64,000 nucleotides of DNA, from contig NZ_CP087164.1 in the NCBI RefSeq assembly GCF_021172045.1, positions 5,766,001 to 5,830,000 of the forward strand, read 5' to 3'. The notes below the pieces were generated by a model. It worked only from the letters and a program-made list of their open reading frames with translations. It ran no database searches and was not told the DNA's origin. Below are positions 1 to 64,000 of this stretch, in pieces. Origin of the DNA: Capillimicrobium parvum. GTDB lineage: Bacteria; Actinomycetota; Thermoleophilia; Solirubrobacterales; Solirubrobacteraceae. The position numbers and the translations under genes are program-made. Numbering within the stretch: position 1 is the stretch's first letter; each line of letters begins with the position of its first letter.

Positions 1-1631
1 GCGTTGGGCTCGCGGAACTCGATGTACTCGCCGGCCTTGAACTCGATGCCGGTGACCTTCGCCTCCATGTACTCCTGCTGCGGCGTGCCCGGGTTCTTGT
101 GCGTCGAGGCCACGAGCCCGTCCCAGCCGCCGAACACGCCGCGCGGCGGGTCCCACTGGCGGTCGCCCTCGCACGAGAACGTCCCGTCGACGAGGAAGCG
201 GTTGCGCCGGATCACGCCGATGCCGCCGCGCCACTTGCCCGGCGCCGCCGGCTCCGGGCGCAGCTCGTACTGGTCGCAGCGCACGGGGAAGCGCAGGTCG
301 AGCTCCTCGATCGGGTTGTTGCGCGTGTTGGCCATGAGGTTGTCGACGGAGTCCATGGCGTCCTTGCCGTACCGGCCGCCGTAGGAGCCCTCGTTGACCT
401 CGAGGTACAGCCAGTACTCGCCGGTCTCCGGCACGAAGCCCGAGTACGAGCAGAAGTGGATCCCCGCCGAGTTGCCGGCGGTGACCTGCTGGGGCAGCTG
501 GTCGGCGAGCGCGAGGATCGTGTTGTCGACCACCCGCTGCACCTGGCAGAAGCGCGAGAAGCACGCCCGCGGGAAGTTCGGGTTGAAGATCGTGCCCTTC
601 GGCGCGACCACCTCCACCGGCCGGAAGACGCCGTCGTTCTGGGGCACGTGCTCGGGGAACGTCGTCTCGTCGAGCAGCAGCGTGCGGATCGCGTAGTACG
701 CGCCGACGAGCAGCGACCCCTCGAACGGGACGTTGTAGCCCGTCGGCACCTCGGCCTGCGAGCCGGTCAGGTCGATCGTGATCGTGTCGCCCTCGACGAT
801 CACCTTCGTCTCCACCCGCAGGCGCACGCCGCGGTTGCGGGCGTCGTCGTCGAGCCACGCCGTCGGCGCCTGGTACTCGCCGTCCGGGATCTTCGCGATC
901 TGGTCGCGCAGCATCTTCTCCGAGTAGTCCATCCACCCGTACGCCGAGCTCATGACCGTCTCGGTGCCGTAGCGCTCGAAGAGCCGCAGCATGCGGTCGC
1001 GCCCGAGCTGGCACGCGGCCATCATCGCGTTCATGTCGCCGCGGTTCATCGTCTCGGTCCGCACGTTGTCGAAGATCATGCGGTCGACGTCGACGTTCAG
1101 CTCGCCCTCGCGGTACCAGCGCAGGCCGTTGTAGAGCTTGGACTCGGCGTAGACGTCGAACGCGTCGGCGTTGATGCCGGGGAACGAGCCGCCGACGTCG
1201 AGCACGTGGGCGGTCACGGCCGCCCAGCCGAGCAGCTCGCCCTCGTGGAAGATCGGCACGGCCACCGCGACGTCCGGGCTGTGCGACGCCCCGAGGTACG
1301 GATGGTTGTGGACGATGACGTCGCCCTCGCGGATGTCGCCGTCGAGGCGGTCGAGGAAGCCGCGGATGTACCAGGGCAGCGAGCCGATGTGCATCGGCGT
1401 CGAGTCCGACTCGCACAGCTCGCGGCCCTGTGCGTCGAAGATCCCGGCGCCGAGGTCCTCGGACTCGCGGATGATCGAGGAGTACGACATCCGGAACAGG
1501 ACGCCGGCCATCTCCTTGGCGATCGCGTGGAACGCGCCGCCGAGGACGCGCATGGTGATCGGGTCGACCTCGACGCGCTCGCGGGTGGGCGCACCGGGGG
1601 CGCGGCCGACCTCGTACGTGGCAACAGACAT
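1..1631 (-). CDS. hyuB: Hydantoinase/oxoprolinase B subunit (HyuB), C-terminus cut by window edge
   Basis: The reverse-strand frame reads from an ATG at 1631 through the left edge, so about 543 residues are visible and the C-terminus is missing. The protein begins MSVATYEVG and has family-typical segments DPITMRVLGGAF, HNHPYLGASHSPDV and CSYSGFVPETGEYW, as in N-methylhydantoinase B, 5-oxoprolinase and caprolactamase B subunits. HyuB works with HyuA in ATP-dependent opening of cyclic ureides or lactams. It starts 17 bp after hyuA, clearly in the same operon. The exact ring substrate cannot be told from sequence. Confidence 0.93.
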   Translation of the reverse strand, partial: MSVATYEVGRAPGAPTRERVEVDPITMRVLGGAFHAIAKEMAGVLFRMSYSSIIRESEDLGAGIFDAQGRELCESDSTPMHIGSLPWYIRGFLDRLDGDIREGDVIVHNHPYLGASHSPDVAVAVPIFHEGELLGWAAVTAHVLDVGGSFPGINADAFDVYAESKLYNGLRWYREGELNVDVDRMIFDNVRTETMNRGDMNAMMAACQLGRDRMLRLFERYGTETVMSSAYGWMDYSEKMLRDQIAKIPDGEYQAPTAWLDDDARNRGVRLRVETKVIVEGDTITIDLTGSQAEVPTGYNVPFEGSLLVGAYYAIRTLLLDETTFPEHVPQNDGVFRPVEVVAPKGTIFNPNFPRACFSRFCQVQRVVDNTILALADQLPQQVTAGNSAGIHFCSYSGFVPETGEYWLYLEVNEGSYGGRYGKDAMDSVDNLMANTRNNPIEELDLRFPVRCDQYELRPEPAAPGKWRGGIGVIRRNRFLVDGTFSCEGDRQWDPPRGVFGGWDGLVASTHKNPGTPQQEYMEAKVTGIEFKAGEYIEFREPN

Positions 1632-1648
1632 GGGTTCGGTACCTCTCT

Positions 1649-3769
1649 CTAGGCGCTCGCGACGGCGGACAGGCCGCCGAGGAGCCTCTCGCGGGCGGAC
1701 TGGTCGACCCAGATGACGATGTTGCCGTAGCGGTCGACCTCGGCGGTCAGCCCCGGCGGGATGATGGTCGTCGAGTCGTACTGGTTGACGACGGCCGGCC
1801 CCTCGATCTTGTTGCCGGCCCTCAGCGCGTCGCGCGCGTAGAACTTCGTCCGCATCTCGCGCAGCTCGCCGTCGACGTGGAACCACGCCTCGCGCTCGTG
1901 GCGCAGCGCGTCGTTCGCGGTCGTGCCGCCGGCATCCAGCTCGGGCAGCTTGAGCTCGGGCATGATGCCGATGCCGCGCACGCGGATGTTGGGGATCTCG
2001 ATGTCGGACTCCTCGAAGCGCCGCGAGTACTCCTTCTCGTGCGCGTCGTGGAAGTCCGCCGTGACTTTGCCGACCCACGCGTCGTCGATCGCGCCGCCGG
2101 GCACGTCGATGCGCAGCTCGTAGCCCTGACCGAGGTACCGGCAGTCGGCCACCCGCTGGATGACGAGGTTGTCGGCGCGGATGCCGTCGTCCTCGAGCTG
2201 CTTGCGCGCCTGGTCCTCGAGCTCGGCGAACCGGGCCTCGAGCTCCGGCGCGTTCAGCTGCGACACGCGCTGGTAGGTCGTGGTCACGTACTCGTAGACC
2301 GTGTCGGTGGCCAGCAGGCCGAGCGCCGCGGTGACGCCCGGGTAGGGCGGCACGATGACGGCCGGCGTGCCGACCTCGAGCGCGATGCCCGCGGCGAAGG
2401 CCGGGCCGGCGCCGCCCTCGGCGATCAGCGCGAAGTCGCGCGGGTCGAAGCCCTTGCGGACCGAGTTCTCCTCGATCGACTGGACCATCGAGTGGCTGGC
2501 GATCTGGATGGCGCCCAGCGACGCCTCCTCCACCGTCATGCCGAGCTGCTCGGCCACCGGCTCGAACGCCGTGCGCGAGAGCTCGGGCTTGAGCTTCATC
2601 GCCCCGCCGAGGAAGTCCTCGGGCAGCAGCCAGCCGAGGTTCACCATGGCGTCGGTCGACGTCGGCTCCGTGCCGCCGCGGTCGTAGGCCGCGGGGCCCG
2701 GCTGGGCGCCCGCCGAGCGCGGGCCGGAGCGGAAGATCCCGCCGCCGTCGACGTAGGCGATCGAGCCGCCGCCCGCGCCGATCGTGTCGACGTCGACCAT
2801 CGGGATCATCGCCTGGTAGGGGCCGACGCGCGTGTCGAGCAGGTGCTTCATGCGCAGCGCGCCGCCCTGGGCGAGGCCGATGTCGGCCGAGGTGCCGCCG
2901 ACGTCGAGCGTGATCACCGAGTCGAAGCCCGCCTGGCGGCCGACCCAGATGCCGCCGACGACGCCCGCGACGGGGCCGGACATGAGCAGGTTGACCGGGC
3001 GCTCGACGGCCCCCTGCGCGGTCGAGACGCCGCTGGCCGACGTCATGAGGTGCACGCCGGTGCGGACGTTCATCGAGCGCAGCTCGTCCTCGAGCCTGCG
3101 CACGTACGTCGCGACCTTCGGGCCGACGAACGCGTTGAGCGCGACCGTGGAGAAGCGCTCGTACTCGCGGTACTGGGGCAGGACCTCCGAGGAGACCGAC
3201 AGGAACGCCTCGGGGAACTCCTCGCGCACGATCTCGGCCACGCGCGCCTCGTGCGCGTTGTTGAGGAACGAGAACAGGAAGCACACGGCGACCGCCTCGA
3301 CGCCCGCCTCCTTGAGCTTGCGCACCTGCTCGCGCGCCGCGTCCTCGTCGAGCGGCACGAGGATCTCGCCCTCGGCGGTGATGCGCTCGGGCACCGTGAC
3401 CCGGTCGCGGCGGCGCGCCAGCGGGTAGCGCTGCCAGGGCAGGTCCTGGTAGTTGGAGAAGTTCAGCGGCTTCTTGTGGCGCGCGATGTGGAGGATGTCG
3501 CGGTAGCCCTGCGTCGTGATCATCCCGACGCGCGCGCCGTTGTGCTCGATGACGATGTTCGTGGCGATCGTCGTGCCGTGGAAGACCTGGTCGAGGTCCC
3601 CGGGCGTCACCCCGGCCTGCTCGGCCAGCTCCCTGATGCCCTGCACGGTGCCGCGCGAGGGATCGTCGGGCGTCGAGGCGAGCTTGTGGATGAGGACGGT
3701 GCCGGACTCGTCGTCCACGTAGATGAGGTCGGTGAACGTGCCGCCGACGTCGACTCCCAGGCGTTTCAT
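1649..3769 (-). CDS. hyuA: Hydantoinase/oxoprolinase A subunit (HyuA)
   Basis: This 706-residue protein is the ATP-binding partner of HyuB. It opens with MKRLGVDVGGTFTDL, the ASKHA-fold phosphate-binding segment of HyuA, and has a second one, TLDVGGTSADIGL, mid-protein. The size matches N-methylhydantoinase A. The frame stays open upstream to about 4147, but the ATG at 3769 is preceded by GGAG and begins exactly at the conserved N-terminus, so I use it. It lies 43 bp downstream of the MDR oxidoreductase and 17 bp upstream of hyuB. The family hydrolyses hydantoins, 5-oxoproline or lactams with ATP; which one is unknown here. Confidence 0.95.
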   Translation of the reverse strand: MKRLGVDVGGTFTDLIYVDDESGTVLIHKLASTPDDPSRGTVQGIRELAEQAGVTPGDLDQVFHGTTIATNIVIEHNGARVGMITTQGYRDILHIARHKKPLNFSNYQDLPWQRYPLARRRDRVTVPERITAEGEILVPLDEDAAREQVRKLKEAGVEAVAVCFLFSFLNNAHEARVAEIVREEFPEAFLSVSSEVLPQYREYERFSTVALNAFVGPKVATYVRRLEDELRSMNVRTGVHLMTSASGVSTAQGAVERPVNLLMSGPVAGVVGGIWVGRQAGFDSVITLDVGGTSADIGLAQGGALRMKHLLDTRVGPYQAMIPMVDVDTIGAGGGSIAYVDGGGIFRSGPRSAGAQPGPAAYDRGGTEPTSTDAMVNLGWLLPEDFLGGAMKLKPELSRTAFEPVAEQLGMTVEEASLGAIQIASHSMVQSIEENSVRKGFDPRDFALIAEGGAGPAFAAGIALEVGTPAVIVPPYPGVTAALGLLATDTVYEYVTTTYQRVSQLNAPELEARFAELEDQARKQLEDDGIRADNLVIQRVADCRYLGQGYELRIDVPGGAIDDAWVGKVTADFHDAHEKEYSRRFEESDIEIPNIRVRGIGIMPELKLPELDAGGTTANDALRHEREAWFHVDGELREMRTKFYARDALRAGNKIEGPAVVNQYDSTTIIPPGLTAEVDRYGNIVIWVDQSARERLLGGLSAVASA

Positions 3770-3812
3770 GACTGACTCCAGCGTCGCGATGTGTGCAGGA
3801 TCCGGGCTCCTC

Positions 3813-4790
3813 TCATGGACGGAGGAGGATCTTTCCGAAGAAGTCTCGGCTCTCCATCTTCTCGAAGGCGGCCTGCGCCTCCTCGAGCGGATAGCTCTCG
3901 GCCACCAGCGGGCGCAGCAGCCCCCGCCCGGCGAAGTCCAGCACCTTCTCGAGCTCGTCGCGCGTGTAGACGAACGACCCGATGATGGTGTGCTGGGCGC
4001 GGAAGAACGGGATGATGTCGAAGGGGACGACCTCGCCCGCGTGACCGCCGCACGTGACGAGCCGGCCCTCGGGGCCGAGCGACTCCAGCGCCTTCTGGAA
4101 GAGCTCGCCGCCGACGTGCTCGTAGGCGAGGTCGGCGCCCCGTCCACCGGTGATCTCCATCACGCGGGCGGGGACGTCCTCCTTCGTGTAGTCGATGCCG
4201 ACGTCCATGCCGAGCTCGGCCGCCCGGGCGAGCTTCTCCTTCGAGCTGGACGTGCCGATGACATAGGCGCCGGCGAGCTTGGCGAGTTGGATCGCGGCCG
4301 AGCCGATGCCGCTGGAGACCGAGTTGACGAGCACCGTCTCGCCGATGCGCAGGCCGCCGCGCGTGAAGAGCATGTGCCACGAGGTGCCGAAGGCGATCTG
4401 CAGCGCCGCGGCGTCGTCGTCGGAGATCGACTCGGGGACGCTCAGCAGCTGCTTGGTCGGCGCGAGGACGTAGTCGGCGAACCCGCCGGGCCCGGCGACG
4501 CCGATGAACACGTCGCCTCCGAGCAGGTACGGCATGACGCGGTCGCCCTCGGCGAACTCGGTGACGCCCTCGCCGACCTGGTCGACGCGGCCGACGACCT
4601 CGAGGCCGGGGATGTGCGGCAAGGCGATGTCGAAGCGCGAGACGCCTTCGCGGACGTCGACGTCGACGTGGTTGAGCGCGCACGTGTCGACGCGGATGCG
4701 CACGTGGCCGGGGCCGGGCCGGGGGTCGTCGACCTCCTCGATGCGCAGGACGTCCGGGCCTCCGAACTCGTGCATCCGTACTGCCTTCAC
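3813..4790 (-). CDS. Zinc-independent MDR oxidoreductase (quinone-oxidoreductase type)
   Basis: This 325-residue medium-chain dehydrogenase/reductase starts at GTG 4790 (MKAVRMHEFGGPDVL). It has a GroES-like N-domain and a Rossmann NADPH domain with the nucleotide-binding stretch VNSVSSGIGSAAIQLAKLAG. The structural-zinc cysteine cluster of alcohol dehydrogenases is absent, which places it with NADPH:quinone/enoyl reductases. It is the first gene of the leftward operon MDR-hyuA-hyuB, led by a consensus promoter at 4824-4851. It probably reduces an enone or related intermediate; the substrate is not inferable. Confidence 0.9.
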   Translation of the reverse strand: MKAVRMHEFGGPDVLRIEEVDDPRPGPGHVRIRVDTCALNHVDVDVREGVSRFDIALPHIPGLEVVGRVDQVGEGVTEFAEGDRVMPYLLGGDVFIGVAGPGGFADYVLAPTKQLLSVPESISDDDAAALQIAFGTSWHMLFTRGGLRIGETVLVNSVSSGIGSAAIQLAKLAGAYVIGTSSSKEKLARAAELGMDVGIDYTKEDVPARVMEITGGRGADLAYEHVGGELFQKALESLGPEGRLVTCGGHAGEVVPFDIIPFFRAQHTIIGSFVYTRDELEKVLDFAGRGLLRPLVAESYPLEEAQAAFEKMESRDFFGKILLRP

Positions 4791-4823
4791 GCGGTCCTCT
4801 CCCTCGTCGTGGTCAGTCGGCGG

Positions 4824-4851
4824 ATCTTATGCCGGACATCCACCGTGTCAA
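4824..4851 (-). promoter_or_regulatory. Promoter of the leftward MDR-hyuA-hyuB operon
   Basis: On the reverse strand TTGACA (4851-4846) and TAAGAT (4829-4824) are separated by 16 bp, a near-consensus housekeeping sigma promoter. It lies about 34 bp upstream of the GTG start of the MDR gene. An imperfect palindrome (4829-4839) fills the spacer next to the -10 box. Confidence 0.75.
4829..4839. promoter_or_regulatory. Putative operator ATGTCCGGCAT (reverse strand)
   Basis: An 11-bp imperfect palindrome sits between the -35 and -10 boxes of the leftward promoter. It matches the perfect palindrome at 4921-4931 with one change. The GT-N3-AC core fits the operators typical of the FadR/FCD branch of GntR regulators, and such a gene lies at 8158. 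Confidence 0.5.
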
Positions 4852-4907
4852 GCCCCGAGAGCACGCGAAGTGCCGACGAAAATCCCGCAGCAGCGCGGGT
4901 ATCTCGG

Positions 4908-4936
4908 TTGACAGCTGCGGATGTCGGACATATAAC
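4908..4936 (+). promoter_or_regulatory. Promoter of the rightward MaoC-PrpD-acyl-CoA dehydrogenase operon
   Basis: TTGACA (4908-4913), a 17-bp spacer and TATAAC (4931-4936) form an almost perfect housekeeping promoter, unusual in DNA of this GC content. It ends 31 bp before the MaoC start and is followed by an AAGGAG ribosome-binding site at 4957-4962. The perfect palindrome at 4921-4931 occupies the spacer and touches the -10 box. Confidence 0.85.
4921..4931. promoter_or_regulatory. Putative operator ATGTCGGACAT
   Basis: A perfect 5+1+5 palindrome lies inside the spacer of the rightward promoter, where a bound protein would block polymerase. Related sites are at 4829-4839, 9232-9243 and 14523-14534, all in start regions of the same catabolic island. 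I infer a repressor site for the GntR/FCD protein encoded at 8158. Confidence 0.6.
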
Positions 4937-4967
4937 CCGATCCGCTGCGAAAGACGAAGGAGATCCC

Positions 4968-5498
4968 ATGGCCGTGGACCATCCGCCCGCACCGAAGGCC
5001 TGGCGCGGACGCTTCTACGAGGACTTCGACATAGGCGACGTCTACCCGAGCCGTCTCGGGCGCACGATCACCGAGACCGACAACATCTGGTTCACGTGCC
5101 TCACGCTGAACACGAACCAGGTGCACTTCAACGACGAGTACGCGAAGGGCACGCCGTTCGGCAAGCCGCTCGTCAACAGCACGTTGACGCTCTCGGTGGT
5201 CACCGGGCTCACCGTCCCGGACACGAGCGAGAACGCGACCGCCAACCTGTCCTGGACCGACATCAACCTGCCCAACCCGGTCTACGTCGGGGACACCCTG
5301 TGGGCCGAGACGGAGATCACCGCCAAGCGCGAGTCGAAGTCGCGCCCGAACGTCGGGATCGTGTCCGTGCGCACCCGCGGCATCAACCAGCGCCGCGAGG
5401 TCGTCATCGAGTTCAGGCGCACGTTCATGACCTACAAGCGCGACGCCCCGGAGGTCACCGACCTGTTCCCCGGCACCGACTCCGACTGGACCGTCTGA
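4968..5498 (+). CDS. MaoC-family hydratase
   Basis: This 176-residue protein starts at the ATG preceded by AAGGAG five bases upstream. Its hot-dog fold hydratase features are clear: an N-terminal GRFYEDFDIGDVYPS segment and the hydratase-2 stretch LNTNQVHFNDEYAKGTPFGK. MaoC proteins hydrate enoyl-CoA or mesaconyl-/itaconyl-type CoA esters. It is the first gene of an operon with MmgE/PrpD and acyl-CoA dehydrogenase, so it probably acts on a CoA-activated unsaturated acid in that pathway. The stop is 11 bp before the next gene. Confidence 0.9.
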   Translation: MAVDHPPAPKAWRGRFYEDFDIGDVYPSRLGRTITETDNIWFTCLTLNTNQVHFNDEYAKGTPFGKPLVNSTLTLSVVTGLTVPDTSENATANLSWTDINLPNPVYVGDTLWAETEITAKRESKSRPNVGIVSVRTRGINQRREVVIEFRRTFMTYKRDAPEVTDLFPGTDSDWTV

Positions 5499-5509
5499 GA
5501 GGACCCACC

Positions 5510-6907
5510 ATGAGCACCGCCGCCGCCCGCCTGGCCGCCTTCACCTCCGCGCTGGAGATCGACCAGATCCCCGCCGAGGTGGTCGATGCCGCCAAGCTGC
5601 ACCTGCTGGACACGCTGGGCTGCGGCCTGGCCGCCCACGCCCTCGACGTCGCCCCCGACGCGCGGGAGGCGATGCTCGAGCCGGGCACCGCCGGCCCCGC
5701 CACGGTGATCGGCGTGAAGTCGGGCCTGCCGTCGGCCGACGCCGCGCTGGCCAACGGGGTCATCTGCCACGCGCTCGACTTCGACGACACGCACACCGGC
5801 GCGATCGCCCACGTCAGCGTCGCGGTCGTGCCCGCCGCGCTGGCCGCCGCGCAGGCGGCCGGTGCGAGCGGCGCCGACACGATCGCCGCGATCGTCGCCG
5901 GCAACGAGGTCGTCACGCGCCTCGGCATGGCGGCGGGCTCGCTGTTCCACGCCCGCGGCTTCCATCCCACCGGCGTGCTCGGCGTCTACGGCGCCACCGC
6001 CGCGGCCGCGCGCCTGCGCGGGCTCGACGCGGAGACGACCACCCAGGCCCTCGGCATCGCCGGCAGCATGGCGTCGGGCATCCTCGAGCATCTCGCCGAC
6101 GGCTCGTCGACGAAGCGCCTGCACCCGGGCTTCGCCGCCCACAACGGCATCGTCGCCGCGCGCCTGGCCGCACATGGGTCGACCGGCCCGAGCACCGTGA
6201 TCGAGGGCCGCTTCGGCCTCTACAACGCGTTCCTCGGCCGCGACGACCTGCCGATCGACGAGCAGCTGGCGGACCTCGGCGAGCGCTGGGAGACCCCGCG
6301 GATCGCCTTCAAGCCCTATCCCGCGTGCCACTACGTCCACGCGTCGCTGGATGCGACCCGCGAGGTGATCGCCGACACGCCGCTCAAGCCGGACGAGATC
6401 GCGGAGATCGTGGCGATCACGACCGAGGCCGGCGTCTCGCTGGTGCTCGAGCCGCTGGAGGCCAAGCACCGCCCGCGCACGGAGTACGACGCGAAGTTCA
6501 GCCTCCCGTACTCGGTGGCCGCGCTGCTCACGCGCGGCGACGTCGACGTGACGACGTACATCGGCGACGCCATCGGCGAGGAGCGCGTGCTCGACCTCGC
6601 CGGGCGGGTCCGCTACGAGGTCAAGGAGTACGACACGTTCCCGCAGGCGCTGCCGGGCGGCATCCGCATCACCACCACCGACGGCCGGGTGCTCGAGGCC
6701 GAGCTCGACTACCAGCGCGGCGGCCCGGAGAACCCGATGAGCGCCGGCGACGTGGGTGCGAAGTTCCGCACGAACGCGGAGCTCGCGCTCAGCGGCTCCG
6801 ACGTCGACGGGCTCGAGGAGGCGGTGCTCGGGCTCGAGCGCCTCGGTTCCCTGGACGCCCTGAAGGCCCTCGGCCGCGCGCGGGCGCAGCAGGGGGCGGT
6901 CGCATGA
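5510..6907 (+). CDS. MmgE/PrpD family protein
   Basis: The 465-residue protein starts at ATG 5510 after a GAGAGGA-type site. It matches the MmgE/PrpD fold throughout: an N-terminal helical domain with HALDFDDTHTGAIAHVSV, the central GFHPTGVLGVYGAT segment and a C-terminal domain with FKPYPACHYVHASLDA. The family includes 2-methylcitrate dehydratase, cis-aconitate decarboxylase and iminodisuccinate epimerase, all acting on polycarboxylates. It overlaps the acyl-CoA dehydrogenase start by 4 bp. The neighbours favour a branched di- or tri-carboxylate substrate, but the precise reaction is open. Confidence 0.93.
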   Translation: MSTAAARLAAFTSALEIDQIPAEVVDAAKLHLLDTLGCGLAAHALDVAPDAREAMLEPGTAGPATVIGVKSGLPSADAALANGVICHALDFDDTHTGAIAHVSVAVVPAALAAAQAAGASGADTIAAIVAGNEVVTRLGMAAGSLFHARGFHPTGVLGVYGATAAAARLRGLDAETTTQALGIAGSMASGILEHLADGSSTKRLHPGFAAHNGIVAARLAAHGSTGPSTVIEGRFGLYNAFLGRDDLPIDEQLADLGERWETPRIAFKPYPACHYVHASLDATREVIADTPLKPDEIAEIVAITTEAGVSLVLEPLEAKHRPRTEYDAKFSLPYSVAALLTRGDVDVTTYIGDAIGEERVLDLAGRVRYEVKEYDTFPQALPGGIRITTTDGRVLEAELDYQRGGPENPMSAGDVGAKFRTNAELALSGSDVDGLEEAVLGLERLGSLDALKALGRARAQQGAVA

Positions 6908-8088
6908 CGGCGGGCTACGAGCTGACGGCGGAGCAGCAGGACATCCTGCGCACCATCCGCGACTTCGTGGACCGCGACGTCCTGCCCAACGTGTCCCACT
7001 ACGACCACAACGACGAGTTCCCCACGCCGCTCGTGGAGACGATGAAGGAGCTCGGGCTGTTCGGGACGACGATCCCCGAGGAGTACGGCGGCCTGGGGCT
7101 CGACCTCATGACGTACTCGCTGATCGTCAAGGAGCTCTCGCGCGGCTGGATCTCGCTGTCGGGGATCATCAACACCCACTTCATCGCGTCGTTCATGATC
7201 AAGACGTTCGGCACGGCGGAGCAGAAGGACCGGCTGCTGCCGCGCATGGCGCGGGGCGATGTGCGCTCGGCGTTCTCGATGACCGAGCCCCACGCCGGCT
7301 CCGACGTGCAGGCGATCCGCACGCGGGCGGTGCTCGACGGCGACGACTACGTCGTCAACGGGCAGAAGATGTGGGTCACGAACGGCCTGCGCGCCGGCAT
7401 CGTGATGCTGCTCGCCGTCACCGACCCGAGCGCCGAGCCGCGCCACCGCGGCATGACGACGTTCATCGTCGAGAAGGAGCCCGAGGTCTCCGACCTGCCC
7501 GGCCTGACGATCCCGCCGCCGTTGAAGAAGCTCGGCTACAAGGGCGTCGAGTCCACCGAGCTCGTCTTCGAGGACTTCCGGACGCCGGCGTCGAGCATCC
7601 TCGGCGGCCCGGACCAGACGGGCGTCGGCTTCAAGCAGTTCATGGCCGGCATCGAGCTCGGCCGGGTCAACATCGCCGCGCGGGCGCTGGGCATCGCCGA
7701 GCTGGCGCTCGAGAACGCCATCCGGTACGCCCAGGAGCGCGAGGCGTTCGGCAAGCCGATCTCCCAGCACCAGCTCATCCAGGCCAAGATCGCGCAGATG
7801 GCGACGAAGATCCGCGCTGCGGAGCTGCTGCTGCTCGACGCGGCGGCGCGCAAGAACACGGGCGAGCGCGCGGACATGGAGGCCGGCATGGCCAAGCTGT
7901 TCGCGACGGAGATCGCCGAGGAGGTCGCGCTGGACGCGATGCGCATCCACGGCGGCTACGGCTACTCGCAGGAGTACCCGATCGAGCGCCTGTACCGCGA
8001 CGCGCCGCTGCTGCTGATCGGCGAGGGCTCGAACGAGATCCAGCAGCTGCTGATCGCGCGGCGCCTGTTCGAGCGCCACAAGATCTGA
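6904..8088 (+). CDS. Acyl-CoA dehydrogenase
   Basis: A 394-residue FAD enzyme of normal length. The flavin-binding signature AFSMTEPHAGSDVQAIRT, the MWVTNG stretch and the C-terminal signature RIHGGYGYSQEYPIERLYRD are all present. The catalytic base is probably the Glu of GEGSNEIQ near the C-terminus, as in short-chain and glutaryl-type dehydrogenases. Its ATG overlaps the PrpD stop (ATGA), showing translational coupling. It probably oxidises a CoA ester to an enoyl-CoA that MaoC then hydrates. Confidence 0.95.
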   Translation: MTAGYELTAEQQDILRTIRDFVDRDVLPNVSHYDHNDEFPTPLVETMKELGLFGTTIPEEYGGLGLDLMTYSLIVKELSRGWISLSGIINTHFIASFMIKTFGTAEQKDRLLPRMARGDVRSAFSMTEPHAGSDVQAIRTRAVLDGDDYVVNGQKMWVTNGLRAGIVMLLAVTDPSAEPRHRGMTTFIVEKEPEVSDLPGLTIPPPLKKLGYKGVESTELVFEDFRTPASSILGGPDQTGVGFKQFMAGIELGRVNIAARALGIAELALENAIRYAQEREAFGKPISQHQLIQAKIAQMATKIRAAELLLLDAAARKNTGERADMEAGMAKLFATEIAEEVALDAMRIHGGYGYSQEYPIERLYRDAPLLLIGEGSNEIQQLLIARRLFERHKI

Positions 8089-8157
8089 CCATGGCCCGCC
8101 GGCTCCCCTCAGACGGGCTGGTTCAGACGGGGCCCGGGGCTATCCTCCCAGACGACC

Positions 8158-8991
8158 ATGGGGGCCGAGATGACATCCGAGACGCCAGAGTCCGACGATG
8201 AGCTTGCTCGGCACGAGCGGGCCGTCTCTCGGCTGACCGTCCCGGAGGAACGGCTGCCCACCGCCCCGGTGAAACGCGTTCGCAAGGCGTACGAGCAGGT
8301 CTACGACCAGCTTCGCGACCTCATCATGCGCGGCGAGCTGAGCCGCGGCGAGCGGCTGCCCAACGAGGCCGTGCTCGCGCGCGAGTTCGGGGTCAGCCGC
8401 GGCACGGTTCGCGAGGCGCTGCGCGTGCTCGCCGCCCAGAACCTCATCCGCACCGCGAAGGGCGCGGGCGGCGGTAGCTTCGTCACGCTGCCGACCGTCG
8501 ACCACATCTCGTCGTTCCTGCACGCGAACATCAGCCTGCTGTCGGAGTCCGAGGACGTCACGCTGCAGGAGTTCCTCGAGGCGCGCGAGCTGCTCGAGGT
8601 CTTCGCCGCGCGCCAGTGCGCGGTCCGGCGCACGCCGGGCGACCTCGAGCGGATGCGCGACACGATCATCGAGGACCCGGCGAAGCTCGGCACCGAGGAG
8701 CACTTCGTCTACAACAAGGAGTTCCACTCCGCGGTGCTCGACGGCTGCGGCAACACGCTGCTGTGCATCGCCGCGCAGCCGGTGTTCTCCGTGCTGCAGA
8801 CGAACCTGGCCCGAGATGCCATGAGCCAGCGCTTCGCCAAGCGCATCAACGAGGACCACCGCGCGATCCTCGCCGCGATCGAGGACGGCGACGCCGAGGC
8901 CGCCGCCGAGCAGATGCAGCGCCATCTCGCATACCTGAGCCGCACGTACCAGAAGATGTGGCGCCAGAGCACCGGCGTCGACGGCGACTAG
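8158..8991 (+). CDS. GntR-family regulator, FCD subfamily
   Basis: A 277-residue regulator with an N-terminal winged helix (about residues 41-110; NEAVLAREFGVSRGTVREAL is the recognition region) and a C-terminal FCD helical domain. His190, His234 and His256 sit where FCD proteins bind a divalent metal. The ATG at 8158 is used; an ATG at 8170 is also possible. It lies inside the catabolic island and is the only regulator gene there, so it is the natural candidate to bind the GTC(C/G)GACAT elements. Just upstream, TCAGACGGG is repeated at 8109 and 8123, possibly an autoregulatory site. Confidence 0.93.
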   Translation: MGAEMTSETPESDDELARHERAVSRLTVPEERLPTAPVKRVRKAYEQVYDQLRDLIMRGELSRGERLPNEAVLAREFGVSRGTVREALRVLAAQNLIRTAKGAGGGSFVTLPTVDHISSFLHANISLLSESEDVTLQEFLEARELLEVFAARQCAVRRTPGDLERMRDTIIEDPAKLGTEEHFVYNKEFHSAVLDGCGNTLLCIAAQPVFSVLQTNLARDAMSQRFAKRINEDHRAILAAIEDGDAEAAAEQMQRHLAYLSRTYQKMWRQSTGVDGD

Positions 8992-9000
8992 TACCGGCGA

Positions 9001-9141
9001 ACGCAACTACGTTCGAGGCGACAGGGATGCCGGGGCGTGCGTGCCGGTGCACGGTGCCCGCCGTCGTACTGGTGGTACGGGTGTGGGCGCCGGGTGCCGG
9101 CAGGCACGGTCCGGCGCCGTCTCGGCCGGACCTAGTTGCGT
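9001..9141 (+). other. Structured intergenic element between the GntR gene and the racemase-like gene
   Basis: The 299-bp gap 8992-9289 holds no convincing gene. A 9-bp inverted repeat, ACGCAACTA (9001-9009) and TAGTTGCGT (9133-9141), encloses two further hairpins at 9065-9079 and 9086-9118. This could be the folded 3' untranslated region of the GntR mRNA or a small RNA. It ends before the promoter at 9198, so it is not a leader of the downstream operon. Confidence 0.4.
9086..9118 (+). terminator. Strong hairpin, probable terminator of the GntR gene
   Basis: GGCGCCGG pairs with CCGGCGCC (8 bp). Inside, GTGCC pairs with GGCAC around a GGCA loop, with a GGT bulge on the 3' side. No U-run follows, which is common in high-GC actinobacteria. 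It lies about 95 bp after the GntR stop. Confidence 0.5.
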
Positions 9142-9197
9142 GAGGCGGTACTGGCCGCTCGTCCCTGCGGGCTTCCCAGCCGTCCCGCGCGGCGCGG

Positions 9198-9226
9198 TTG
9201 ACAACGCCCCCGGGGGCAGATAGAAC
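9198..9226 (+). promoter_or_regulatory. Promoter of the racemase-like to lyase operon
   Basis: TTGACA (9198-9203), a 17-bp spacer and TAGAAC (9221-9226) form a near-consensus promoter upstream of the gene at 9290. The element at 9232-9243 falls over the predicted transcription start, as expected for a repressor site. Confidence 0.75.
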
Positions 9227-9231
9227 GCCGT

Positions 9232-9243
9232 AAGTCCGACATT
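9232..9243. promoter_or_regulatory. Putative operator AAGTCCGACATT
   Basis: This carries the GTCCGAC core of the sites at 4829 and 4921 and lies 6-17 bp after the -10 box of the 9198 promoter. One arm of the palindrome is degenerate. Confidence 0.45.
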
Positions 9244-9289
9244 CGCGTTCGTCGGTGGAGAGGCGACGCCGGAACCAAGCGAGGCCGCC

Positions 9290-10066
9290 GTGCGGATCAA
9301 GTACATCATCCCGTTCCCGTTCGACGAGGCCGGCGTGCGCGCCCGCGCCGCGCAGATCCCGGAGGGGCTGCTCGGACCCGACGTGGACGTGGATTTCGTG
9401 CCCGTGCGCAACAGCTGCTTCCTGCTGGACTCCTACTACGAGTCCATCCTGTTCGACGCCTACATCGCGGAGGCGGGGCTCCAGGCCGAGGACGAGGGCT
9501 ACGACGCCGTCGTCATGGACACGGTGTCGGACTCCGGGCTGCAGGTCCTGCGCTCCCGGCTGTCGATCCCGGTCATCGGGCCCGGCCAGGTGGCGTTCCA
9601 CCTCGCCGGCGTGCTCGGCCAGAAGTTCTCCGTGGTGACCATGTGGGACACCTGGGGCTTCTTCTACCGCAAGCTGTTCAAGGAGTACGGGCTCACCGAC
9701 AACGTCGCCTCCATCCGCGCGGTGAACATCCCGCCGGACGTCGAGCAGCTGTTCGCCGGCAAGGAGGAGGAGATGTACCAGCGCCTCACCGACGAGGCGA
9801 TGAAGGCCATCGAGGAGGACGGGGCCGACGTCATCGTGCTCGGCTCGACGACGATGCACCAGGCCGCCGCGTACCTGACCGAGCACCTGCCGTGCCCGCT
9901 CATCAACCCGGGTCCGGCGGCCGTGGCGTTCGCCGAGACCGTCGTGCGCCTCGGGCTCAGCCACTCGAAGCTGGCCTTCCCGACGCCCGGCACGCTGCAG
10001 GACGAGAAGCTGTTCTCGCTCGTCGGCGCGGACGGCGGGACGCGGCTGTCGCCCGCCGCGGGCTGA
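9290..10066 (+). CDS. Asp/Glu/hydantoin racemase superfamily protein lacking both catalytic cysteines
   Basis: A 258-residue protein starting at GTG 9290. The layout is that of hydantoin and Asp/Glu racemases: YDAVVMDTVSDSG around residues 71-83 and VIVLGSTTMH around 181-190. In active racemases these positions read like ACxxDPG and LGCxGM; here Thr78 and Ser186 replace the two cysteines that carry out proton transfer. It is therefore unlikely to racemise by the usual two-base mechanism and may be an isomerase, decarboxylase-like or binding protein. It is the first gene of the operon that continues with the DehI-like protein and the hydro-lyase. Confidence 0.85.
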   Translation: MRIKYIIPFPFDEAGVRARAAQIPEGLLGPDVDVDFVPVRNSCFLLDSYYESILFDAYIAEAGLQAEDEGYDAVVMDTVSDSGLQVLRSRLSIPVIGPGQVAFHLAGVLGQKFSVVTMWDTWGFFYRKLFKEYGLTDNVASIRAVNIPPDVEQLFAGKEEEMYQRLTDEAMKAIEEDGADVIVLGSTTMHQAAAYLTEHLPCPLINPGPAAVAFAETVVRLGLSHSKLAFPTPGTLQDEKLFSLVGADGGTRLSPAAG

Positions 10067-10109
10067 GGCCGGTGGTGGCACGGCCGACCCGCGGAACGGA
10101 GGCGGACCC

Positions 10110-10946
10110 GTGAACGCGGGCGACGCCGTGATCGTGCGCGGCCCGCTGCGGGGCTCGGGCGAGGTCGCCGAGGACGAGGCGACGGGGGCCGTGGCGGACG
10201 CCTACGCGCGCCTGCGCGACGCGCTCGGCGTCGACTTCCTGCCCACGGTCGTGCGGATGCTCGGCCGCTACGACCGCCTGCTGACCGCGACCACGGACGC
10301 GATGGCCGGCGTGCTCGGCGGCCCCGAGGGCGCGGCGTTCGCCGGCGCGGCGCGGGCGCGCGGGACCGAGGCGGCCGAGCGACTGCCCGGCGGCGCGCTC
10401 GCCGCGGGGGCCGCGGCGGCGGACGTCCGCGTCCTGCTCGAGCGCTACAACGTCGCGAACCCGCGCAACCTCCTGCTCGTGACGGCCCTGTCGGCGGGGC
10501 TGGCGGACGCCGAGCCCGCGCCGGGAACGACGCCGGCGCCGCCGCCGGCCGGCGTCGCCACGGCCGCGGGCGCGCCGGCGGTGATGTACGCACCGCTTCC
10601 CGCGCCGGTGCCCGGCCTGCTCGACGACATCCGCGCCTGCCACGGCGGCTTCACGGTGCCGGGCATGTGGCGCGAGCTCGCGGCGAGCCGGCCGGCCGTG
10701 GCAGAGCGGGCATGGCGGCTCGTGCGCCCGCTCGCCGGCGAGGACGAACTGCACGCCGCGATCGCCGACGTCGCCGCACGCGCCGCGGCCGTCGTGCGCG
10801 GGCAGGCGATGCCGAATGTCGCGGACCTCGGCTACGACGCCGAGGCGCAGGCCGACATCGCGGGGATCGTCACCTGGTTCCGACTGGGTATCCCCACGAT
10901 GGTGATCGAGATCGAGTACCTGCGCCACCGCCTGCGAGGTGCCTGA
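10110..10946 (+). CDS. All-helical protein, tentatively DehI-like
   Basis: A 278-residue protein starting at GTG 10110 behind a GGAGG site. The sequence is Ala/Arg-rich with two pseudo-repeat halves, each containing helices that resemble the AhpD/DehI fold (for example GVDFLPTVVRMLGRYDRLL and HGGFTVPGMWRELAASRPAV). This resembles the halocarboxylic-acid dehalogenase DehI family, but I cannot assign catalytic residues. Its stop overlaps the LeuC-like start by one base (TGATG), so it belongs to the same transcript. A role in handling a 2-substituted acid would fit but is unproven. Confidence 0.6.
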   Translation: MNAGDAVIVRGPLRGSGEVAEDEATGAVADAYARLRDALGVDFLPTVVRMLGRYDRLLTATTDAMAGVLGGPEGAAFAGAARARGTEAAERLPGGALAAGAAAADVRVLLERYNVANPRNLLLVTALSAGLADAEPAPGTTPAPPPAGVATAAGAPAVMYAPLPAPVPGLLDDIRACHGGFTVPGMWRELAASRPAVAERAWRLVRPLAGEDELHAAIADVAARAAAVVRGQAMPNVADLGYDAEAQADIAGIVTWFRLGIPTMVIEIEYLRHRLRGA

Positions 10947-12226
10947 TGGCCGAGCCGCGGACCATCGCCCAGAAGATCCTCGCCGCCCACGGCGTGGAGG
11001 ACGTCACGCCTGGCGCGTTCGGCCTGGCGGACGTCGCGCTCGTCATGGCCAACGAGGTGTCCGGCTCCGTGGCGCTGACGGAGTTCGAGCGCACCGGCGC
11101 CGAGCGCGTGTTCGACCCCGACCGCGTCGCGCTGTTCGCCGACCACTTCGCGCCCGCCAAGGACGTCCGCAGCGCCGAGCTCGTCGGCCGACTCCGGCGC
11201 TTCGCGCGCGACCAGGGCATCGAGCACTACTGGGAGGCCGGAAGCACCGCGAACGCCGGCATCGAGCACACCGTGCTGCCCGAGGAGGGCCTGATCGCGC
11301 CGGGTGACTTCATCGTCGGCGGCGACTCGCACACCTGCACCTACGGCGCGTTCGGCGCGCTGGGCACCGGCATGGGGTCGACCGACATCGCGGTCGCCCT
11401 CGCGCTCGGCCAGACGTGGGTGCGCGTGCCGCAGTCGATCCGCGTCGAGTACCGCGGCTCGTGCGGCGCATACGTCACCGGCAAGGACCTGATCCTCGCG
11501 TACCTCGCCCACTCGGGCGTCTCCGGCGCCACGTACGCGGCGCTCGAGTTCGCGGGCCCGCCGATCGACAGGACCTCCGTCGACGAGCGCATGGCGCTGT
11601 GCAACATGGCCGTCGAGGCCGGCGCCAAGACCGGCATCGTCGCCGCCGACGAGACGACGCTCGAGTGGCTCGCCCCGAAGGTCGGCGACCGCGCGCTCGA
11701 GCCGGTACTCCCCGACGACGACGCGGTCTACGAGCAACGCGTCGAGATCGGCCTCGACGGCATGCCGCCGCTCGTCGCGCGGCCGCCGTCGCCCGGCGAC
11801 GTCGCGCCGGTCGGCGACGTCGCGGGCGCGCACGTCGACCAGGTGTACGTCGGCAACTGCTCGAACGGCACGATCACCGACCTGCGCCAGCTCTGCCGTC
11901 TGCTCGAGGGCCGCAGCGTCGCCCGCGGCACCCGGCTGATCGTCGTGCCCGCCAGCCAGCGCGTCTACCGCCAAGCGCTGACCGAAGGGCTGCTCGAGAC
12001 GATCGTCGCGGCGGGCGGCGCGGTGTCGATGCCCACTTGCGGCGCCTGCTTCGGCGGCCACATGGGCATCATCGCCGCCGGCGAGACCGCGGTGGCCACG
12101 ACGAACCGCAACTTCCGCGGCCGGATGGGCCACCCGGACTCGCAGGTGTTCCTCGCCAACGCCTACGTGGCCGGCGCCGCCGCGGTCACCGGCGAGCTGT
12201 GCGACCCCGCCGAGGTGCTGGGGTGA
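10946..12226 (+). CDS. Aconitase/LeuC-family hydro-lyase large subunit
   Basis: A 426-residue Fe-S dehydratase. The three [4Fe-4S] ligands are visible as Cys305 (YVGNCSNG), Cys365 and Cys368 (PTCGACFGG), and the GGDSHTCTYGAFG and GTGMGSTD signatures are intact. The size fits LeuC/HacA and the dimethylmaleate hydratase DmdA branch. No leucine genes are nearby; instead a small subunit follows in overlapping frame and then a lyase of the methylisocitrate/dimethylmalate-lyase family. I infer hydration of an unsaturated or methylated dicarboxylate such as a maleate or citraconate derivative rather than leucine biosynthesis. Confidence 0.92.
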   Translation: MAEPRTIAQKILAAHGVEDVTPGAFGLADVALVMANEVSGSVALTEFERTGAERVFDPDRVALFADHFAPAKDVRSAELVGRLRRFARDQGIEHYWEAGSTANAGIEHTVLPEEGLIAPGDFIVGGDSHTCTYGAFGALGTGMGSTDIAVALALGQTWVRVPQSIRVEYRGSCGAYVTGKDLILAYLAHSGVSGATYAALEFAGPPIDRTSVDERMALCNMAVEAGAKTGIVAADETTLEWLAPKVGDRALEPVLPDDDAVYEQRVEIGLDGMPPLVARPPSPGDVAPVGDVAGAHVDQVYVGNCSNGTITDLRQLCRLLEGRSVARGTRLIVVPASQRVYRQALTEGLLETIVAAGGAVSMPTCGACFGGHMGIIAAGETAVATTNRNFRGRMGHPDSQVFLANAYVAGAAAVTGELCDPAEVLG

Positions 12227-12735
12227 GCTCCGCACGCATCGAGGGCCGCGCGATCAAGCTCGGCGACGACGTCAACACCGACAACATCCTTCCCGGGCCG
12301 TACCTCAACCTGACCGACCCCGACGAGCTCGGCGAGCACCTGCTCGAGACCTACGACCCGGAGATCGCCGCCCGCGTGGCGCCCGGCGACATCCTCGTGG
12401 CCGGCCGCAACTTCGGCATGGGCTCCTCGCGCGAGCAGGCGCAGGTCGCGATCCGGGCGCGCGGCGTGCAGGCGATCGTCGCCGCCGGCTTCGCGCGCAT
12501 CTTCCTGCGCAACGCGATCAACGTGGGCCTGCCCGTGATCGAGGCGCCCGAGGCCGCCGCCGCGATCGCCGACGGGGACACGATCGCGATCGACCTCGAG
12601 GACGGGGTCGTCGAGTGCGGCGGCGAGCGCTTCGAGACCGTGCCGCAACCGCCGTTCGTGGCGGAGATCATGGACGCGGGAGGCCTCGTCGAGTGGGCGC
12701 GCCGCCGGATCGCCGCACAGACACCGAACCCATGA
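12223..12735 (+). CDS. Aconitase/LeuD-family hydro-lyase small subunit
   Basis: A 170-residue swivel-domain protein starting at GTG 12223, overlapping the large-subunit stop by 4 bp. Diagnostic segments are DDVNTDNILPGPYL near the N-terminus and AGRNFGMGSSREQAQ, the substrate-loop motif of LeuD-type subunits. Its length is typical for archaeal-type LeuD/HacB/DmdB. It must pair with the preceding large subunit. The lyase gene starts 15 bp after its stop. Confidence 0.92.
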   Translation: MSSARIEGRAIKLGDDVNTDNILPGPYLNLTDPDELGEHLLETYDPEIAARVAPGDILVAGRNFGMGSSREQAQVAIRARGVQAIVAAGFARIFLRNAINVGLPVIEAPEAAAAIADGDTIAIDLEDGVVECGGERFETVPQPPFVAEIMDAGGLVEWARRRIAAQTPNP

Positions 12736-12750
12736 AGGGATGACACGCGA

Positions 12751-13599
12751 ATGACCGATCGACCGAGCCTGCGCGAGCGCCTCGAGGACCCGAGCATCGT
12801 CGTCGCCATGGGCGTCCACGACGGCCTGACCGCGCGGATCGCCCAGCGTGCCGGGTTCGACGCCTTCTACCACGGCGGCTACGCCGTCGCCGCGCACCAC
12901 CACGGCCTGCCCGACATCGGCGTCGTCGGCCTCGCCGAGATGGTCCAGAGCGTCCAGCGCGTCACGAGCGTCTCGACCACCCCGCTCATCGTCGACTGCG
13001 ACACCGCGTACGGCGCCATCCCCGGCGTGAAGCGCACGACGCTCGAGATGGAGCGCGCGGGCGCCGCGGCGATCCAGATCGAGGACCAGATCTTCCCGAA
13101 GAAGTGCGGGCACATGGAGGGCAAGGAGGTCATCCCGCGCGACGAGATGGTCCTGAAGATCCGCGCCGCCGTCGCCACCCGCCGCGACCCGTCGATGCTG
13201 GTGATCGCCCGCACCGACGCGCTGCAGCCGCTCGGCCTCGACGAGGCGATCGACCGCTGCAACGACTACGCGGAGGCAGGCGCCGACCTCGTGTTCGTGG
13301 ATGCGCCCGGCTCGCGCGACCAGCTCGCCGAGATCGCCCGGCGCGTCGACGCGCCGTCGGTGGCGAACATGAGCGAGACGGGCCGCACGCCGGCGATGAC
13401 CGCCGACGAGCTGCAGGAGCTCGGCTACCGCATCGTGATCTTCCCCTCGACGCAGACGTGGGTCATCGCGCGCGCCTACGAGGAGGTGTGCCGCGAGCTG
13501 CTCGAGCACGGGACGACGGCCGGCTTCGCCGACCGCTTCATGCCCTTCGACGAGGTCAACGAGCTGCTCGGCATCCAGGAGCTCGAGCGGGTCGTGTGA
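12751..13599 (+). CDS. Isocitrate lyase/PEP mutase family lyase (dimethylmalate/methylisocitrate lyase type)
   Basis: A 282-residue TIM-barrel enzyme. The Mg-binding residues VDCDTAYG (Asp82, Asp84), IEDQ (Glu111, Asp112) and the catalytic loop KKCGH (117-121) are all present. Family members cleave methylisocitrate, 2,3-dimethylmalate or oxaloacetate-like acids to pyruvate or glyoxylate plus a second acid. Following a LeuCD-type hydratase it most resembles the last two steps of nicotinate degradation (dimethylmaleate hydratase and dimethylmalate lyase). Its last codons lie in the first copy of the tandem repeat at 13578. Confidence 0.92.
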   Translation: MTDRPSLRERLEDPSIVVAMGVHDGLTARIAQRAGFDAFYHGGYAVAAHHHGLPDIGVVGLAEMVQSVQRVTSVSTTPLIVDCDTAYGAIPGVKRTTLEMERAGAAAIQIEDQIFPKKCGHMEGKEVIPRDEMVLKIRAAVATRRDPSMLVIARTDALQPLGLDEAIDRCNDYAEAGADLVFVDAPGSRDQLAEIARRVDAPSVANMSETGRTPAMTADELQELGYRIVIFPSTQTWVIARAYEEVCRELLEHGTTAGFADRFMPFDEVNELLGIQELERVV

Positions 13600-13669
13600 A
13601 CCCGCTCAGCCGCCCCAGATCCCGGAGCTCGAGCGGGTCGTGCGAACCCGCTCAGCCGCCCCAGATCCC
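13578..13669. repeat. 46-bp tandem duplication spanning the 3' ends of two convergent genes
   Basis: Two copies (13578-13623 and 13624-13669) differ at one base: the lyase TGA stop in copy 1 is CGA in copy 2. Copy 1 holds the true lyase end; copy 2 holds the true stop of the facing SDR, and each copy also carries a ghost of the other gene's tail. Each contains an 8-bp hairpin, GAGCGGGT pairing with ACCCGCTC, that could act as a bidirectional terminator. Confidence 0.95.
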
Positions 13670-14428
13670 GGAGGTGAGCCCGCCGTCGACCACGAGCGCG
13701 GTTCCCGTCACCCAGCGCGCCTCGTCGGAGGCGAGGTAGACGAAGCCGTCGGCGATGTCGAGCGGCTCCCCGAGGCGCCCGAGCGGATGCAGCCCGACCG
13801 CGAACTGCCGGGAGGCCTCGGGATCGGGCTGGTCGGCGAAGTAGCCGTCGATCATGGGAGTCTGGATGAAGCCCGGGCAGACGCAGTTGACGCGGATGCC
13901 GTCCTTCGCGCCGTCGAGCGCCATGCACTTCGTGAGCATCACGACGCCCGCCTTCGACGCGCAGTACGCGGCGTCGTCGGGGATCGCCCACAGGCCGGCG
14001 ATCGATGCCGTCGACACGATCGAGCCGCCGCCGCGGGCCTTCATCCGCGGCCAGACCGCCTTGGAGACGAGGTAGACGCTCTTGAGGTTGATCGTGAGCT
14101 CCTTGTCCCAGTCGTCCTCCTCGAGGTCGTGCGCCGCGCCGACGATCGTGATGCCGGCGTTGTTGACGACGACGTCCACGGCGCCGAGCTCGTCGACCGT
14201 CCGCTGGACGCCGGCCTCGATCTCCGTGGCGCGCGTGACGTCCATGCGGCCGCTCAGCGCCCGGCCGCCCTCGGCCGCGATGAGCGAGGCCGTCTCGGCG
14301 GCGGTCTCCTCGACGAGGTCGACCGCCATCACCGCGGCGCCCTCCTCGGCGAAGCGCAGCGCCGTCTGGCGCCCGATGCCCGATCCGGCCCCCGTGACGA
14401 GGGCCACCTTGTCCTGCAGTCTGCCCAT
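13652..14428 (-). CDS. Short-chain dehydrogenase/reductase
   Basis: A 258-residue classical SDR with the cofactor motif TGAGSGIG near residues 12-19, the NNAG segment and the YCASK active site. MAVDLV after strand 2 ends in an acidic residue, which favours NAD. The ATG at 14428 has a GGGGGAG site just upstream; the frame remains open further but without family homology. It is transcribed towards the lyase gene and divergently from the CoA-transferase operon. It probably oxidises a hydroxyacyl intermediate of the island's pathway. Confidence 0.92.
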   Translation of the reverse strand: MGRLQDKVALVTGAGSGIGRQTALRFAEEGAAVMAVDLVEETAAETASLIAAEGGRALSGRMDVTRATEIEAGVQRTVDELGAVDVVVNNAGITIVGAAHDLEEDDWDKELTINLKSVYLVSKAVWPRMKARGGGSIVSTASIAGLWAIPDDAAYCASKAGVVMLTKCMALDGAKDGIRVNCVCPGFIQTPMIDGYFADQPDPEASRQFAVGLHPLGRLGEPLDIADGFVYLASDEARWVTGTALVVDGGLTSGIWGG

Positions 14429-14480
14429 TGCTCCCCCTTCCGGGCCCGTGCAGCGCATTGACGTGCGCTCCGCGGGCGTA

Positions 14481-14518
14481 CTACGGTTCCACTGTACGCA
14501 GTTGCATACAAACCGTAG
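14481..14518. promoter_or_regulatory. Nested inverted repeats in the SDR/CoA-transferase divergent region
   Basis: CTACGGTT (14481-14488) and AACCGTAG (14511-14518) are exact inverted repeats. Between them, 14493-14510 is a second palindrome, TGTACGCA-GT-TGCATACA, with one mismatch per arm pair. It lies between two divergent start codons (14428 and 14565) and looks like a regulator-binding site. I could not find a clear -35/-10 pair there. Confidence 0.55.
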
Positions 14519-14522
14519 TTCA

Positions 14523-14534
14523 AAGTCGGACATC
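14523..14534. promoter_or_regulatory. Putative operator AAGTCGGACATC
   Basis: It contains GTCGGACAT, nine bases identical to the perfect palindrome at 4921-4931, about 30 bp before the CoA-transferase start. Together with 4829, 4921 and 9232 it suggests common control of the island. Confidence 0.45.
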
Positions 14535-14564
14535 ACGAGCGCCGGGACGGAGAAGACAACCGAG

Positions 14565-15815
14565 ATGACCGAGAGAACCGCCGCCGACGCGGCCGCCGAC
14601 ACCGCGCCCGCGGTTCAACAGGGACCGCTGCTCGGCGTGCGCGTCGTCGAGCTCGGCATCCTCCTCGCCGGCCCGTTCGTCGGCCGGCTCCTCGGCGACT
14701 TCGGGGCCGAGATCATCAAGGTCGAAGCGCCCGATCGCGGCGACACGCTGCGCGACTGGGGCTCCGGCCACCTCGAGGGCCGCGGCCTGTGGTGGCCCGT
14801 GCAGTCGCGCAACAAGAAGCTCGTCACGCTCAACCTGCGCGTGGAGGAGGGCCAGAACCTGCTGCGCCGCCTCGTCGCCGAGAGCGACGTGCTCGTGGAG
14901 AACTTCCGCCCCGGAACGCTCGAGCGCTGGAACCTCTCGCCCGAGGACCTCTGGGAGGTCAACCCGGGCCTCGTCATCGCGCGCGTCTCCGGCTACGGCC
15001 AGACCGGCCCGTACGCCGGGCGCGCCGGGTTCGCCTCCGCGGGCGAGGCGATGGGCGGCCTGCGCTACATCAACGGCTTCCCGGGGGGCGCCCCGCCGCG
15101 CCTGGGCATCTCGCTCGGCGACTCGCTCGCGGCGATGTTCGCCGCCCAGGGCGTCCTGATGGCGCTCTACCACCGCGACGCGCAGGGCGGCAAGGGTCAG
15201 GTCATCGACGCCTCGATCATGGAGAGCTGCTTCTCGCTGCTGGAGTCGATGGCCCCCGACTACGACCGGCTCGGGGTGGTCCGCGAGCCCTCGGGGACGC
15301 GGCTGGACGGCATCGCGCCGTCGAACGTCTACAAGTCGGGCGACGACAAGTGGGTGGTGATCGCCGCGAACGCCGAGAACCTCTGGGAGCGCCTGTGCAA
15401 GGTCATGGAGCGCGAGGACCTGCTCACCGACCCTCGCTTCGAGAACCACCGCGCCCGCGGCGTGCACCAGGACGAGCTCGACGCGATCATCGCGGAGTGG
15501 GCGGGGCAGCGCACCGCCACCGAGATCGACCGGGTGCTCAACGCGGCGGGCGTCGTCTGCGGCCCGGTCTACAGCATCGCCGACATCTTCGAGGACCCGC
15601 AGTACGCCGCGCGCGAGGCGCTCGTCACGATGAACGACCCCGACCTCGGGCCGCTGCGGGTCCCCGCCGTGCACCCGAAGCTCTCGGGCACGCCGGGCGC
15701 GGCGGCCTGGACCGGCCCGTGGCCGATGGGCCAGCACAACGACGAGATCTACGGCGGGCTGCTGGGCCTCTCCGGCGACGAGCTGGCCCGCCTGCGCGAG
15801 GAGGGCGTCGTATGA
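14565..15815 (+). CDS. CaiB/BaiF (class III) CoA transferase
   Basis: A 416-residue enzyme that moves CoA between carboxylic acids. The N-terminal LLGVRVVELGILLAGPF segment, ENFRPGTLERW, and ARVSGYGQTGPYAGRAGF are diagnostic; the catalytic Asp is most likely Asp186 in GISLGDSLAAMF. The ATG at 14565 follows a GGAG site; the open frame extends upstream without homology. It heads a five-gene, fully overlapping operon with an HMG-CoA-lyase-like enzyme, so it probably activates the acid that the lyase then cleaves. Confidence 0.94.
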   Translation: MTERTAADAAADTAPAVQQGPLLGVRVVELGILLAGPFVGRLLGDFGAEIIKVEAPDRGDTLRDWGSGHLEGRGLWWPVQSRNKKLVTLNLRVEEGQNLLRRLVAESDVLVENFRPGTLERWNLSPEDLWEVNPGLVIARVSGYGQTGPYAGRAGFASAGEAMGGLRYINGFPGGAPPRLGISLGDSLAAMFAAQGVLMALYHRDAQGGKGQVIDASIMESCFSLLESMAPDYDRLGVVREPSGTRLDGIAPSNVYKSGDDKWVVIAANAENLWERLCKVMEREDLLTDPRFENHRARGVHQDELDAIIAEWAGQRTATEIDRVLNAAGVVCGPVYSIADIFEDPQYAAREALVTMNDPDLGPLRVPAVHPKLSGTPGAAAWTGPWPMGQHNDEIYGGLLGLSGDELARLREEGVV

Positions 15816-16717
15816 CGGCGACCGGCCGGATCGAGATCTGCGAGGTGGGGCCGCGCGACGGCCTGCAGAACGAGGAGCGCGCACTGGCGCCGGAGGTGCG
15901 CGCCGAGCTGTGCAACCGCCTGGCCGCCGCGGGGCTGCCGCGGATCGAGGCGGTGAGCTTCGTCAACCCCAAGCGGGTGCCGCAGATGGCGGGCGCGGAG
16001 GAGGTCATGGCCGGGATCGAGCGGCGCGACGGCCTGACCGTCGCCGGACTCGTGCTCAACGAGCGCGGCTATGACCGGGCCATCGCGGCGGGCGTCGACG
16101 AGCTGCACTACGCCTTCCCGGTGAGCGACACGTTCTGCGAGCGCAACCAGGGCACGACGATCGAGGGCGCGATGGAGATCGGCACCCGGCTCGTCGAGCG
16201 CGCCCGCGAGGACGACCGCCATATCAGCATCACGTTGTCGGCCGCGTTCGGCTGCCCCTTCGAGGGCCGGGTCGACCCGGCGCGGGTGATCGGCCTGGCC
16301 GAGCGCGTGCGGGCGCTGGGGGTCGACGAGATCGTCCTGGCCGACACGATCGGCGTCGGCGTGCCGTCCCAGGTCCGCGAGCTCGTGGCCGGCGTGGCCG
16401 CGCTCGGCGCCGCCGTCGGCTGCCACTTCCACAACACGCGCAACACCGGCTACGCCAACGCGATCGCCGCGGTGGAGGCGGGGGTCGCGCTGCTCGACGC
16501 ATCCTGCGGCGGCACCGGCGGCTGCCCGTTCGCGCCGCGGGCCACGGGCAACATCGCGACCGAGGACCTCGTGTACCTGCTGCACGGGATGGGCTTCGAG
16601 ACGGGCGTCGACCTGGCCGCCCTGTTGGAGGTGTCGGCCTGGCTGGCCGAGACGCTGGGCAAGGAGCTGCCCGGACAGACCTACAAGGCGGGCACGTTCG
16701 CGCCCGTGGCGGCCTAG
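15812..16717 (+). CDS. HMG-CoA lyase-like acyl-CoA lyase
   Basis: A 301-residue TIM-barrel lyase overlapping the CoA-transferase stop by 4 bp. Catalytic features of hydroxymethylglutaryl-CoA lyase are intact: GPRDGLQNE (Arg15, Asp16), metal ligands His205 and His207 in CHFHNTR, and Cys238 in GGTGGCPFAPRATGN. Coupled to a class III CoA transferase it more likely cleaves a 3-hydroxy-3-methyl dicarboxyl-CoA (HMG-CoA or a citramalyl-like ester) in catabolism than in leucine breakdown alone. Confidence 0.93.
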   Translation: MTATGRIEICEVGPRDGLQNEERALAPEVRAELCNRLAAAGLPRIEAVSFVNPKRVPQMAGAEEVMAGIERRDGLTVAGLVLNERGYDRAIAAGVDELHYAFPVSDTFCERNQGTTIEGAMEIGTRLVERAREDDRHISITLSAAFGCPFEGRVDPARVIGLAERVRALGVDEIVLADTIGVGVPSQVRELVAGVAALGAAVGCHFHNTRNTGYANAIAAVEAGVALLDASCGGTGGCPFAPRATGNIATEDLVYLLHGMGFETGVDLAALLEVSAWLAETLGKELPGQTYKAGTFAPVAA

Positions 16718-16732
16718 TTGGCGGGAGGCGCA

Positions 16733-17497
16733 ATGAGGGCAGGCGGATCGCGGACCGCGATCGTGACGGGCGGTGGCGGAGCCATCGGCGGCCACGCCGC
16801 CCAGGGGCTGGCCGAGCGCGGGTTCTCCGTGCTCGTCGTCGACCTGGACCTCGACCGCGCGCACGCGACCGCGGAGCGCATCGAGGCCGCGGGCGGCACC
16901 GCGTCGGCGTACTCGGCCGACGTGAGCGATCCCGAGGCGGTGGCGGGGTACGTCGCCGCCTGCGTGGAGCGTTACGGCGACCCGGACGCGTTCTTCAACA
17001 ACGCCGCCTACGAAGGCGCCCTGGCGCCGATCGCCGACTATCCGCTCGACGAGTTCGACCGCACGATGGCCGTCAACGTCCGCGGCGTCTTCCTCGGGCT
17101 GCGCGAGGTGATCCCGGCGATGCGCCGGCGCGGCGGCGGCGCGATCGCCAACGTCTCGTCACAGGCGGGCGTGCGCGGCGTCACGAACCTCTGCGCCTAC
17201 TCGGCCAGCAAGCACGCCGTCGTCGGCCTCAGCCGCGGCGCGGCGCTCGAGGAGGCGCCGGGCATCCGCGTCAACTGCGTCGCGCCCGGACCGACCGACA
17301 CCCGGATGATGCAGGACATCGAGGCGACGGTTCGCGCGCAAGGCGGCGACCCGTCCGGCTTCGTCGACCGGATTCCCGTGGGCCGGTACGGTCAGCCGGA
17401 GGAGATCGCCGCGTTCGTGGTGTGGCTGCTGGCCGATGCGCCGCCGTTCCTGACCGGCGCGGTTCTCTCGATCGACGGAGGCATGACGACGGCATGA
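16733..17497 (+). CDS. Short-chain dehydrogenase/reductase
   Basis: A 254-residue SDR with TGGGGAIGG as cofactor loop, NNAAYEG, and YSASK active site. VVDLDLDRA after strand 2 favours NAD(H). I use ATG 16733 with GGGAGG seven bases upstream; a TTG at 16718 is the only alternative. It lies 15 bp after the lyase and overlaps the isochorismatase start, so it is part of the same transcript. The substrate is unknown. Confidence 0.9.
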   Translation: MRAGGSRTAIVTGGGGAIGGHAAQGLAERGFSVLVVDLDLDRAHATAERIEAAGGTASAYSADVSDPEAVAGYVAACVERYGDPDAFFNNAAYEGALAPIADYPLDEFDRTMAVNVRGVFLGLREVIPAMRRRGGGAIANVSSQAGVRGVTNLCAYSASKHAVVGLSRGAALEEAPGIRVNCVAPGPTDTRMMQDIEATVRAQGGDPSGFVDRIPVGRYGQPEEIAAFVVWLLADAPPFLTGAVLSIDGGMTTA

Positions 17498-18114
17498 GCA
17501 CCGAGGACGTCTACAGCGAGCGCGGCTTCGGCGGCCGGCAGGGCGCCGGCGAGCGGCCGTGCCTCGTGGTCATCGACATGAACTACGGGTTCACCGATCC
17601 GGAGTCGCCGCTGCACTGCGACACCGACGACGCCGTCGCGTCAATCGCCCGGCTCCTGGACGCCGCGCGCGAGGCCGGCGCGCCCGTCGCGTTCACGACG
17701 CTCGAGTACGACGAGGGCGCCAAGCAGGTCGCCAAGGCGTTCATCGCCAAGTCGCCCGGCCTGCTCGTGCTCGCGCCCGGCACCCGCTGGCCGCAGATCG
17801 ACGAGCGGATCGCGCCGCGCGAGGGCGAGCCGCTGCTCTACAAGCTCTTCGCGTCCGCGTTTCACGGCACGCCGCTGGCCGCCATGCTCACGTCGCACGG
17901 CTGCGACACCGTGATCGTCACGGGCGCGTCGACGTCGGGCTGCGTGCGCGCCACGGCCGTCGACGCGCTCCAGCACGGCTACCGGGTCATCGTCCCGCGC
18001 GAGGCGGTGGCCGACCGCGCTCCCGGCGCGCACGACGCCTCCCTGACCGACATCGACGCGAAGTACGGCGACGTCGTCGGCACCGACGAGGCCGTGGCGA
18101 TCCTGCGGGGATGA
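17494..18114 (+). CDS. Isochorismatase-fold amidohydrolase
   Basis: A 206-residue cysteine hydrolase with the full triad: Asp28 (VVIDMNYGFTDP), Lys117 (LLYKLFASAFHGT) and Cys150 (TGASTSGCVRAT). The sequence resembles N-carbamoylsarcosine amidase more than true isochorismatases. It overlaps both flanking SDR genes by 4 bp. Because hyuAB-type enzymes open N-methylhydantoin to N-carbamoylsarcosine in creatinine breakdown, this gene could act one step after the HyuAB complex encoded at 1-3769; that link is inference. Confidence 0.9.
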   Translation: MSTEDVYSERGFGGRQGAGERPCLVVIDMNYGFTDPESPLHCDTDDAVASIARLLDAAREAGAPVAFTTLEYDEGAKQVAKAFIAKSPGLLVLAPGTRWPQIDERIAPREGEPLLYKLFASAFHGTPLAAMLTSHGCDTVIVTGASTSGCVRATAVDALQHGYRVIVPREAVADRAPGAHDASLTDIDAKYGDVVGTDEAVAILRG

Positions 18115-18845
18115 GCGACCGCCGCTGCGCCCTCGTCACCGGGTCCGCGGGCGGCATCGGGCGCGCCGTCGTCGCGCGGCTGGTCGCGGAGGGCTTCGAC
18201 GTCGTCGCCTGCGACCTGCGCCCGCAGGACGGCGGCGTCGCGTGCGACCTGACCACCCGCGAGGGCAACCGCGCGGCGGTGGACGCCGCGCTCGAGCGCC
18301 ACGGACGCCTCGACGCCATCGTCGCCAACGCCGGGATGCAGCACGTCGCGCCGGTCGCCGAGTTCCCGGAGGACCGCTGGGACGAGCTCATCGCGCTGAT
18401 GCTCACGAGCCCGTTCCTGCTGGCCCGCTACGCGTGGGACGCGCTGGTGCAGGCGCCCGAGGGCGGGCGGTTCCTGGCGATGGCCTCCGCCCACGGCCTC
18501 GTCGCGTCGCCGTTCAAGAGCGCCTACGTGTCGGCCAAGCACGGCGTCGTGGGCCTCGTGCGCACGCTCGCGCTCGAGGGCGCGGAGGCCGGGATCGTGG
18601 CCACGGCGATCTGCCCCGGCTTCGTGCGCACGCCGCTCGTCGAGCGGCAACTCGCCGCGCAGGCGCAGGCGCACGGGCTGCCCGAGGACGCCGTCCTGCG
18701 CGACGTCATCCTCGCGCCGCACGCGATCAAGCGCCTGCTCGAGCCCGAGGAGGTCGCCGACCTCGTCGCCTTCCTCCTCGGGCCGACGGGACGCGCGTTC
18801 AGCGGCGCCCCGATTCCGATCGATCTCGGCTGGACCGCCCGCTGA
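18111..18845 (+). CDS. Short-chain dehydrogenase (3-hydroxybutyrate-dehydrogenase-like)
   Basis: A 244-residue SDR, last gene of the CoA-transferase operon, overlapping the previous stop by 4 bp. It has TGSAGGIGRAV, ANAGMQHVAP, the active-site YVSAKHG and CPGFVRTPLVERQL, a pattern shared with D-3-hydroxybutyrate dehydrogenases. It probably interconverts a 3-hydroxy acid and its keto acid after the lyase step. The gene ends at the shared 87-bp convergent element. Confidence 0.9.
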   Translation: MSDRRCALVTGSAGGIGRAVVARLVAEGFDVVACDLRPQDGGVACDLTTREGNRAAVDAALERHGRLDAIVANAGMQHVAPVAEFPEDRWDELIALMLTSPFLLARYAWDALVQAPEGGRFLAMASAHGLVASPFKSAYVSAKHGVVGLVRTLALEGAEAGIVATAICPGFVRTPLVERQLAAQAQAHGLPEDAVLRDVILAPHAIKRLLEPEEVADLVAFLLGPTGRAFSGAPIPIDLGWTAR

Positions 18846-18932
18846 CGTTGCCGCTAGGGGTGCCGGCGCCGGCCCACGCGCTCGAAGGTAGGGTTGCAGC
18901 CACTGCCGGCAGCCGGTGGGCCCCCGTGGGAT
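18846..18932. repeat. 87-bp convergent-junction element, copy A
   Basis: The whole gap between the SDR stop and the facing citrate synthase stop is 87 bp and resembles the equally long gap at 33438-33524. A shared 20-mer lies at 18856-18875, and a second conserved block at 18891-18925. GGCCCAC (18871-18877) can pair with GTGGGCC (18916-18922). A bidirectional terminator is the simplest explanation. Confidence 0.7.
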
Positions 18933-20021
18933 CTACCCGACGTCCGCGACCGACCGCGGGCCGGCGCCGACGTACTTGGCGGTCGGCCGGATCAGCCGCC
19001 CCTCGCGCTTCTGCTCCAGGATGTGGGCCGACCAGCCGGCGACCCGCGCGCACGTGAACATCGGCGTGAACAGATCGGCCGGGATCTCCGCCATGTCGAG
19101 GATCACCGCCGACCAGAACTCGACGTTCGTGGCCAGCACGCGGTCGGGGCGGCGGGCCTTGAGCTCGGCGAGCGCGGCCTGCTCGAGCGCCTCGGCGGCC
19201 TCGAACCGCGTCGAGCCGAGCTCGCGCGCGGTGCGCCGCAGCACGCGGGCGCGCGGGTCCTCCGCGCGGTACACGCGATGCCCGAAGCCCATGAGCCGCT
19301 CGCCGCGGTCCAGCGCGTCCCTGACCCACGCGTCGGCGTCGCCGAGCGCCTCGACCTCGTCGAGCATCTTCAGCACGCGCGAGGGCGCACCGCCGTGCAG
19401 CGGACCGGAGAGGGCGCCCACGCCGGCACTCAGCGCGGCGGCGACGTCGGCGCCGGTCGAGGCGACGACGCGGGCGGTGAACGTCGAGGCGTTCATGCCG
19501 TGCTCGGCGGCGGAGATCCAGTAGGCGTCGACCGCCTTGACATGGTCCGGGTTCGCTTCGCCGCGCCAGCGGATGAGGAAGCGCTCCGGGATCGACCGCG
19601 CCTTGTCGACCTCCTCCTGGGGAACGGGCGGCTGTCCGGCGCCGCGGGCGGACTGGGCGACGAACGACAGCGCCATGACGGACGCTCGCGCCAGGTCCTC
19701 GCGGGCCCGCTCGTCGGAGATGTCGATGAGCTCACCGAATCCCCACTCCGGCGCGAGCATCGCCAGCGCGGCCTGGACGTCGACGCGCGCGTTGCCGGAC
19801 CGGACGGTCAGCGGCCAGGGCTCCGCGGGCGGCAGGCCGGGCTCGAAGCGGCCGTCGACCAGCAGTCCCCAGACCTTCTCGTACGGCACCTGGCCGACGA
19901 GATCCTCGATGTCGACGCCGCGGTAGCGCAGCGCGCCGCCCGCCTTGTCGGGTTCGGCGATCTCGGTCGCGAACGCGACGACGCCCTCCAGGCCGGACTG
20001 GACTTCGGTGTCGGTGGACAT
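18933..20021 (-). CDS. Citrate synthase 2 (CitA-type)
   Basis: A 362-residue citrate synthase-fold protein. Active-site histidines are in AEHGMNAST and GFGHRVYR. The third catalytic residue is Glu (TNVEFWSAV) where standard enzymes have Asp; I recall the same substitution in actinobacterial citrate synthase 2 proteins, so it is a subfamily trait rather than damage. A GAGGAG site precedes the ATG. It condenses acetyl-CoA or propionyl-CoA with oxaloacetate; its position beside the catabolic island would suit use of the released acyl-CoA. Confidence 0.93.
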   Translation of the reverse strand: MSTDTEVQSGLEGVVAFATEIAEPDKAGGALRYRGVDIEDLVGQVPYEKVWGLLVDGRFEPGLPPAEPWPLTVRSGNARVDVQAALAMLAPEWGFGELIDISDERAREDLARASVMALSFVAQSARGAGQPPVPQEEVDKARSIPERFLIRWRGEANPDHVKAVDAYWISAAEHGMNASTFTARVVASTGADVAAALSAGVGALSGPLHGGAPSRVLKMLDEVEALGDADAWVRDALDRGERLMGFGHRVYRAEDPRARVLRRTARELGSTRFEAAEALEQAALAELKARRPDRVLATNVEFWSAVILDMAEIPADLFTPMFTCARVAGWSAHILEQKREGRLIRPTAKYVGAGPRSVADVG

Positions 20022-20073
20022 GGATCAGGCTCCTCGGGATTCTTTCGTAGCAAATCAAGCGTAGGCTGCCGGG

Positions 20074-21513
20074 ATGGCCGACGCGGATCTGCTGTTCCGT
20101 CCCGTCGACGAGCTCGCCGCGCTGGTCCGCTCCGGAGACCTCGCGGCCCGCGAGCTCGTCGAGCTGTCCGTGCGCCGCATCGAGGCGCTCGACCCGCAGC
20201 TCGGGGCGTTCATCGACGTCGACGGCGAGCGGGCGCTCGCCGAGGCCGGCGACGTCGGGCGCGACGACGCGAGGCCGTTCGCCGGCGTGCCGATCGCCAT
20301 CAAGAACAACCGCGCGGTCGCCGGCTGGCGGCTGACGATGGCCTGCGACCTGATGGGCGACTTCACGCCGGCCGCCGACCACAACGTGGTGCGGCGGCTG
20401 CGCGCGGCGGGCTTCGTGGTGGTCGGGACCACCAACCTCCCCGAGTACGGCATCCAGCCGGTCACCGAGCCGCGCCGCTTCCCGCCCAGCCGCAACCCGT
20501 GGGACACCGGGCGGACGCCGGGCGGCTCGTCGGGCGGCTCGGCGGCGGCGGTCGCCGCGGGCCTGGTGCCCGTCGCCCACGCCAACGACGGCGGCGGCTC
20601 GACCCGGATCCCGGCCGCGTGCTGCGGGCTCGTGGGGCTCAAGCCGCAGCGCGGTCGCATCTCGCTGGCGCCCGACCTCGGCGACCACCCGCTCGTTCAG
20701 GACGGCGTGCTCACGCGCACGGTCGCGGAGACCGCCCGGCTGCTTGACGTCATGGCCGGCTACGAGGTCGGCGACGCGACGTGGGCGCCGCCGCCGGCCG
20801 AGCCGTTCGCGAACGCGGTGCTGCGCGAGCCGGGACGGCTGCGGATCGGCGTCGCGGTCAACCCCCCGCTGCCGGACGCGGCGGTCGATCCGATCTGCCT
20901 GGACGCCGTGGCGAACACGGCGGCACTGCTCGACGAGCTCGGCCACGAGGTCGTCGAGATCGAGCCGAGCTGGACGAACCCGGCACTGCTGCCGCTGTTC
21001 TCGATCGAGTTCATGGGCGCGGTCGCGCTGTCGATCGGCTACTCGGCGCTCATCGCGGGACGCGAGCCGCGGCGCGAGGACATGCAGGCGCTCAGCTGGG
21101 AGATCTTCCAGCGCACGCGCACCGTCTCGGGCCTCGAGGTCACCGGCGCGCACGCCCAACTGCAGGCGCTCATGCGCGCGATCGTCGCCGAGCTCGACCC
21201 CTACGACGTGGTGCTCACGCCCGCCCTGGCGCAGCGGCCGCTGGCGATCGGCCAGCTCGAGCACGACCACGAGGAGCGCTCGATGGAGGCCTTCGCCGGC
21301 GGCGGGCGCTTCACGCCGTTCACCGCCGCGCTGAACGGGACGGGCCAGCCGGCCATCTCGCTGCCCGTGGAGATCGGCGCGGACGGGCTGCCCGCCGGGG
21401 TCCAGCTCATCGGGCGCCCGGCGGGCGAGGACCTGCTGCTGTGCCTCGGCGCGCAGATCGAGCGGGCACGGCCCTGGGCCGACCGCCGGCCGGATCGGTG
21501 GGCCGCATCGTGA
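20074..21513 (+). CDS. Amidase (amidase-signature family)
   Basis: A 479-residue hydrolase with the Ser-cisSer-Lys triad: Lys77 (GVPIAIKNN), Ser152/153 in GRTPGGSSGGSAAAV and nucleophile Ser176 in DGGGSTRIPAACCG. It hydrolyses a carboxamide; the substrate is not predictable. The start lies 6 nt after a TAGGCT -10-like box (20062-20067) with no Shine-Dalgarno sequence, suggesting a leaderless mRNA. It is divergent from citrate synthase with a 52-bp gap. Confidence 0.93.
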   Translation: MADADLLFRPVDELAALVRSGDLAARELVELSVRRIEALDPQLGAFIDVDGERALAEAGDVGRDDARPFAGVPIAIKNNRAVAGWRLTMACDLMGDFTPAADHNVVRRLRAAGFVVVGTTNLPEYGIQPVTEPRRFPPSRNPWDTGRTPGGSSGGSAAAVAAGLVPVAHANDGGGSTRIPAACCGLVGLKPQRGRISLAPDLGDHPLVQDGVLTRTVAETARLLDVMAGYEVGDATWAPPPAEPFANAVLREPGRLRIGVAVNPPLPDAAVDPICLDAVANTAALLDELGHEVVEIEPSWTNPALLPLFSIEFMGAVALSIGYSALIAGREPRREDMQALSWEIFQRTRTVSGLEVTGAHAQLQALMRAIVAELDPYDVVLTPALAQRPLAIGQLEHDHEERSMEAFAGGGRFTPFTAALNGTGQPAISLPVEIGADGLPAGVQLIGRPAGEDLLLCLGAQIERARPWADRRPDRWAAS

Positions 21514-21631
21514 CTGCTCGGTGAATCCTCCAACCGGCGCGCGCCGAGACCGTTGCGCGCCGGACCGGGTGCGCGAGCATCGCGGCTTCCAGATTCTCCG
21601 GCGCAGGGGTGCACGGAGAGAAAGGGGACCG

Positions 21632-22090
21632 ATGAAGGGTCGTCTCATCATGGCCGCCGTCGCGGCCGCCGTGCTCGTCGCCGTCCCGGGGGCGTCGGCG
21701 GCCAAGGGCGGCAGGTCGCTGCCGGCGCTCGTGGACGCGCACATCGCAGCGCTGCGGGCGTGCGACGCCGATGCGCTCGTCGCGGGATACACCGCGGACG
21801 CGAAGCTGTTCTTCCCGGACGGCACCGTCGTCCAGGGCCGGGCCGCCCTGCAGGAGCTCTACGACGGGTTCGTCAAGCCGGTGTCCGAGGGCGGTCTGTG
21901 CGGCCTCGACGCCGCCCCGGTGGACCGCTTCACCCAGGGCCGCACGACGTTCGTGAAGTTCCGGGTGACCGCGCCGTTCCTGTCCGCGCCGTACTTCAGC
22001 ACGGACGGCTACGTCTTCCGCGGGCGCAAGATCGCCAGCGAGGTCTCGACGTTCGACTCCTCGAAGCTGCAGTTCACCCCGTCGGGCTGA
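21632..22090 (+). CDS. Secreted SnoaL/NTF2-like protein
   Basis: A 152-residue protein with a Sec signal peptide (MKGRLIMAAVAAAVLVAVPG, cleavage after ASA) followed by an NTF2-like cone fold: DAHIAALRACDADALVAGYT and LFFPDGTVVQGRAAL are typical. No catalytic residues stand out. An AAAGGGGA site precedes the ATG. Its 3' end overlaps that of the facing CocE-like gene by 17 bp. Confidence 0.8.
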   Translation: MKGRLIMAAVAAAVLVAVPGASAAKGGRSLPALVDAHIAALRACDADALVAGYTADAKLFFPDGTVVQGRAALQELYDGFVKPVSEGGLCGLDAAPVDRFTQGRTTFVKFRVTAPFLSAPYFSTDGYVFRGRKIASEVSTFDSSKLQFTPSG

Positions 22091-23969
22091 CCTCACGGAC
22101 CGGGAGCTCGAGCTTCAGACCAGAGACCGTCACCGTGAACGCGCCGTTCGACGGGCGCGCGTACGGGGCGTCCTGGCCCAGGAGCTCGAGCTTCGGAACG
22201 TGGCCGGCGGCGAAGCGCCACGCGCCGGGGTGCAGCTGGAACGTCTGCCGCCCCTCCGCCGGCCGCAGGACGCCGCGGGCGATCAGGGTCTCGGTCCGGC
22301 CGTCCGGCGCGACGTCCACGAGCCGCATCGCGAGCTGTGAGCCGACCCCCTGCACCGCGAGGTGGGCGGTGATCGTCGGCGAGCCGAGCAGCGTGTAGCC
22401 GCGCCCGGTGGCGGCGGGGAGACGGTAGGACGCGGTGCCCGGGCCGTCCGTCGTGTCGGCCTGGGCGCAGGCGCCGCCGCCGGCGATCGGGTCGAACTTC
22501 TGCGAGGACTCCGGATCCCCCGCGCCCCCGACGACGGTCACCGGGGCGGCCGAGGCGAAGCGCACCGTGCCGGGATGCAGCGCCGCCCACGTGGGCGCGG
22601 TGAACGGCCCGCCGGAGGGTGCCGTGGCCGGGCACGTCTGCGTCAGGGCGGTCACGCCCGCAGGCGCGGCGGCGTCGCGGTCGCCCTTGACGTAGCGGTC
22701 CATCCACGCGCCGATCCGGCGACGCAGCAGGGCGCTGTCGGCCGCCTTGTTCTGACCGCGGGCATGGCCGAAGTCGGCGAAGTGCAGCGCCATCGGGGTC
22801 TTCGGGAAGGCCGCCCGCGTCCGGTTGTAGAAGCGCAGCGCCTCGTCGACGGGGAACAGGTCGTCGGTCCACCCGTTGGCGATGAGGACCGGCGCCGGCC
22901 CGGTGCCGGACTGCGCGACGGCGTAGGGCGAGTGAAAGCGGCTGATGAGGTCCGCGATGCGCTCGACGGTCGGGTCGCCGTCGTACGGGTCGCCGGCGAC
23001 GATCCGCGCGTACCAGCTGTCGAGATCCGCTTCCTTGGTTGCGTCGTCGGCGGTGGCGGCGGGCGACGGCTGGTAGTAGCCGGTCGTCTGGCCGAGCGCG
23101 TAGAGGCCGCTGACGTAGCTCAGCTTGGCGACGCCGATCGGCGAGAGCGCCTCGGCGCGCGACGCCCGCTGGAAGTCCAGGTGGCGACCGTTGGGCATGA
23201 GCGCGTACGTCAGGTCCGACCACGGGATGACCGGCGCCGCGGCGGCGATGCGCATCGGCCGGCCGCCGGGGGAGCGCCAGGCGGTCAGGCCCGTGCTCGT
23301 GCCGTCGGAGATGCGGTCCTTCAGCGCCGCGAGCTCGAGGGCCACGCCGCCGCCGTAGGACTCGCCGGTGACGCCGATCCGGGTCCCGGCGACGGTCCCC
23401 TCGTCGGCGAGCAGGCCCGCGAGGAACTGGACGTCGCGCGCCTCGAAGCGCCAGTCGTCGAGGCGGATGAAGCCGGGTGCGCACGCCGGCCCTCCGGCGA
23501 GGCGCGCGTCGGGGGTGCCGCAGGAGCCGTGGAAGCCACGGGCGGTCGCCGACAGCACCGCGTAGCCGCGCGTGACGTAGTCCTGCATCGTCCCGGCCCG
23601 GGTCGCGTCCGTGGGGCCGTACTTGCCGCCGCCCCAGCCGTGCGTGAGCACGACGAGCGGCAGGCGGCGGGCGCCGCCCCGCGGGAGGCCGAGGTTCACG
23701 TCGAGCGGGACGCCGTCGAACGAGGCGACCCTGCCCGAGCACAGCACGATGCCGTCCTGGGGAGCGCACGCCGCCTGGCCGCTGAACGCGCTCGGCCCGC
23801 GCGGCACCGTGGGCGTGCCGGGCGCCGGCGGCAGCGCGGGGACCCCGGGCAGCGCCGGAGCGCCGAGCAGCGCCGGCGGATCCGGAAGCTGTGCCGCGGC
23901 CGCGGCGGCTCCGAGCGCGGCGACGACGACGGTGAGCGCCGCGAGAGCGGCGAGACGGCGAAGACCCAT
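22074..23969 (-). CDS. Secreted CocE/NonD-family (X-Pro dipeptidyl-peptidase-like) hydrolase
   Basis: A 631-residue secreted alpha/beta hydrolase. After a signal peptide and a Pro/Ala-rich linker come the GWGGG oxyanion region, nucleophile elbow GESYGG, an Asp in NGWTDDLFP and a His in DFGHARG, then a C-terminal jelly-roll domain as in cocaine esterase and PepX. It probably cleaves esters or proline-containing peptides outside the cell. The stop lies inside the 3' end of the convergent SnoaL-like gene. Confidence 0.92.
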   Translation of the reverse strand: MGLRRLAALAALTVVVAALGAAAAAAQLPDPPALLGAPALPGVPALPPAPGTPTVPRGPSAFSGQAACAPQDGIVLCSGRVASFDGVPLDVNLGLPRGGARRLPLVVLTHGWGGGKYGPTDATRAGTMQDYVTRGYAVLSATARGFHGSCGTPDARLAGGPACAPGFIRLDDWRFEARDVQFLAGLLADEGTVAGTRIGVTGESYGGGVALELAALKDRISDGTSTGLTAWRSPGGRPMRIAAAAPVIPWSDLTYALMPNGRHLDFQRASRAEALSPIGVAKLSYVSGLYALGQTTGYYQPSPAATADDATKEADLDSWYARIVAGDPYDGDPTVERIADLISRFHSPYAVAQSGTGPAPVLIANGWTDDLFPVDEALRFYNRTRAAFPKTPMALHFADFGHARGQNKAADSALLRRRIGAWMDRYVKGDRDAAAPAGVTALTQTCPATAPSGGPFTAPTWAALHPGTVRFASAAPVTVVGGAGDPESSQKFDPIAGGGACAQADTTDGPGTASYRLPAATGRGYTLLGSPTITAHLAVQGVGSQLAMRLVDVAPDGRTETLIARGVLRPAEGRQTFQLHPGAWRFAAGHVPKLELLGQDAPYARPSNGAFTVTVSGLKLELPVREVSPTG

Positions 23970-24030
23970 GGCGATCCCTCCTTGTTGCCCAGCCGGAACG
24001 CACCCGCGGGGCCGAACTGGCGGGAACGGA

Positions 24031-24891
24031 TCACCGCGCGAGGGCCTCGGCCATGCGCCTCGGCATCACGCCCAGGCGCTCGGCATCCGCGCTGCCCGCC
24101 TCGGCGACCATGGGCACCTCGAGCAGCTCGGCCTCGTCCCAGGTGAACGGCGCCGTCGAGCGCAGGACCGTCTCGGTCAGCCGCAACCCGGCGCGGGCGA
24201 CCGGGACGGGCACCGGGAGGACCGGCCGCCCGCGGGCCGCGATGCGCACCATCTCGGTGTGCGTGAGGGTCTCCGGGCCCGCCAGCTCGACCCGCTGCGG
24301 AGGCCGGTCGGCGTCCAGCACGGCCAGGACGCAGTCGGCGGCGTCCGCCGCCCACAGCGGCTGGAAGCGCGCCCGCCCCAGGCCGGACATCGGGGCGACC
24401 GGCAGGAGCGCCATCCGGGCGTGCACGCCGAGCCAGCGCCCACCGCGCGCGTAGATGAGCGACGGCGCGAAGACGGTGGTGGCCAGCGACGACTCGCGCA
24501 CCACGCGCTCGGCGAGCGCCTTGGATCGGTGCAGCCGCGTGCGATGGTGCGTGCTCGCGCCGAGCGCCGAGAAGAAGACGAAGCGCTCGACCCCGGCCCG
24601 CTCCGCCGCCTCGACCATGCGCCAGGTGGCGATCGCGTTGAGCTCCTCGATCGAGCCCGCAAGCTGGTCGCGGCCCGAGGCGGCGAGATGGACGACCGTG
24701 CCGACCCCCCGCAGGGCGTTGCGGAACGACGGTGGGTCGGTGAGGTCGCCCAGGGCGATCTGCACGCGCACGCGCTCGTCGCCGAGCCGGCGCGGCTCGC
24801 GCACGAGGCACCGGACCGGCACGCGGCGCTCGGTCAGACGCCGGACCAGGGCGGACCCGACCTGGCCGGTCGCCCCGGTGACTAGAACCAG
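24031..24891 (-). CDS. NmrA-like NAD(P)-binding protein, probable CTG start
   Basis: An atypical SDR of about 286 residues, beginning [19 protein letters not shown], with downstream VHLAASGRD and [12 protein letters not shown] as in NAD-dependent epimerase/NmrA proteins. No ATG, GTG or TTG lies near the natural N-terminus; the codon aligned with the usual Met is CTG at 24891, inside the last codons of the molybdoenzyme gene (10-bp overlap). I therefore propose CTG initiation coupled to the upstream gene. Function beyond NAD(P) binding is not clear. Confidence 0.8.
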
Positions 24892-25505
24892 TGGCGCTGC
24901 TCGGTCCAGGGGTCCGCGCCGTTGTGGTAGCCGTTGAGCTCCCAGAAGCCCTCGCGATCCTCGCTCATCACCTCGAGCTCGCGCAGGAACTTCGCCGACT
25001 TCCAGAAGTAGCGCTTGGGCACGAGCAGGCGCAGCGGGGCGCCGTGGTCGTGCTCGAGCGGCTTGCCGCCGTACTGGTGGGCGAGCAGGACGTCGTCGTC
25101 GAGCAGGGCCTCGAGCGGCACGTTCGTTGTGTAGCCGCCGTCGCAATGAGCCATGACGAACGCGCCCGACGGCGTCACCCGCGCGCGCTCGAGGACGTCG
25201 CGCACGCGCACGCCGGTCCACGTCGTGTCGAGCTTCGACCACCGCGTCACGCAGTGGATGTCGGTCGTGATGGTGGTCTGCTCGAGCGCCATCAGCTCGT
25301 CCCAGCGCAGGGTGTAGGGCTCCTCCACCTCCCCGTGGATCGACAGCGACCAGCTGTCGAGGTCGTAGGCCGGGTTGCGGCCGTACGTGAGGACCGGAAA
25401 GCGCTCGGTGAGGTACTGGCCCGGGGGTATGCGACCAGGCTGCAGCCCGAGCTTGGCGGCCTGCTTGCGGCCCCGGTCGCCGAGGAGCTTCGACGTGATC
25501 GCCAT
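24882..25505 (-). CDS. Molybdopterin-dependent oxidoreductase (sulfite oxidase/YedY-like domain)
   Basis: A 207-residue Mo-cofactor protein. Cys85 in [15 protein letters not shown] is the expected Mo ligand, and [20 protein letters not shown] and the [13 protein letters not shown] ending are typical. Unlike YedY/MsrP it has no Tat signal, so it is probably cytoplasmic. ATG 25505 follows TACTCT by 7 nt with no Shine-Dalgarno, a possible leaderless start. It is divergent from a seven-iron ferredoxin that could serve as electron partner. Confidence 0.9.
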
Positions 25506-25566
25506 GCCGGTTAGAGTACGCCGTCCACGCCGGACCGATTCACGAGAAAGAGGACGACGCAAACCC

Positions 25567-25830
25567 ATGGCCTACGTCATCGCGGAGCCCTGCATCGGCA
25601 CCAAGGACAACTCCTGCGTTGAGGTCTGTCCGGTCGACTGCATCCACCCCACGCCGGACGAGCCCGACTACGACAAGGTCGAGCAGCTCTACATCGATCC
25701 CGAGGAGTGCATCGACTGCGACGCCTGCGTCGAGGCCTGCCCGGTCGACGCCTGCTTCGCGGAGGATCAGCTTCCGGACGAGTGGGGCCGGTTCGTCCAG
25801 ATCAACCTGGAGTACTTCGCCAGCAAGTAG
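25567..25830 (+). CDS. fdxA: Seven-iron ferredoxin
   Basis: An 87-residue ferredoxin. Cysteines 9, 17 and 58 fit the 3Fe-4S ligands and 21, 48, 51 and 54 the 4Fe-4S ligands of Azotobacter-type ferredoxin I. The second residue of the first CxxC is Thr12, which explains the 3Fe cluster. AGAGGA precedes the ATG. Such ferredoxins are abundant one-electron carriers in actinobacteria and feed P450s and other oxidoreductases. Confidence 0.95.
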
Positions 25831-25853
25831 GAGCGCGGACCGCCCGCGGACTC

Positions 25854-26057
25854 CTACGCCGCGAGCGCCAGCCCGAGCGGCTGGGGCCCGCTGACCGAGC
25901 CGTCCTCGCCGAGGCGCTCGAGCGCCACGGTCCGGCGGCCGCGCCGCACCTCGAGGATGATGTCGTGCGGCCGGTCGTGGACCACGACGGCGCACCCCGG
26001 ATGGCGGCGCCGCAACCGGGCGATCGCTCGTGCCTGATCCAGGGTGATCTCCGTCAT
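25854..26057 (-). CDS. Small hypothetical protein
   Basis: A 67-residue protein from ATG 26057 (MTEITLDQARAIARLRRRHP); a GTG at 26075 would add six residues. It has an N-terminal helix followed by likely beta strands (CAVVVHDRPHDIILEVRRG) and reads like real coding sequence, but I do not recognise it. It lies between the ferredoxin and mrp. No Shine-Dalgarno is evident. Confidence 0.5.
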   Translation of the reverse strand: MTEITLDQARAIARLRRRHPGCAVVVHDRPHDIILEVRRGRRTVALERLGEDGSVSGPQPLGLALAA

Positions 26058-26081
26058 GACCACCATGATCGGCACGAACCC

Positions 26082-26106
26082 TCAGCGGACGCAGAACCTC
26101 CGCTGA
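26082..26106 (-). terminator. Hairpin downstream of mrp
   Basis: TCAGCGGA (26082-26089) and TCCGCTGA (26099-26106) form a perfect 8-bp stem with a 9-nt loop, 44 bp after the mrp stop and just before the small gene at 25854. There is no U-tract. Confidence 0.45.
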
Positions 26107-26149
26107 AGGGTGGCTAAGCGTTCTATGTGGGCCAGATGTGACGCCCGGC

Positions 26150-27292
26150 TCAGGCCATCGGCAGCGACATGCCGACCGGCTGCGCGGGCGCCGCGGGCGG
26201 CGCGACGTTCAGCGTCGGCAGCGCGATCGGCGCCAGCGCCACGAGGCCGCGCGCCGCCTGGCGCACGCCCTGCGACGCGGGGTCGTCCGGGTTCGTGAAG
26301 ACGAGCGGCTGGCCGCTGTCGGCGCCCTCGCGCAGCGGCATCGTCAGCGGCACCTGGCCGAGCAGCGGGACGTCGAGCTCGTCGGCCAGCGCCTGGCCGC
26401 CACCCTCGCCGAAGATCGCGAAGCGCTCGCCCGAGGGGGTGGCGAAGCCGGTCATGTTCTCGACGACCCCGCAGATCTCGAGGTTGACCTTGTTCGCCAT
26501 CTCGGCCGAGCGGCGCGCGACCTTCTGGGCGGTCGGCTGCGGCGTCGTGACGATGACGAACTTCGCCTGCGGCAGGAGCTGCGCGAGCGTCATCGAGACG
26601 TCGCCGGTGCCCGGCGGCAGGTCGATGAGCAGGAAGTCCAGCGCGCCCCACGCGACGTCCTCGAGGAACTGGGTGAGCGCCTTGTGGAGCATCGGGCCGC
26701 GCCAGACGACCGCGCTGTCCTCCTCACCGAGGAAGAAGCCGATCGACATGACCTTGATGCCGCCCTCGACCTCGAGCGGGAGGATCTTGCGCTCCGCCGA
26801 GACGTCCGGGCGCTGCGCCCCGAGGCCGAACATCCGCGGGATCGAGTAGCCCCAGACGTCGGCGTCCAGGACGCCGACGCGCTTGCCCTCGGAGGCCAGC
26901 GCGGCGGCGAGGTTGACGGTCAGCGTCGACTTGCCGACGCCGCCCTTGCCGGATCCGACGCAGATGACGTTCTGCACCTCGGCGAGGGCGCCGCTGGGCA
27001 GGCCGCCGCCGCGGCCGAGCTTCTGCTGCAGCGCGGACTTCTGCTGGTCGGTGAGGACGTCGAAGGAGACGTTGACGGCGGTCACGCCCTCAACGGTCTT
27101 CGCGGCGTTCGCGACCCCGGTCTGGAAGTGGTTGCGGATCGGGCAGCCCGGGGTGGTCAGCGAGACGACGACGTCGACCACGCCGCCCTCATGGATCTCG
27201 ATCGACCGCACCATGTCGAGCTCGACGATGTTGCGGTGAAGCTCAGGATCGATGACCGACTCGAGTGCCTTGCGGATCTCATCGTGCGTCAT
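26150..27292 (-). CDS. mrp: Mrp/ApbC-family Fe-S cluster carrier ATPase
   Basis: A 380-residue protein with an N-terminal DUF59/MIP18 domain (ALESVIDPELHRNIVELDMV) and a deviant Walker A motif GSGKGGVGKST near residue 120, followed by LLIDLPPGTGD. It loads or transfers Fe-S clusters. The CxxC pair of ApbC/NBP35 after GVVENM is replaced by TGFATPSGER, which as far as I recall is usual in actinobacterial Mrp. ATG 27292 fits the family N-terminus; 27301 is an alternative. Confidence 0.93.
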   Translation of the reverse strand: MTHDEIRKALESVIDPELHRNIVELDMVRSIEIHEGGVVDVVVSLTTPGCPIRNHFQTGVANAAKTVEGVTAVNVSFDVLTDQQKSALQQKLGRGGGLPSGALAEVQNVICVGSGKGGVGKSTLTVNLAAALASEGKRVGVLDADVWGYSIPRMFGLGAQRPDVSAERKILPLEVEGGIKVMSIGFFLGEEDSAVVWRGPMLHKALTQFLEDVAWGALDFLLIDLPPGTGDVSMTLAQLLPQAKFVIVTTPQPTAQKVARRSAEMANKVNLEICGVVENMTGFATPSGERFAIFGEGGGQALADELDVPLLGQVPLTMPLREGADSGQPLVFTNPDDPASQGVRQAARGLVALAPIALPTLNVAPPAAPAQPVGMSLPMA

Positions 27293-27437
27293 GCCCCGCA
27301 TTGTCCCAAAGTCCACGCGCGGCCCCCGGTACGGCGGAGAACCGGCCCGTCCACCGCGCCAGACCGGGGTGCCGGCATGGCGGGTGGGCGGGACCGGTCG
27401 AGGGAGGAGGTCCTGCGATCTCTCGGTGAAGCGGGTG

Positions 27438-28130
27438 CTACGCGAGCGACGCGACGCGCTCGCTGACCTTCGCGACCGCGGTGGCGCCGGCCAGCTGGGC
27501 CGTCTCGACGGCGTTGCCGACGCGCGCCGAGACGAGGTCGGCCTGGGCCTTCGCGTTGCGCACGAGCGCGTCCGGCGCGGGCGGCGTGGTGCTCACGGCG
27601 CCGCGCAGAGACTTGCGCTGCTCGCGGATCTGGCGCTCGACGCGCGTGCGGGCGCGCTTGACCTCGCGCTCGAGCTGGTTGCGCGCGGTGGCGCCGCGGC
27701 GCTCGAAGCGGCGCAGGTCGGTCTCGAGCGAGCGCTGGGCCTTGCGCAGCTGGCGCTCGGTCTTCTCGCGCGTGCCGTAGGTGGCGCGCAGCTCGTCGAC
27801 GGTCCCGACGACGTTGTCGCGCGCCGACAGTGCGGCGCCGACGGAGGTCAGGACGGCCTTCTCGGCGACGTCGCCGACGCGGTCGATCGTCGTGCGGGCC
27901 TCGCGCTCGGCGGCGCGCTCCGTCGCGGCGGCGCGGGACTGCGCGGTGCGGGCCGCGCCGCGGGTCGTGCGCTTGGCCTGCGTGGTCGTGCGCCTGGCCT
28001 GCGTGGTCGTGCGCTTGTTCTGGCGGGTGGCCGCAGCCTTCTTGGCGGTCGTCGAACGCTTGGTGGCCGCGGCCTTGCGCTGCGTCGCGGCGGCGTTGCT
28101 CTGAACGGTCTGGGTGGCGTCGTCAGCCAT
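27438..28130 (-). CDS. Basic histone-H1-like coiled-coil protein
   Basis: A 230-residue protein starting at ATG 28130 behind GGAGGGG. Residues about 10-75 form a low-complexity tail rich in Ala, Thr, Lys and Arg with repeats such as RRTTTQAKRTT and AAATKRSTTAKKAAAT, like the tails of H1 or mycobacterial HupB. The rest is a charged helical region (EKTERQLRKAQRSLETDLRR) predicted to be coiled coil. A nucleoid-associated, DNA-compacting role is likely but no family assignment is certain. A striking inverted repeat lies in its upstream region. Confidence 0.8.
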   Translation of the reverse strand: MADDATQTVQSNAAATQRKAAATKRSTTAKKAAATRQNKRTTTQARRTTTQAKRTTRGAARTAQSRAAATERAAEREARTTIDRVGDVAEKAVLTSVGAALSARDNVVGTVDELRATYGTREKTERQLRKAQRSLETDLRRFERRGATARNQLEREVKRARTRVERQIREQRKSLRGAVSTTPPAPDALVRNAKAQADLVSARVGNAVETAQLAGATAVAKVSERVASLA

Positions 28131-28194
28131 GGATTCCCCTCCGGGTCTCGGGCGTCTACTTAGAAGTAAGCTTGTTCGCCTTGGACCATACCAA

Positions 28195-28248
28195 GCGAAC
28201 ACGTGTTTGTAAACCCCTCGCGTGGAGCGGTTACAAACACGTGTTCGC
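28195..28248. repeat. Perfect 18-bp inverted repeat upstream of the histone-like gene
   Basis: The 18-bp arm at 28195-28212 (GCGAACACGTGTTTGTAA) and its exact reverse complement at 28231-28248 flank an 18-nt spacer. The arms are about 44 % GC in a genome above 70 %. The AACACGTGTT core is itself palindromic, and another GTTCGC lies at 28183-28188. It sits about 65-118 bp upstream of the histone-like start and just after the metalloprotease repeat tail. It is either an operator or an unusual terminator. Confidence 0.85.
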
Positions 28249-28380
28249 GAGGACGGGGTGGCGCGGCCTACGCCGCGGGCGTGAGGACGGGTCGCGCGGC
28301 CTACGCCGCGGGCGTGAGGACGGGTCGCGCGGCCTACGCCGCGGGCGTGAGGACGGGTCGCGCGGCCTACGCCGCGGGCG
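28249..28380. repeat. 33-bp tandem repeat, four copies, at the metalloprotease 3' end
   Basis: Copies start at 28249 (34 bp, slightly degenerate), 28283, 28316 and 28349. The fourth copy contains the metalloprotease stop (28367-28369) and its final codons; the other three repeat the same tail with its stop beyond the gene. There are no spacers, so it is not a CRISPR. Unit-to-unit identity suggests recent slippage. Confidence 0.95.
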
Positions 28381-29410
28381 GGAGCGCGCGCTGGCGCTCC
28401 AGCCACGAATCCGGGTCCTGCAGCTCGGCCCAGGTCGGCAGCGCCGCCGGCGAGGCGAAGACGCGGTGCAGGGCGCCGACGCCCTCGCGCTCGACCACGC
28501 GGTCGCAGAAGCGCTTGCCCACCTCGTACTGCTTGAGCTTCATCTCCAGGCCCAGCAGCTTCTCCAGCAGCTTCCACGGCCCCGTCTTGTTCGCCCGCCG
28601 GCGCTCCAGCGCGTCGCGCAGGAGGTCGAGGTCCGGCAGGACGTCGCGACCGACCGCGTCCATCACGTGCTCCGCGTGGCCCTCGATGACCGCCATCGTC
28701 GCCTGCAGCCGGTCGAGCAGATCCCGTCGCTCCGGCCCCGCGAACACCATGACGAGGCCGTCCTCGCGCATCGACCGGACGAGCTCCTGGACGTCGTCGC
28801 GCGTGGGCATCTTCGCCAGCGCCTTCCAGTCCACGTCGACGTCCACGCCGGCCAGCAGCTCGCGCAGCAGCCCGCCGAGGTGGTCCTGCAGCCACGGCAC
28901 GCTCGAGAACTGCACCGCATGGGTGACCTCGTGGACGGCGACCCAGTGCACGAGCTGATGGGAGTCGACGTCGAGCTTGTCGGCCGCCTCCAGCAGGTTC
29001 GGCGCGACGAAGAGCAGGCGGGTCGGGCGCTCGGCATCGAGCAGGACGAGCTCGTACTGGCCGAGCACCCGCTGGGACAGCAGGCCCGTCAGGCCCCCGA
29101 TCTCGGCGGCGAGGATCGCGCCCGCCGCGCTCCGCAGCGGCCCGGCCAGAGGGCCGCTCCGGGGCCCGAGCTTGTCGGCGACCGGGTTGAGGATCTCGCG
29201 CATCCCGTCGAGGTTCGCGTCGGCCCACTGCGGCCGGTCGATCGCTTCGGGCGGCGGCAGCGGCCCGCGCGGCTGCAGGCCCGTGTAGGCGACGACGCGC
29301 TGCTCGGCATCGGCCGCCATCGCGGCGAGGTCGCCCGGGAGCCGGACGCTCGGGGCGATCGGACCGGCGACGAGCCGCGAGACGCGGCGGGCGAGCGACC
29401 AGTCGATCAT
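28367..29410 (-). CDS. Zinc-dependent metalloprotease, F420-associated family
   Basis: A 347-residue protein with the zinc motif HEVTH (His160, Glu161, His164) in a long helical fold, matching the actinobacterial family annotated as coenzyme F420 biosynthesis-associated or DUF2342 metalloprotease. No signal peptide is present. ATG 29410 overlaps the stop of the upstream phosphatase gene by 4 bp, so the two are co-translated. The biological substrate is unknown. Its last codons are part of the 33-bp tandem repeat. Confidence 0.88.
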   Translation of the reverse strand: MIDWSLARRVSRLVAGPIAPSVRLPGDLAAMAADAEQRVVAYTGLQPRGPLPPPEAIDRPQWADANLDGMREILNPVADKLGPRSGPLAGPLRSAAGAILAAEIGGLTGLLSQRVLGQYELVLLDAERPTRLLFVAPNLLEAADKLDVDSHQLVHWVAVHEVTHAVQFSSVPWLQDHLGGLLRELLAGVDVDVDWKALAKMPTRDDVQELVRSMREDGLVMVFAGPERRDLLDRLQATMAVIEGHAEHVMDAVGRDVLPDLDLLRDALERRRANKTGPWKLLEKLLGLEMKLKQYEVGKRFCDRVVEREGVGALHRVFASPAALPTWAELQDPDSWLERQRALPPAA

Positions 29411-30270
29411 CGGCGACCCGCCAGAGGAGCCGGCACCGTCGAGAGCTGGGCGAGCGCCTCCTCGGTCAGCGCCGCGACGACCGGCGAATGCGGCTCGAGG
29501 TCGAGCGGCGCGGCGAGCGGGTCGTCGAAGACCGGGAACGCGACGAGGCCGCCCGCCTCGCGCACGATGAGCTGCGCCGCCGCGGCGTCCACCGCTCGGC
29601 AGTTCCACAGGGAGACCATGCCGTCGACGCGGCCCGCGGCGAGCTGGCACAGCGACACCGCGATGGCGCCCACGGCGCGCAGGCGGCGCGCGACCTCGCC
29701 GAGGTCGCCCGACAGCGACAGCCAGCGCGGGTCGGCCGACTCGATCGCCACGACCTCGAGGCGCCCGTCGGAGCTGCGCCGCTCGGCCGGGCGCTCGAGC
29801 ATCGGCTCGCCGTCGAGCAGCACGCCCCTGCCCCGCCAGGCCGACCACGACTCGCTCGGCCCGAAGTCGTGCACGTAGCCGAAGACGACGTCGGCCATCG
29901 TCGGCCCGTCCGCGACCGCGATCGACAGCGCGTGGTGCGGCAGCCCCCGCTTGGCGTTCAGCGAGCCGTCGATCGGGTCGATGACCACGCGGATCTCCGA
30001 GTGCTCGCCGAAGACCACCTCGCCGCGCTCCTCGGAGATCGCGACGAAGTCGTGGCCCTCCCGGTGCAGCGCATCGAGCTGGGCGAAGACGATCTCCTCG
30101 GCCGCCGCATCGAGGACGAGGGTGCGGTCGCCGCCCTCGCCGGTGGTGCCGGTCTCGGCCACGCGCTCGGCCGCCGTCCGGGGGCGGCCGAGGAGGTCGG
30201 TCACCTGCGCGGCCGCGCGTTCGCACGCCCCGTACCAGTCCGCCGCCAAGATGCGCTCTCGCTGGGTCAT
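29407..30270 (-). CDS. Inositol monophosphatase-family phosphatase
   Basis: A 287-residue enzyme with the metal-binding signature IDPIDGSLNAKRGLP and the second signature WNCRAVDAAAAQLIVREAGG. Ser replaces the common Thr in DGT. Substrates could be inositol phosphate, fructose-1,6-bisphosphate, PAP or histidinol phosphate. ATG 30270 lies ten bases after AAGGA; an ATG at 30279 is possible. The gene is divergent from the helicase-nuclease with a 20-bp gap. Confidence 0.9.
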   Translation of the reverse strand: MTQRERILAADWYGACERAAAQVTDLLGRPRTAAERVAETGTTGEGGDRTLVLDAAAEEIVFAQLDALHREGHDFVAISEERGEVVFGEHSEIRVVIDPIDGSLNAKRGLPHHALSIAVADGPTMADVVFGYVHDFGPSESWSAWRGRGVLLDGEPMLERPAERRSSDGRLEVVAIESADPRWLSLSGDLGEVARRLRAVGAIAVSLCQLAAGRVDGMVSLWNCRAVDAAAAQLIVREAGGLVAFPVFDDPLAAPLDLEPHSPVVAALTEEALAQLSTVPAPLAGRR

Positions 30271-30290
30271 CCCCGCCATATCCTTGCAGC

Positions 30291-33200
30291 GTGCCCGCCG
30301 CAGCCCCTCCACTCACCCCGCAGCAGGCGCGAGCGGTGACCCATCCGGCGGCTCCGCTGCTCCTGCTCGGGGGCGCCGGGACCGGCAAGACGCACGTGCT
30401 CGTCGAGCGCTTCGCCCATCTCGCCGCGCACGGCCTGGCCCCCGCGCGGATCCTCGTCCTCGCCCCCACCCCGGCAGGCGCCGACACGCTGCGCCTCGCG
30501 CTCGAGGACCGGCTCGAGGGCGGCTACGAGGAGCTGTGCGTGTTCGCCCCGCACGAGCTGGCGGCCAAGCTGCTGCGCGACGAGCCGCTCGAGAGCGGGC
30601 TGGACCCGTGGACGGTGCCGGCGACCGCCGCCGACCGGGTGGCGATGCTGCTCGAGCGCGTGGACGAGCTCACCGTCCGCCGCCACGACTTCCGCGGGCG
30701 TCCCGCCGCGCTCGTCGGCGGGTTCGTCGAGCGCATCGACGCCCTGAAGGCGCAGGGCGCGAGCGCGGCGGACTTCGCCGCCTGGGCGCAGCGGCTCGGC
30801 GCCGACGACGCCGACGCCCAGGCCCGCGCCGCCCGCGAGCGCGAGTTCGCCGAGGTCTACGCCGCGCACGACCGGATGCTCGCCGAGCGCGGCACGCCCG
30901 ACCTCGGGGACCTGCTGCTCGGCGCGATCGCGCTGCTCGCCCACCGCCCGCAGGCCCGCGAGCGGATCGTCGGGCGCTTCCGGGCGCTGCTCGTCGACGA
31001 CGTCCACGAGCTCGGCTGGGCGGCGATGGAGCTCGTTCGCCTCATCGGCGGCCACGGGCACCTGACCGTCGCCGGCGACGACGACCAGGCCGTCGAGCGC
31101 CCGCGCGGCGCCTCGACGAAGAACCTGCGCGACTTCGCCAACGAGCATCCCGACGGTCTGCTCATCCGCCTCGAGCAGTCGCATCGCTGCCCGGAGCGGA
31201 TCCTGACGGCGGCCCGCGCGGTGGTCCTGCCCAACCCGGACCGCATCGGCAAGGAGCTGCTGCCCGCCCCGGGCCGCACCGGCGTCGGCGACGTCCGCTT
31301 CTGGCACTGCGCGAACGAGCGCGCGCAGGCCCAGAGCGCGGCGGCCGAGATCGAGCGGCTCATCGCCCGCGAGGCGGTCGCGCCCGAGCGGGTGGCCGTG
31401 CTGGTGCGCTCGGTGGAGACCGAGGGCCAGGCGGTCGCCGTCGCCCTCGAGGAGCGGGCGGTCCCCTACCGGGTGGTCGGCGCGGCGGCGTTCTTCGAGC
31501 GCGCCGAGGTCCGCGACGTGCTCGCGTGGCTGCGCCTGCTCGCCGACCCGACCGACGCGGGCGCCGTCGTGCGCGCCCTCGCCCGCCCGCCGGTCGAGCT
31601 GCGCCAGCTCGACCTCGCCCGGTGCGTGCAGATCGCCCGGCGGCGCAAGCTCGACATGGTCAGCGGCCTGCGCGCCGCCACCGAATCGCCGCAGGTGACG
31701 CCCGAGGCCCGCGAGCGCATCCTCGGCTTCCTGCGCCTGCACCGCGAGGCGGTCGCCACGTTCGACAGCGCGAGGCCGGACCTGTTCGTCCACCTGCTCG
31801 TCGAGCGCCTGGGCCTGCGCCGCCAGCAGCTGTTCGCCGCACAGGCCGACGTCGTCGAGCGCCTGGTCAACCTCGCCCGCATGGGCGAGCTCGCCGCGTC
31901 GTTCACGCGCCGCGCGCCGCAGGCCACGCCGCGCGAGTTCGCCGGCTACATCGCCGCGGTCGCCGAGGCCGGCCTGCCCGAGCAGGAGGCCGTCGCCGAC
32001 GCCCATCCGCGCGCGGTGCAGATCCTCACGATGCGCCAGGCCCGCGGCCTCGAGTTCGACCACGCGTTCGTGCTCGGACTGCAGGCGACGCGCATGCCCG
32101 GCGCCCGGCGGCGGGCGATGGAGCCGATCCCCGACGAGCTCCTGCGCGAGCCGCTGCCGCCCGATTCGCGCAGCACCCACGTCGCCGAGATGCGCCGGAC
32201 GCTCCACGTCGCGATGACCCGCGCCCGCGAGTCGCTGACCCTGGCCTACGCCGATCCGGGGCCGCCGTCGCCGTTTGCCGAGGAGGCGCGCGCCGCGGTC
32301 GGCGGGCGCTGGGAGGACCGCGAGGAGGAGCTGTTCGGCCCGGCCGAGACGCTGCACTCGACGTTCCGCATGATGCGCGACGAGCTGCTCGACCAGGTGC
32401 AGATCGTCGGCGGCCGGCTCGGGGAGCTGCGCTTCGACACCGACCTCGACGTCTCCCACGCGGTCGTACGGCTCATGGAGCTCATCAAGCTCAGCGCGCT
32501 GCTGCGCCTGCAGAGCCCACCCACCCAGTCGGTGCGGGACGCGCTCGGCGACGTCAACCAGCGGCTGCTGTCGGCCGTGACGACCGAGCAGCGCGACATC
32601 TTCCAGACGAGCGCGCTCGACGACCTCCTGCTCGACGCCGAGCGCGGCGAGCGCCAGCGGGCGCAGACCGTGGCCCGGCGCTCGGAGCCGTCGCTCGAGG
32701 CGTTCCTGCCGACCCGCGGCGACGGCCTGGTGCTCAGCGCCTCGGACATCGACACCTACCGGACCTGTCCGCTGAAGTACAAGTTCGCGCGGGTCTTCCG
32801 GATCCCGCAGGAGCCGACGCTCAACCAGCGCTTCGGCATCCTCGTCCACCAGGTGCTCGAGCGCTGGCACGCCGGCGGCGCGGCCGGCGGGCTCATGGAG
32901 ATGCACAACCTGCTCGACGCCGGCTGGCGGCGCGGCGGGTTCGGCGACTCCGAGGAGGAGCGCCAGCTGCGCGGCAAGGCGGCGTCGGCGCTCGGCCGCT
33001 ACCTCGAGCGCTGCCGCGACGAGAGCGGCGAGCCGGTGTGGTTCGAGCGCTCGTTCTCGTTCAAGCTCGGCCCCCACGTGCTGCGCGGCCGCGTCGACCG
33101 CGTCGACAAGCTGCCCGAGGGCGGCTACGAGCTCATCGACTACAAGACCGGCCGCCCGAAGAGCGCGAGCGCGCTGCGCGAGGACGTCCAGCTCTCGCTC

Positions 33201-33437
33201 TACGCCGTGGGCGCCCGCGAGGCCTGGGACCTCGAGGCCGCCCAACAGGCCTACCTCTACGTCCTCGACGACGAGAAGGTCCAGGTGCCGACGGAGGAGA
33301 TCGACCCGCACTGGATCTCCGAGACGGTGTTCGAGGTCGCCGAGGGCATCCTCGGCCAGGGCTTCGAGCCGCAGCCGTCGTACTCGGCCTGCTCGATGTG
33401 CGACTACCGGATCGCCTGCCCGGCGGCGGAGAAGTGA
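30291..33437 (+). CDS. UvrD-family helicase fused to a Fe-S PD-(D/E)XK nuclease
   Basis: A 1048-residue protein. The N-terminal superfamily 1 helicase has Walker A GGAGTGKT (27-34), Walker B LLVDDVHEL, motif III GDDDQAVERPRGAS, EQSHRCPERI, motif V MRQARGLEFD and motif VI HVAMTRARESL. The C-terminal RecB/AddB-like nuclease has RGRVDRVD and ELIDYKTGRP. Cys826, Cys1034, Cys1037 and Cys1043 are spaced as the 4Fe-4S staple of AddB. It probably processes DNA ends in recombinational repair. GTG 30291 follows TATCCT by 6 nt, a likely leaderless start. Confidence 0.93.
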   Translation: MPAAAPPLTPQQARAVTHPAAPLLLLGGAGTGKTHVLVERFAHLAAHGLAPARILVLAPTPAGADTLRLALEDRLEGGYEELCVFAPHELAAKLLRDEPLESGLDPWTVPATAADRVAMLLERVDELTVRRHDFRGRPAALVGGFVERIDALKAQGASAADFAAWAQRLGADDADAQARAAREREFAEVYAAHDRMLAERGTPDLGDLLLGAIALLAHRPQARERIVGRFRALLVDDVHELGWAAMELVRLIGGHGHLTVAGDDDQAVERPRGASTKNLRDFANEHPDGLLIRLEQSHRCPERILTAARAVVLPNPDRIGKELLPAPGRTGVGDVRFWHCANERAQAQSAAAEIERLIAREAVAPERVAVLVRSVETEGQAVAVALEERAVPYRVVGAAAFFERAEVRDVLAWLRLLADPTDAGAVVRALARPPVELRQLDLARCVQIARRRKLDMVSGLRAATESPQVTPEARERILGFLRLHREAVATFDSARPDLFVHLLVERLGLRRQQLFAAQADVVERLVNLARMGELAASFTRRAPQATPREFAGYIAAVAEAGLPEQEAVADAHPRAVQILTMRQARGLEFDHAFVLGLQATRMPGARRRAMEPIPDELLREPLPPDSRSTHVAEMRRTLHVAMTRARESLTLAYADPGPPSPFAEEARAAVGGRWEDREEELFGPAETLHSTFRMMRDELLDQVQIVGGRLGELRFDTDLDVSHAVVRLMELIKLSALLRLQSPPTQSVRDALGDVNQRLLSAVTTEQRDIFQTSALDDLLLDAERGERQRAQTVARRSEPSLEAFLPTRGDGLVLSASDIDTYRTCPLKYKFARVFRIPQEPTLNQRFGILVHQVLERWHAGGAAGGLMEMHNLLDAGWRRGGFGDSEEERQLRGKAASALGRYLERCRDESGEPVWFERSFSFKLGPHVLRGRVDRVDKLPEGGYELIDYKTGRPKSASALREDVQLSLYAVGAREAWDLEAAQQAYLYVLDDEKVQVPTEEIDPHWISETVFEVAEGILGQGFEPQPSYSACSMCDYRIACPAAEK

Positions 33438-33524
33438 CGGCGCGATCCAGGGGTGCCGACGCCGGCCCGGGGGCGGCCAGGCGGGATTGCGGCCTGTACC
33501 GGCGGGAGGCGGGCCTCCGAGCGT
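33438..33524. repeat. 87-bp convergent-junction element, copy B
   Basis: Like copy A at 18846, this fills the entire gap between two convergent stop codons. The conserved 20-mer is at 33449-33468 with one mismatch, followed by a second block at 33483-33518. GGCCCG (33464-33469) pairs with CGGGCC (33510-33515), while the corresponding pair in copy A is GGCCCAC/GTGGGCC. The compensating change supports a conserved RNA or DNA hairpin. Confidence 0.7.
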
Positions 33525-34400
33525 CTACTCGTCGTCGGGCCCGCGCTGGCGCAGGAAGCGCTGGAACTCGCGGGCGATGACGTCGCCGGACGGCAGCTCG
33601 GACGGGTCGACCGGCTCCTCCTCGTCCTCGGCCGCCTTCTCGAGGCGCTCGACGAACGCCTGGACATCGGGGTCCGACTGGACGGCCAGCGAGACCTGGC
33701 GCTCGTAGTCGGCCGCCGCGGACTCGAGCTCGGAGCCGTCCACGGTCACCCCGACGACGCCCTCGAGCTTGCGTACCAGCGCGAGCGCGGCCTTCGGGTT
33801 CGGCGCGGCGGCGACGTAGTGCGGGACCGTCGCCCACAGGCTCGCGGACGGCAGCCCGGCCTCCGAGCAGGCGCCGTGCAGCACGCCGGTGATCCCGGTC
33901 GGCCCCTCATAGGACGAGGGGTGCAGGTCGCTGCGCTCCTGGAGGCGCTCGTCGGTGGCGAAGCCGGTGATGCCCACGGGCCGCGAGTGCGGCACGTCGG
34001 CAAGCAGGGCGCCCAGCGTGACGACGAGCTGCGTGCCGAGCGCCTCGGCCAGCTCGACGATGATCTCGCAGAATGTGCGCCAGCGCATCGACGGCTCCGG
34101 GCCGCTGAGGAGGATGAGGTCGCGCGGGGCGCGCGGGACGCGGGCCTCCCAGATCTCGACCGACGGCCAGGTCAGCTGGCGGTGGCGCCCGTCGACGAGC
34201 TCGATGCGCGGCCGCGTGGCCTGGAAGTCGTAGAAGTCCTCGGGATCGATCTGGGCGAACCGGGTGGCGCCCAGCGACGCGCCGACGAACGTCAGAGCAG
34301 CCGAGGCAGCGTCGCCGGCGTCGTTCCACCCCTTGAAGGCGCACACCAGAGCCGGCGCCCGCAGGCCGTCTGGACGGCGGTCCCAGATGAGCGGCTGCAT
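33525..34400 (-). CDS. PAC2-family protein
   Basis: A 291-residue protein of the PAC2 (proteasome-assembly-chaperone-like) family: MQPLIWDRRPDGLRAPALVCAFKGWNDAGDAA, then SGPEPSMRWRTFCEIIVELA and a YEGPTGITGVLHGAC segment. Actinobacterial members accompany proteasome-bearing genomes but their role is unproven. The C-terminal 60 residues are acidic and helical. ATG 34400 matches the family start; a GTG at 34409 is possible. Neither has a clear Shine-Dalgarno. Confidence 0.85.
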   Translation of the reverse strand: MQPLIWDRRPDGLRAPALVCAFKGWNDAGDAASAALTFVGASLGATRFAQIDPEDFYDFQATRPRIELVDGRHRQLTWPSVEIWEARVPRAPRDLILLSGPEPSMRWRTFCEIIVELAEALGTQLVVTLGALLADVPHSRPVGITGFATDERLQERSDLHPSSYEGPTGITGVLHGACSEAGLPSASLWATVPHYVAAAPNPKAALALVRKLEGVVGVTVDGSELESAAADYERQVSLAVQSDPDVQAFVERLEKAAEDEEEPVDPSELPSGDVIAREFQRFLRQRGPDDE

Positions 34401-34425
34401 CCGGTTCACGGTACATGATGCTCGG

Positions 34426-35352
34426 GTGGCCGCCACATCGATCACGCCTGCGGGCGCTTCCGCCGGGACACCGCCCGCCATCGCCACGCTGCGGCCGGGG
34501 CAGGAGGTCGACGGCGTGTACGCGTGCACCCGCAAGGACCGCCTCGTCGCCCGCTCCGGGACCCCGTACCTCGCGCTCGAGCTGCGCGACGCCTCGGGCG
34601 CCATCGCGGGGCGGGCGTTCCGTGACGCCGACGTGCTCGCCGGCCGGTTCGAGCGCGGCGACCTCGTGCGCGTCGGCGGCCGGGTCGAGCGCTTCCGCGA
34701 CGAGCTGCAGATCGAGGTCCGGGCGATCGCCCGGGCCGAGGGCGCCGACCCGTCGCGCTTCCTGCCCGTCGCCTACCGCGATCTCGACGAGCTCGACGGG
34801 TTCCTCGAGTCGCTGGCCGGCGAGGTGCGCGACCCGGGGTTCTCCGCCCTGCTGGCCGCGCTGCTCGGCGATGCCGAGCTGCGGGCCGCGTGGCGGCGCG
34901 CGCCGTGCTCGCGCAACGGCCACCACGCCTACCTCGGGGGGCTGCTCGAGCACACGGTCGCCGTCGGGACGCTGGCGCTCGAGACCTGCCAGCTGCACCC
35001 GCGCCTCGACCAGAACCTCCTGCTGACGGCCGCGCTCGTCCACGACCTCGGCCGCACCCGCGAGTTCACCTACGGCGCCGAGATCGGGCTCACGGACGAG
35101 GGCCGCCTGCTCGGCCACGTCGAGCTCGGACTGCGCCTGCTCGCCGGGCGCGGCGACGCGATCCTCGACGACTCGCGGCGGATCGCGCTCGCGCACTGCG
35201 TGCTCACGCACCACGGCCCGGACAGCGCCCCCGGCCGGCGTTTCGGGTCGGCCGAGGCGATCGCGCTGTACCGCCTCAACGCGGTCGACGCGGCGATCAA
35301 GGCGGCGATCGAGCACGGGATCGCTCCGGCGGCCGGGACCGCGGCCGGCTGA
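34426..35352 (+). CDS. OB-fold/HD-domain phosphohydrolase (YhaM-like)
   Basis: A 308-residue protein with an N-terminal OB nucleic-acid-binding domain (residues about 25-105; GQEVDGVYACTRKDRL, GDLVRVGGRVERF) and a C-terminal HD domain (HHAYLGGLLEHT, ALVHDLGRTREFTY, AHCVLTHHG). This is the architecture of YhaM 3'-5' exoribonucleases. GTG 34426 lies 6 nt after CATGAT without a Shine-Dalgarno, suggesting a leaderless mRNA. It is divergent from the PAC2 gene (25-bp gap) and overlaps the thioesterase start by one base. Confidence 0.88.
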   Translation: MAATSITPAGASAGTPPAIATLRPGQEVDGVYACTRKDRLVARSGTPYLALELRDASGAIAGRAFRDADVLAGRFERGDLVRVGGRVERFRDELQIEVRAIARAEGADPSRFLPVAYRDLDELDGFLESLAGEVRDPGFSALLAALLGDAELRAAWRRAPCSRNGHHAYLGGLLEHTVAVGTLALETCQLHPRLDQNLLLTAALVHDLGRTREFTYGAEIGLTDEGRLLGHVELGLRLLAGRGDAILDDSRRIALAHCVLTHHGPDSAPGRRFGSAEAIALYRLNAVDAAIKAAIEHGIAPAAGTAAG

Positions 35353-35759
35353 TGGGCGAGCCGTTCCGCCACGCGCTGCGGGTGCGCTTCAGCGAGTGCG
35401 ACCCGCAGGGCATCGTCTTCAACGGCAACTACCTCGTCTTCTTCGACGTGGCGCTGACCGAGCTGTTCCGCGCCGCACTCGGGTCCTGGCACGAGATGGT
35501 CCGCCGTGGGACCGATCTCCTGCTCGTCGAGAGCCGGGTGACCTACCGGGCGCCCGCGCACTCCGACGACCTCGTCGACGTCGAGCTGGCGATCGCCCGG
35601 CTCGGCACGACGTCGCTGACGCTGACGGGGCGGATCCTGCGCGGCGGCGACCTGCTCACCGACGCCGACCTGCACTACGTCGGCGTGTCGCCCGAGAGCC
35701 ACGAGAAGCAGCCGCTGCCGCCGTGGCTGCGGGCCGCGCTCGAGCCCTACGCGGCCTGA
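35352..35759 (+). CDS. Acyl-CoA thioesterase, 4HBT family
   Basis: A 135-residue hot-dog-fold protein. RVRFSECDPQGIVFNGNYLVFFD is the characteristic 4-hydroxybenzoyl-CoA thioesterase segment, with the catalytic Asp in ECDPQG (shown here in part). It hydrolyses acyl-CoA esters; the substrate is unknown. It is coupled to the HD-domain gene by TGATG and its last 13 bp overlap the end of the facing SGNH gene. Confidence 0.9.
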   Translation: MGEPFRHALRVRFSECDPQGIVFNGNYLVFFDVALTELFRAALGSWHEMVRRGTDLLLVESRVTYRAPAHSDDLVDVELAIARLGTTSLTLTGRILRGGDLLTDADLHYVGVSPESHEKQPLPPWLRAALEPYAA

Positions 35760-36460
35760 CGCACGCACCTGCGCGCCGCCTCGGCGAACAGCCGCGCCCG
35801 CACCGCGTAGCCCTCGTCGGTCGCGTGGACGTAGTCGCCGAGATCGAGCTCGGAGCGCGCGGTGACCGTCTCCGCCCAGGGCACGATGAACAGGCGCCCG
35901 GGGTACTCGCCGGCCAGCCGGTGCAGCAGCGCGTTCGCGGCGTCGAAGGTCACCCCGTTGCGCGGCGGCGCGCGGATCGTCGCCCAGATCGCGCACTGCG
36001 AGAAGACCCGCTCGACGCTCTCGCGCACGACCTGCTCGAGGCCGGCCAGGTTCGCGGGGTCGTCGTTCGTGAACAGGCTGAACGCGCTGACCGTGTAGGG
36101 CGTCTGCTGGGCGCGCCACAGCGGCATGCCGATCCCGGCGACCAGGCCGTTGCGCACGTCGACCGACACCGTCCATCCCGGCAGGTCGGCCTGCAGGTCG
36201 CGCGCCATGCCGACGCCCAGCGAGTCGCCGACGAGGAACAGGCTGGGCCGGCCCTCCTGCGGCGGGCGGATGTCGACGATCTGGTCGGGCTTGCGGGTCG
36301 CGACGCCCGGCTGCGCCGCCGTCACCGCCGGCTGGGAGGCCGCCGGGGTGGGCTCGGTGCGACCAGGGACCGTTCCGGCCCCGGCGTCACCGCCGCCGCA
36401 GCCCGCGAGCAGCAGGCCGGCGGCGGACACGATGGCCCGGATGGCGGTGCTTCGGCGCAC
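35747..36460 (-). CDS. SGNH/GDSL-like lipoprotein
   Basis: A 237-residue lipoprotein: signal sequence with lipobox LLLAGC (Cys21), a Pro/Thr-rich linker, then an SGNH hydrolase domain with FLVGDSLGVGM (block I) and DYVHATDEGY (block V, with Asp/His order partly altered). It probably removes acyl or acetyl groups from a cell-wall or extracellular polysaccharide. It starts at GTG 36460. Confidence 0.82.
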   Translation of the reverse strand: MRRSTAIRAIVSAAGLLLAGCGGGDAGAGTVPGRTEPTPAASQPAVTAAQPGVATRKPDQIVDIRPPQEGRPSLFLVGDSLGVGMARDLQADLPGWTVSVDVRNGLVAGIGMPLWRAQQTPYTVSAFSLFTNDDPANLAGLEQVVRESVERVFSQCAIWATIRAPPRNGVTFDAANALLHRLAGEYPGRLFIVPWAETVTARSELDLGDYVHATDEGYAVRARLFAEAARRCVRQAA

Positions 36461-36472
36461 CCTTCGACGATG

Positions 36473-36853
36473 TCACAGCCCGAACGTCAGGCGCACCAGG
36501 GTGCCGTGCCCCGCGGGGTTGTCGTCGATCTCCAGGCGGTCGGCGAGAATCGCCATCAGCGGGGTGCCGAGCCCCACGCCCGGGCTCTCGGACCGGGGGC
36601 GCACGCCCGCGCCCTCGTCGGCGACCTCGACGCACAGCCAGCCCCCGCGGCGCGTCGCCCGCACGGCCACGCTGCCCGCGGGCCCGCGCTGGTACGCGTG
36701 CACGACGGCGTTCGTGCACGCCTCGCTCACCGCGAGCGCGACCTTGCGGCCCAGGCGGTCGGATGCGCCGGCGTCGCGGGCGAACCGCGCGACGCCGTGG
36801 CGCAGGCGGGCGACGTTCTCGGGCGCGGCGGGGAGGCGCTGCTCGTAGGACAT
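36473..36853 (-). CDS. RsbW-like histidine-kinase-fold ATPase (anti-sigma type)
   Basis: A 126-residue GHKL ATPase domain: N-box ALAVSEACTNAVVHAY, G1 box VADEGAGVRP and G2 segment GLGTPLMAILADRLEI. This is the stand-alone serine kinase/anti-sigma fold that partners anti-anti-sigma factors, none of which is encoded nearby. ATG 36853 is used; GTG 36883 would add ten residues, and neither has a clear ribosome site. It is 12 bp upstream of the lipoprotein gene. Confidence 0.85.
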   Translation of the reverse strand: MSYEQRLPAAPENVARLRHGVARFARDAGASDRLGRKVALAVSEACTNAVVHAYQRGPAGSVAVRATRRGGWLCVEVADEGAGVRPRSESPGVGLGTPLMAILADRLEIDDNPAGHGTLVRLTFGL

Positions 36854-36929
36854 GAAGTCGGGGGGATTGGCCGGGACGGACACAGAGAGATTCGGGGGTC
36901 TCTCCGCGCCTACCCCGATCTCGCGCGAT

Positions 36930-38045
36930 TCATGGCGACGTCGGTCCGGGAGGAGGCTGAGGCGGTTGCAGGATCGCCGGCCCCTCCTCCACGCGAGCGC
37001 GGATCTCGCGCCGGTACTCGAGGTACTCCCGCAGCCCGATCTGCAGCGTCGCGGCGATGGGGATGGCGAGCAGCGCGCCGATGATGCCGAACAGCGTGGA
37101 GCCGAACAGCACCGCGACCAGAACCCCGAACGGATGCACGTCGACGGCGCGGCGCTGGATCTGCGGCTGGATGACGCTGTTCTCCACCTGCTGGTAGACG
37201 ATCGCCCAGACCACCCAGATGATCGTGATGGTGGGGAAGTTCTGGAACACCGTGACGAAGGCCACCAGGATCGCGCCGATCGTGGCGCCGACGAGCGGCA
37301 CGAGGTCGAGGACGCCGACCATCACGGCCAGGGGCGCGGCGAACGGCACGCCCATGATCGTCAGCACGATGAACGTCGTGACCCCCGCGATGAACGCCTG
37401 GGCCACCGCGCCCGCCACGTAGGACGCCACCGCCTGACCCACCCGGGCGAACGCACGCTCGAGGCGCCCGCGGTGCTCCACGGGCTGCATGGCGACGAGT
37501 TTTCGCGTCCATATCGGCCCGCTGGAGACGAGGAAGATGCTGAGGATCAGGATCGTGACCAGGGCGAAGATCGAGTTGACGAGGCCGACGCCGACGTTGC
37601 CGAGCGCGCTCGCCGCGTCGCCGATCCGGTTCGGCAGCTTCTGGGCCTCCTGCTTGATCTTCTTGACGACCCCGTAGTCGTCGTCGAGCTTGCGCAGCCG
37701 CTTGTTGTTGTTGACGTAGTTCTGGACGTCCTGGGCGTACTGCGGGGCCTTCTGGGCGAGATCGGTCGCCTCGCGGACGATCGGCGGGACGATGATCGCC
37801 AGCAGCAGCACGGGGATCAGGATCAGCCCGAGATACGTGGCGGCGATCGCCAGCTTGCGGGGCATGAAGCGGCCGAGGAAGTTCACCGGCCCCGTGAGGG
37901 CGATCGCCAGGAACCCGGCGATGAAGATCCATTCCAGCGGCTTGCGCACGAGCCAGATGGCGTACAGCGTGATGGCGACCGCCACGACGATCAGAACGAC
38001 CCGCACGATCGCCGCGACTGCTGGCTCCCGTCTCGACACTCCCAC
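36930..38045 (-). CDS. AI-2E family transporter
   Basis: About 371 residues with seven to eight hydrophobic helices, including VVLIVVAVAITLYAIWLV and FIAGFLAIALTGPVNFLG, the family-typical Pro-rich segment GVLDLVPLVGATIGAILVA and a C-terminal Pro-rich tail. Members export autoinducer-2 or act as Na+/H+ antiporters; the activity here is not decided. GTG 38045 or 38039 are both possible starts, just after a TATACA box. Confidence 0.9.
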   Translation of the reverse strand: MGVSRREPAVAAIVRVVLIVVAVAITLYAIWLVRKPLEWIFIAGFLAIALTGPVNFLGRFMPRKLAIAATYLGLILIPVLLLAIIVPPIVREATDLAQKAPQYAQDVQNYVNNNKRLRKLDDDYGVVKKIKQEAQKLPNRIGDAASALGNVGVGLVNSIFALVTILILSIFLVSSGPIWTRKLVAMQPVEHRGRLERAFARVGQAVASYVAGAVAQAFIAGVTTFIVLTIMGVPFAAPLAVMVGVLDLVPLVGATIGAILVAFVTVFQNFPTITIIWVVWAIVYQQVENSVIQPQIQRRAVDVHPFGVLVAVLFGSTLFGIIGALLAIPIAATLQIGLREYLEYRREIRARVEEGPAILQPPQPPPGPTSP

Positions 38046-38126
38046 GAGTATCGCTGTATACCGCACGATCCGGCAGACGCCGCCCAGACCCCGCCGACGG
38101 CGCCGCCGCGCGGCATACTTGGTCTC

Positions 38127-38933
38127 GTGTCCACCGCCACGTCGCTCGAAGCGGCCCTCGAGCCGATCCGCGCCGATCCCGCCCGCGCCGCCGTGCTGCT
38201 CGACGTCGACGGCACGCTTGCGCCGATCGTCCGCCACGCGGACGACGCCCACGTGCCGGAGCCGACGCGATCGGTGCTGATCGCCGTCTCGCGCAAGTAT
38301 CCGGTGACCGCGTGCGTGAGCGGGCGCCGCGCCGCGATCGCCCGCCGGATCGTGTCGATCGGCTCGATCTCCTACGTCGGCAACCACGGCGCCGAGCTCC
38401 TGCGCGCCGGGCGCACGGAGCCCGAGCTCGACCCGGAGTTCGCGGCCGCGGGCGAGCGCGTGCGGGCCTTCCGCGACGAGGTGTGGCGCGACGACGCCCG
38501 GCTTCAGCGCCTGCGGGTCCGCGGCGAGGACAAGGGCGAGATCGCCGCGTTCCACTGGCGCGGCGCCCCGGACGAAGCCGTCGCCGAGGCCGCCGTCCAG
38601 GAGGTCGCCGCACACGCCGAGGCGGCGGGGCTCGTGGCGCACTGGGGGCGCAAGGTGCTCGAGGTGCGCCCGCCGGTCCACGTCGACAAGGGCGCCGGGA
38701 TCGCGCGCCTGCTCGCCGGCGTCGACGTCGACACGGCGATGTACGTCGGCGACGACACCACCGACCTCGATGCGTTCCGCGGGCTGCGGGCGCTCGTCGC
38801 CCAGGGCCGGCTCGAGTCCGCGCTCTGCGTCGGAGTGCGATCCGACGAGACGCCGCCCGAGCTCGAGCGCGAGGCCGACCTGCTCGTCGACGGACCGGCG
38901 GGCGTCCGCAGCGTGCTCGAGGCGCTGCTCTGA
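38127..38933 (+). CDS. otsB: Trehalose-6-phosphate phosphatase
   Basis: A 268-residue HAD phosphatase: motif I LLDVDGTLAPI, YVGNHGAELL and motif IV YVGDDTTDLDAF typify OtsB. It releases trehalose from trehalose-6-phosphate in the cytoplasm; no OtsA gene is in the window. GTG 38127 lies 7 nt after CATACT with no Shine-Dalgarno, so the mRNA is probably leaderless. Its stop overlaps the next gene's CTG start. Confidence 0.93.
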   Translation: MSTATSLEAALEPIRADPARAAVLLDVDGTLAPIVRHADDAHVPEPTRSVLIAVSRKYPVTACVSGRRAAIARRIVSIGSISYVGNHGAELLRAGRTEPELDPEFAAAGERVRAFRDEVWRDDARLQRLRVRGEDKGEIAAFHWRGAPDEAVAEAAVQEVAAHAEAAGLVAHWGRKVLEVRPPVHVDKGAGIARLLAGVDVDTAMYVGDDTTDLDAFRGLRALVAQGRLESALCVGVRSDETPPELEREADLLVDGPAGVRSVLEALL

Positions 38934-39445
38934 AGTTCACGGACTTCCTCAAGGCGACGGTCTTCATCAGCGCCGGCGCGGCCACCGCACTGGCCGCCGT
39001 GACGGTCGTCGGCGCCGCGAACCGCTCCGAGAGCCTGCTCGTGCCGCTGATCGCCGCGTGGTGGCTGCTCGCGACGCTCTACGGGTTGTGGCTCGGGCGC
39101 AAGCACGAGACCTCGCCGCCGATCGCCAAGCTCCTCGCCGACGCGCGCGCGGCGACGGTTCTCCCCGAGCAGCGGCCCGGCCTGATCCTCCTCAACCGCC
39201 TGTGGCCGCTGCTGATCTCGACGATCGCCGCCGGCGCCCTAGCCTTCCTGGCGCCCCAGGTCGCCGGGATCGCCTGCGGCTTCGCGATCATCTGGGCGCT
39301 GGCCTGGCGCCATCAGGAGAAGGCGGTGACGGCGATCGAGGAGCGCGACGGGGTGGAGTTCTTCGTGGAGCGCACGTCGCCGTTCCAGCCGATCAAGCTG
39401 GTGCGCGCCCAGGGCTTCCGGCGCGACATCGCGCCGGTCGTCTGA
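38930..39445 (+). CDS. Membrane protein of unknown function, probable CTG start
   Basis: A 171-residue protein with four predicted membrane segments (FISAGAATALAAVTVVGAA, LLVPLIAAWWLLATLYGLWL and two between about residues 90 and 125) and a soluble C-terminal tail. The natural N-terminus KFTDFLKATVF begins at CTG 38930, whose CTGA overlaps the trehalose phosphatase stop exactly as ATGA does elsewhere, and GAGG lies upstream. I do not recognise the family. The next gene overlaps its stop by one base. Confidence 0.72.
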   Translation: MKFTDFLKATVFISAGAATALAAVTVVGAANRSESLLVPLIAAWWLLATLYGLWLGRKHETSPPIAKLLADARAATVLPEQRPGLILLNRLWPLLISTIAAGALAFLAPQVAGIACGFAIIWALAWRHQEKAVTAIEERDGVEFFVERTSPFQPIKLVRAQGFRRDIAPVV

Positions 39446-40665
39446 TGGCGCGGGCGGCGCTGTCGGCGGCGCAGGCCCGGCGCGTGGCGCTGGCCGCCCA
39501 GGGCTTCGGCGGCCCGCGCGGCGACGGGTCCGGACCGCCGGGCGCGCGGGCGATGCTCGCCATGGCGCAGCGTCTCGGGGTCCTGCAGATCGACTCGGTG
39601 AACGTGCTCGCCCGCGCGCACTACCTGCCGCTGTTCAGCCGGCTGGGACCGTACGACCGCGACCGTCTCGACCAGGCGGCGTGGCGCGCGCCGCGGCGGC
39701 TGTTCGAGTACTGGGGCCACGAGGCATCGCTGCTGCCGGTCGCGCTGCAGCCGCTGCTGCGCTGGCGCATGGCGCGGGCGGGCGACGACGCCTGGGGCGG
39801 CATGCGGCGCATCGCGACCGAGCAGCCCGCGCTCGTCGCACGCGTGCTCGAGGACGTGCGGGCGCGCGGGCCGGTCTCGGCCGCCCAGCTCGCCGACGAC
39901 GAGGCGCCGCGACGCTCGGGCCCATGGTGGGGCTGGTCGGACGTCAAGCGGGCGATCGAGTGGCTGTTCTGGAGCGGGCAGGTGACGTCGGCGCGGCGAC
40001 GCGGCTTCGAGCGGATGTACGACCTGCCGGACCGCGTGCTTCCGCGAGAGGTGATCGCGGCGCCGACGCCCGCCGAGGCCGACGCGCACCGCGAGCTCGT
40101 GCGGATCGCCGCGCGGGCGCTCGGCGTCGCGGCCGAGCGCGACCTGCGCGACTACTTCCGCCTGCCCCTGGCGGGCGCCCGGACCGCCGTCGCCGAGCTC
40201 GTGGAGGCCGGCGAGCTGCTGCCGGTCGAGGTGGAGGGCTGGCGCACGCCGGGCTACCTGGACCCGGGCGCGCGCGTGCCGCGCCGGGTGCACGCCCGCG
40301 CCGTGCTCGGGCCGTTCGATCCGCTCGTGTGGGAGCGCTCGCGGGTCGAGCGGCTGTTCGGCTTCCGGTTCCGGCTGGAGATCTACGTGCCCGCGCCCAG
40401 GCGCGTCCACGGCTACTACGTGCTGCCGTTCCTGCTCGGCGACCGGCTCGTCGCGCGGGTCGACCTCAAGGCCGATCGTGCGGCGGGCGCGCTCCTCGTC
40501 CAGGCCGCGTGGGCGGAGGCGCAGGCGCCGGACGAGACCGCGGCCGAGCTGGCCGAGGAGCTGCGGACGATGGCGGGATGGCTCGGCCTCGAGCGCGTCG
40601 AGGTGCGCGACCGCGGGGACCTGGCGGGCGCGCTGCGCGGGGCGGTCGGGCCCGGAGGCCGGTGA
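39445..40665 (+). CDS. YcaQ-like winged-helix DNA glycosylase
   Basis: A 406-residue protein with the HTH_42/YcaQ fold: the LQIDSVNVLARAHYLPLFSR segment carries the conserved Gln-x-Asp active site, followed by FEYWGHEASLLP and GPFDPLVWERSR. YcaQ proteins unhook interstrand cross-links. ATG 39445 overlaps the previous stop (TGATG). It belongs to the otsB-membrane protein-YcaQ-glycosyltransferase run. Confidence 0.9.
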   Translation: MARAALSAAQARRVALAAQGFGGPRGDGSGPPGARAMLAMAQRLGVLQIDSVNVLARAHYLPLFSRLGPYDRDRLDQAAWRAPRRLFEYWGHEASLLPVALQPLLRWRMARAGDDAWGGMRRIATEQPALVARVLEDVRARGPVSAAQLADDEAPRRSGPWWGWSDVKRAIEWLFWSGQVTSARRRGFERMYDLPDRVLPREVIAAPTPAEADAHRELVRIAARALGVAAERDLRDYFRLPLAGARTAVAELVEAGELLPVEVEGWRTPGYLDPGARVPRRVHARAVLGPFDPLVWERSRVERLFGFRFRLEIYVPAPRRVHGYYVLPFLLGDRLVARVDLKADRAAGALLVQAAWAEAQAPDETAAELAEELRTMAGWLGLERVEVRDRGDLAGALRGAVGPGGR

Positions 40666-40669
40666 GCGC

Positions 40670-41653
40670 GTGGCCGACGTCCTGCTCGTCTCCCTCGCCT
40701 CGACCGCCGGGCTGCGCGCCGCCGACGCCGGGCTCGCGGGGGCGCTCGAGCGCGCGGGCGCGTCGGTGGCCGTCGTGGCGCCGCGCGCTCCGCGGCCGGT
40801 GCGCACGTTCGCGCTGACGGACCTCGCCTGGGCGCGCGCGGCGCGCGCGGCGGCGGCGCGGGGCATCGCCGAGCACCGCCCGGACGCGATCCTCTACGGC
40901 GCGATGGGCGCGGCGCTGCTGTGGCCGCGGCCGGGCGCGATCCGGCTCGACGCCCCGATGGCGGCCAACCGGCCGGGGCGCCACGGCCTCTGGCAGCGGC
41001 CGGTCGAGCGGCGCCGGCTGCGCGAGGCGCCGCTGCTGGTGGCGGTGAGCGCGCAGACCCTCGACGAGACCCCTCGCCCGCATCCGCCGGCGGTCGTCGT
41101 CCCGATCGCCGTCGCGCCGTCGGGTCCGTCCGCATCCGCGTCCGCGCGCGACGTCGCCGCGCTCACCTACGCGGCCAACCCGCACAAGAAGGGCCTCGAC
41201 CGCGTGCTCGCGGCGTGGGCGCGGGCCCGGCGGCCCGGCGAGGAGCTGTGGGTCGCGGGCGTCGAGCCGGGCGCCCGGTCCGATGGGGTGCGCTGGGCGG
41301 GCCGCCTGCCGGCGGGCGAGTATCGGACGCTGCTGCGGCGAGCGCGGGTGTTCGTGGCGGCGCCGCGGCGCGAGGACTACGGCATCGCGCAGCTCGAGGC
41401 GCTGGCCGACGGCTGCGTGCTCGTCACGACCCCCGCGCCGGGGCCGTACGAGGCGCTGCCGATCGCGCGCGGGCTGGACCCGCGGCTGGTCGGCGACGAC
41501 CTCGCGATGGCGATCCGGACGGCGCTCGACGACCCCGCGCCCGGGTACGCGGCGCGCGCGGCGGCGGCGCTCGAGCGCTTCGGCCCGGCCGCCGTGGACG
41601 CCACGGTCGCGCGGGAGCTGCTGCCCGCGCTGCTGGGCAGCGCGGGCCGCTGA
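40670..41653 (+). CDS. Glycosyltransferase, GT4-like
   Basis: A 327-residue GT-B protein starting at GTG 40670 behind GGAGG. The C-terminal donor-binding half is recognisable: LTYAANPHKKGLDRVLAAW, VRWAGRLPAGEYRTLLRRA and the EDYGIAQLEALADGC acidic motif. The N-terminal half is Ala/Arg-rich and diverged. Donor and acceptor are unknown. It is convergent with the DUF4349 gene, only 7 bp apart. Confidence 0.8.
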   Translation: MADVLLVSLASTAGLRAADAGLAGALERAGASVAVVAPRAPRPVRTFALTDLAWARAARAAAARGIAEHRPDAILYGAMGAALLWPRPGAIRLDAPMAANRPGRHGLWQRPVERRRLREAPLLVAVSAQTLDETPRPHPPAVVVPIAVAPSGPSASASARDVAALTYAANPHKKGLDRVLAAWARARRPGEELWVAGVEPGARSDGVRWAGRLPAGEYRTLLRRARVFVAAPRREDYGIAQLEALADGCVLVTTPAPGPYEALPIARGLDPRLVGDDLAMAIRTALDDPAPGYAARAAAALERFGPAAVDATVARELLPALLGSAGR

Positions 41654-41660
41654 CGCCTCC

Positions 41661-42941
41661 CTACGCCGGGCCGAGCGCGCGCTCGCGCCGGCGCCGGCGC
41701 AGCGCCCCGCGCCAGACCAGCAGGGCGGCGAGCAGCACGATGAGCGGCGCGCCGACGGCCAGGCCCACGATGAGGCCGCCCGCCACGCCGGCCAGGATGG
41801 AGCCGGCGTCCGACAGCGCGTCGCCGATGGTCCAGCCCTGGTCGGAGCCGTCGCCCGCGCCGCCGCCCGGCCGATCGCGGGACGTCGTCAGGTCGAACGA
41901 CACGCGGGCGTAGCTGGTGCGCTCGCGCATCGTCGCCATCGTCGCCCGCGCCGAGGCGATCTCGCGCTGGAGCTCGTCGAGACGGTCGCGCAGCCGGTTG
42001 GCCGCCTCCGTGTCGGTCTCGGCGGCCAGGCGGCGGCGGACGGACGAGCGCTCCGCGACGAGGTCGCCGAGGCGGTCGGACGCCGACACGAAGGCGCCGG
42101 TGACGTCCACGCCCGTCTCGTGGCGCGACTCCACGCGCCCGAGCTCGGACAGGTCGGCCAGCGTCTGCTCGAGCCCGCCGACCGGCACGCGCAGCGAGAA
42201 CGTCGCGCGGCCGTCGCCGGCGGCGGTCGACACCGAGGACGTCTCGACGATCGCGTCGGCGCCCGCGGCGATCTGCGGGACGCGTGCGGCGGCCTCGTCG
42301 AAGCGGTCCCGGGCGACGGAGACCTCGAGGTCGGCGGTGCGCTCGACGCGGCGCCGGCCGGGCTCGGTGCCGGCGCCGGAGCTGGAGCCGGGCGCCGTCG
42401 CGCTGCCGAGCGTGCCGCCGGATCCGCTCTGCGCGCTGGACGGCGGCGCGGCCTGCTCGCCACTGGAGGTCGACGGCGCCGACGACGACGGCGACGCGGC
42501 GCCGTCGCGCGAGGACTCCGCGCCGGCCGCGGACGTCGCGGTGCTCGCGTCGCCGCCGGCGGCGATCGTGTCCGACGCCGTGCCGCCGCCCGATCCGCCG
42601 CCGCTGAGCAGCGCCGCCGCGACGACGACCACGACGACCGCCGCGGCCAGCGACCGCGCGGCCAGCGGCGTGAACAGCCGCACGCGGACGGCCGGCCACC
42701 GCCGGAGCCGGCGCGGCTGGGCGCCGGCCGCGCTGCCCGCTTGGGGAAACCCGGCGGCGGCGCGCTCGTCGAGCCGGGCGGTGAAGTCCTCGCTCGGACG
42801 GGGCGTGACGGCCTGCAGGTCCTCGGCGAGCACGGCGAGGTCGGACAGGTCGGGCTCGACGGCGTCGCCGCGCAGCGCGGCCTCGAGGGCTTCGAGCTCG
42901 CGCGCCGCGACCGGGTCGAGGGTGGGGTCACGACGCGACAT
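41661..42941 (-). CDS. DUF4349 membrane protein, probable anti-sigma partner
   Basis: A 426-residue protein. The cytoplasmic N-terminal 90 residues are helical, as in anti-sigma factors; a membrane helix (SLAAAVVVVVVAAALL) is followed by a Ser/Gly-rich linker, the extracytoplasmic DUF4349 domain with a coiled coil (AANRLRDRLDELQREIASAR) and a second membrane helix near the C-terminus. Its start overlaps the upstream ECF sigma gene by 14 bp, supporting a sigma/anti-sigma pair that senses the envelope. Confidence 0.88.
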   Translation of the reverse strand: MSRRDPTLDPVAARELEALEAALRGDAVEPDLSDLAVLAEDLQAVTPRPSEDFTARLDERAAAGFPQAGSAAGAQPRRLRRWPAVRVRLFTPLAARSLAAAVVVVVVAAALLSGGGSGGGTASDTIAAGGDASTATSAAGAESSRDGAASPSSSAPSTSSGEQAAPPSSAQSGSGGTLGSATAPGSSSGAGTEPGRRRVERTADLEVSVARDRFDEAAARVPQIAAGADAIVETSSVSTAAGDGRATFSLRVPVGGLEQTLADLSELGRVESRHETGVDVTGAFVSASDRLGDLVAERSSVRRRLAAETDTEAANRLRDRLDELQREIASARATMATMRERTSYARVSFDLTTSRDRPGGGAGDGSDQGWTIGDALSDAGSILAGVAGGLIVGLAVGAPLIVLLAALLVWRGALRRRRRERALGPA

Positions 42942-43461
42942 GGCAGGCCTCCCGGAGCTTCGTGATGGCGCGATGAAGGAGCGAGCCCGCGTTGGACTCG
43001 CTGACGCCGAGGACGCGTGCCAGCTCGGCGTTTGTCAGGCCGCCGGCGAACTTCAGCGCAACGATCTCGCGCTCGCGCGGCGGCAGGGCGCGCAGCGCGG
43101 CGGACACCGCGGTGCGGCGCTCGGCCGCGTCCGCGTCGTCGGCGGGGTGGGCCAGGCTCTCGTCGGGCAGGTCGGCGACGAGCGGCGCCTGGCGCCTGCG
43201 CCGCCGCAGCTCGTCGAGGGCCGCGTTGCGGGCGATGCCGAACAGCCACACGCGCGGCGTGCCCCGGCCGGGCCGGAAGCTGTCGCGCTTGCGGTACGCG
43301 CGCTCGAAGGCGAGCGCCGTGACGTCCTCGGCGGACTGCCGGTCGCCGAGCAGGCCGGCGACGTAGCCGTAGACCGCGTCGCGGTGCTCTCGATAGAGGG
43401 CTTCGAAGGTCACGCGGGCCTCGGCACGAGGTGTGGGAAGTGGGACGGCGAGCGTGGTCAC
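42928..43461 (-). CDS. ECF RNA polymerase sigma factor
   Basis: A 177-residue sigma factor: region 2 FEALYREHRDAVYGYVAGLL and AFERAYRKRDSF, region 4 LPPREREIVALKFAGGLTNA followed by LGVSESNAGSLLHRAI. GTG 43461 lies close after AGTAGAGAT, but GTG/ATG at 43494/43491 are possible starts. It overlaps the DUF4349 gene, its probable membrane anti-sigma. Autoregulation is likely, though I could not identify an ECF-type promoter with confidence. Confidence 0.9.
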   Translation of the reverse strand: MTTLAVPLPTPRAEARVTFEALYREHRDAVYGYVAGLLGDRQSAEDVTALAFERAYRKRDSFRPGRGTPRVWLFGIARNAALDELRRRRRQAPLVADLPDESLAHPADDADAAERRTAVSAALRALPPREREIVALKFAGGLTNAELARVLGVSESNAGSLLHRAITKLREACHVAS

Positions 43462-43521
43462 ATCTCTACTACGACCGTGGCCGGGATCCATCACGGAAAC
43501 CGCCCCACCCTCCCATCCACC

Positions 43522-43556
43522 GTCGAGTTCCTCCGCCTCACGCTGAGAAACTCGAC
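43522..43556 (-). terminator. Hairpin between polX and the ECF sigma gene
   Basis: GTCGAGTT (43522-43529) and AACTCGAC (43549-43556) form a perfect 8-bp stem with a 19-nt loop, downstream of the polX stop and upstream of the sigma gene. The flanking 43557-43610 is a G-rich imperfect direct repeat of GCGCGGG/AGTGG units. It has no U-tract. Confidence 0.4.
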
Positions 43557-43611
43557 GCTCGGCGCGGGGAGTGGGGCGCGGGGCGCGGGCAGTGGTGCGC
43601 GGGCAGCCGAC

Positions 43612-45351
43612 TCAGCGGGCGCGCTTGCGCAGCGGCGCGAACCGGGCCCACGGCAGCGCGTTCGCCACGTCGTCGCGCCCCAGCCAGGCCCGGCGCGCGG
43701 TGGCGATGCCCCAGCGCACGTTCGACAGCGTGCTGACCCCGTGCGAGTCCGAGTTCACGAGGATCCGCACCCCGGCGTCGTGCGCCGCACGGGCGTGGAC
43801 GTCGTTGAGGTCGCGGCGGTCCGGGGCCGAGTTGATCTCGATCATGGTGCCCGTGCGCGCCGCCGCCTCGACGAGCGCGTCGATGCTCACCGCGTACGGC
43901 GCCCGCGACTCGATCTTGCGGCCGGTCGGATGGCCGATCGCGTCGATGTACGGGTGCTCGCAGGCGGCCACCATGCGCTTGGTCATCTCGGCCTCGCCGA
44001 TGCCGAAGCTCGTGTGGACCGACCCGATCACCCAGTCGAGCGCGGCCAGCAGCTCGTCGTCGTAGTCGGGGGAGCCGTCGGGCAGGATGTTCACCTCGCT
44101 GCCGGCGAGGATCTCGATGCCCTCGATGCGGGCGTTGACCTCTGCCACCGCCTCGATCTGCGCGCGCAGCTCGTCCGGCGAGACGTCGTTGCCGAACCCG
44201 TGCGTCGCCGAGTGGTCGGTGATCGCGATGTACTCGTAGCCGCGCTCGAGCGCCGCACGCGCCATCTGCTCGATCGAGTTGCGCCCGTCGCTGGCGGTCG
44301 TGTGCATGTGCAGGTCGCCGCGCAGGTCGGAGACCTCGATGAGCCGCGCCGGCAGACCCCCGTTCGCCGCGGCGGCGAGCTCGCCACGGCCCTCGCGCAG
44401 CTCCGGCGCGATCCACGCCAGGCCGAGCCGCTCGTAGACGCCCTCCTCGGTCTCGCAGTGCAGCGTCTCGCCGCTCGCATCGTCGAGGATGCCGTACTCG
44501 CTGACGTGCAGCCCGCGCCGCACCGCGGCCTCGCGCAGCGCGACGTTGTGCGCCGCCGAGCCGGTGAAGTGCTGCAGGAGGTTGCCGAACTGCCCCGGTT
44601 CCACGACGCGCAGGTCGACCGGCATGCCGTTGTGCGTGCGCGCGCGGCCCGCGTTCGGCCCGGCCACCGAGGCCGACTCGATCACGTCCAGCTCGCCCAG
44701 CGCCGCCGCGAGCGCGGCCGGGTCCGTCGCCGTCGCGATGATGTCGAGATCCTTGACGGAGTCCGCCAGCCGCCGGGCGCTGCCGGCGAGTTCGACGCGG
44801 TCGGCCGCGTGGTGCGCGCGCAGCTCGTCGCGGATCTGCTCGCCGAGGCCGAGCGCCCGCGGCAGCAGGACGCGCGGCGCCGGCTGCTCGCCGAGGCCCG
44901 CGTCGAGCGCCTCGATCACCGTGCGCTCGAACTTCGGGCCGAAGCCGCGGATGCCGCGCAGCTGCTGACCCTCCGCCGCCTCCCGCAGCGCGTCGAGCGA
45001 GTCGATGCCGAGCTGGTCGAAGAGCTGGCGCGCGCGCTTGGGCCCGAGGCCGGGCAGGCGCGTGAGGTCCATGAGCCCCGGCGGGAAGCGGGCGCGCAGC
45101 TTCTCGGCGGCGGGGATGGAGCCCGTGTCGAGCAGCGCGAGGATCTTCTCCTCGAGCGTCCTGCCGACGCCCGGAAGCTCGGTGACCCGCCCCTCGCGCG
45201 CGAGCGCGCCGACCGACATCGGGGCGTCGCGGATGGCCCGCGCGGCGGTGCGATAGGCGAGGACGCGGTGGATGACGGCCCCGTCGAGCTCGTAGAGATC
45301 GCCGAGCTCGTCGAGCGCGGCGGCGATGGCGAGGTTGGAGTAGTCCGGCAC
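43612..45351 (-). CDS. polX: Family X DNA polymerase with PHP domain
   Basis: A 579-residue PolX. The N-terminal helix-hairpin-helix motifs (LPGVGRTLEEKI, LPGLGPKRARQL) precede the nucleotidyltransferase site GSARRLADSVKDLDII, with the third Asp in VDLRVV, and a C-terminal PHP domain (GDLHMHTTASDG, ITDHSATHG, NSDSHG). The usual Gly before D-x-D is Lys, but the catalytic aspartates remain. It acts in gap-filling repair with 3'-5' exonuclease. It starts at GTG 45351. Confidence 0.94.
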   Translation of the reverse strand: MPDYSNLAIAAALDELGDLYELDGAVIHRVLAYRTAARAIRDAPMSVGALAREGRVTELPGVGRTLEEKILALLDTGSIPAAEKLRARFPPGLMDLTRLPGLGPKRARQLFDQLGIDSLDALREAAEGQQLRGIRGFGPKFERTVIEALDAGLGEQPAPRVLLPRALGLGEQIRDELRAHHAADRVELAGSARRLADSVKDLDIIATATDPAALAAALGELDVIESASVAGPNAGRARTHNGMPVDLRVVEPGQFGNLLQHFTGSAAHNVALREAAVRRGLHVSEYGILDDASGETLHCETEEGVYERLGLAWIAPELREGRGELAAAANGGLPARLIEVSDLRGDLHMHTTASDGRNSIEQMARAALERGYEYIAITDHSATHGFGNDVSPDELRAQIEAVAEVNARIEGIEILAGSEVNILPDGSPDYDDELLAALDWVIGSVHTSFGIGEAEMTKRMVAACEHPYIDAIGHPTGRKIESRAPYAVSIDALVEAAARTGTMIEINSAPDRRDLNDVHARAAHDAGVRILVNSDSHGVSTLSNVRWGIATARRAWLGRDDVANALPWARFAPLRKRAR

Positions 45352-45381
45352 GAGGGCTCTCGCCTACAGTAACCCGCTCGC

Positions 45382-46119
45382 ATGCACGGTCCCCCCTCCG
45401 GCCCGCCGTGGCTCGTCCTGCCCACCTACGACGAGGCCCCGAACATCGAAGCGATCGTGCGCGCCGCCCATCAGGTGCTCTCGGAGGCCGCGCCGGAGGG
45501 CTTCCGGATCCTCGTCGTCGACGACGACTCGCCCGACGGGACGGGCGTGATCGCCGACCGGCTGGCCGCCGAGCTGGCCGAGGTCGCGGTCCTGCATCGT
45601 CGCGCGCGCGAGGGCCTCGGGCCCGCGTATCTCGCCGGCTTCGACCACGCGCTGGACGCGGGCGCGGGCTACGTGCTCGAGATGGACGCCGACTTCTCGC
45701 ACGACCCCGCCGACCTCCCGCGGCTGCTGGACGCCGTGCGCTCGGGCCGCGCCGACCTCGCGCTCGGCTCGCGCTACGTCGACGGCGGCGGCGTGCAGGA
45801 CTGGAGCCTGCTGCGGCGGCTCGTGTCCCGCGGCGGGTCGGCGTACGCCGCGGCCATGCTCTCGCTGCCCCAGCGCGACCTCACCGGCGGCTTCAAGTGC
45901 TTCCGGCGCGAGGTGCTCGAGACGATCGACCTGCCGAGCGTGCGCTCGAAGGGCTATGCGTTCCAGGTCGAGCTGACCTACCGCGCCACCCTCGCGGGGT
46001 TTCGCGTGCTCGAGGTCCCGATCGTTTTCCGCGACCGCGTTCGCGGGCAATCCAAGATGAGCTGGCGGATCGCGACGGAGGCGGCGTGGCTGGTGCCGCA
46101 GCTGAGGCGCCGCGGCTGA
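45382..46119 (+). CDS. Polyprenol-phosphate mannosyltransferase (Dpm1/Ppm1-like)
   Basis: A 245-residue GT2 enzyme. LPTYDEAPNIE, VVDDDSPDGTG and the DxD-type MDADFSHDP are diagnostic, as are GSRYVDGGGVQDW and GQSKMSWRIA. It makes polyprenyl-phosphate-mannose for cell-envelope glycans or protein mannosylation. No C-terminal membrane domain is present. It is divergent from polX; the gap is 30 bp. Confidence 0.92.
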   Translation: MHGPPSGPPWLVLPTYDEAPNIEAIVRAAHQVLSEAAPEGFRILVVDDDSPDGTGVIADRLAAELAEVAVLHRRAREGLGPAYLAGFDHALDAGAGYVLEMDADFSHDPADLPRLLDAVRSGRADLALGSRYVDGGGVQDWSLLRRLVSRGGSAYAAAMLSLPQRDLTGGFKCFRREVLETIDLPSVRSKGYAFQVELTYRATLAGFRVLEVPIVFRDRVRGQSKMSWRIATEAAWLVPQLRRRG

Positions 46120-46142
46120 GGCGGGCCCCTCGCTTCATTTTG

Positions 46143-46148
46143 TATAGT
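46143..46148 (+). promoter_or_regulatory. -10 box of the thioredoxin promoter
   Basis: TATAGT at 46143-46148, in the AT-rich island TTCATTTTGTATAGTAGG, lies 33 bp upstream of the thioredoxin start and after the mannosyltransferase stop. No good -35 is visible. AGGAG at 46171-46175 is the ribosome site. Confidence 0.55.
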
Positions 46149-46181
46149 AGGTCGTCAATCCCACCGTACGAGGAGAACCAG

Positions 46182-46502
46182 ATGGCAGCGCTCCAGGACG
46201 TCACCGACGCGAACTTCCAGGCGGAGGTCATCGAGGCCAGCGACCCTGTGCTGGTCGACTTCTGGGCGCCCTGGTGCGGGCCGTGCCGCGTGGTCGGCCC
46301 GGTGCTCGAGGAGATCGCCGAGGAGCGCAACCTGCGCGTCGTCAAGCTCAACGTCGACGACAACCAGGAGACCGCCGCCAAGTACGAGGTCCTCTCGATC
46401 CCGACCATGATCCTCTTCAAGAACGGGGCGGTCGCCACGAAGATCATCGGCGCCTACCCAAAGCGCAAGCTCGAGAAGGAGCTCGAGCCCGCACTCGCCT
46501 AG
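46182..46502 (+). CDS. trxA: Thioredoxin
   Basis: A 106-residue thioredoxin with the active site WAPWCGPCR (Cys32, Cys35) and the cis-Pro loop SIPTMILF. It is the general cytoplasmic disulfide reductant. It has its own -10 box and AGGAG site, and ends at a strong bidirectional terminator. Confidence 0.97.
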   Translation: MAALQDVTDANFQAEVIEASDPVLVDFWAPWCGPCRVVGPVLEEIAEERNLRVVKLNVDDNQETAAKYEVLSIPTMILFKNGAVATKIIGAYPKRKLEKELEPALA

Positions 46503-46538
46503 CGCCCGCGCTCGGCGGTCAGCCGCCGCCGAGGGCGC
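46502..46538. terminator. Bidirectional terminator between trxA and the dienelactone hydrolase gene
   Basis: CTCGGCGG (46511-46518) pairs with CCGCCGAG (46526-46533), and the outer GCGCCC/GGGCGC extends the stem. It overlaps the stop codons of both convergent genes. No U-tract. Confidence 0.65.
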
Positions 46539-47244
46539 GCCCGAACAGCTCGAGCGTGCGCTCCCAGGAGCGAGCCGCCGCGGCCTCCTGGTAGCGCGCG
46601 CCCGGCAGCATGAAGCCGTGCTCGGCGCCGTCGTGGACGTCGATGGTCGCGGCGAGGCCGTGCGCCTCGACCTGCTCGCGCACCGCGTCCTGGTGCGCGG
46701 GCGGCACCATCGCGTCCGCGCCGCCGAAGCCGAAGTACAGCTCCGCCGTCGCCCGGGCGAGCCCGATGTGCGGCGAGTCCGGCGAGTCCTCCTGCAGCAG
46801 CGCGGTCGGGTGCAGCGCCGCGCCCGCCGCGAAGCGCTCCGGGAACGCGCTCACCGCCCGCACCACGAAGCGCCCGCCCATGCAGAACCCGATGCAGCCG
46901 AGCGGCGCGTCCGCGGCCCGCGCATCGCCGTCGAGGAACGTGAGCACGCCCTCGGTGTCGCGCAGGACCATGTCGTCGCCCAGCCGGCTCAGCATCTGCA
47001 TCATCGCGTCGCGATCGTCCGGGCCGAACGTGATGCCGTCGCCGAAGCGGTGGTACAGGTCGGGCGCCACCGCGAGGTAGCCCTCGTCGGCCAGCCGCCG
47101 GACGATGCCACGCAGCCCGTCGGTGAGCCCCGGCGCCGCCATGTAGACGACCACGGCGGCAAACGGCGCCCCGTCGTCCGGATGGGCCACGTACGCCTCC
47201 ATCGGCCCGTCCGGCGTGCCGATGCGGACGTCTCGCTCGATCAT
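46519..47244 (-). CDS. Dienelactone hydrolase family protein
   Basis: A 241-residue alpha/beta hydrolase with the cysteine nucleophile elbow GFCMGG, an Asp in GGADAMVPP and a His in GAEHGFMLPG, the DLH triad. True dienelactone hydrolases act in aromatic degradation, but no such genes are adjacent. ATG 47244 overlaps the nudC stop by 4 bp. Confidence 0.9.
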   Translation of the reverse strand: MIERDVRIGTPDGPMEAYVAHPDDGAPFAAVVVYMAAPGLTDGLRGIVRRLADEGYLAVAPDLYHRFGDGITFGPDDRDAMMQMLSRLGDDMVLRDTEGVLTFLDGDARAADAPLGCIGFCMGGRFVVRAVSAFPERFAAGAALHPTALLQEDSPDSPHIGLARATAELYFGFGGADAMVPPAHQDAVREQVEAHGLAATIDVHDGAEHGFMLPGARYQEAAAARSWERTLELFGRALGGG

Positions 47245-48173
47245 CGTGCGTCCCCTTCCCCGACCCAGTGGTCGATCAGCGTGCGGGCGATCGCCAGCCG
47301 CGGCGGCAGCGCGAGCGAGCCCGCCCGCAGCTCCTCACGCGCGAACCAGCGGATGTCCTGCAGCTCGCCGTCGGCCGCAACCGGCTCACCGCCCGCGTAG
47401 CGGCAGGTGAAGCCGAGCATGAGCGACGCCGGAAACGGCCACGGCTGCGACGAGTGGTACCTGACGTCGTCGACGCGCACGCCGGCCTCCTCCCACACCT
47501 CGCGCGCCACCGACTCCTCGAGCGACTCCCCCGGCTCGACGAACCCCGCCAGCGCGCTGTAGCGGCCCGCGGGCCACGCCGCCTGACGGCCCAGGAGCGC
47601 CCGGTCGCCGTCCATGACGAGCATGATCACGACCGGGTCGGTGCGCGGATGGTGCTGCGCGCGGCAGACCGGGCAGACGCGGACGAAGCCGCCCTCCCGC
47701 GGCTCGGTCGGCGCGCCGCAGTTCGCGCAGAAGCGGTGACGGCGGTGCCAGTTGCCCATGGCGACCGCGAAGGCGATCAGCCCGCCGTCGGCCTGGCCGA
47801 CCACCGGCGCGAGCTCGCGCAGGCTCACGGCACGACCCTCGACGGGCGCGATCGCCGTCTCGACCGCGAACAGGGGCGCGCCGTCGCGCACCCCGAGCAG
47901 GACCGGCGCCGTGCCCTCGAGCGGCTCGGCGTCCGCGAGCGGAGCGAGCAGCGGGGACGGCGCGTCCGCCGCGGGCGCCTCGAGCGCGTCGACGTCCCAG
48001 TCGTCGGCCGGCAGCGGGCGCGGCTCGCCGGTGACGACCGGCTCGCCGCCCACCGTCAGCACGGCGCGGGCGCCGGGATCGGCGAGCGCCCGTTCGAGCC
48101 AGGCCGGGTCGGCGCGGCGGGCGGCGGCGCGGTCGAGGTCCGCGCCGGCGAAGGTGTTCGTCCGGGTGGGCAC
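47241..48173 (-). CDS. nudC: NADH pyrophosphatase NudC
   Basis: A 310-residue Nudix hydrolase. It has the zinc ribbon FCANCGAPTEP...VCPVCRAQHHP, the Nudix box GFVEPGESLEESVAREVWEE and the NudC-specific SQPWPFPASLM. It cleaves NAD(H) and removes NAD caps from RNA. GTG 48173 is used because upstream sequence is a non-homologous repeat region. Confidence 0.93.
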   Translation of the reverse strand: MPTRTNTFAGADLDRAAARRADPAWLERALADPGARAVLTVGGEPVVTGEPRPLPADDWDVDALEAPAADAPSPLLAPLADAEPLEGTAPVLLGVRDGAPLFAVETAIAPVEGRAVSLRELAPVVGQADGGLIAFAVAMGNWHRRHRFCANCGAPTEPREGGFVRVCPVCRAQHHPRTDPVVIMLVMDGDRALLGRQAAWPAGRYSALAGFVEPGESLEESVAREVWEEAGVRVDDVRYHSSQPWPFPASLMLGFTCRYAGGEPVAADGELQDIRWFAREELRAGSLALPPRLAIARTLIDHWVGEGDAR

Positions 48174-48191
48174 CCCGGCAGCTTGGCAGGG

Positions 48192-48319
48192 CACGCCGCG
48201 CCGCGGCGGCCCGCGCCGCCGGACGCCGACCCGTCGCCCGCTACCGCGAGTGCGCCACGCCGCGCCGCGGCGGGCCGCGCCGCCGGACGCCGACCCGTCG
48301 CCTGCTACCGCGAGTGCGC
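48192..48319. repeat. 64-bp tandem duplication at the universal-stress-protein 3' end
   Basis: Copies at 48192-48255 and 48256-48319 are nearly identical. The second holds the real last codons and stop (48305-48307) of the stress protein; the first repeats that tail past the stop. The remaining part is a GC-rich palindromic stretch (CGCCGCGCCGCGGCGG) that can form a hairpin. Confidence 0.93.
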
Positions 48320-48724
48320 CACGTACACGTCGCACGGCGCGCGATGGACCACGCCGTCGCTGACGCTCTGGCCCAGGATCCGCGCGGCCAGCCCGGCGCC
48401 GTGGCTGCCCACGACGATCAGGTCGGCGCCCTGCTCCTTGGCCACCGCGACGATGGCCTCTTCGGGGTGGCCGACCGCGGCGATGGCGTCGGCCTCCACG
48501 CCGCGCGCGCTCAGCAGCGCCTGCGCCTCCTGCAGCTGCTCGGCGTGCCGCTCGGGCGGATCGGCCGGGTCGACGCCCCCGCCGACGCGCGACGCTCCCT
48601 GCAGCACCGGCGACACGCTGGTGGCGATCAGCCTCGCGCCGAACGCCTGCGCGAGATCGGCCGCGCGCTCCAGCGCCAGGCGGGCCGAGTCGCTCGCGTC
48701 ATAGGCCACGACGATCGTCTGCAC
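48305..48724 (-). CDS. Universal stress protein (UspA family)
   Basis: A 139-residue UspA-fold protein: VQTIVVAYDASDSARLALE at the N-terminus and the ATP-binding G-2x-G-9x-G(S) motif in VVGSHGAGLAARILGQS. GTG 48724 has a perfect AGGAGG seven bases upstream, which decides against the ATG at 48748. Its C-terminal codons are part of the 64-bp repeat. Intergenic 48725-48800 contains the palindrome CCAATTGG (48792-48799). Confidence 0.92.
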   Translation of the reverse strand: MQTIVVAYDASDSARLALERAADLAQAFGARLIATSVSPVLQGASRVGGGVDPADPPERHAEQLQEAQALLSARGVEADAIAAVGHPEEAIVAVAKEQGADLIVVGSHGAGLAARILGQSVSDGVVHRAPCDVYVAHSR

Positions 48725-48800
48725 CGCAAACCTCCTCGATGGATGCAATCCAGCGAGGCGACGCTACCAGCGCGCAGGCTCCGCGACTAGTCCAATTGGT

Positions 48801-51800
48801 TCAAACCCGCGCGACGGCGATGCGCAGCTCGCGACCCTCGATGGTCGCCGCGTCCCCCGTGTCCCCCGTGCCCGCACCGTCGTACACGACGGAGCGGGCG
48901 AGCGTCTCGCCGCTCACATACGGCTCGAACGCTCGCGCCGCGTCCAGCAGCTCGACGTCGCCGCCGAGCGTCAGCTCGATGCGGTCCTCAACCTCGAGGC
49001 CCGCGCGCTTGCGCGTCTCCTGCACCGCGCGCACCACCTCGCGCGCCAGGCCCTCCATGCGCAGCTCCTGGTCGAGGGCGAGGTCGAGCGCCACCGCGTG
49101 CGAGCCCTCGCGCTCGAGCTGGTAGCCCTCGAGGGGCTGCATCGCGAGCTGGAGGTCGTCGCCGGTCAGCTCGTGGTCGTGGCCGTCGACGGAGATGCCG
49201 ATCGTGCGGCCCTCGCGCAGCGCCACCGCCACGTGGCCGGGGTCGAGCGCGGCGATGGCGTCCGCGGCACGGGGCATGTGCTTGCCGAACCGCGGGCCGA
49301 GCGACCGGTAGTTGGCCTTGATCTGGTAGGAGCCGAGCTCGTCGGCGGTGCCGACGAACCGCAGCTCCTTGACGTTGAGCTCGTCGGCCACGACGTCGGC
49401 GAGGCGCTCGATCGCCGCGCGCTCGCGGCCCGCGGCGACGACGACCGCCTCGCGCAGCGGCTGGCGGATCTTGACCTTCGCCTGGGCGCGGGCCGACAGC
49501 CCGAGCCGCACGGTCTCGCGCGCGATCGCCATGGCGTCCTCGAGCAGGACGTCGCGCTCGGCCGGCCGCGGCCAGTCGGCGAGGTGCACGGACGGCTCGC
49601 TGCCGTCCAGCCCCTCGTAGAGCTCGTCGGCGACGAACGGGGTGAACGGGGCCAGGAGCTTCGCCACCGTCAGCAGGCACGTGTGCAGGGTGTCGAACGC
49701 CGCCTGGTCCCCGTCCCAGAAGCGCCGGCGCGAGCGCCGCACGTACCAGTTGGAGAGGTCGTCGACGAACGCCGCGATGGCGCGGCCGCCGATCGTGGCG
49801 TCGTAGCCGTCGAGGCGCTCGGTCACCTCGGTCACGGTGGCGCTGAGGCGCGACAGGATCCAGTGGTCGAGCTCGGTCGGCTCGCTCGGCCGCTCGGGCC
49901 GGTAGCGGTCGTAGAACGCGTACGTGTTCCACAGCTGGCGCAGGAAGCCGCGCACCTGCTCGCCGATCGCCTCCAGCGAGAAGCGGTAGCCGTCCCACGG
50001 TTGCTTGGACGTGAAGAAGTACCAGCGGAAGGCGTCGGCGCCGAACTCGTCGAGCACGTCCCACGGCACGACGACGTTGCCGCGCGACTTGCTCATCTTC
50101 TGGCCGTGCTCGTCGGTGATCAGGCCGAGGCAGACGACGTTGCGAAACGACGAGCGGTCGAACAGCAGCGTCGAGACCGCGACGAGCGAGTAGAACCACC
50201 CGCGGGTCTGGTCGAGCGCCTCGCAGATGTAGTCGGCGGGGAAGCGCTCCTCGAAGACCGCCTCGTTCTCGAACGGCGCGTGCCACTGGGCGAACGGCAT
50301 GGCCCCCGAGTCGAACCACACGTCGATGACCTCCGGCACGCGCTGCATGCGCCGGTTGCACTGCGGGCAGGGGAAGCCGACCTCGTCGACGTACGGGCGG
50401 TGCGGGTCCTCCAGGCGCACGCCGGAGAGCTCCTCGAGCTCGTCGAAGGACCCGACGCAGTGCAGATGCCCCTCGTCGCAGCGCCAGATCGGCAGCGGGG
50501 TGCCCCAGTAGCGCTCTCTCGACAGCGCCCAGTCGACGTTGTTCTCCAGCCAGTTGCCGAAGCGGCCGTGCTTGATGTGCTCGGGGTGCCAGTTGATCGT
50601 CTCGTTGGACGCCAGCAGCCGGTCGCGGATGCGCGACGTGGCGATGTACCAGGACGGCTTGGCGTAGTAGAGCAGCGGGGTGCCGCAGCGCCAGCAGTGC
50701 GGGTAGGAGTGCTCGTAGAGCTCGGCGCGCACGAGCCGGCCGCGGGCGCGCAGATCCTCGACGAGGTCGGCGTCGGCGTCCTTGACGAACCGCCCGGCGT
50801 AGCGGCCGATGCGCTCGTCGTACCTGCCGTCGAGCTGGACGGGGTTGACGACGTTCAGCCCGTAGCGCTGGCCGAGCGCGAAGTCGTCCTCGCCGAACGC
50901 GATCGCGGTGTGCACGAGGCCCGTGCCGTCGGTCGCGGTGACGAAGTCCGCGAGCAGGACGGAGTGGCCGCGCTCGCCGTACTCGGCCGCCTTGATGTAG
51001 CCGAACGGCGCCTCGTAGCGCACGCCGTCGAGCGCCGCGCCGGGGAAGCGCTCGAGGATCTGCGCGTCCTCGCCGAGCACGCGCTCGACGAGCTGCTCGG
51101 CCAGGATCGCGACCCCCTGCGGGTAGCGGGCGCGGACGTACGTGAGCTCGGGATGGGCGGCGACGGCGGCGTTGGAGACGAGCGTCCACGGCGTCGTCGT
51201 CCAGACGAGCAGGTCGTCGCCGCGCTGCGCCGGCCCGCCGTCCTCGGTGACCGGGAAGCGCACGTAGACGGAGGGGTCCTCGACGTCCTTGTAGCCGAGC
51301 GCGACCTCGTGGCTGGACAGCGCGGTGCCGCAGCGCGGGCAGTACGGGACGACCTTGTGGCCCTCGTAGAGGAGGTCCTTGTCGAAGATCTGGCGCAGCG
51401 CCCACCACACGGACTCGATGTACGTCGCGTCGAGCGTGCGGTACGCGTGCTCGAGGTCGACCCAGAAGCCGATCCGCTCCGTCAGCCGGTTCCAGTCCTC
51501 GAGGAACTCGAAGACCGACTCGCGGCACTTCTGGTTGAACTCGGCGATGCCGTAGGCCTCGATCTCCTGCTTGGTCGTGATGCCGAGCTGCTGCTCGACG
51601 GCGATCTCGACCGGCAGGCCGTGCGTGTCCCAGCCGCCCTTGCGCTCGACCCGGTAGCCCTGCATCGTCTTGTAGCGCGGGTAGATGTCCTTGAAGACGC
51701 GCGCGAGGACGTGGTGTGCGCCGGGGCGCCCGTTGGCGGTCGGCGGCCCCTCGTAGAACACGTACGACGGCGAGCCGTCGCGGCGGCGGACGGACTCGCG

Positions 51801-51878
51801 GAACACGTCGCGCTCGCGCCAGCGCGCGAGCACCCGCTCCTCGAGCATCGGAAACGAGACGTTGGGATCGACCGGCAT
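48801..51878 (-). CDS. ileS: Isoleucyl-tRNA synthetase
   Basis: A 1025-residue class I synthetase. The HIGH-type motif is PPTANGRPGAHH near residue 50 and the KMSKS loop is GQKMSKSRGN; the editing domain (VWTTTPWTLVSNAAVA) is present. The HH-containing motif and C-terminal architecture place it in the eukaryote-like type 2 IleRS group common in actinobacteria and often mupirocin-tolerant. It sits 12 bp downstream of the PucR gene. Confidence 0.96.
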   Translation of the reverse strand: MPVDPNVSFPMLEERVLARWRERDVFRESVRRRDGSPSYVFYEGPPTANGRPGAHHVLARVFKDIYPRYKTMQGYRVERKGGWDTHGLPVEIAVEQQLGITTKQEIEAYGIAEFNQKCRESVFEFLEDWNRLTERIGFWVDLEHAYRTLDATYIESVWWALRQIFDKDLLYEGHKVVPYCPRCGTALSSHEVALGYKDVEDPSVYVRFPVTEDGGPAQRGDDLLVWTTTPWTLVSNAAVAAHPELTYVRARYPQGVAILAEQLVERVLGEDAQILERFPGAALDGVRYEAPFGYIKAAEYGERGHSVLLADFVTATDGTGLVHTAIAFGEDDFALGQRYGLNVVNPVQLDGRYDERIGRYAGRFVKDADADLVEDLRARGRLVRAELYEHSYPHCWRCGTPLLYYAKPSWYIATSRIRDRLLASNETINWHPEHIKHGRFGNWLENNVDWALSRERYWGTPLPIWRCDEGHLHCVGSFDELEELSGVRLEDPHRPYVDEVGFPCPQCNRRMQRVPEVIDVWFDSGAMPFAQWHAPFENEAVFEERFPADYICEALDQTRGWFYSLVAVSTLLFDRSSFRNVVCLGLITDEHGQKMSKSRGNVVVPWDVLDEFGADAFRWYFFTSKQPWDGYRFSLEAIGEQVRGFLRQLWNTYAFYDRYRPERPSEPTELDHWILSRLSATVTEVTERLDGYDATIGGRAIAAFVDDLSNWYVRRSRRRFWDGDQAAFDTLHTCLLTVAKLLAPFTPFVADELYEGLDGSEPSVHLADWPRPAERDVLLEDAMAIARETVRLGLSARAQAKVKIRQPLREAVVVAAGRERAAIERLADVVADELNVKELRFVGTADELGSYQIKANYRSLGPRFGKHMPRAADAIAALDPGHVAVALREGRTIGISVDGHDHELTGDDLQLAMQPLEGYQLEREGSHAVALDLALDQELRMEGLAREVVRAVQETRKRAGLEVEDRIELTLGGDVELLDAARAFEPYVSGETLARSVVYDGAGTGDTGDAATIEGRELRIAVARV

Positions 51879-51890
51879 GGACGTTTGAGT

Positions 51891-53081
51891 CTAGGAGGCG
51901 TGCAGGCGCTCGGCCCGCAGGACGAGCAGCAGCTCGAAGCGCGCCTGGGGATCCTCGAGCGCGTCGCCGAGTGCCTCGCGCAGCTGGGCGAGGCGATAGC
52001 GGACGGTCTGCGGATGCACGTGCAGCTGCCTGGCGACGGCGGGCGCGCTGCCCTGCAGCTCGAGCCAGGCCAGCAGGGTCTCGGCGAGCCGGGCGCGCGC
52101 CGCCGGCGCGGCGGCGTCGAGCGGAGCGAGGCGGCGGGCGGCGAGCTCGGCCAGCGGCTCGCGGGCGGCGTCGAGCGCGAGGTCGGCGAGGTGGTCGTCG
52201 ACGCGCAGCGGGCCGGCCGCGTGGGCGCCGCGCAGGGCGAGCAGGCGCCGGGCCGGCCGCAGGGAGTCCGACGCGGCCAGGGGCTCCACCGCGGGGCCGA
52301 TGGCCGCCCGCCGTCCCGCGAGCACCGCGTCGAGGCGCTCCGCCCGGCCGGGGCCGGTGGGGTCGGGGACGAGCAGGCACGGCTCGCCGCCGACGCTGCC
52401 GGGAAGCACGCCGGCGCCGAGGCGCCGCGCGAGCGTGTCGGCGTCGCCCGGACGGGTCAGCGCGACCGCCGCGAGAGCCCGGGGCGGCGCCCACGACGCG
52501 CGGGCGGCGGCCGTCTCGACGAGCTCGCGGTCGGCGCCGTCGGGGTCGAGCAGGAGCTCCAGCAGCCGGGTGCGGCGGCGGCTGTGCTCGCCGGCCGCGG
52601 CGGACTGCGCCTCGGCGTAGCCCTCGACCGACTGCGCGGCGAGCTCGTCGATGTAGGCGAAGATCGCCTCGGCGAGCATGGGCAGCGCCTCCGCCGGCAG
52701 CTCGGCCGCCGCCGCGGCCACCGCGAGATGGCGCCAGGCGAGGCGTGCGCCGAGGCGGTAGGCGGCCTGCAGCGAGTCGAGGCTCCGGCCCGCGCGCATC
52801 TCCCCGCGGCCCAGGGCGCGGTAGACGCGCGAGTCCTCGATGCGGTGCGAGGGGTTCTCGATGAGGCGGACGAAGCGCTCGAGCGCCTCCGCGACCCCCT
52901 CGCGCAGCGCCCGCCCGAACGCGCCCTCGATGGGCCGCTTGTACTCCGGGATCGACTCCGCGATCGCGAGCGTGATCGCCTCGCTCAGATCCGGCAGCGC
53001 GGGGCGCAGGTACGCCGCGAGGGAGGGCGGGAGGTCCTCCCAGGGCCGGTCGCGAGCCTGCAGCACGTTCGGCATTGGCAT
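51891..53081 (-). CDS. PucR-family transcriptional regulator
   Basis: About 396 residues with an N-terminal helical sensory region, a GGDEF-like central part and a C-terminal PucR helix-turn-helix (VARQLHVHPQTVRYRLAQLREAL). Such proteins control purine or other catabolism, but the ligand is unknown. ATG 53081 is used; GTG 53090 and ATG 53075 are alternatives and none has a clear ribosome site. It is divergent from the hemolysin III gene. Confidence 0.9.
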   Translation of the reverse strand: MPMPNVLQARDRPWEDLPPSLAAYLRPALPDLSEAITLAIAESIPEYKRPIEGAFGRALREGVAEALERFVRLIENPSHRIEDSRVYRALGRGEMRAGRSLDSLQAAYRLGARLAWRHLAVAAAAAELPAEALPMLAEAIFAYIDELAAQSVEGYAEAQSAAAGEHSRRRTRLLELLLDPDGADRELVETAAARASWAPPRALAAVALTRPGDADTLARRLGAGVLPGSVGGEPCLLVPDPTGPGRAERLDAVLAGRRAAIGPAVEPLAASDSLRPARRLLALRGAHAAGPLRVDDHLADLALDAAREPLAELAARRLAPLDAAAPAARARLAETLLAWLELQGSAPAVARQLHVHPQTVRYRLAQLREALGDALEDPQARFELLLVLRAERLHAS

Positions 53082-53158
53082 CAGTGTCACAAATCTGACG
53101 GTTGATGCGCGCGCCGAAGGGGAAGAGACCGGTCCTGGTTGTGCCTACCGTAGTGAGC

Positions 53159-53809
53159 GTGTCGATCCTGCCCGACGTCTCCGCCCGGCCCTCGTGGCGC
53201 GGGCGCACCCACGCGTGGGCGTTCGTCGCGGCGGTGATCGGCGGCGCGGCGCTCGTCGCGGCGGCGCCCGACGGCCGGGCCCGTCTGGCGCTCGGCATCT
53301 ATGCCGCAACCGTGGCCGGGCTGTTCGGCGTGAGCGCGGTCTACCACCGCGTGCCGTGGCGGTCGGCGGCGGCGCGGGCGTGGATGCGGCGCGCCGACCA
53401 CGCCATGATCTTCCTGCTGATCGCCGGCACGTACACGCCGTTCGCGCTGCTCGTGCTGAAGGGGCCGACCGCCGACGCGATCCTCATCGCGATCTGGGCC
53501 GGGGCCGCGGCCGGCATCGTGCTCAAGCTGATCTGGATCCATGCGCCGAAGTGGCTCGGCGCGAGCGCGTACGTCGCGCTCGGGTGGATCGCGCTCGCCG
53601 CGGTGCCCGAGCTCGTCGAGCACGCGGGCGTGACCGCCACGGCCGTGCTCGGCGTCGGCGGCCTGCTCTACACGATCGGCGCGGTGGTGTACGCGGTGCG
53701 GCGCCCGGACCCGATCCCGTCGGTGTTCGGCTATCACGAGGTCTTCCACGCGCTGGTGATCGCCGCGGCGGCGCTGCAGTTCGCGGTGGTCGCCGCGCTC
53801 ACGCTGTAG
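53159..53809 (+). CDS. Hemolysin III/PAQR-family membrane protein
   Basis: About 216 residues with seven membrane helices. The family zinc motifs are visible: SAVYHRVPW, RRADHAMIF and GYHEVFHALV. GTG 53159 lies 7 nt after TACCGT and just before RPSWRGRTHAWAF, the usual N-terminus; an ATG at 53105 would add 18 residues. Function in bacteria is uncertain, possibly membrane-lipid homeostasis. Confidence 0.88.
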   Translation: MSILPDVSARPSWRGRTHAWAFVAAVIGGAALVAAAPDGRARLALGIYAATVAGLFGVSAVYHRVPWRSAAARAWMRRADHAMIFLLIAGTYTPFALLVLKGPTADAILIAIWAGAAAGIVLKLIWIHAPKWLGASAYVALGWIALAAVPELVEHAGVTATAVLGVGGLLYTIGAVVYAVRRPDPIPSVFGYHEVFHALVIAAAALQFAVVAALTL

Positions 53810-53843
53810 CCGGAGGCGCCCCCGCCCCGGGACGGTGCCGCGC

Positions 53844-54251
53844 CTATCCCTTGCGAACGTGCGTGCAGGCCCAGCGCGCCTCGGTGTCTACAGCGAGATC
53901 GAGCGTGATGAACAGGCGCGTGCGCTTGCCGTCGATCCCGGTCGCGGTCGAGCCGTCGAGCCCGCCTCCGGTGAACCTCGTCACACCGGACCCGGCGTCG
54001 TAGCGATAGCGCCCCACCGCGCCCCTCCCCTGGCGGTAGCGGTTCCTGGCCAGCAGGGTCACGAAGCCGCGCTGCTCGCTGCGGTAGCCGTCGCCGGTGT
54101 AGACCGACTCCGCGCACCCGAACTTGCCGAGCAGCGGAGGGCCGGCCGGGCGTTCGCGCGGGTCGTCCTGCGCGAAGGCGGCGGGCGCGGCGGCGGCCGC
54201 GAGGCCGGTGGCGCAGAAGGCGAGCAGAAGGCGGGAGAGGGTTCGGATCAT
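53844..54251 (-). CDS. Secreted hypothetical protein
   Basis: A 135-residue protein with a clear signal peptide (MIRTLSRLLLAFCATGLAAA, cleavage near AFA-QDD) and a beta-rich mature part with two cysteines (FGCAESVY and RWACTHVRK) that probably form a disulfide. I do not recognise it. The ATG has weak upstream GAGA. It is convergent with the hemolysin III gene. Confidence 0.7.
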   Translation of the reverse strand: MIRTLSRLLLAFCATGLAAAAAPAAFAQDDPRERPAGPPLLGKFGCAESVYTGDGYRSEQRGFVTLLARNRYRQGRGAVGRYRYDAGSGVTRFTGGGLDGSTATGIDGKRTRLFITLDLAVDTEARWACTHVRKG

Positions 54252-54364
54252 CGCTTGGGCGTCTCCAGAGAGTGGATGGTCGGACCGCTATCGGCAGTCC
54301 AGGCGGATCGCTGAACCCCAGCGCGCCGGTGATGGCCGCAGCTCGCCGGGTCGCGTCGTCGCCG

Positions 54365-56395
54365 TCAGACCGGAGCGATGGTGATGAGCGTCCCGTGAAC
54401 GGCGGTGCTCTGACCCATGTCGGCCTTCTCGCCGGCGTTGAGGACGTTGACGTTCGCGCCGGAGGCTTCGCGCTTGGGCCAGCGGCCCTTGGGCGCGTAG
54501 GCGACGCCGCGCGGAACGCCGTCGTCGGTCGCGAGAGTCAGCGGGAGCGCGCCGGCCGGGCCGGTGACCGTGACGAGCGCACCCGCGGCGAGCCCGCGCG
54601 CGGCCGCCTCGTCGGGGTGCAGCGAGATCGTCGGCGGCCCCATCTGGCGGGCGACCTTGATGTCGTTGGCATAGCTGTCGTTCAGCGTCCACTCCGAGGC
54701 GGGCGTGAGCAGGCGCAGCGCGTCGCCGGCAGGGCGGGCGTCGACGATCGGCAGCGGGGTGCGGGGCAGCCCGTCGGCCTGCGCCGCGGCCGAGGCGAGC
54801 TCGATGCGCCCGCTCGCCGTGGGGAACGCCGCACCGGCGAACTGGACCTCCGGCTCGTCGTTGGGCCAGATCGTGCCCGCCTCGCACAGCTGCGCGAAGT
54901 CGACGCCGTGGCCGGCGCGCTCGAGCAGGGTGGCGATGACGACGTCGTCGGGCTCGCGCAGGGCCGGGTCGTCGAAGCCCATCGCGGCGGCCAGGCGGCG
55001 GAAGATCTCGGTGTTCGGCAGCGCCTGGCCGGGCGGGTCGACGACGCGCTGCTGCGCGGAGAGGCTGCGGTGGAAGTAGGAGGCGACGATGTCGTCGAAC
55101 TCGAGGAAGCCCGCCGCGGGCAGGACGACGTCGGCGAGGTCGGTCGTGTCCGTCGCGAAGAGGTCGATCGCCACGGTGAAGAGGTCGTCGCGGCTCAGGG
55201 CCGTGCGCAGCTGCGCCTGCTGGGGGTTGGAGGCCGCGATGTTGATGTTCCAGGCGACGAGTGCGCCGGCCCGCGCCGGGTCGGCGAGGACCTCGGCGAG
55301 GTCCATGTGGCTGACGGGCGGCGGCGGCGCGGGCCGATCGCCGGCCGGCCCCGCGCCGCTCGCGAGCCAGTCCTCGTCGATCCGGCGGCTCGCCGCGCCG
55401 TTGAGATAGAGGAAGCCGGTGCCGGGCCGGCCGAGGTTGCCGGTCGCGGGCGGCAGCGCGGCCACGGCGCGCACGACGTTGCCGCCGAGCGGCTGGCGCT
55501 GGAGCCCCTGACCGATCCACAGCAGCGACGGGCCCGCCGCATATACGCGGGCGGCACGCTCGATCGCCGCGACGTCAATGCCGGTGAGCGCGGCGGCCCA
55601 ATCCGGCGTCGCGGCCTGCACGTGCGGCAGCAGCTCGTCCCAGCCGACGGCGTGGGCGGCGAGGTAGGCCTCGTCGACGAGCCCGTCGCGGTGGGCGACG
55701 TGCAGCAGCGCGAAGGCGAGCGCGGCATCCGTGCCGGGGAAGGGCTGGAGGTGGATGTGGGCGGCGCGGGCGGTCTCGGTGCGGATCGGGTCGACGACGA
55801 TCAGGGTCGCGCCGCTCTCGGGCAGCCAGTGCTCGTGCTGGTGGGGCGCCGACACCGCCGGGTTCGCCCCCCAGACGAGGATGCACTCGCTGTCGCGCGC
55901 GGTGCGCGGATCGAAGCCGTCGACCGAGTCGCCATAGACGTACCGCAGCGCGACGTGGCCGGCGTTGTTGCAGACCGTGTCCGGGTCGACCTCCGTCGCG
56001 CCGAGCCGGGCGAAGAAGCGCAGCGGGAACGCGTAGGCCAGCAGCGACAGCGTGCCGGTGTAGTGGGCGTTGAGGATCGCCTGCGGGCCCTGCGCCGCCG
56101 CGACCGCGTGCAGGCGCTCGGCGATCGCGCCCAGCGCCTCGTCCCACGACACGGGCGTGAAGGCGCCGGCGCCCTTGGGCCCGCTGCGGCGCAGCGGCTC
56201 GGTGAGCCGCGCGTCGGGGTCGAGGAGGACGCCGTTGTAGGCCGCGGTGCACTTGCGGCACAGCTTCCCGCGGCTGACCGGATGCTCGCGGTCGCCGCGG
56301 ACGCGGATCTGCCCGTCGCGGCGCAGCACCTCGATGCCGCAAGCGTCGTAGCAGTCGCGCGGACAGGTGGTGCGCAGGACCTCGATGGCGCTCAT
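54365..56395 (-). CDS. Molybdopterin oxidoreductase (DMSO reductase family), single subunit
   Basis: A 676-residue enzyme. The N-terminal 4Fe-4S site is CPRDCYDACG...GKLCRKC; the Mo-pterin domains include VSWDEALGAIAERL and ILVWGANPAVSAPH, and DTVCNNAG carries a Cys that could ligate Mo. No Tat signal is present. The open frame extends upstream but ATG 56395 begins the Fe-S domain. There is no adjacent electron-transfer or membrane subunit, so it is an orphan; the substrate is unknown. Confidence 0.92.
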   Translation of the reverse strand: MSAIEVLRTTCPRDCYDACGIEVLRRDGQIRVRGDREHPVSRGKLCRKCTAAYNGVLLDPDARLTEPLRRSGPKGAGAFTPVSWDEALGAIAERLHAVAAAQGPQAILNAHYTGTLSLLAYAFPLRFFARLGATEVDPDTVCNNAGHVALRYVYGDSVDGFDPRTARDSECILVWGANPAVSAPHQHEHWLPESGATLIVVDPIRTETARAAHIHLQPFPGTDAALAFALLHVAHRDGLVDEAYLAAHAVGWDELLPHVQAATPDWAAALTGIDVAAIERAARVYAAGPSLLWIGQGLQRQPLGGNVVRAVAALPPATGNLGRPGTGFLYLNGAASRRIDEDWLASGAGPAGDRPAPPPPVSHMDLAEVLADPARAGALVAWNINIAASNPQQAQLRTALSRDDLFTVAIDLFATDTTDLADVVLPAAGFLEFDDIVASYFHRSLSAQQRVVDPPGQALPNTEIFRRLAAAMGFDDPALREPDDVVIATLLERAGHGVDFAQLCEAGTIWPNDEPEVQFAGAAFPTASGRIELASAAAQADGLPRTPLPIVDARPAGDALRLLTPASEWTLNDSYANDIKVARQMGPPTISLHPDEAAARGLAAGALVTVTGPAGALPLTLATDDGVPRGVAYAPKGRWPKREASGANVNVLNAGEKADMGQSTAVHGTLITIAPV

Positions 56396-56565
56396 GGACG
56401 GACATCCTCGCGCCTCGCGCTCGCGACCGCTAGTGCAGCCGTCCGGAAGTCTTCGAGGTAATTCGGTGGATGATCGTGCGTGGCTGGGGGTGGTCAGACG
56501 CGTGCGAGCGCCGCCGAGACCCGGGGAACTTGCGGATGGGTGTACCAGGGCCACGTCGCGGGCGC

Positions 56566-57507
56566 TCACCGCAGATAGCGCGCGACGAACGGCGCGAGCG
56601 TGGCCGCGAACACGGCGTTCATGTGGTTGTCGTCCTGGGGGACGTACGCGCCGCCGACCACCGGGAAGCACCGGGCCGGCGCGCAGAGCTGGCGGGTCAG
56701 GTCGATCACCCGCACGCGCGGGCCGCGGGCCGCCGCCGCCGCGGCGAGTGGATCGGGCGTGAGGACGCTCGCTCGCGGCAGGGCGCAGGCGCGCCCGGCG
56801 TCGCGGTGGCGGCGCAGCGCCGCGCGCACGCAGCCCGGCGTGCGCACCGTGGTCGCCGGGATGTCGCGCAGGACGTAGATGCGACGGACGTGCGGCGGCA
56901 CCTGGTCGAGCATCGCCGCGAAGCCGGCGCCCGTCCCGCCGTACCCGGCCACGCCGCCCTGCGGCCCCCACGCGGGCTGCGCCCAGCTCGCGACGAACAC
57001 CGTGCGCACCTCGCGGTGCGCACGCAGCCACGCGAGCGTGGTGCCGTGCTGCTCGACGCAGTCCGCGGGACCGAGGTCCGGGCTGACCGGGATCTGGACG
57101 CTGAACGGGCAGCCGGGCCGCGTGATCGACACGCCCCGCCACCGCCGCTCGAGCGCGACGACCTCGAGCGCGGCGCGCCACATCCGCGCGTGGCTGTCGC
57201 CGAGCAGTGCGACGGTGGCCCGGCTGCGCCGCCGTGCGACCCCGAACGCGCAGGGATCGAACGCGCGGGTGACCCGGCGGGTGTGCAGCACCCGGCACGG
57301 CGAGCTCGGCGTGACCTGCGCGGCGGCGGGCCGGGGGGAGACCGTTTCACGCAGGACGGGGTTGTGGCAGGCGCGGCGCGGGTCGCGCGACGCGGCGCCG
57401 AAGCAGCGCGGGTGCTCCGGCGCCGGCGCGGCGGGGACCGCGGGCGCCGCGGCGCCCAGCGCGCCGCCGATCGCGGCGGCGATCGCCGCCCGCCGCCAGC
57501 CGCTCAC
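56566..57507 (-). CDS. Secreted SGNH-domain protein
   Basis: A 313-residue protein with an N-terminal signal (GWRRAAIAAAIGGALGAAAP) and the SGNH domain found at the C-terminus of OafA-type acyltransferases: VALLGDSHARMW (block I), VASWAQPAW, and DDNHMNAVFA (catalytic Asp/His). It probably deacylates or transfers acyl groups on an extracellular polymer. GTG 57507 overlaps the upstream gene stop by 4 bp. Confidence 0.85.
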   Translation of the reverse strand: MSGWRRAAIAAAIGGALGAAAPAVPAAPAPEHPRCFGAASRDPRRACHNPVLRETVSPRPAAAQVTPSSPCRVLHTRRVTRAFDPCAFGVARRRSRATVALLGDSHARMWRAALEVVALERRWRGVSITRPGCPFSVQIPVSPDLGPADCVEQHGTTLAWLRAHREVRTVFVASWAQPAWGPQGGVAGYGGTGAGFAAMLDQVPPHVRRIYVLRDIPATTVRTPGCVRAALRRHRDAGRACALPRASVLTPDPLAAAAAARGPRVRVIDLTRQLCAPARCFPVVGGAYVPQDDNHMNAVFAATLAPFVARYLR

Positions 57508-57869
57508 GTGTTCTGCTGGTAGACGTGCACGACGCGCCGCGTGCCGCGCGTACACGTCACGCGCGCGTCGATCTCGGTCGGGATCGTCGTGCGGCGCTCG
57601 CGGCAGCGGAAGCCGAGGACCCGCTCGTCGCAGCGCCCCGCCCGCCCGTCGCGCACCCGGCAGCGGTGGTAGGCGAGCGCGAGCCGGCTGCCGGTCGCGC
57701 AGCTCGTGCCGCGCACCGACAGGGCGATGAAGTACCCGGAGCCGGGATACGCTGGCGGCTTGCACGCCCGGGCCGCGCCGCCGATGACACCTCCGGCCGC
57801 CGGCGCGGCGGCGACCAGCGCGGCAACGACCGCGACCGCACCCAGGCCCAGGCCCCCGCGCAGCGCCAT
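57504..57869 (-). CDS. Small secreted cysteine-rich protein
   Basis: A 121-residue protein with a signal peptide (MALRGGLGLGAVAVVAALVA) and six cysteines in the mature part, probably three disulfides. ATG 57869 lies exactly 6 nt after TAGAGT without a Shine-Dalgarno, a leaderless-type start. It overlaps the SGNH gene. I do not recognise the family. Confidence 0.72.
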   Translation of the reverse strand: MALRGGLGLGAVAVVAALVAAAPAAGGVIGGAARACKPPAYPGSGYFIALSVRGTSCATGSRLALAYHRCRVRDGRAGRCDERVLGFRCRERRTTIPTEIDARVTCTRGTRRVVHVYQQNT

Positions 57870-57878
57870 CACATGACT

Positions 57879-58310
57879 CTACGCCGCGAGCTTGCGGCAG
57901 ATCTCGGCGAGCGAGCGCTTCTCCTGCTCGTCGAGCACGCTGAACGCGGCGGTGACGCGCTGCGTGTGCTCGGGGAACAGCCGGTCCACGACCTCGCGGC
58001 CCGAGGGCGTGAGCATCACCGAGGCGGCACGGCGGTCGGTCACGAGCCGGCGCCGCAGCACGAGGCCGCGGCCCTCCAGCGTGCTGACGACCTCCGTCGC
58101 GTTCGCCTTCGACGTCCGCAGCCGCGTGCGCAGCGCGCGCAGTTCCAGCTCGCCGCCCGCCGTCGTCAGCACGACGAGCACCGAGAAGCCGGTCGCCGAC
58201 AGGCCCTCCCGCTCGAGATCGGCCGACAGCCGCCGCCGGACCTGCGCCTCCGCCCGGATCAACGACTCGAGCGCGCGATGGGCGAGCGGGTCGACGGGAT
58301 GGAGGGTCAT
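57879..58310 (-). CDS. MarR-family regulator
   Basis: A 143-residue winged-helix protein: LSATGFSVLVVLTTAGGELELRAL leads to recognition helix SKANATEVVSTLEGRGLV and the wing RRLVTDRRAASVMLT. Its target is unknown; it lies between the secreted proteins and the MerR gene. ATG 58310 follows TAGGTT by 8 nt. Confidence 0.92.
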   Translation of the reverse strand: MTLHPVDPLAHRALESLIRAEAQVRRRLSADLEREGLSATGFSVLVVLTTAGGELELRALRTRLRTSKANATEVVSTLEGRGLVLRRRLVTDRRAASVMLTPSGREVVDRLFPEHTQRVTAAFSVLDEQEKRSLAEICRKLAA

Positions 58311-58364
58311 CGCGCGCGAGAACCTATCCCGCGACGCGGACGGCTCGGCGCGGCCGGCGGGCGG

Positions 58365-59252
58365 TCAGCGCGCGGACTGCAGCAGCGCGCCGAGCTCGAC
58401 ATCCGCGCCGGGCTGGGAGCGCCCGATCAGCCGGTCGAGCACCGTGTCGCGCGCGGCGAGCGGCGCGTCGCCGAGCCGCGTCACCGTCGATGCGCCCGTG
58501 TCGGGCAGCGCGCCGCGGAAGTCGAGCACCTCCACGCCGGGGGCGTGGCGGCGGGCGGCGAAGACGAGCCGCCCGAGCGTGTCGAGCGGGGCCCGGCGAC
58601 CCGCGAGCACGAGCGCCGCGGGATGCAGCGCCCGAACGGCCCGCGACACGCGGTCGTGGTCGAGGTCGACGCTGAGGGCGAGCGTCCGCAGCCCGCTGCG
58701 CCGCAGCATGAGCTCCAGCGCCTGCACGTGCAGCGCGTCGAGGTCGAGCGGCCCGGCCGCGTCGAAGATCAGCACGCCCTCCGCGCGGTGCGCGGGCGGC
58801 GCGACGCGCTGATGCGCCGCCAGCCACCCGGTCGAGAAGCGCCAGGCGAAGCCGAGCTCGGGCGAGCGACCGCCCGGCTCGCTCTCGTCGGCGAGCGACT
58901 CGACCGCGACCAGGAGCACCTCCTCGACCGTGCGCTCGACCGACCGCACGGCCAGGCTCTCCTCGAGCAGGCGGTCGGCGCGGACCTCGTCGAAGCGCGT
59001 GAACGCGTCGGCCAGCCGGGCCGGCGACGCCGGCCCCTCGCCGCGCTGGCGCGCGACGGAGATCGCCGACGAGATGTTGTGCGTCTCGGCGAATGCCTGG
59101 CGCAGCGCCTCGATCTCGGCGAGATCGAACTGGCGATGGCCGCCCTGCGTGCGCCGCGGGTGCGGGAACCCGAAGCGGCGCTCCCAGGAGCGCAGCGTGT
59201 TCGGGCTGACGCCGAGCATGGCGGCTGCGGCGTTCGTGCGCACGACGCTCAT
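58365..59252 (-). CDS. MerR-family regulator with B12-binding-like C-terminal domain
   Basis: A 295-residue protein. The N-terminal MerR helix-turn-helix is LGVSPNTLRSWERRFGFPHP followed by RTQGGHRQF. The C-terminal half has the CarH/LitR-type helical plus Rossmann layout, but the cobalamin-binding E/DxHxxG motif is not visible, so it may not bind B12. TTGCGCA direct repeats lie 29 bp upstream, a probable operator. Confidence 0.85.
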   Translation of the reverse strand: MSVVRTNAAAAMLGVSPNTLRSWERRFGFPHPRRTQGGHRQFDLAEIEALRQAFAETHNISSAISVARQRGEGPASPARLADAFTRFDEVRADRLLEESLAVRSVERTVEEVLLVAVESLADESEPGGRSPELGFAWRFSTGWLAAHQRVAPPAHRAEGVLIFDAAGPLDLDALHVQALELMLRRSGLRTLALSVDLDHDRVSRAVRALHPAALVLAGRRAPLDTLGRLVFAARRHAPGVEVLDFRGALPDTGASTVTRLGDAPLAARDTVLDRLIGRSQPGADVELGALLQSAR

Positions 59253-59280
59253 GGCGACAGTTGTCGAGCCTTGAGCAGGT

Positions 59281-59297
59281 TTGCGCAAGCTGCGCAA
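59281..59297. promoter_or_regulatory. Repeated TTGCGCA element upstream of the MerR gene
   Basis: On the reverse strand the sequence reads CTTGCGCAG CTTGCGCAA, a 9-bp direct repeat. A related CTGCGCAAAG lies upstream of the BldC-like gene (around 59630-59640). Both regulator genes could be bound by the same protein. Confidence 0.4.
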
Positions 59298-59346
59298 GGC
59301 GCCCTGCAGCGCGCAACGGCGCTTGCGCGGGCAGGAGCGCCGCCGG

Positions 59347-59577
59347 CTACGGCGACGGCGACGCGGCGGGATCCGGCGGTGTGCCGCGCTCGAGCGAGAC
59401 GAGGAAGGCGTCGATCTGCTCGCGGCTGAATCGCCGCTGACCGCCCGGCGTGCGGTAGCCGCGCAGCGCACCGCTGTCGGACCAGCGCCGCACGGTGCTG
59501 ACCGAGACGCCCAGCGCGCGCGCCGCCTGCGACGCGGAGAGCCCAAGGCGGTTCGCCGCCGTCGGAGACGTGCTCAT
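59347..59577 (-). CDS. BldC-like MerR-type DNA-binding protein
   Basis: A 76-residue protein consisting of one helix-turn-helix: LSASQAARALGVSVSTVRRW followed by LRGYRTPGGQRRFSREQID, as in BldC of Streptomyces. BldC proteins bind cooperatively to direct repeats and control development. ATG 59577. It lies between the copper operon and the larger MerR gene, 74 bp after the former, and could regulate either. Confidence 0.88.
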   Translation of the reverse strand: MSTSPTAANRLGLSASQAARALGVSVSTVRRWSDSGALRGYRTPGGQRRFSREQIDAFLVSLERGTPPDPAASPSP

Positions 59578-59651
59578 GGCGAGCTTTTCGCCGCTGCGCG
59601 CCGCGATGGCAAGCGATCGTGCGTCTTTGCGCAGGTTCGGCGCGGCGATCC

Positions 59652-60551
59652 TCACCACGGGGCGGCGCCGCGCAGGTGCACCACGGGGCTCTCGGCCAGC
59701 GGGGTCGCACGGTCGCCGAGCGTCAGGAGGACGCGCGCCGGCGCCACACGGACCGGCGCGCGGATCGTGAACCTCGCGCGCGACGTCGCATCGAGCCGGC
59801 CGAAGCGCTCCGGCCACCAGCCGAACCGGTCCTTCAGCTTCAGCTGCAGGACGACGTTGCCTCCGGGCATGGGCGGCGAGACCTGGGCGCCGACCACGCT
59901 CACGTCTCCGCGCCGGCGCACCGAGACGCTCACCGTGTGGTCGAGCACGAGCAGCTGGACGGGCGGGCTCGGGTCGGCGTCGGGCACGGACGCGCGGTAC
60001 GTCGTCGTCGTGGCCGGCGTCACGGTCGTGCGGAACGCGCCGCCGGCCCCCACCGTCGCGCGGCCGGCGGGGGCGAACCCGTCGCCCGTGTCGGCCTCGA
60101 TCGTCACCGCGGACCCGGGCTCGGCCGCCGCGCGGCCGGACAGCGGGTACGGCCGGCCCGCGCCCGCGGGGGTCGCCGGCCGGTCGAGCAGCACGGCGTG
60201 GACGTCGACCTCGCCGGCCATGAAGGGATGCAGCGTGCAGTAGTACGCGACGGCGCCGGTGGCGTCGAAGCCGTGCTCGTAGCGATCGCCGTTGATCATC
60301 CGCGCCGAGTCCCACGACCCGTCGCGCGCGGTCACCGTGTGGGCCCGCACGCTGTTGTTCACCCAGGCCACGGTGTCCCCGGCGAGCACGTCGATCACCG
60401 GGGGCGCATACGCGTCGAAGCCGATCGAGACCGACGCCCCGTCGCCGGCCTGCGCCGGCATCGCGTGGTCGCCGGCGTACTGGGCCGGCGCGCCCGCCGG
60501 AACGGCCAGCCCCACCGCCGCGACCGCCACGACCAGGCCGCGGCGCCTCAC
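59652..60551 (-). CDS. Secreted cupredoxin-domain protein
   Basis: A 299-residue protein with a signal peptide (GLVVAVAAVGLAVPAGAPAQ). The cupredoxin domain has all type 1 copper ligands: His in RAHTVTARDG and Cys, His and Met in YYCTLHPFMAGEV. A C-terminal beta-rich domain of unknown type follows. GTG 60551 overlaps the multicopper oxidase stop by 4 bp. It is likely an electron carrier or copper donor for the oxidase. Confidence 0.88.
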   Translation of the reverse strand: MRRRGLVVAVAAVGLAVPAGAPAQYAGDHAMPAQAGDGASVSIGFDAYAPPVIDVLAGDTVAWVNNSVRAHTVTARDGSWDSARMINGDRYEHGFDATGAVAYYCTLHPFMAGEVDVHAVLLDRPATPAGAGRPYPLSGRAAAEPGSAVTIEADTGDGFAPAGRATVGAGGAFRTTVTPATTTTYRASVPDADPSPPVQLLVLDHTVSVSVRRRGDVSVVGAQVSPPMPGGNVVLQLKLKDRFGWWPERFGRLDATSRARFTIRAPVRVAPARVLLTLGDRATPLAESPVVHLRGAAPW

Positions 60552-61483
60552 CGCTGCGTCACCCGGTAGATGCCGATCATGCCCTGCATCATGTGGGTCT
60601 CGACGTGGCAGTGGTATAGCCACGTGCCCGGGTCGTGCTCGCGCCAGCGGATGCGGAAGCTCTCCGCGGGCCCGACCGTCTGCGTGTCGCGGTCGGTGCC
60701 GTCCGCCGTGACCCAGCGATGCCCGTGGACGTGGAACGTGTGGTGCTCGGAACCCATCGCCATGACGTCCCACTGCACGAGCTGGCCCGGCCGGGACGTG
60801 AACACCGGCGTGTTGCCGACGAACGCGCGCCCGTCGATGGTCTGGAACCGGCCCATCGGCGCCATGACCACCACGAACTCGCGGTCGGGCGCCTGCTCGC
60901 GCCGGCCGAGGATCGAGAGCATCCCGTACATCCCGCCGGCGATCGACTCCTCCATCGACGGCGAGTGGTCGTGGTAGGGCCACACCCCGACCGAGGTGCG
61001 CAGCGCATGCAGCACGTACGTGTAGCTCCGGCCGTATTCGACGTCGGCGTCGCGGCCAGAGTAGCCGGGCAGGTACGCGCCGTCCGAGCTCGGCTTGTAG
61101 CCGACCCCGTGGAAGTGCATCGAGTGCGGGCGCCGGTAGACGCGATCGAGGTTCTTGAAGTGCACCTCGATGCGGTCGCCGACGCGCGCGTGCATCAGCG
61201 GACCGGGGATGAGGTCCTGGTTGCTCGAGCCCCGCGGCACGTTGCGCAACGGGCGTTTCCAGCCCGGCGTGTACCGGCGGTAGACGACGGTCGGCAGCAC
61301 GGTCTCGGACGGGTCGTAGCCGACGTCCATGATCGCGTCGCGCTGGTTGGGGACCATGTTCCATGTCGCCGGCACCGCCGCGACCCAGTACTCGCGGACG
61401 GCCGCCGGCGCGGCGGGGGCGGTGACGACGAGCGCCACCGCCCCGAGCAAGGTCGCGGCCACGAGCGTGGCCGCGCGCGTCAT
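60548..61483 (-). CDS. Two-domain multicopper oxidase
   Basis: A 311-residue secreted oxidase. The four copper motifs are complete: HSMHFHG, WPYHDHS, HTFHVHGH and HCHVETHMMQGM, so type 1 copper is only in domain 2 and the trinuclear site should form between subunits of a trimer, as in small laccases. It probably oxidises Cu(I), Mn, phenolics or a protein partner outside the cell. It overlaps both neighbouring copper-protein genes by 4 bp. Confidence 0.93.
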   Translation of the reverse strand: MTRAATLVAATLLGAVALVVTAPAAPAAVREYWVAAVPATWNMVPNQRDAIMDVGYDPSETVLPTVVYRRYTPGWKRPLRNVPRGSSNQDLIPGPLMHARVGDRIEVHFKNLDRVYRRPHSMHFHGVGYKPSSDGAYLPGYSGRDADVEYGRSYTYVLHALRTSVGVWPYHDHSPSMEESIAGGMYGMLSILGRREQAPDREFVVVMAPMGRFQTIDGRAFVGNTPVFTSRPGQLVQWDVMAMGSEHHTFHVHGHRWVTADGTDRDTQTVGPAESFRIRWREHDPGTWLYHCHVETHMMQGMIGIYRVTQR

Positions 61484-62559
61484 CGCACCACCACGGTCCC
61501 GTGCATGAACGGGTGGATCAGGCAGTAGAACTCATACTGGCCCGGTGCGGTGAACGTCACGCTGCCCTGCGACGGCAGCGCGGTCGCCGAAGACGCGTCC
61601 ATCACGCCCGTGTTCCAGAACCCGTTGCCGTGCGTCGTCGGCGTGAGGGTCGGCGTCGGCGTCGGCGGATCGCTCGGGTACACCGCGATCGGGTCCAACA
61701 CCGGCGCCTCGAACGTGGCCGCGAGCTTGCCGAGGTACGAATCCGGCTGCTGCTCCGGGTCGCCGGGACCCGCGGTCGCGGTGTGGACGTCGTACGAACC
61801 GGGCGACATGCGGAACACCAGCGTCGTCCCGGTGGACACGGTCTGGGTCTGCGGCAGGAAGCCGAAGTACTCGACCCCGCCGGGTCCGGAGTTGCCCACG
61901 TCGACCGTCCCGGAGGGCGGCGCCTGGCCGCTGAGCCCCGCGGCGACGCGCTTGGCGTTGCGCAGCTGGCGCGCGAGGCGCCGAGCGTCGGCACGCGCCG
62001 AGGGGACCTTGCGGCCCTTCGGCTTGACGATGACGAGGCCCTTCATGCCCGGATGGACGTCGCAGTAGTACGTGTACCGGCCGGGCTTGGTGAACCTGAC
62101 CGTGATGACCGGCGGGTTGTTGGCGAGGGGCAGGCCGCTCTCGACCCGCGCGGACCCGTTGTACTTCACGCTCTTGCCGAACAGGCCGGGCGGTCCGAGC
62201 GCGGGCGTGAAGCCCACCGCGTCCTGCCCGTTGAACCAGAACGGCGTCCCGGCCGCGTCCAGCGAGCCCGACACCTTCTGGCCGGTCGGCGAGAACAGCG
62301 GCAGCGGCTGCCCGCCGCTCGCCGGGAAGTCGAACGTGTGAAATCCGGTCGGAGCGAAGCGCACGCTGTCGCCGACGTGGATCGTCGTGACACGCGGAAA
62401 GAACGCGTTGACGTCCGAGCCCAGCTGCTCGTTGAAGGTCTTCTGCGCCTTCACCGGCAACCCCATGTTCACCGTCTTCGTCGCCGCCGACGCCATCGCC
62501 GGCCCGGCGACGAGCGCTGCTGCGGCAGTCATCGTGACCGCCGCGATGGCCCGTACCAT
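61480..62559 (-). CDS. Secreted double-cupredoxin protein
   Basis: A 359-residue protein with a signal peptide (VRAIAAVTMTAAAALVAGPA) and two blue-copper domains. Domain 1 has His in GFHTFDFP and Cys-His-Met in YYCDVHPGMKG; domain 2 has His in SYDVHTATAG and Cys-His-Met in FYCLIHPFMHG at the C-terminus. Both sites look complete. ATG 62559 follows GGGAGG. It is first of three translationally coupled copper genes. Confidence 0.9.
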   Translation of the reverse strand: MVRAIAAVTMTAAAALVAGPAMASAATKTVNMGLPVKAQKTFNEQLGSDVNAFFPRVTTIHVGDSVRFAPTGFHTFDFPASGGQPLPLFSPTGQKVSGSLDAAGTPFWFNGQDAVGFTPALGPPGLFGKSVKYNGSARVESGLPLANNPPVITVRFTKPGRYTYYCDVHPGMKGLVIVKPKGRKVPSARADARRLARQLRNAKRVAAGLSGQAPPSGTVDVGNSGPGGVEYFGFLPQTQTVSTGTTLVFRMSPGSYDVHTATAGPGDPEQQPDSYLGKLAATFEAPVLDPIAVYPSDPPTPTPTLTPTTHGNGFWNTGVMDASSATALPSQGSVTFTAPGQYEFYCLIHPFMHGTVVVR

Positions 62560-62597
62560 GACCAAACCTCCCGTTCGTGGGGGGAATCCCGGCGCCA

Positions 62598-62627
62598 AAC
62601 CTATTTGTCCTGTGGAGCGGATTGCAA
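62598..62627 (-). promoter_or_regulatory. Promoter of the copper-protein operon
   Basis: On the reverse strand TTGCAA (62627-62622) and TAGGTT (62603-62598) are 18 bp apart, 38 bp upstream of the double-cupredoxin start. The 71-bp gap also serves the divergent PPK2 gene. Confidence 0.5.
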
Positions 62628-62630
62628 GCC

Positions 62631-63392
62631 ATGGGCTTCTTCGACGACGTGGACCTCTCGCTGCGTCTCAACGGCGACGAGGAGCAGGAGCAGCTCGAGC
62701 GGCTCGGCCGGCGGCTGCTGCAGCTGCGGCTGACCGCGGGCGGGCTCATCGGCTCGGGGCGCCTCGGGCCGCCGCTGTGCGTGCTCGTGGAGGGCTGGGA
62801 CGCGGGCGGCAAGGGCGGCGCGATCAAGCGCCTCGTCGCCCCGCTCGACGCTCGTCACGTCCGCGTGGCGACGTTCGCCGCGCCGACGCCGGACGAGAAG
62901 CGCCACCACTTCCTGCACCGGTTCGTCTCGGCGCTGCCCGGCTGGGGCGGCATGGCGATCATGGACCGCACCTGGTACGGCCGCGTGCTCGTCGAGCGCG
63001 TGGAGGGCTTCGCGACGAAGGCCGAGTGGACGCGGGCCTACGGCGAGATCGACCAGTTCGAGCGCATGCTCGCCGAGGAGGGCATGATCTTCCTGAAGAT
63101 CTGGCTGCACATCTCCGACGAGGAGCAGCTCAAGCGCTTCGAGAAGCGGCGCAAGGACCCGCTGAAGTCCTGGAAGCTCACCGACGAGGACTGGCGCAAT
63201 CGCGAGAAGCGCCCCGCCTACGAGGCGGCGTGCGAGGACATGTTCGAGCGCACGTCGACCGGCTGGGCGCCGTGGCACATCGTGCCGGCCGAGTCGAAGT
63301 CCTACGCGCGCGTCGAGGTGATGCGCCTCGCCGTCACCGCGCTCGAGGACGGGCTTCGTCGCGCGGACGTGCCCATCCCCGAGCCGCTGTAG
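62631..63392 (+). CDS. Polyphosphate kinase 2 family protein
   Basis: A 253-residue PPK2 with the P-loop-like VEGWDAGGKGGAIKRL, the lid segment DRTWYGRVLVERVEGF and KIWLHISDEEQLKRFEKR. It transfers phosphate between polyphosphate and nucleotides (ADP/GDP or AMP). ATG 62631 begins the conserved region; an open frame upstream adds 18 non-homologous residues. Confidence 0.93.
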   Translation: MGFFDDVDLSLRLNGDEEQEQLERLGRRLLQLRLTAGGLIGSGRLGPPLCVLVEGWDAGGKGGAIKRLVAPLDARHVRVATFAAPTPDEKRHHFLHRFVSALPGWGGMAIMDRTWYGRVLVERVEGFATKAEWTRAYGEIDQFERMLAEEGMIFLKIWLHISDEEQLKRFEKRRKDPLKSWKLTDEDWRNREKRPAYEAACEDMFERTSTGWAPWHIVPAESKSYARVEVMRLAVTALEDGLRRADVPIPEPL

Positions 63393-63405
63393 GGTCCCGC
63401 CTCGA

Positions 63406-64000
63406 TCAGCTCGGCGTCGCCGCCCCGAGCACCATCCAGCGCCGTCCGAGGAAGCGCCAGACGACCGTGGCCAGGCGCACCGCCATGAGCGCCAGCAGCG
63501 CCCACCACAGGGCGGCGAGCGTCCCCGCAGACAGCGCGAGCGGGACGTAGACCACCAGCGACGCGACCATCGCGAGCGCGAGGAACCGGGTGTCGCCCGC
63601 GCCGATGAGGACGCCGTCGAGGGCGAAGATCACTCCGGCGGCCGGCTGCATGATCGCGAACAGCGGCCACATCGACCGCGCCTGCTCGATGACCTCGGGG
63701 TCGGACGTGAACGCCCGGGGGATCACGTCCGTGAGCGCCAGCAGGACGCCCATGACCAGCCCGCCGATCACGATGGCCCAGCCGATCATCCGCCGCGACG
63801 CCGCCCGCGCCTCCTCGCCGCGCCCCGCGCCGAGCGCCCGCCCGACGAGGATCTGCCCGGCGATCGCGAGCGCATCGAGCACGAGCGCCAGGAAGATGAA
63901 CAGCTGGAAGGCGATGTTGTGCGCGGCGACCTGCGCGGTCCCGAGCTGCGCCGCGAGCACGCTGCCCAGCGTGAACGCGCCGAGAAGCGCCGCCGAGCGC
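63406..64000 (-). CDS. MATE-family efflux transporter (C-terminal part)
   Basis: The frame stays open to the right window edge; about 198 C-terminal residues are visible with at least five membrane helices, including the family segment AAHNIAFQLFIFLALVLDALA followed by GQILVGRALGAGR. This matches DinF-type MATE transporters that export drugs or metabolites using H+ or Na+. It is convergent with PPK2. Confidence 0.88.
   Translation of the reverse strand, partial: RSAALLGAFTLGSVLAAQLGTAQVAAHNIAFQLFIFLALVLDALAIAGQILVGRALGAGRGEEARAASRRMIGWAIVIGGLVMGVLLALTDVIPRAFTSDPEVIEQARSMWPLFAIMQPAAGVIFALDGVLIGAGDTRFLALAMVASLVVYVPLALSAGTLAALWWALLALMAVRLATVVWRFLGRRWMVLGAATPS

Follow-up and report, generated by a model that had tools for sequence, protein, structure and literature searches.

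An Asp/Glu-racemase-fold subfamily with Thr and Ser aligned to the two catalytic cysteines

The locus and its genes

The analysed window is a stretch of 64,000 nucleotides from Capillimicrobium parvum (contig NZ_CP087164.1, positions 5,766,001 to 5,830,000), in which a gene encoding a Cys-free protein of the Asp/Glu racemase fold lies among the following features. KpAllR denotes the Klebsiella pneumoniae allantoin racemase.

3 to 3769, reverse strand: hydantoinase/oxoprolinase B (3-1631, cut by the window edge) and A (1649-3769)
5510 to 6907, forward strand: MmgE/PrpD-like protein, of a family that adjoins the subfamily in some other genomes
8158 to 8991, forward strand: GntR/FCD regulator, immediately upstream of the racemase-fold gene
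9198 to 9226, forward strand: candidate -35/-10 pair, TTGACA-17-TAGAAC
9290 to 10066, forward strand: Cys-free Asp/Glu-racemase-fold protein, 258 aa, GTG start, ORF intact
9518 to 9523, forward strand: codons of Asp77 and Thr78 (domain-1 catalytic position; Cys79 in KpAllR)
9845 to 9859, forward strand: codons of Ser186-Thr187-Thr188-Met189-His190 (domain-2 catalytic position, Cys184 in KpAllR, and the new His)
10110 to 10946, forward strand: second gene of the run, 278 aa, weakly like PF10778 DehI (E 0.0075, below the cut-off)
10946 to 12226, forward strand: large subunit of the aconitase / 3-isopropylmalate dehydratase family
12223 to 12735, forward strand: aconitase-type small subunit (LeuD/DmdB family TIGR02087, above the cut-off)
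12751 to 13599, forward strand: isocitrate-lyase/PEP-mutase family lyase (prpB 290 bits, below the cut-off of 354)
17494 to 18114, forward strand: isochorismatase-domain hydrolase

The racemase-fold gene heads a run of five genes, separated by gaps of 43, -1, -4 and 15 bases, after which the next gene lies on the other strand. The initial annotation described it as the first gene of a promoter-led operon. Its position at the head of a five-gene run that includes a hydro-lyase holds, but the promoter is not established: by the rule of the scanner there is no promoter-like site upstream of the gene, and the pair listed above, which the scanner did not report, was picked out by eye. An inverted repeat, CGTAC-TGGTG-GTACG (9065-9079), which falls below the reporting length of the repeat search, lies between the GntR and racemase-fold genes and is a possible operator.

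The second gene of the run is rare, and of 296 Actinomycetota genomes searched, two apart from its own gave weak matches; no match was found on the plasmids searched. The PDB relatives of the lyase include the petal death protein and 2,3-dimethylmalate lyase. At locus L013, which encodes a relative with ~83-84% amino-acid identity to the window protein, a GntR/FCD relative also lies directly upstream of the racemase-fold gene, which is not followed there by the aconitase and lyase genes. Comparison of these two racemase-fold genes gave a dN of 0.12 and a dS of 0.63 (NG86), corresponding to a dN/dS of ~0.2, and the window gene is under purifying selection relative to L013. A sequencing error or a decayed gene was rejected on the basis of this ratio and the recurrence of the same residues in other genomes. 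The gene is present as a single copy at its own locus, and two further subfamily copies, with 58% and 49% identity, are encoded ~36 and ~40 kb away in the same genome.

Positions 1-21513 of the window and the neighbouring loci L034-L036 (5721000-5766100 of the genome) make up a catabolic island of ~65 kb. It contains several hydantoinase/oxoprolinase A and B genes, one of them a fused A-B of 1291 aa, together with isochorismatase-like hydrolases, amidases, CoA-transferases, lyases and three Cys-free racemase-fold copies.

Catalytic positions and conservation of the subfamily

The window protein matches the Pfam profile PF01177 (Asp_Glu_race) with 111.7 bits against a cut-off of 31 (E 5.6e-32), and this match, together with the pseudo-symmetric fold of two half-domains, places it in the Asp/Glu/hydantoin racemase superfamily. 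No named NCBIfam family scored above its curated cut-off, the best being panB (22.1 bits, cut-off 207.55) and asp_race (20.8 bits, cut-off 93.1). The closest solved relatives by sequence are the Klebsiella allantoin racemase chains 3qvk (E 2.7e-21) and 3qvj (2.5e-20), followed by the Pseudomonas allantoin racemase 5lfd and then by the Pyrococcus hydantoin racemase and the fungal OpaE. An AlphaFold2 model built on 22 relatives (pLDDT 90.3, pTM 0.87) has allantoin racemases as its best structural matches, with VIA-align Z scores of 28 and rmsd values of 2.1-2.4 Å over 234-240 residues. KpAllR (HpxA, 3qvj/3qvk) is alike in fold and length (Z 28, rmsd 2.3-2.4 Å, 27% identity), and the Pseudomonas fluorescens allantoin racemase, PfAllR (5lfd/5lg5), is alike in fold (Z 28.2, rmsd 2.1).

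In the sequence alignment, Thr78 and Ser186 correspond to positions 79 and 184 of the Klebsiella enzyme, which are both Cys in chain 3qvj and both Ser in chain 3qvk. In the model, the two residues directly follow the equivalent strands of the two half-domains (E73-76 and E181-184). Judged by this alignment, Thr78 and Ser186 occupy the positions of the two catalytic cysteines, and the protein thus lacks the one Cys per half-domain that characterizes the two-cysteine racemases of hydantoin, allantoin, Asp and Glu. KpAllR has Cys79 and Cys184 where the subfamily has Thr78 and Ser186, and the subfamily differs from it further in its rewritten loops and in the new Trp119 and His190. In PfAllR, the first Cys is replaced by Gly according to the sequence alignment, but the second is kept, unlike in the subfamily. 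The protein encoded at L043:1123-2154 is likewise allantoin-racemase-like, and it shares with 5lfd/5lg5 a Gly for the first catalytic Cys and a retained second Cys.

A profile search over all fetched loci separated 74 non-redundant sequences scoring at least 286 bits from 51 scoring at most 153 bits. Members of the upper group were collected through their similarity to known ones and are not an unbiased sample, but the gap of 133 bits between the groups is not set by the two alignment columns. L131, a divergent tandem partner at 153 bits, was counted in neither group, leaving 50 distant relatives. Position 186 is Ser in all 74 subfamily members and never Cys; position 78 is Thr in 67, Ser in five and Ala in two, and again never Cys. 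Among the 50 distant relatives, Cys is found at position 78 in 42, at position 186 in 43 and at both in 42, and the eight exceptions comprise four divergent tandem partners (in L028, L030, L033 and L130, all counted in this group), one Gly/Cys, two Thr/Glu (Actinomadura) and one Ala/Gly. The replacement of both catalytic cysteines, as proposed from the initial reading, is therefore confirmed. Cys43 and Cys202, which would have to stand at the catalytic positions for that proposal to fail, are excluded by conservation: they are Cys in six and two of the 74 members, respectively, and a role of either as a substitute nucleophile was rejected for the same reason. Nor does Cys exceed 65% of the 74 rows in any alignment column of the upper group.

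The subfamily has a set of near-invariant residues of its own. Ser80 and Thr187 are present in 74/74 members, compared with 2/50 and 5/50 distant relatives; Trp119 in 70/74 and His190 in 69/74 (otherwise four Tyr and one Ser), both against 0/50; Asp77 in 69/74 (five Asn) against 2/50; Pro207 in 73/74 against 11/50; and Gly208 in 72/74 against 3/50. Asp81 and Arg88 are both invariant in the 74 sequences. The surrounding motifs had been described as conserved, which holds for the fold and for the positions of D81, R88 and M189, kept in most distant relatives as well, but not for the loops around both catalytic positions: the subfamily has DT.SDSG and GSTTMH, against mostly AC.GDPG or AC.DDTG, and GC[GA]GM, in the distant relatives.

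In a tree of 85 rows (87 before sequences shorter than 205 aa were dropped; both trait columns were left in), the 37 subfamily rows and three divergent tandem partners form one branch with a support of 98/92. The three partners are nested inside the subfamily branch, and thus appear to have lost the Thr/Ser motif secondarily. The Cys-free subfamily is, with little doubt, real and distinct.

Second copies of tandem pairs without the Thr/Ser motif (Asp/Gln, Ala/Ser and similar) were seen at L028:15675-16418, L030:15213-16454, L033:12763-13527, L130:1719-2954 and L131:2181-2960; those of L028, L030 and L033 adjoin an intact first copy. The Actinomadura loci L026 and L027 encode another divergent group of the fold, whose two catalytic positions are Thr and Glu.

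Hosts and gene neighbourhoods

The subfamily is present in Actinomycetota and in Pseudomonadota, and its genes frequently stand in tandem pairs. MAGs of Actinomycetota yielded close relatives, as did Pseudomonadota including Parapusillimonas, Jiella, Fulvimarina and a Methylorubrum MAG; plasmid-borne ones came from Neorhizobium, Tistrella, Novosphingobium, Rhizobium and Variovorax. Matches at subfamily level (>285 bits) were obtained in 2 of 396 Actinomycetota genomes (the window's own included), in 6 of 398 Pseudomonadota genomes and in 17 of 385 genomes of the class of Jiella (both including the search centre), three of the last having at least six matches each. The literature searches on the subfamily and its pathway, some of which used narrowly worded queries, returned no description of members without both cysteines.

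We compared the genes within 11 kb of 46 subfamily loci and of 33 loci chosen from the listed distant-relative places, all at least 10 kb long. Shorter loci (among them L013, L015-L017, L023 and L163) and L166, which is the same stretch as L030, were left out, and L034 was counted once although it has two copies. Because subfamily loci served to train the neighbour models and many of the loci are closely related, the following contrasts are optimistic. An isocitrate-lyase/PEP-mutase (ICL/PEP-mutase) gene lies near 13/46 subfamily loci against 0/33 distant-relative loci, a fumarate-reductase-like FAD dehydrogenase (flavocytochrome-c/fumarate-reductase/TcuA-like) near 12/46 against 0/33, a hydratase (aconitase or PrpD) near 12/46 against 1/33, an isochorismatase-like gene near 16/46 against 0/33, and hydantoinase/oxoprolinase A or B (HyuA/B) near 15/46 against 3/33; the last two families are those represented at 17494 and at the left edge of the window. 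Tandem copies were counted at 19/46 subfamily loci and at none of the 33 control loci by a 2 kb rule, which missed a pair in L024. The contrasts for amidase (14/46 vs 5/33), CaiB (7 vs 2) and transporter genes (10 vs 2) were not significant. A PuuE-like (allantoinase-type) gene, on the other hand, is found more often near the distant relatives (11/33 vs 7/46), as expected if many of these controls are allantoin racemases, and the distant-relative loci lack the lyase and the FAD dehydrogenase of the subfamily loci.

In an even alphaproteobacterial draw, which yielded 25 loci (L166 included) from 14 of 17 genomes, the lyase was found at four loci, the FAD dehydrogenase at six, an isochorismatase-like gene at six and HyuA/B at five, and seven loci (L148, L155, L157, L162, L167, L168 and L169) had none of the tested families; the low-GC loci L148, L162, L164, L165, L167 and L173 were scanned by ORF. 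Since many loci of this draw lack the tested neighbours, the subfamily probably has a part in more than one pathway.

An aconitase pair and a lyase of the same families as those in the window are encoded on the Rhizobium and Neorhizobium SOG26 plasmids (L031 and L032), where they accompany two subfamily copies, two PuuE-like proteins, a fumarate-reductase-like FAD dehydrogenase and a transporter of the branched-chain amino-acid type. Tistrella and N. petrolearium have an MmgE/PrpD protein in place of the aconitase of these plasmid loci. Taken together, the neighbours suggest the breakdown of cyclic amides or imides and of dicarboxylates. A second type of setting was seen in alphaproteobacteria, where a UbiD-family decarboxylase (L149:7403-8827 and its relatives in L170 and L025) lies near tandem subfamily copies, with two or three isochorismatase-like genes and a TenA/haem-oxygenase-like protein.

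Possible chemistry of the Cys-free proteins

The Asp/Glu racemase fold is the textbook case of paired-Cys catalysis, and the known departures considered here, arylmalonate decarboxylase (AMDase) and PfAllR, keep one Cys. A conserved subfamily without either offers a natural way to test the abilities of the fold in the absence of thiols. The genes are now labelled just 'aspartate/glutamate racemase family protein', and a known enzyme activity would help to name the set.

For OpaE, PMC12661438 gives a residual activity of 4.8% for the C90S mutant and of at most 0.3% for C199S and C90S/C199S. With Thr and Ser at the two places and the Cys-to-Ser mutants of OpaE nearly inactive, the window protein should therefore not be a normal two-base thiol racemase, in agreement with the earlier view that two-Cys racemisation is unavailable to it. 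A changed role, which had also been proposed, is likely, since the replacement is fixed throughout a supported branch that has near-invariant residues and gene neighbours of its own. The Cys-free proteins probably perform chemistry different from that of the thiol racemases, during the bacterial breakdown of ring-shaped nitrogen compounds.

The window protein belongs to a coherent Cys-free subfamily that, in our reading, works in catabolic clusters, many of which would open cyclic amides or imides and process dicarboxylates. For the reaction class, where we infer both substrate and reaction, the candidate that we prefer is a cysteine-free isomerase acting on a carboxylate intermediate, which is a distinct possibility. 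Such an enzyme would move a proton next to a carboxylate, as a racemase or epimerase or as a double-bond or cis-trans isomerase, on a substituted succinate or maleate or a half-amide, and its product could feed the hydratase and the isocitrate-lyase-type enzyme. Ser80, Ser186 and Thr187 may form a dioxyanion hole that holds the carboxylate, like that of AMDase, and Asp77, Asp81 and/or His190 may take over proton transfer from the thiols. The fumarate-reductase-like dehydrogenase, the hydratase and the isocitrate-lyase-type enzyme could plausibly form a chain that leads from a substituted succinate to a cleaved malate, and a step beside this chain would fit the known skills of the fold, namely racemising an acidic carbon, isomerising maleate and decarboxylating malonates. 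Against this reading, D77 and H190 are each replaced in 5/74 members and T78 is Ala in 2/74, so that none of the three is strictly essential; the neighbourhood is mixed as well, and 33/46 subfamily loci have no ICL/PEP-mutase. With somewhat greater reserve, we suggest that thiol-free machinery, a Ser/Thr dioxyanion hole with acid-base catalysis by Asp77/Asp81/His190, may have evolved in the Asp/Glu racemase fold for a reaction undescribed for it, as part of a route, so far unreported, that would lead from cyclic imides or amides by way of substituted dicarboxylates to a hydratase and to cleavage of the isocitrate-lyase type.

Among enzymes of this fold, maleate cis-trans isomerase works next to an amide-hydrolase step in nicotinate breakdown, and it has two catalytic cysteines and needs both. 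Its structures (4fq5 and 2xed) are alike in fold, with 12-17% identity to the window protein, and one Cys of 2xed forms a covalent succinylcysteine, according to the title of the PDB entry. The subfamily has neither cysteine, as Ser186 is invariant and no member has Cys at position 78.

Given that the nearest structures are allantoin racemases, that genes for cyclic amides are often nearby and that PfAllR has Gly at the first Cys position by sequence, the protein could still be a racemase that uses weaker or other bases on a substrate of the hydantoin, allantoin or imide type whose C-H is acidic; hydantoin racemase is said, in PMC8142540, to use an enolate intermediate. We consider this unlikely: Ser at the second position nearly abolishes the activity of OpaE, and the whole loop is rewritten, beyond the Cys alone. 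The same loss of activity and the absence of both catalytic thiols could instead mean that the protein is non-catalytic, a ligand-binding or structural subunit and perhaps a partner or regulator of a cluster enzyme, which would suit the frequent tandem copies and the degenerate second copies, such copies evidently being able to persist without the motif. The strict motif of the main copies (S80, D81, S186 and T187 all 74/74) and the purifying selection acting on the window gene, which has no second copy at its locus, make this reading improbable as well.

A decarboxylase resembling AMDase, with the rebuilt loops as a dioxyanion hole, a malonate-type or beta-keto acid intermediate and a non-Cys proton donor, is quite unlikely. 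AMDase shares the fold, the absence of a domain-1 Cys (Gly74) and a Ser in the dioxyanion register, T75/S76 being part of the dioxyanion hole and C188 the proton donor according to PMC4996985. In a motif register read by eye, S76 corresponds to S80 of the subfamily, present in 74/74, and C188 to S186; AMDase is also a structural neighbour of the model (VIA Z 17.6, rmsd 3.0, 16% identity to the window protein), and the occurrence of Ala for T78 in two members indicates that the domain-1 position is not strict. However, where AMDase combines Gly74 with the retained Cys188, the window protein has Thr78 and Ser186, the latter being Ser throughout the subfamily; the allantoin racemases are much closer in structure, and no obvious malonate-type pathway is found among the neighbours. 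A hydrolase, in which Ser186, aided by His190, would act as a nucleophile on a cyclic imide, a lactam or a half-amide, seems very unlikely. It would agree with the strict conservation of Ser186 and Thr187 and the near-constant His190, and with the many neighbours that, by family, handle cyclic amides and half-amides; but the nearby HyuAB, PuuE-like and isochorismatase-like proteins could already cover such steps, His190 is Tyr or Ser in five members, and we know of no hydrolase in the Asp/Glu racemase fold.

The clusters resemble a catabolic route, for which no described counterpart was found. A dimethylmaleate hydratase/dimethylmalate lyase-type route, which belongs to nicotinate fermentation, was rejected except as an analogy: the LeuD/DmdB match of the small subunit and the kinship of the lyase to 2,3-dimethylmalate lyase point to it, but the petal death protein scores higher with the window lyase than 2,3-dimethylmalate lyase does, with PrpB about the same, and a literature search for such a cluster found no paper. 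The breakdown of maleimide or succinimide was considered as the exact substrate, and a literature search on it for this cluster gave no lead. The opening of cyclic imides by a PuuE-like protein of the deacetylase fold is proposed, in PMC9304392, for HxnM, a relative of a P. putida imidase.
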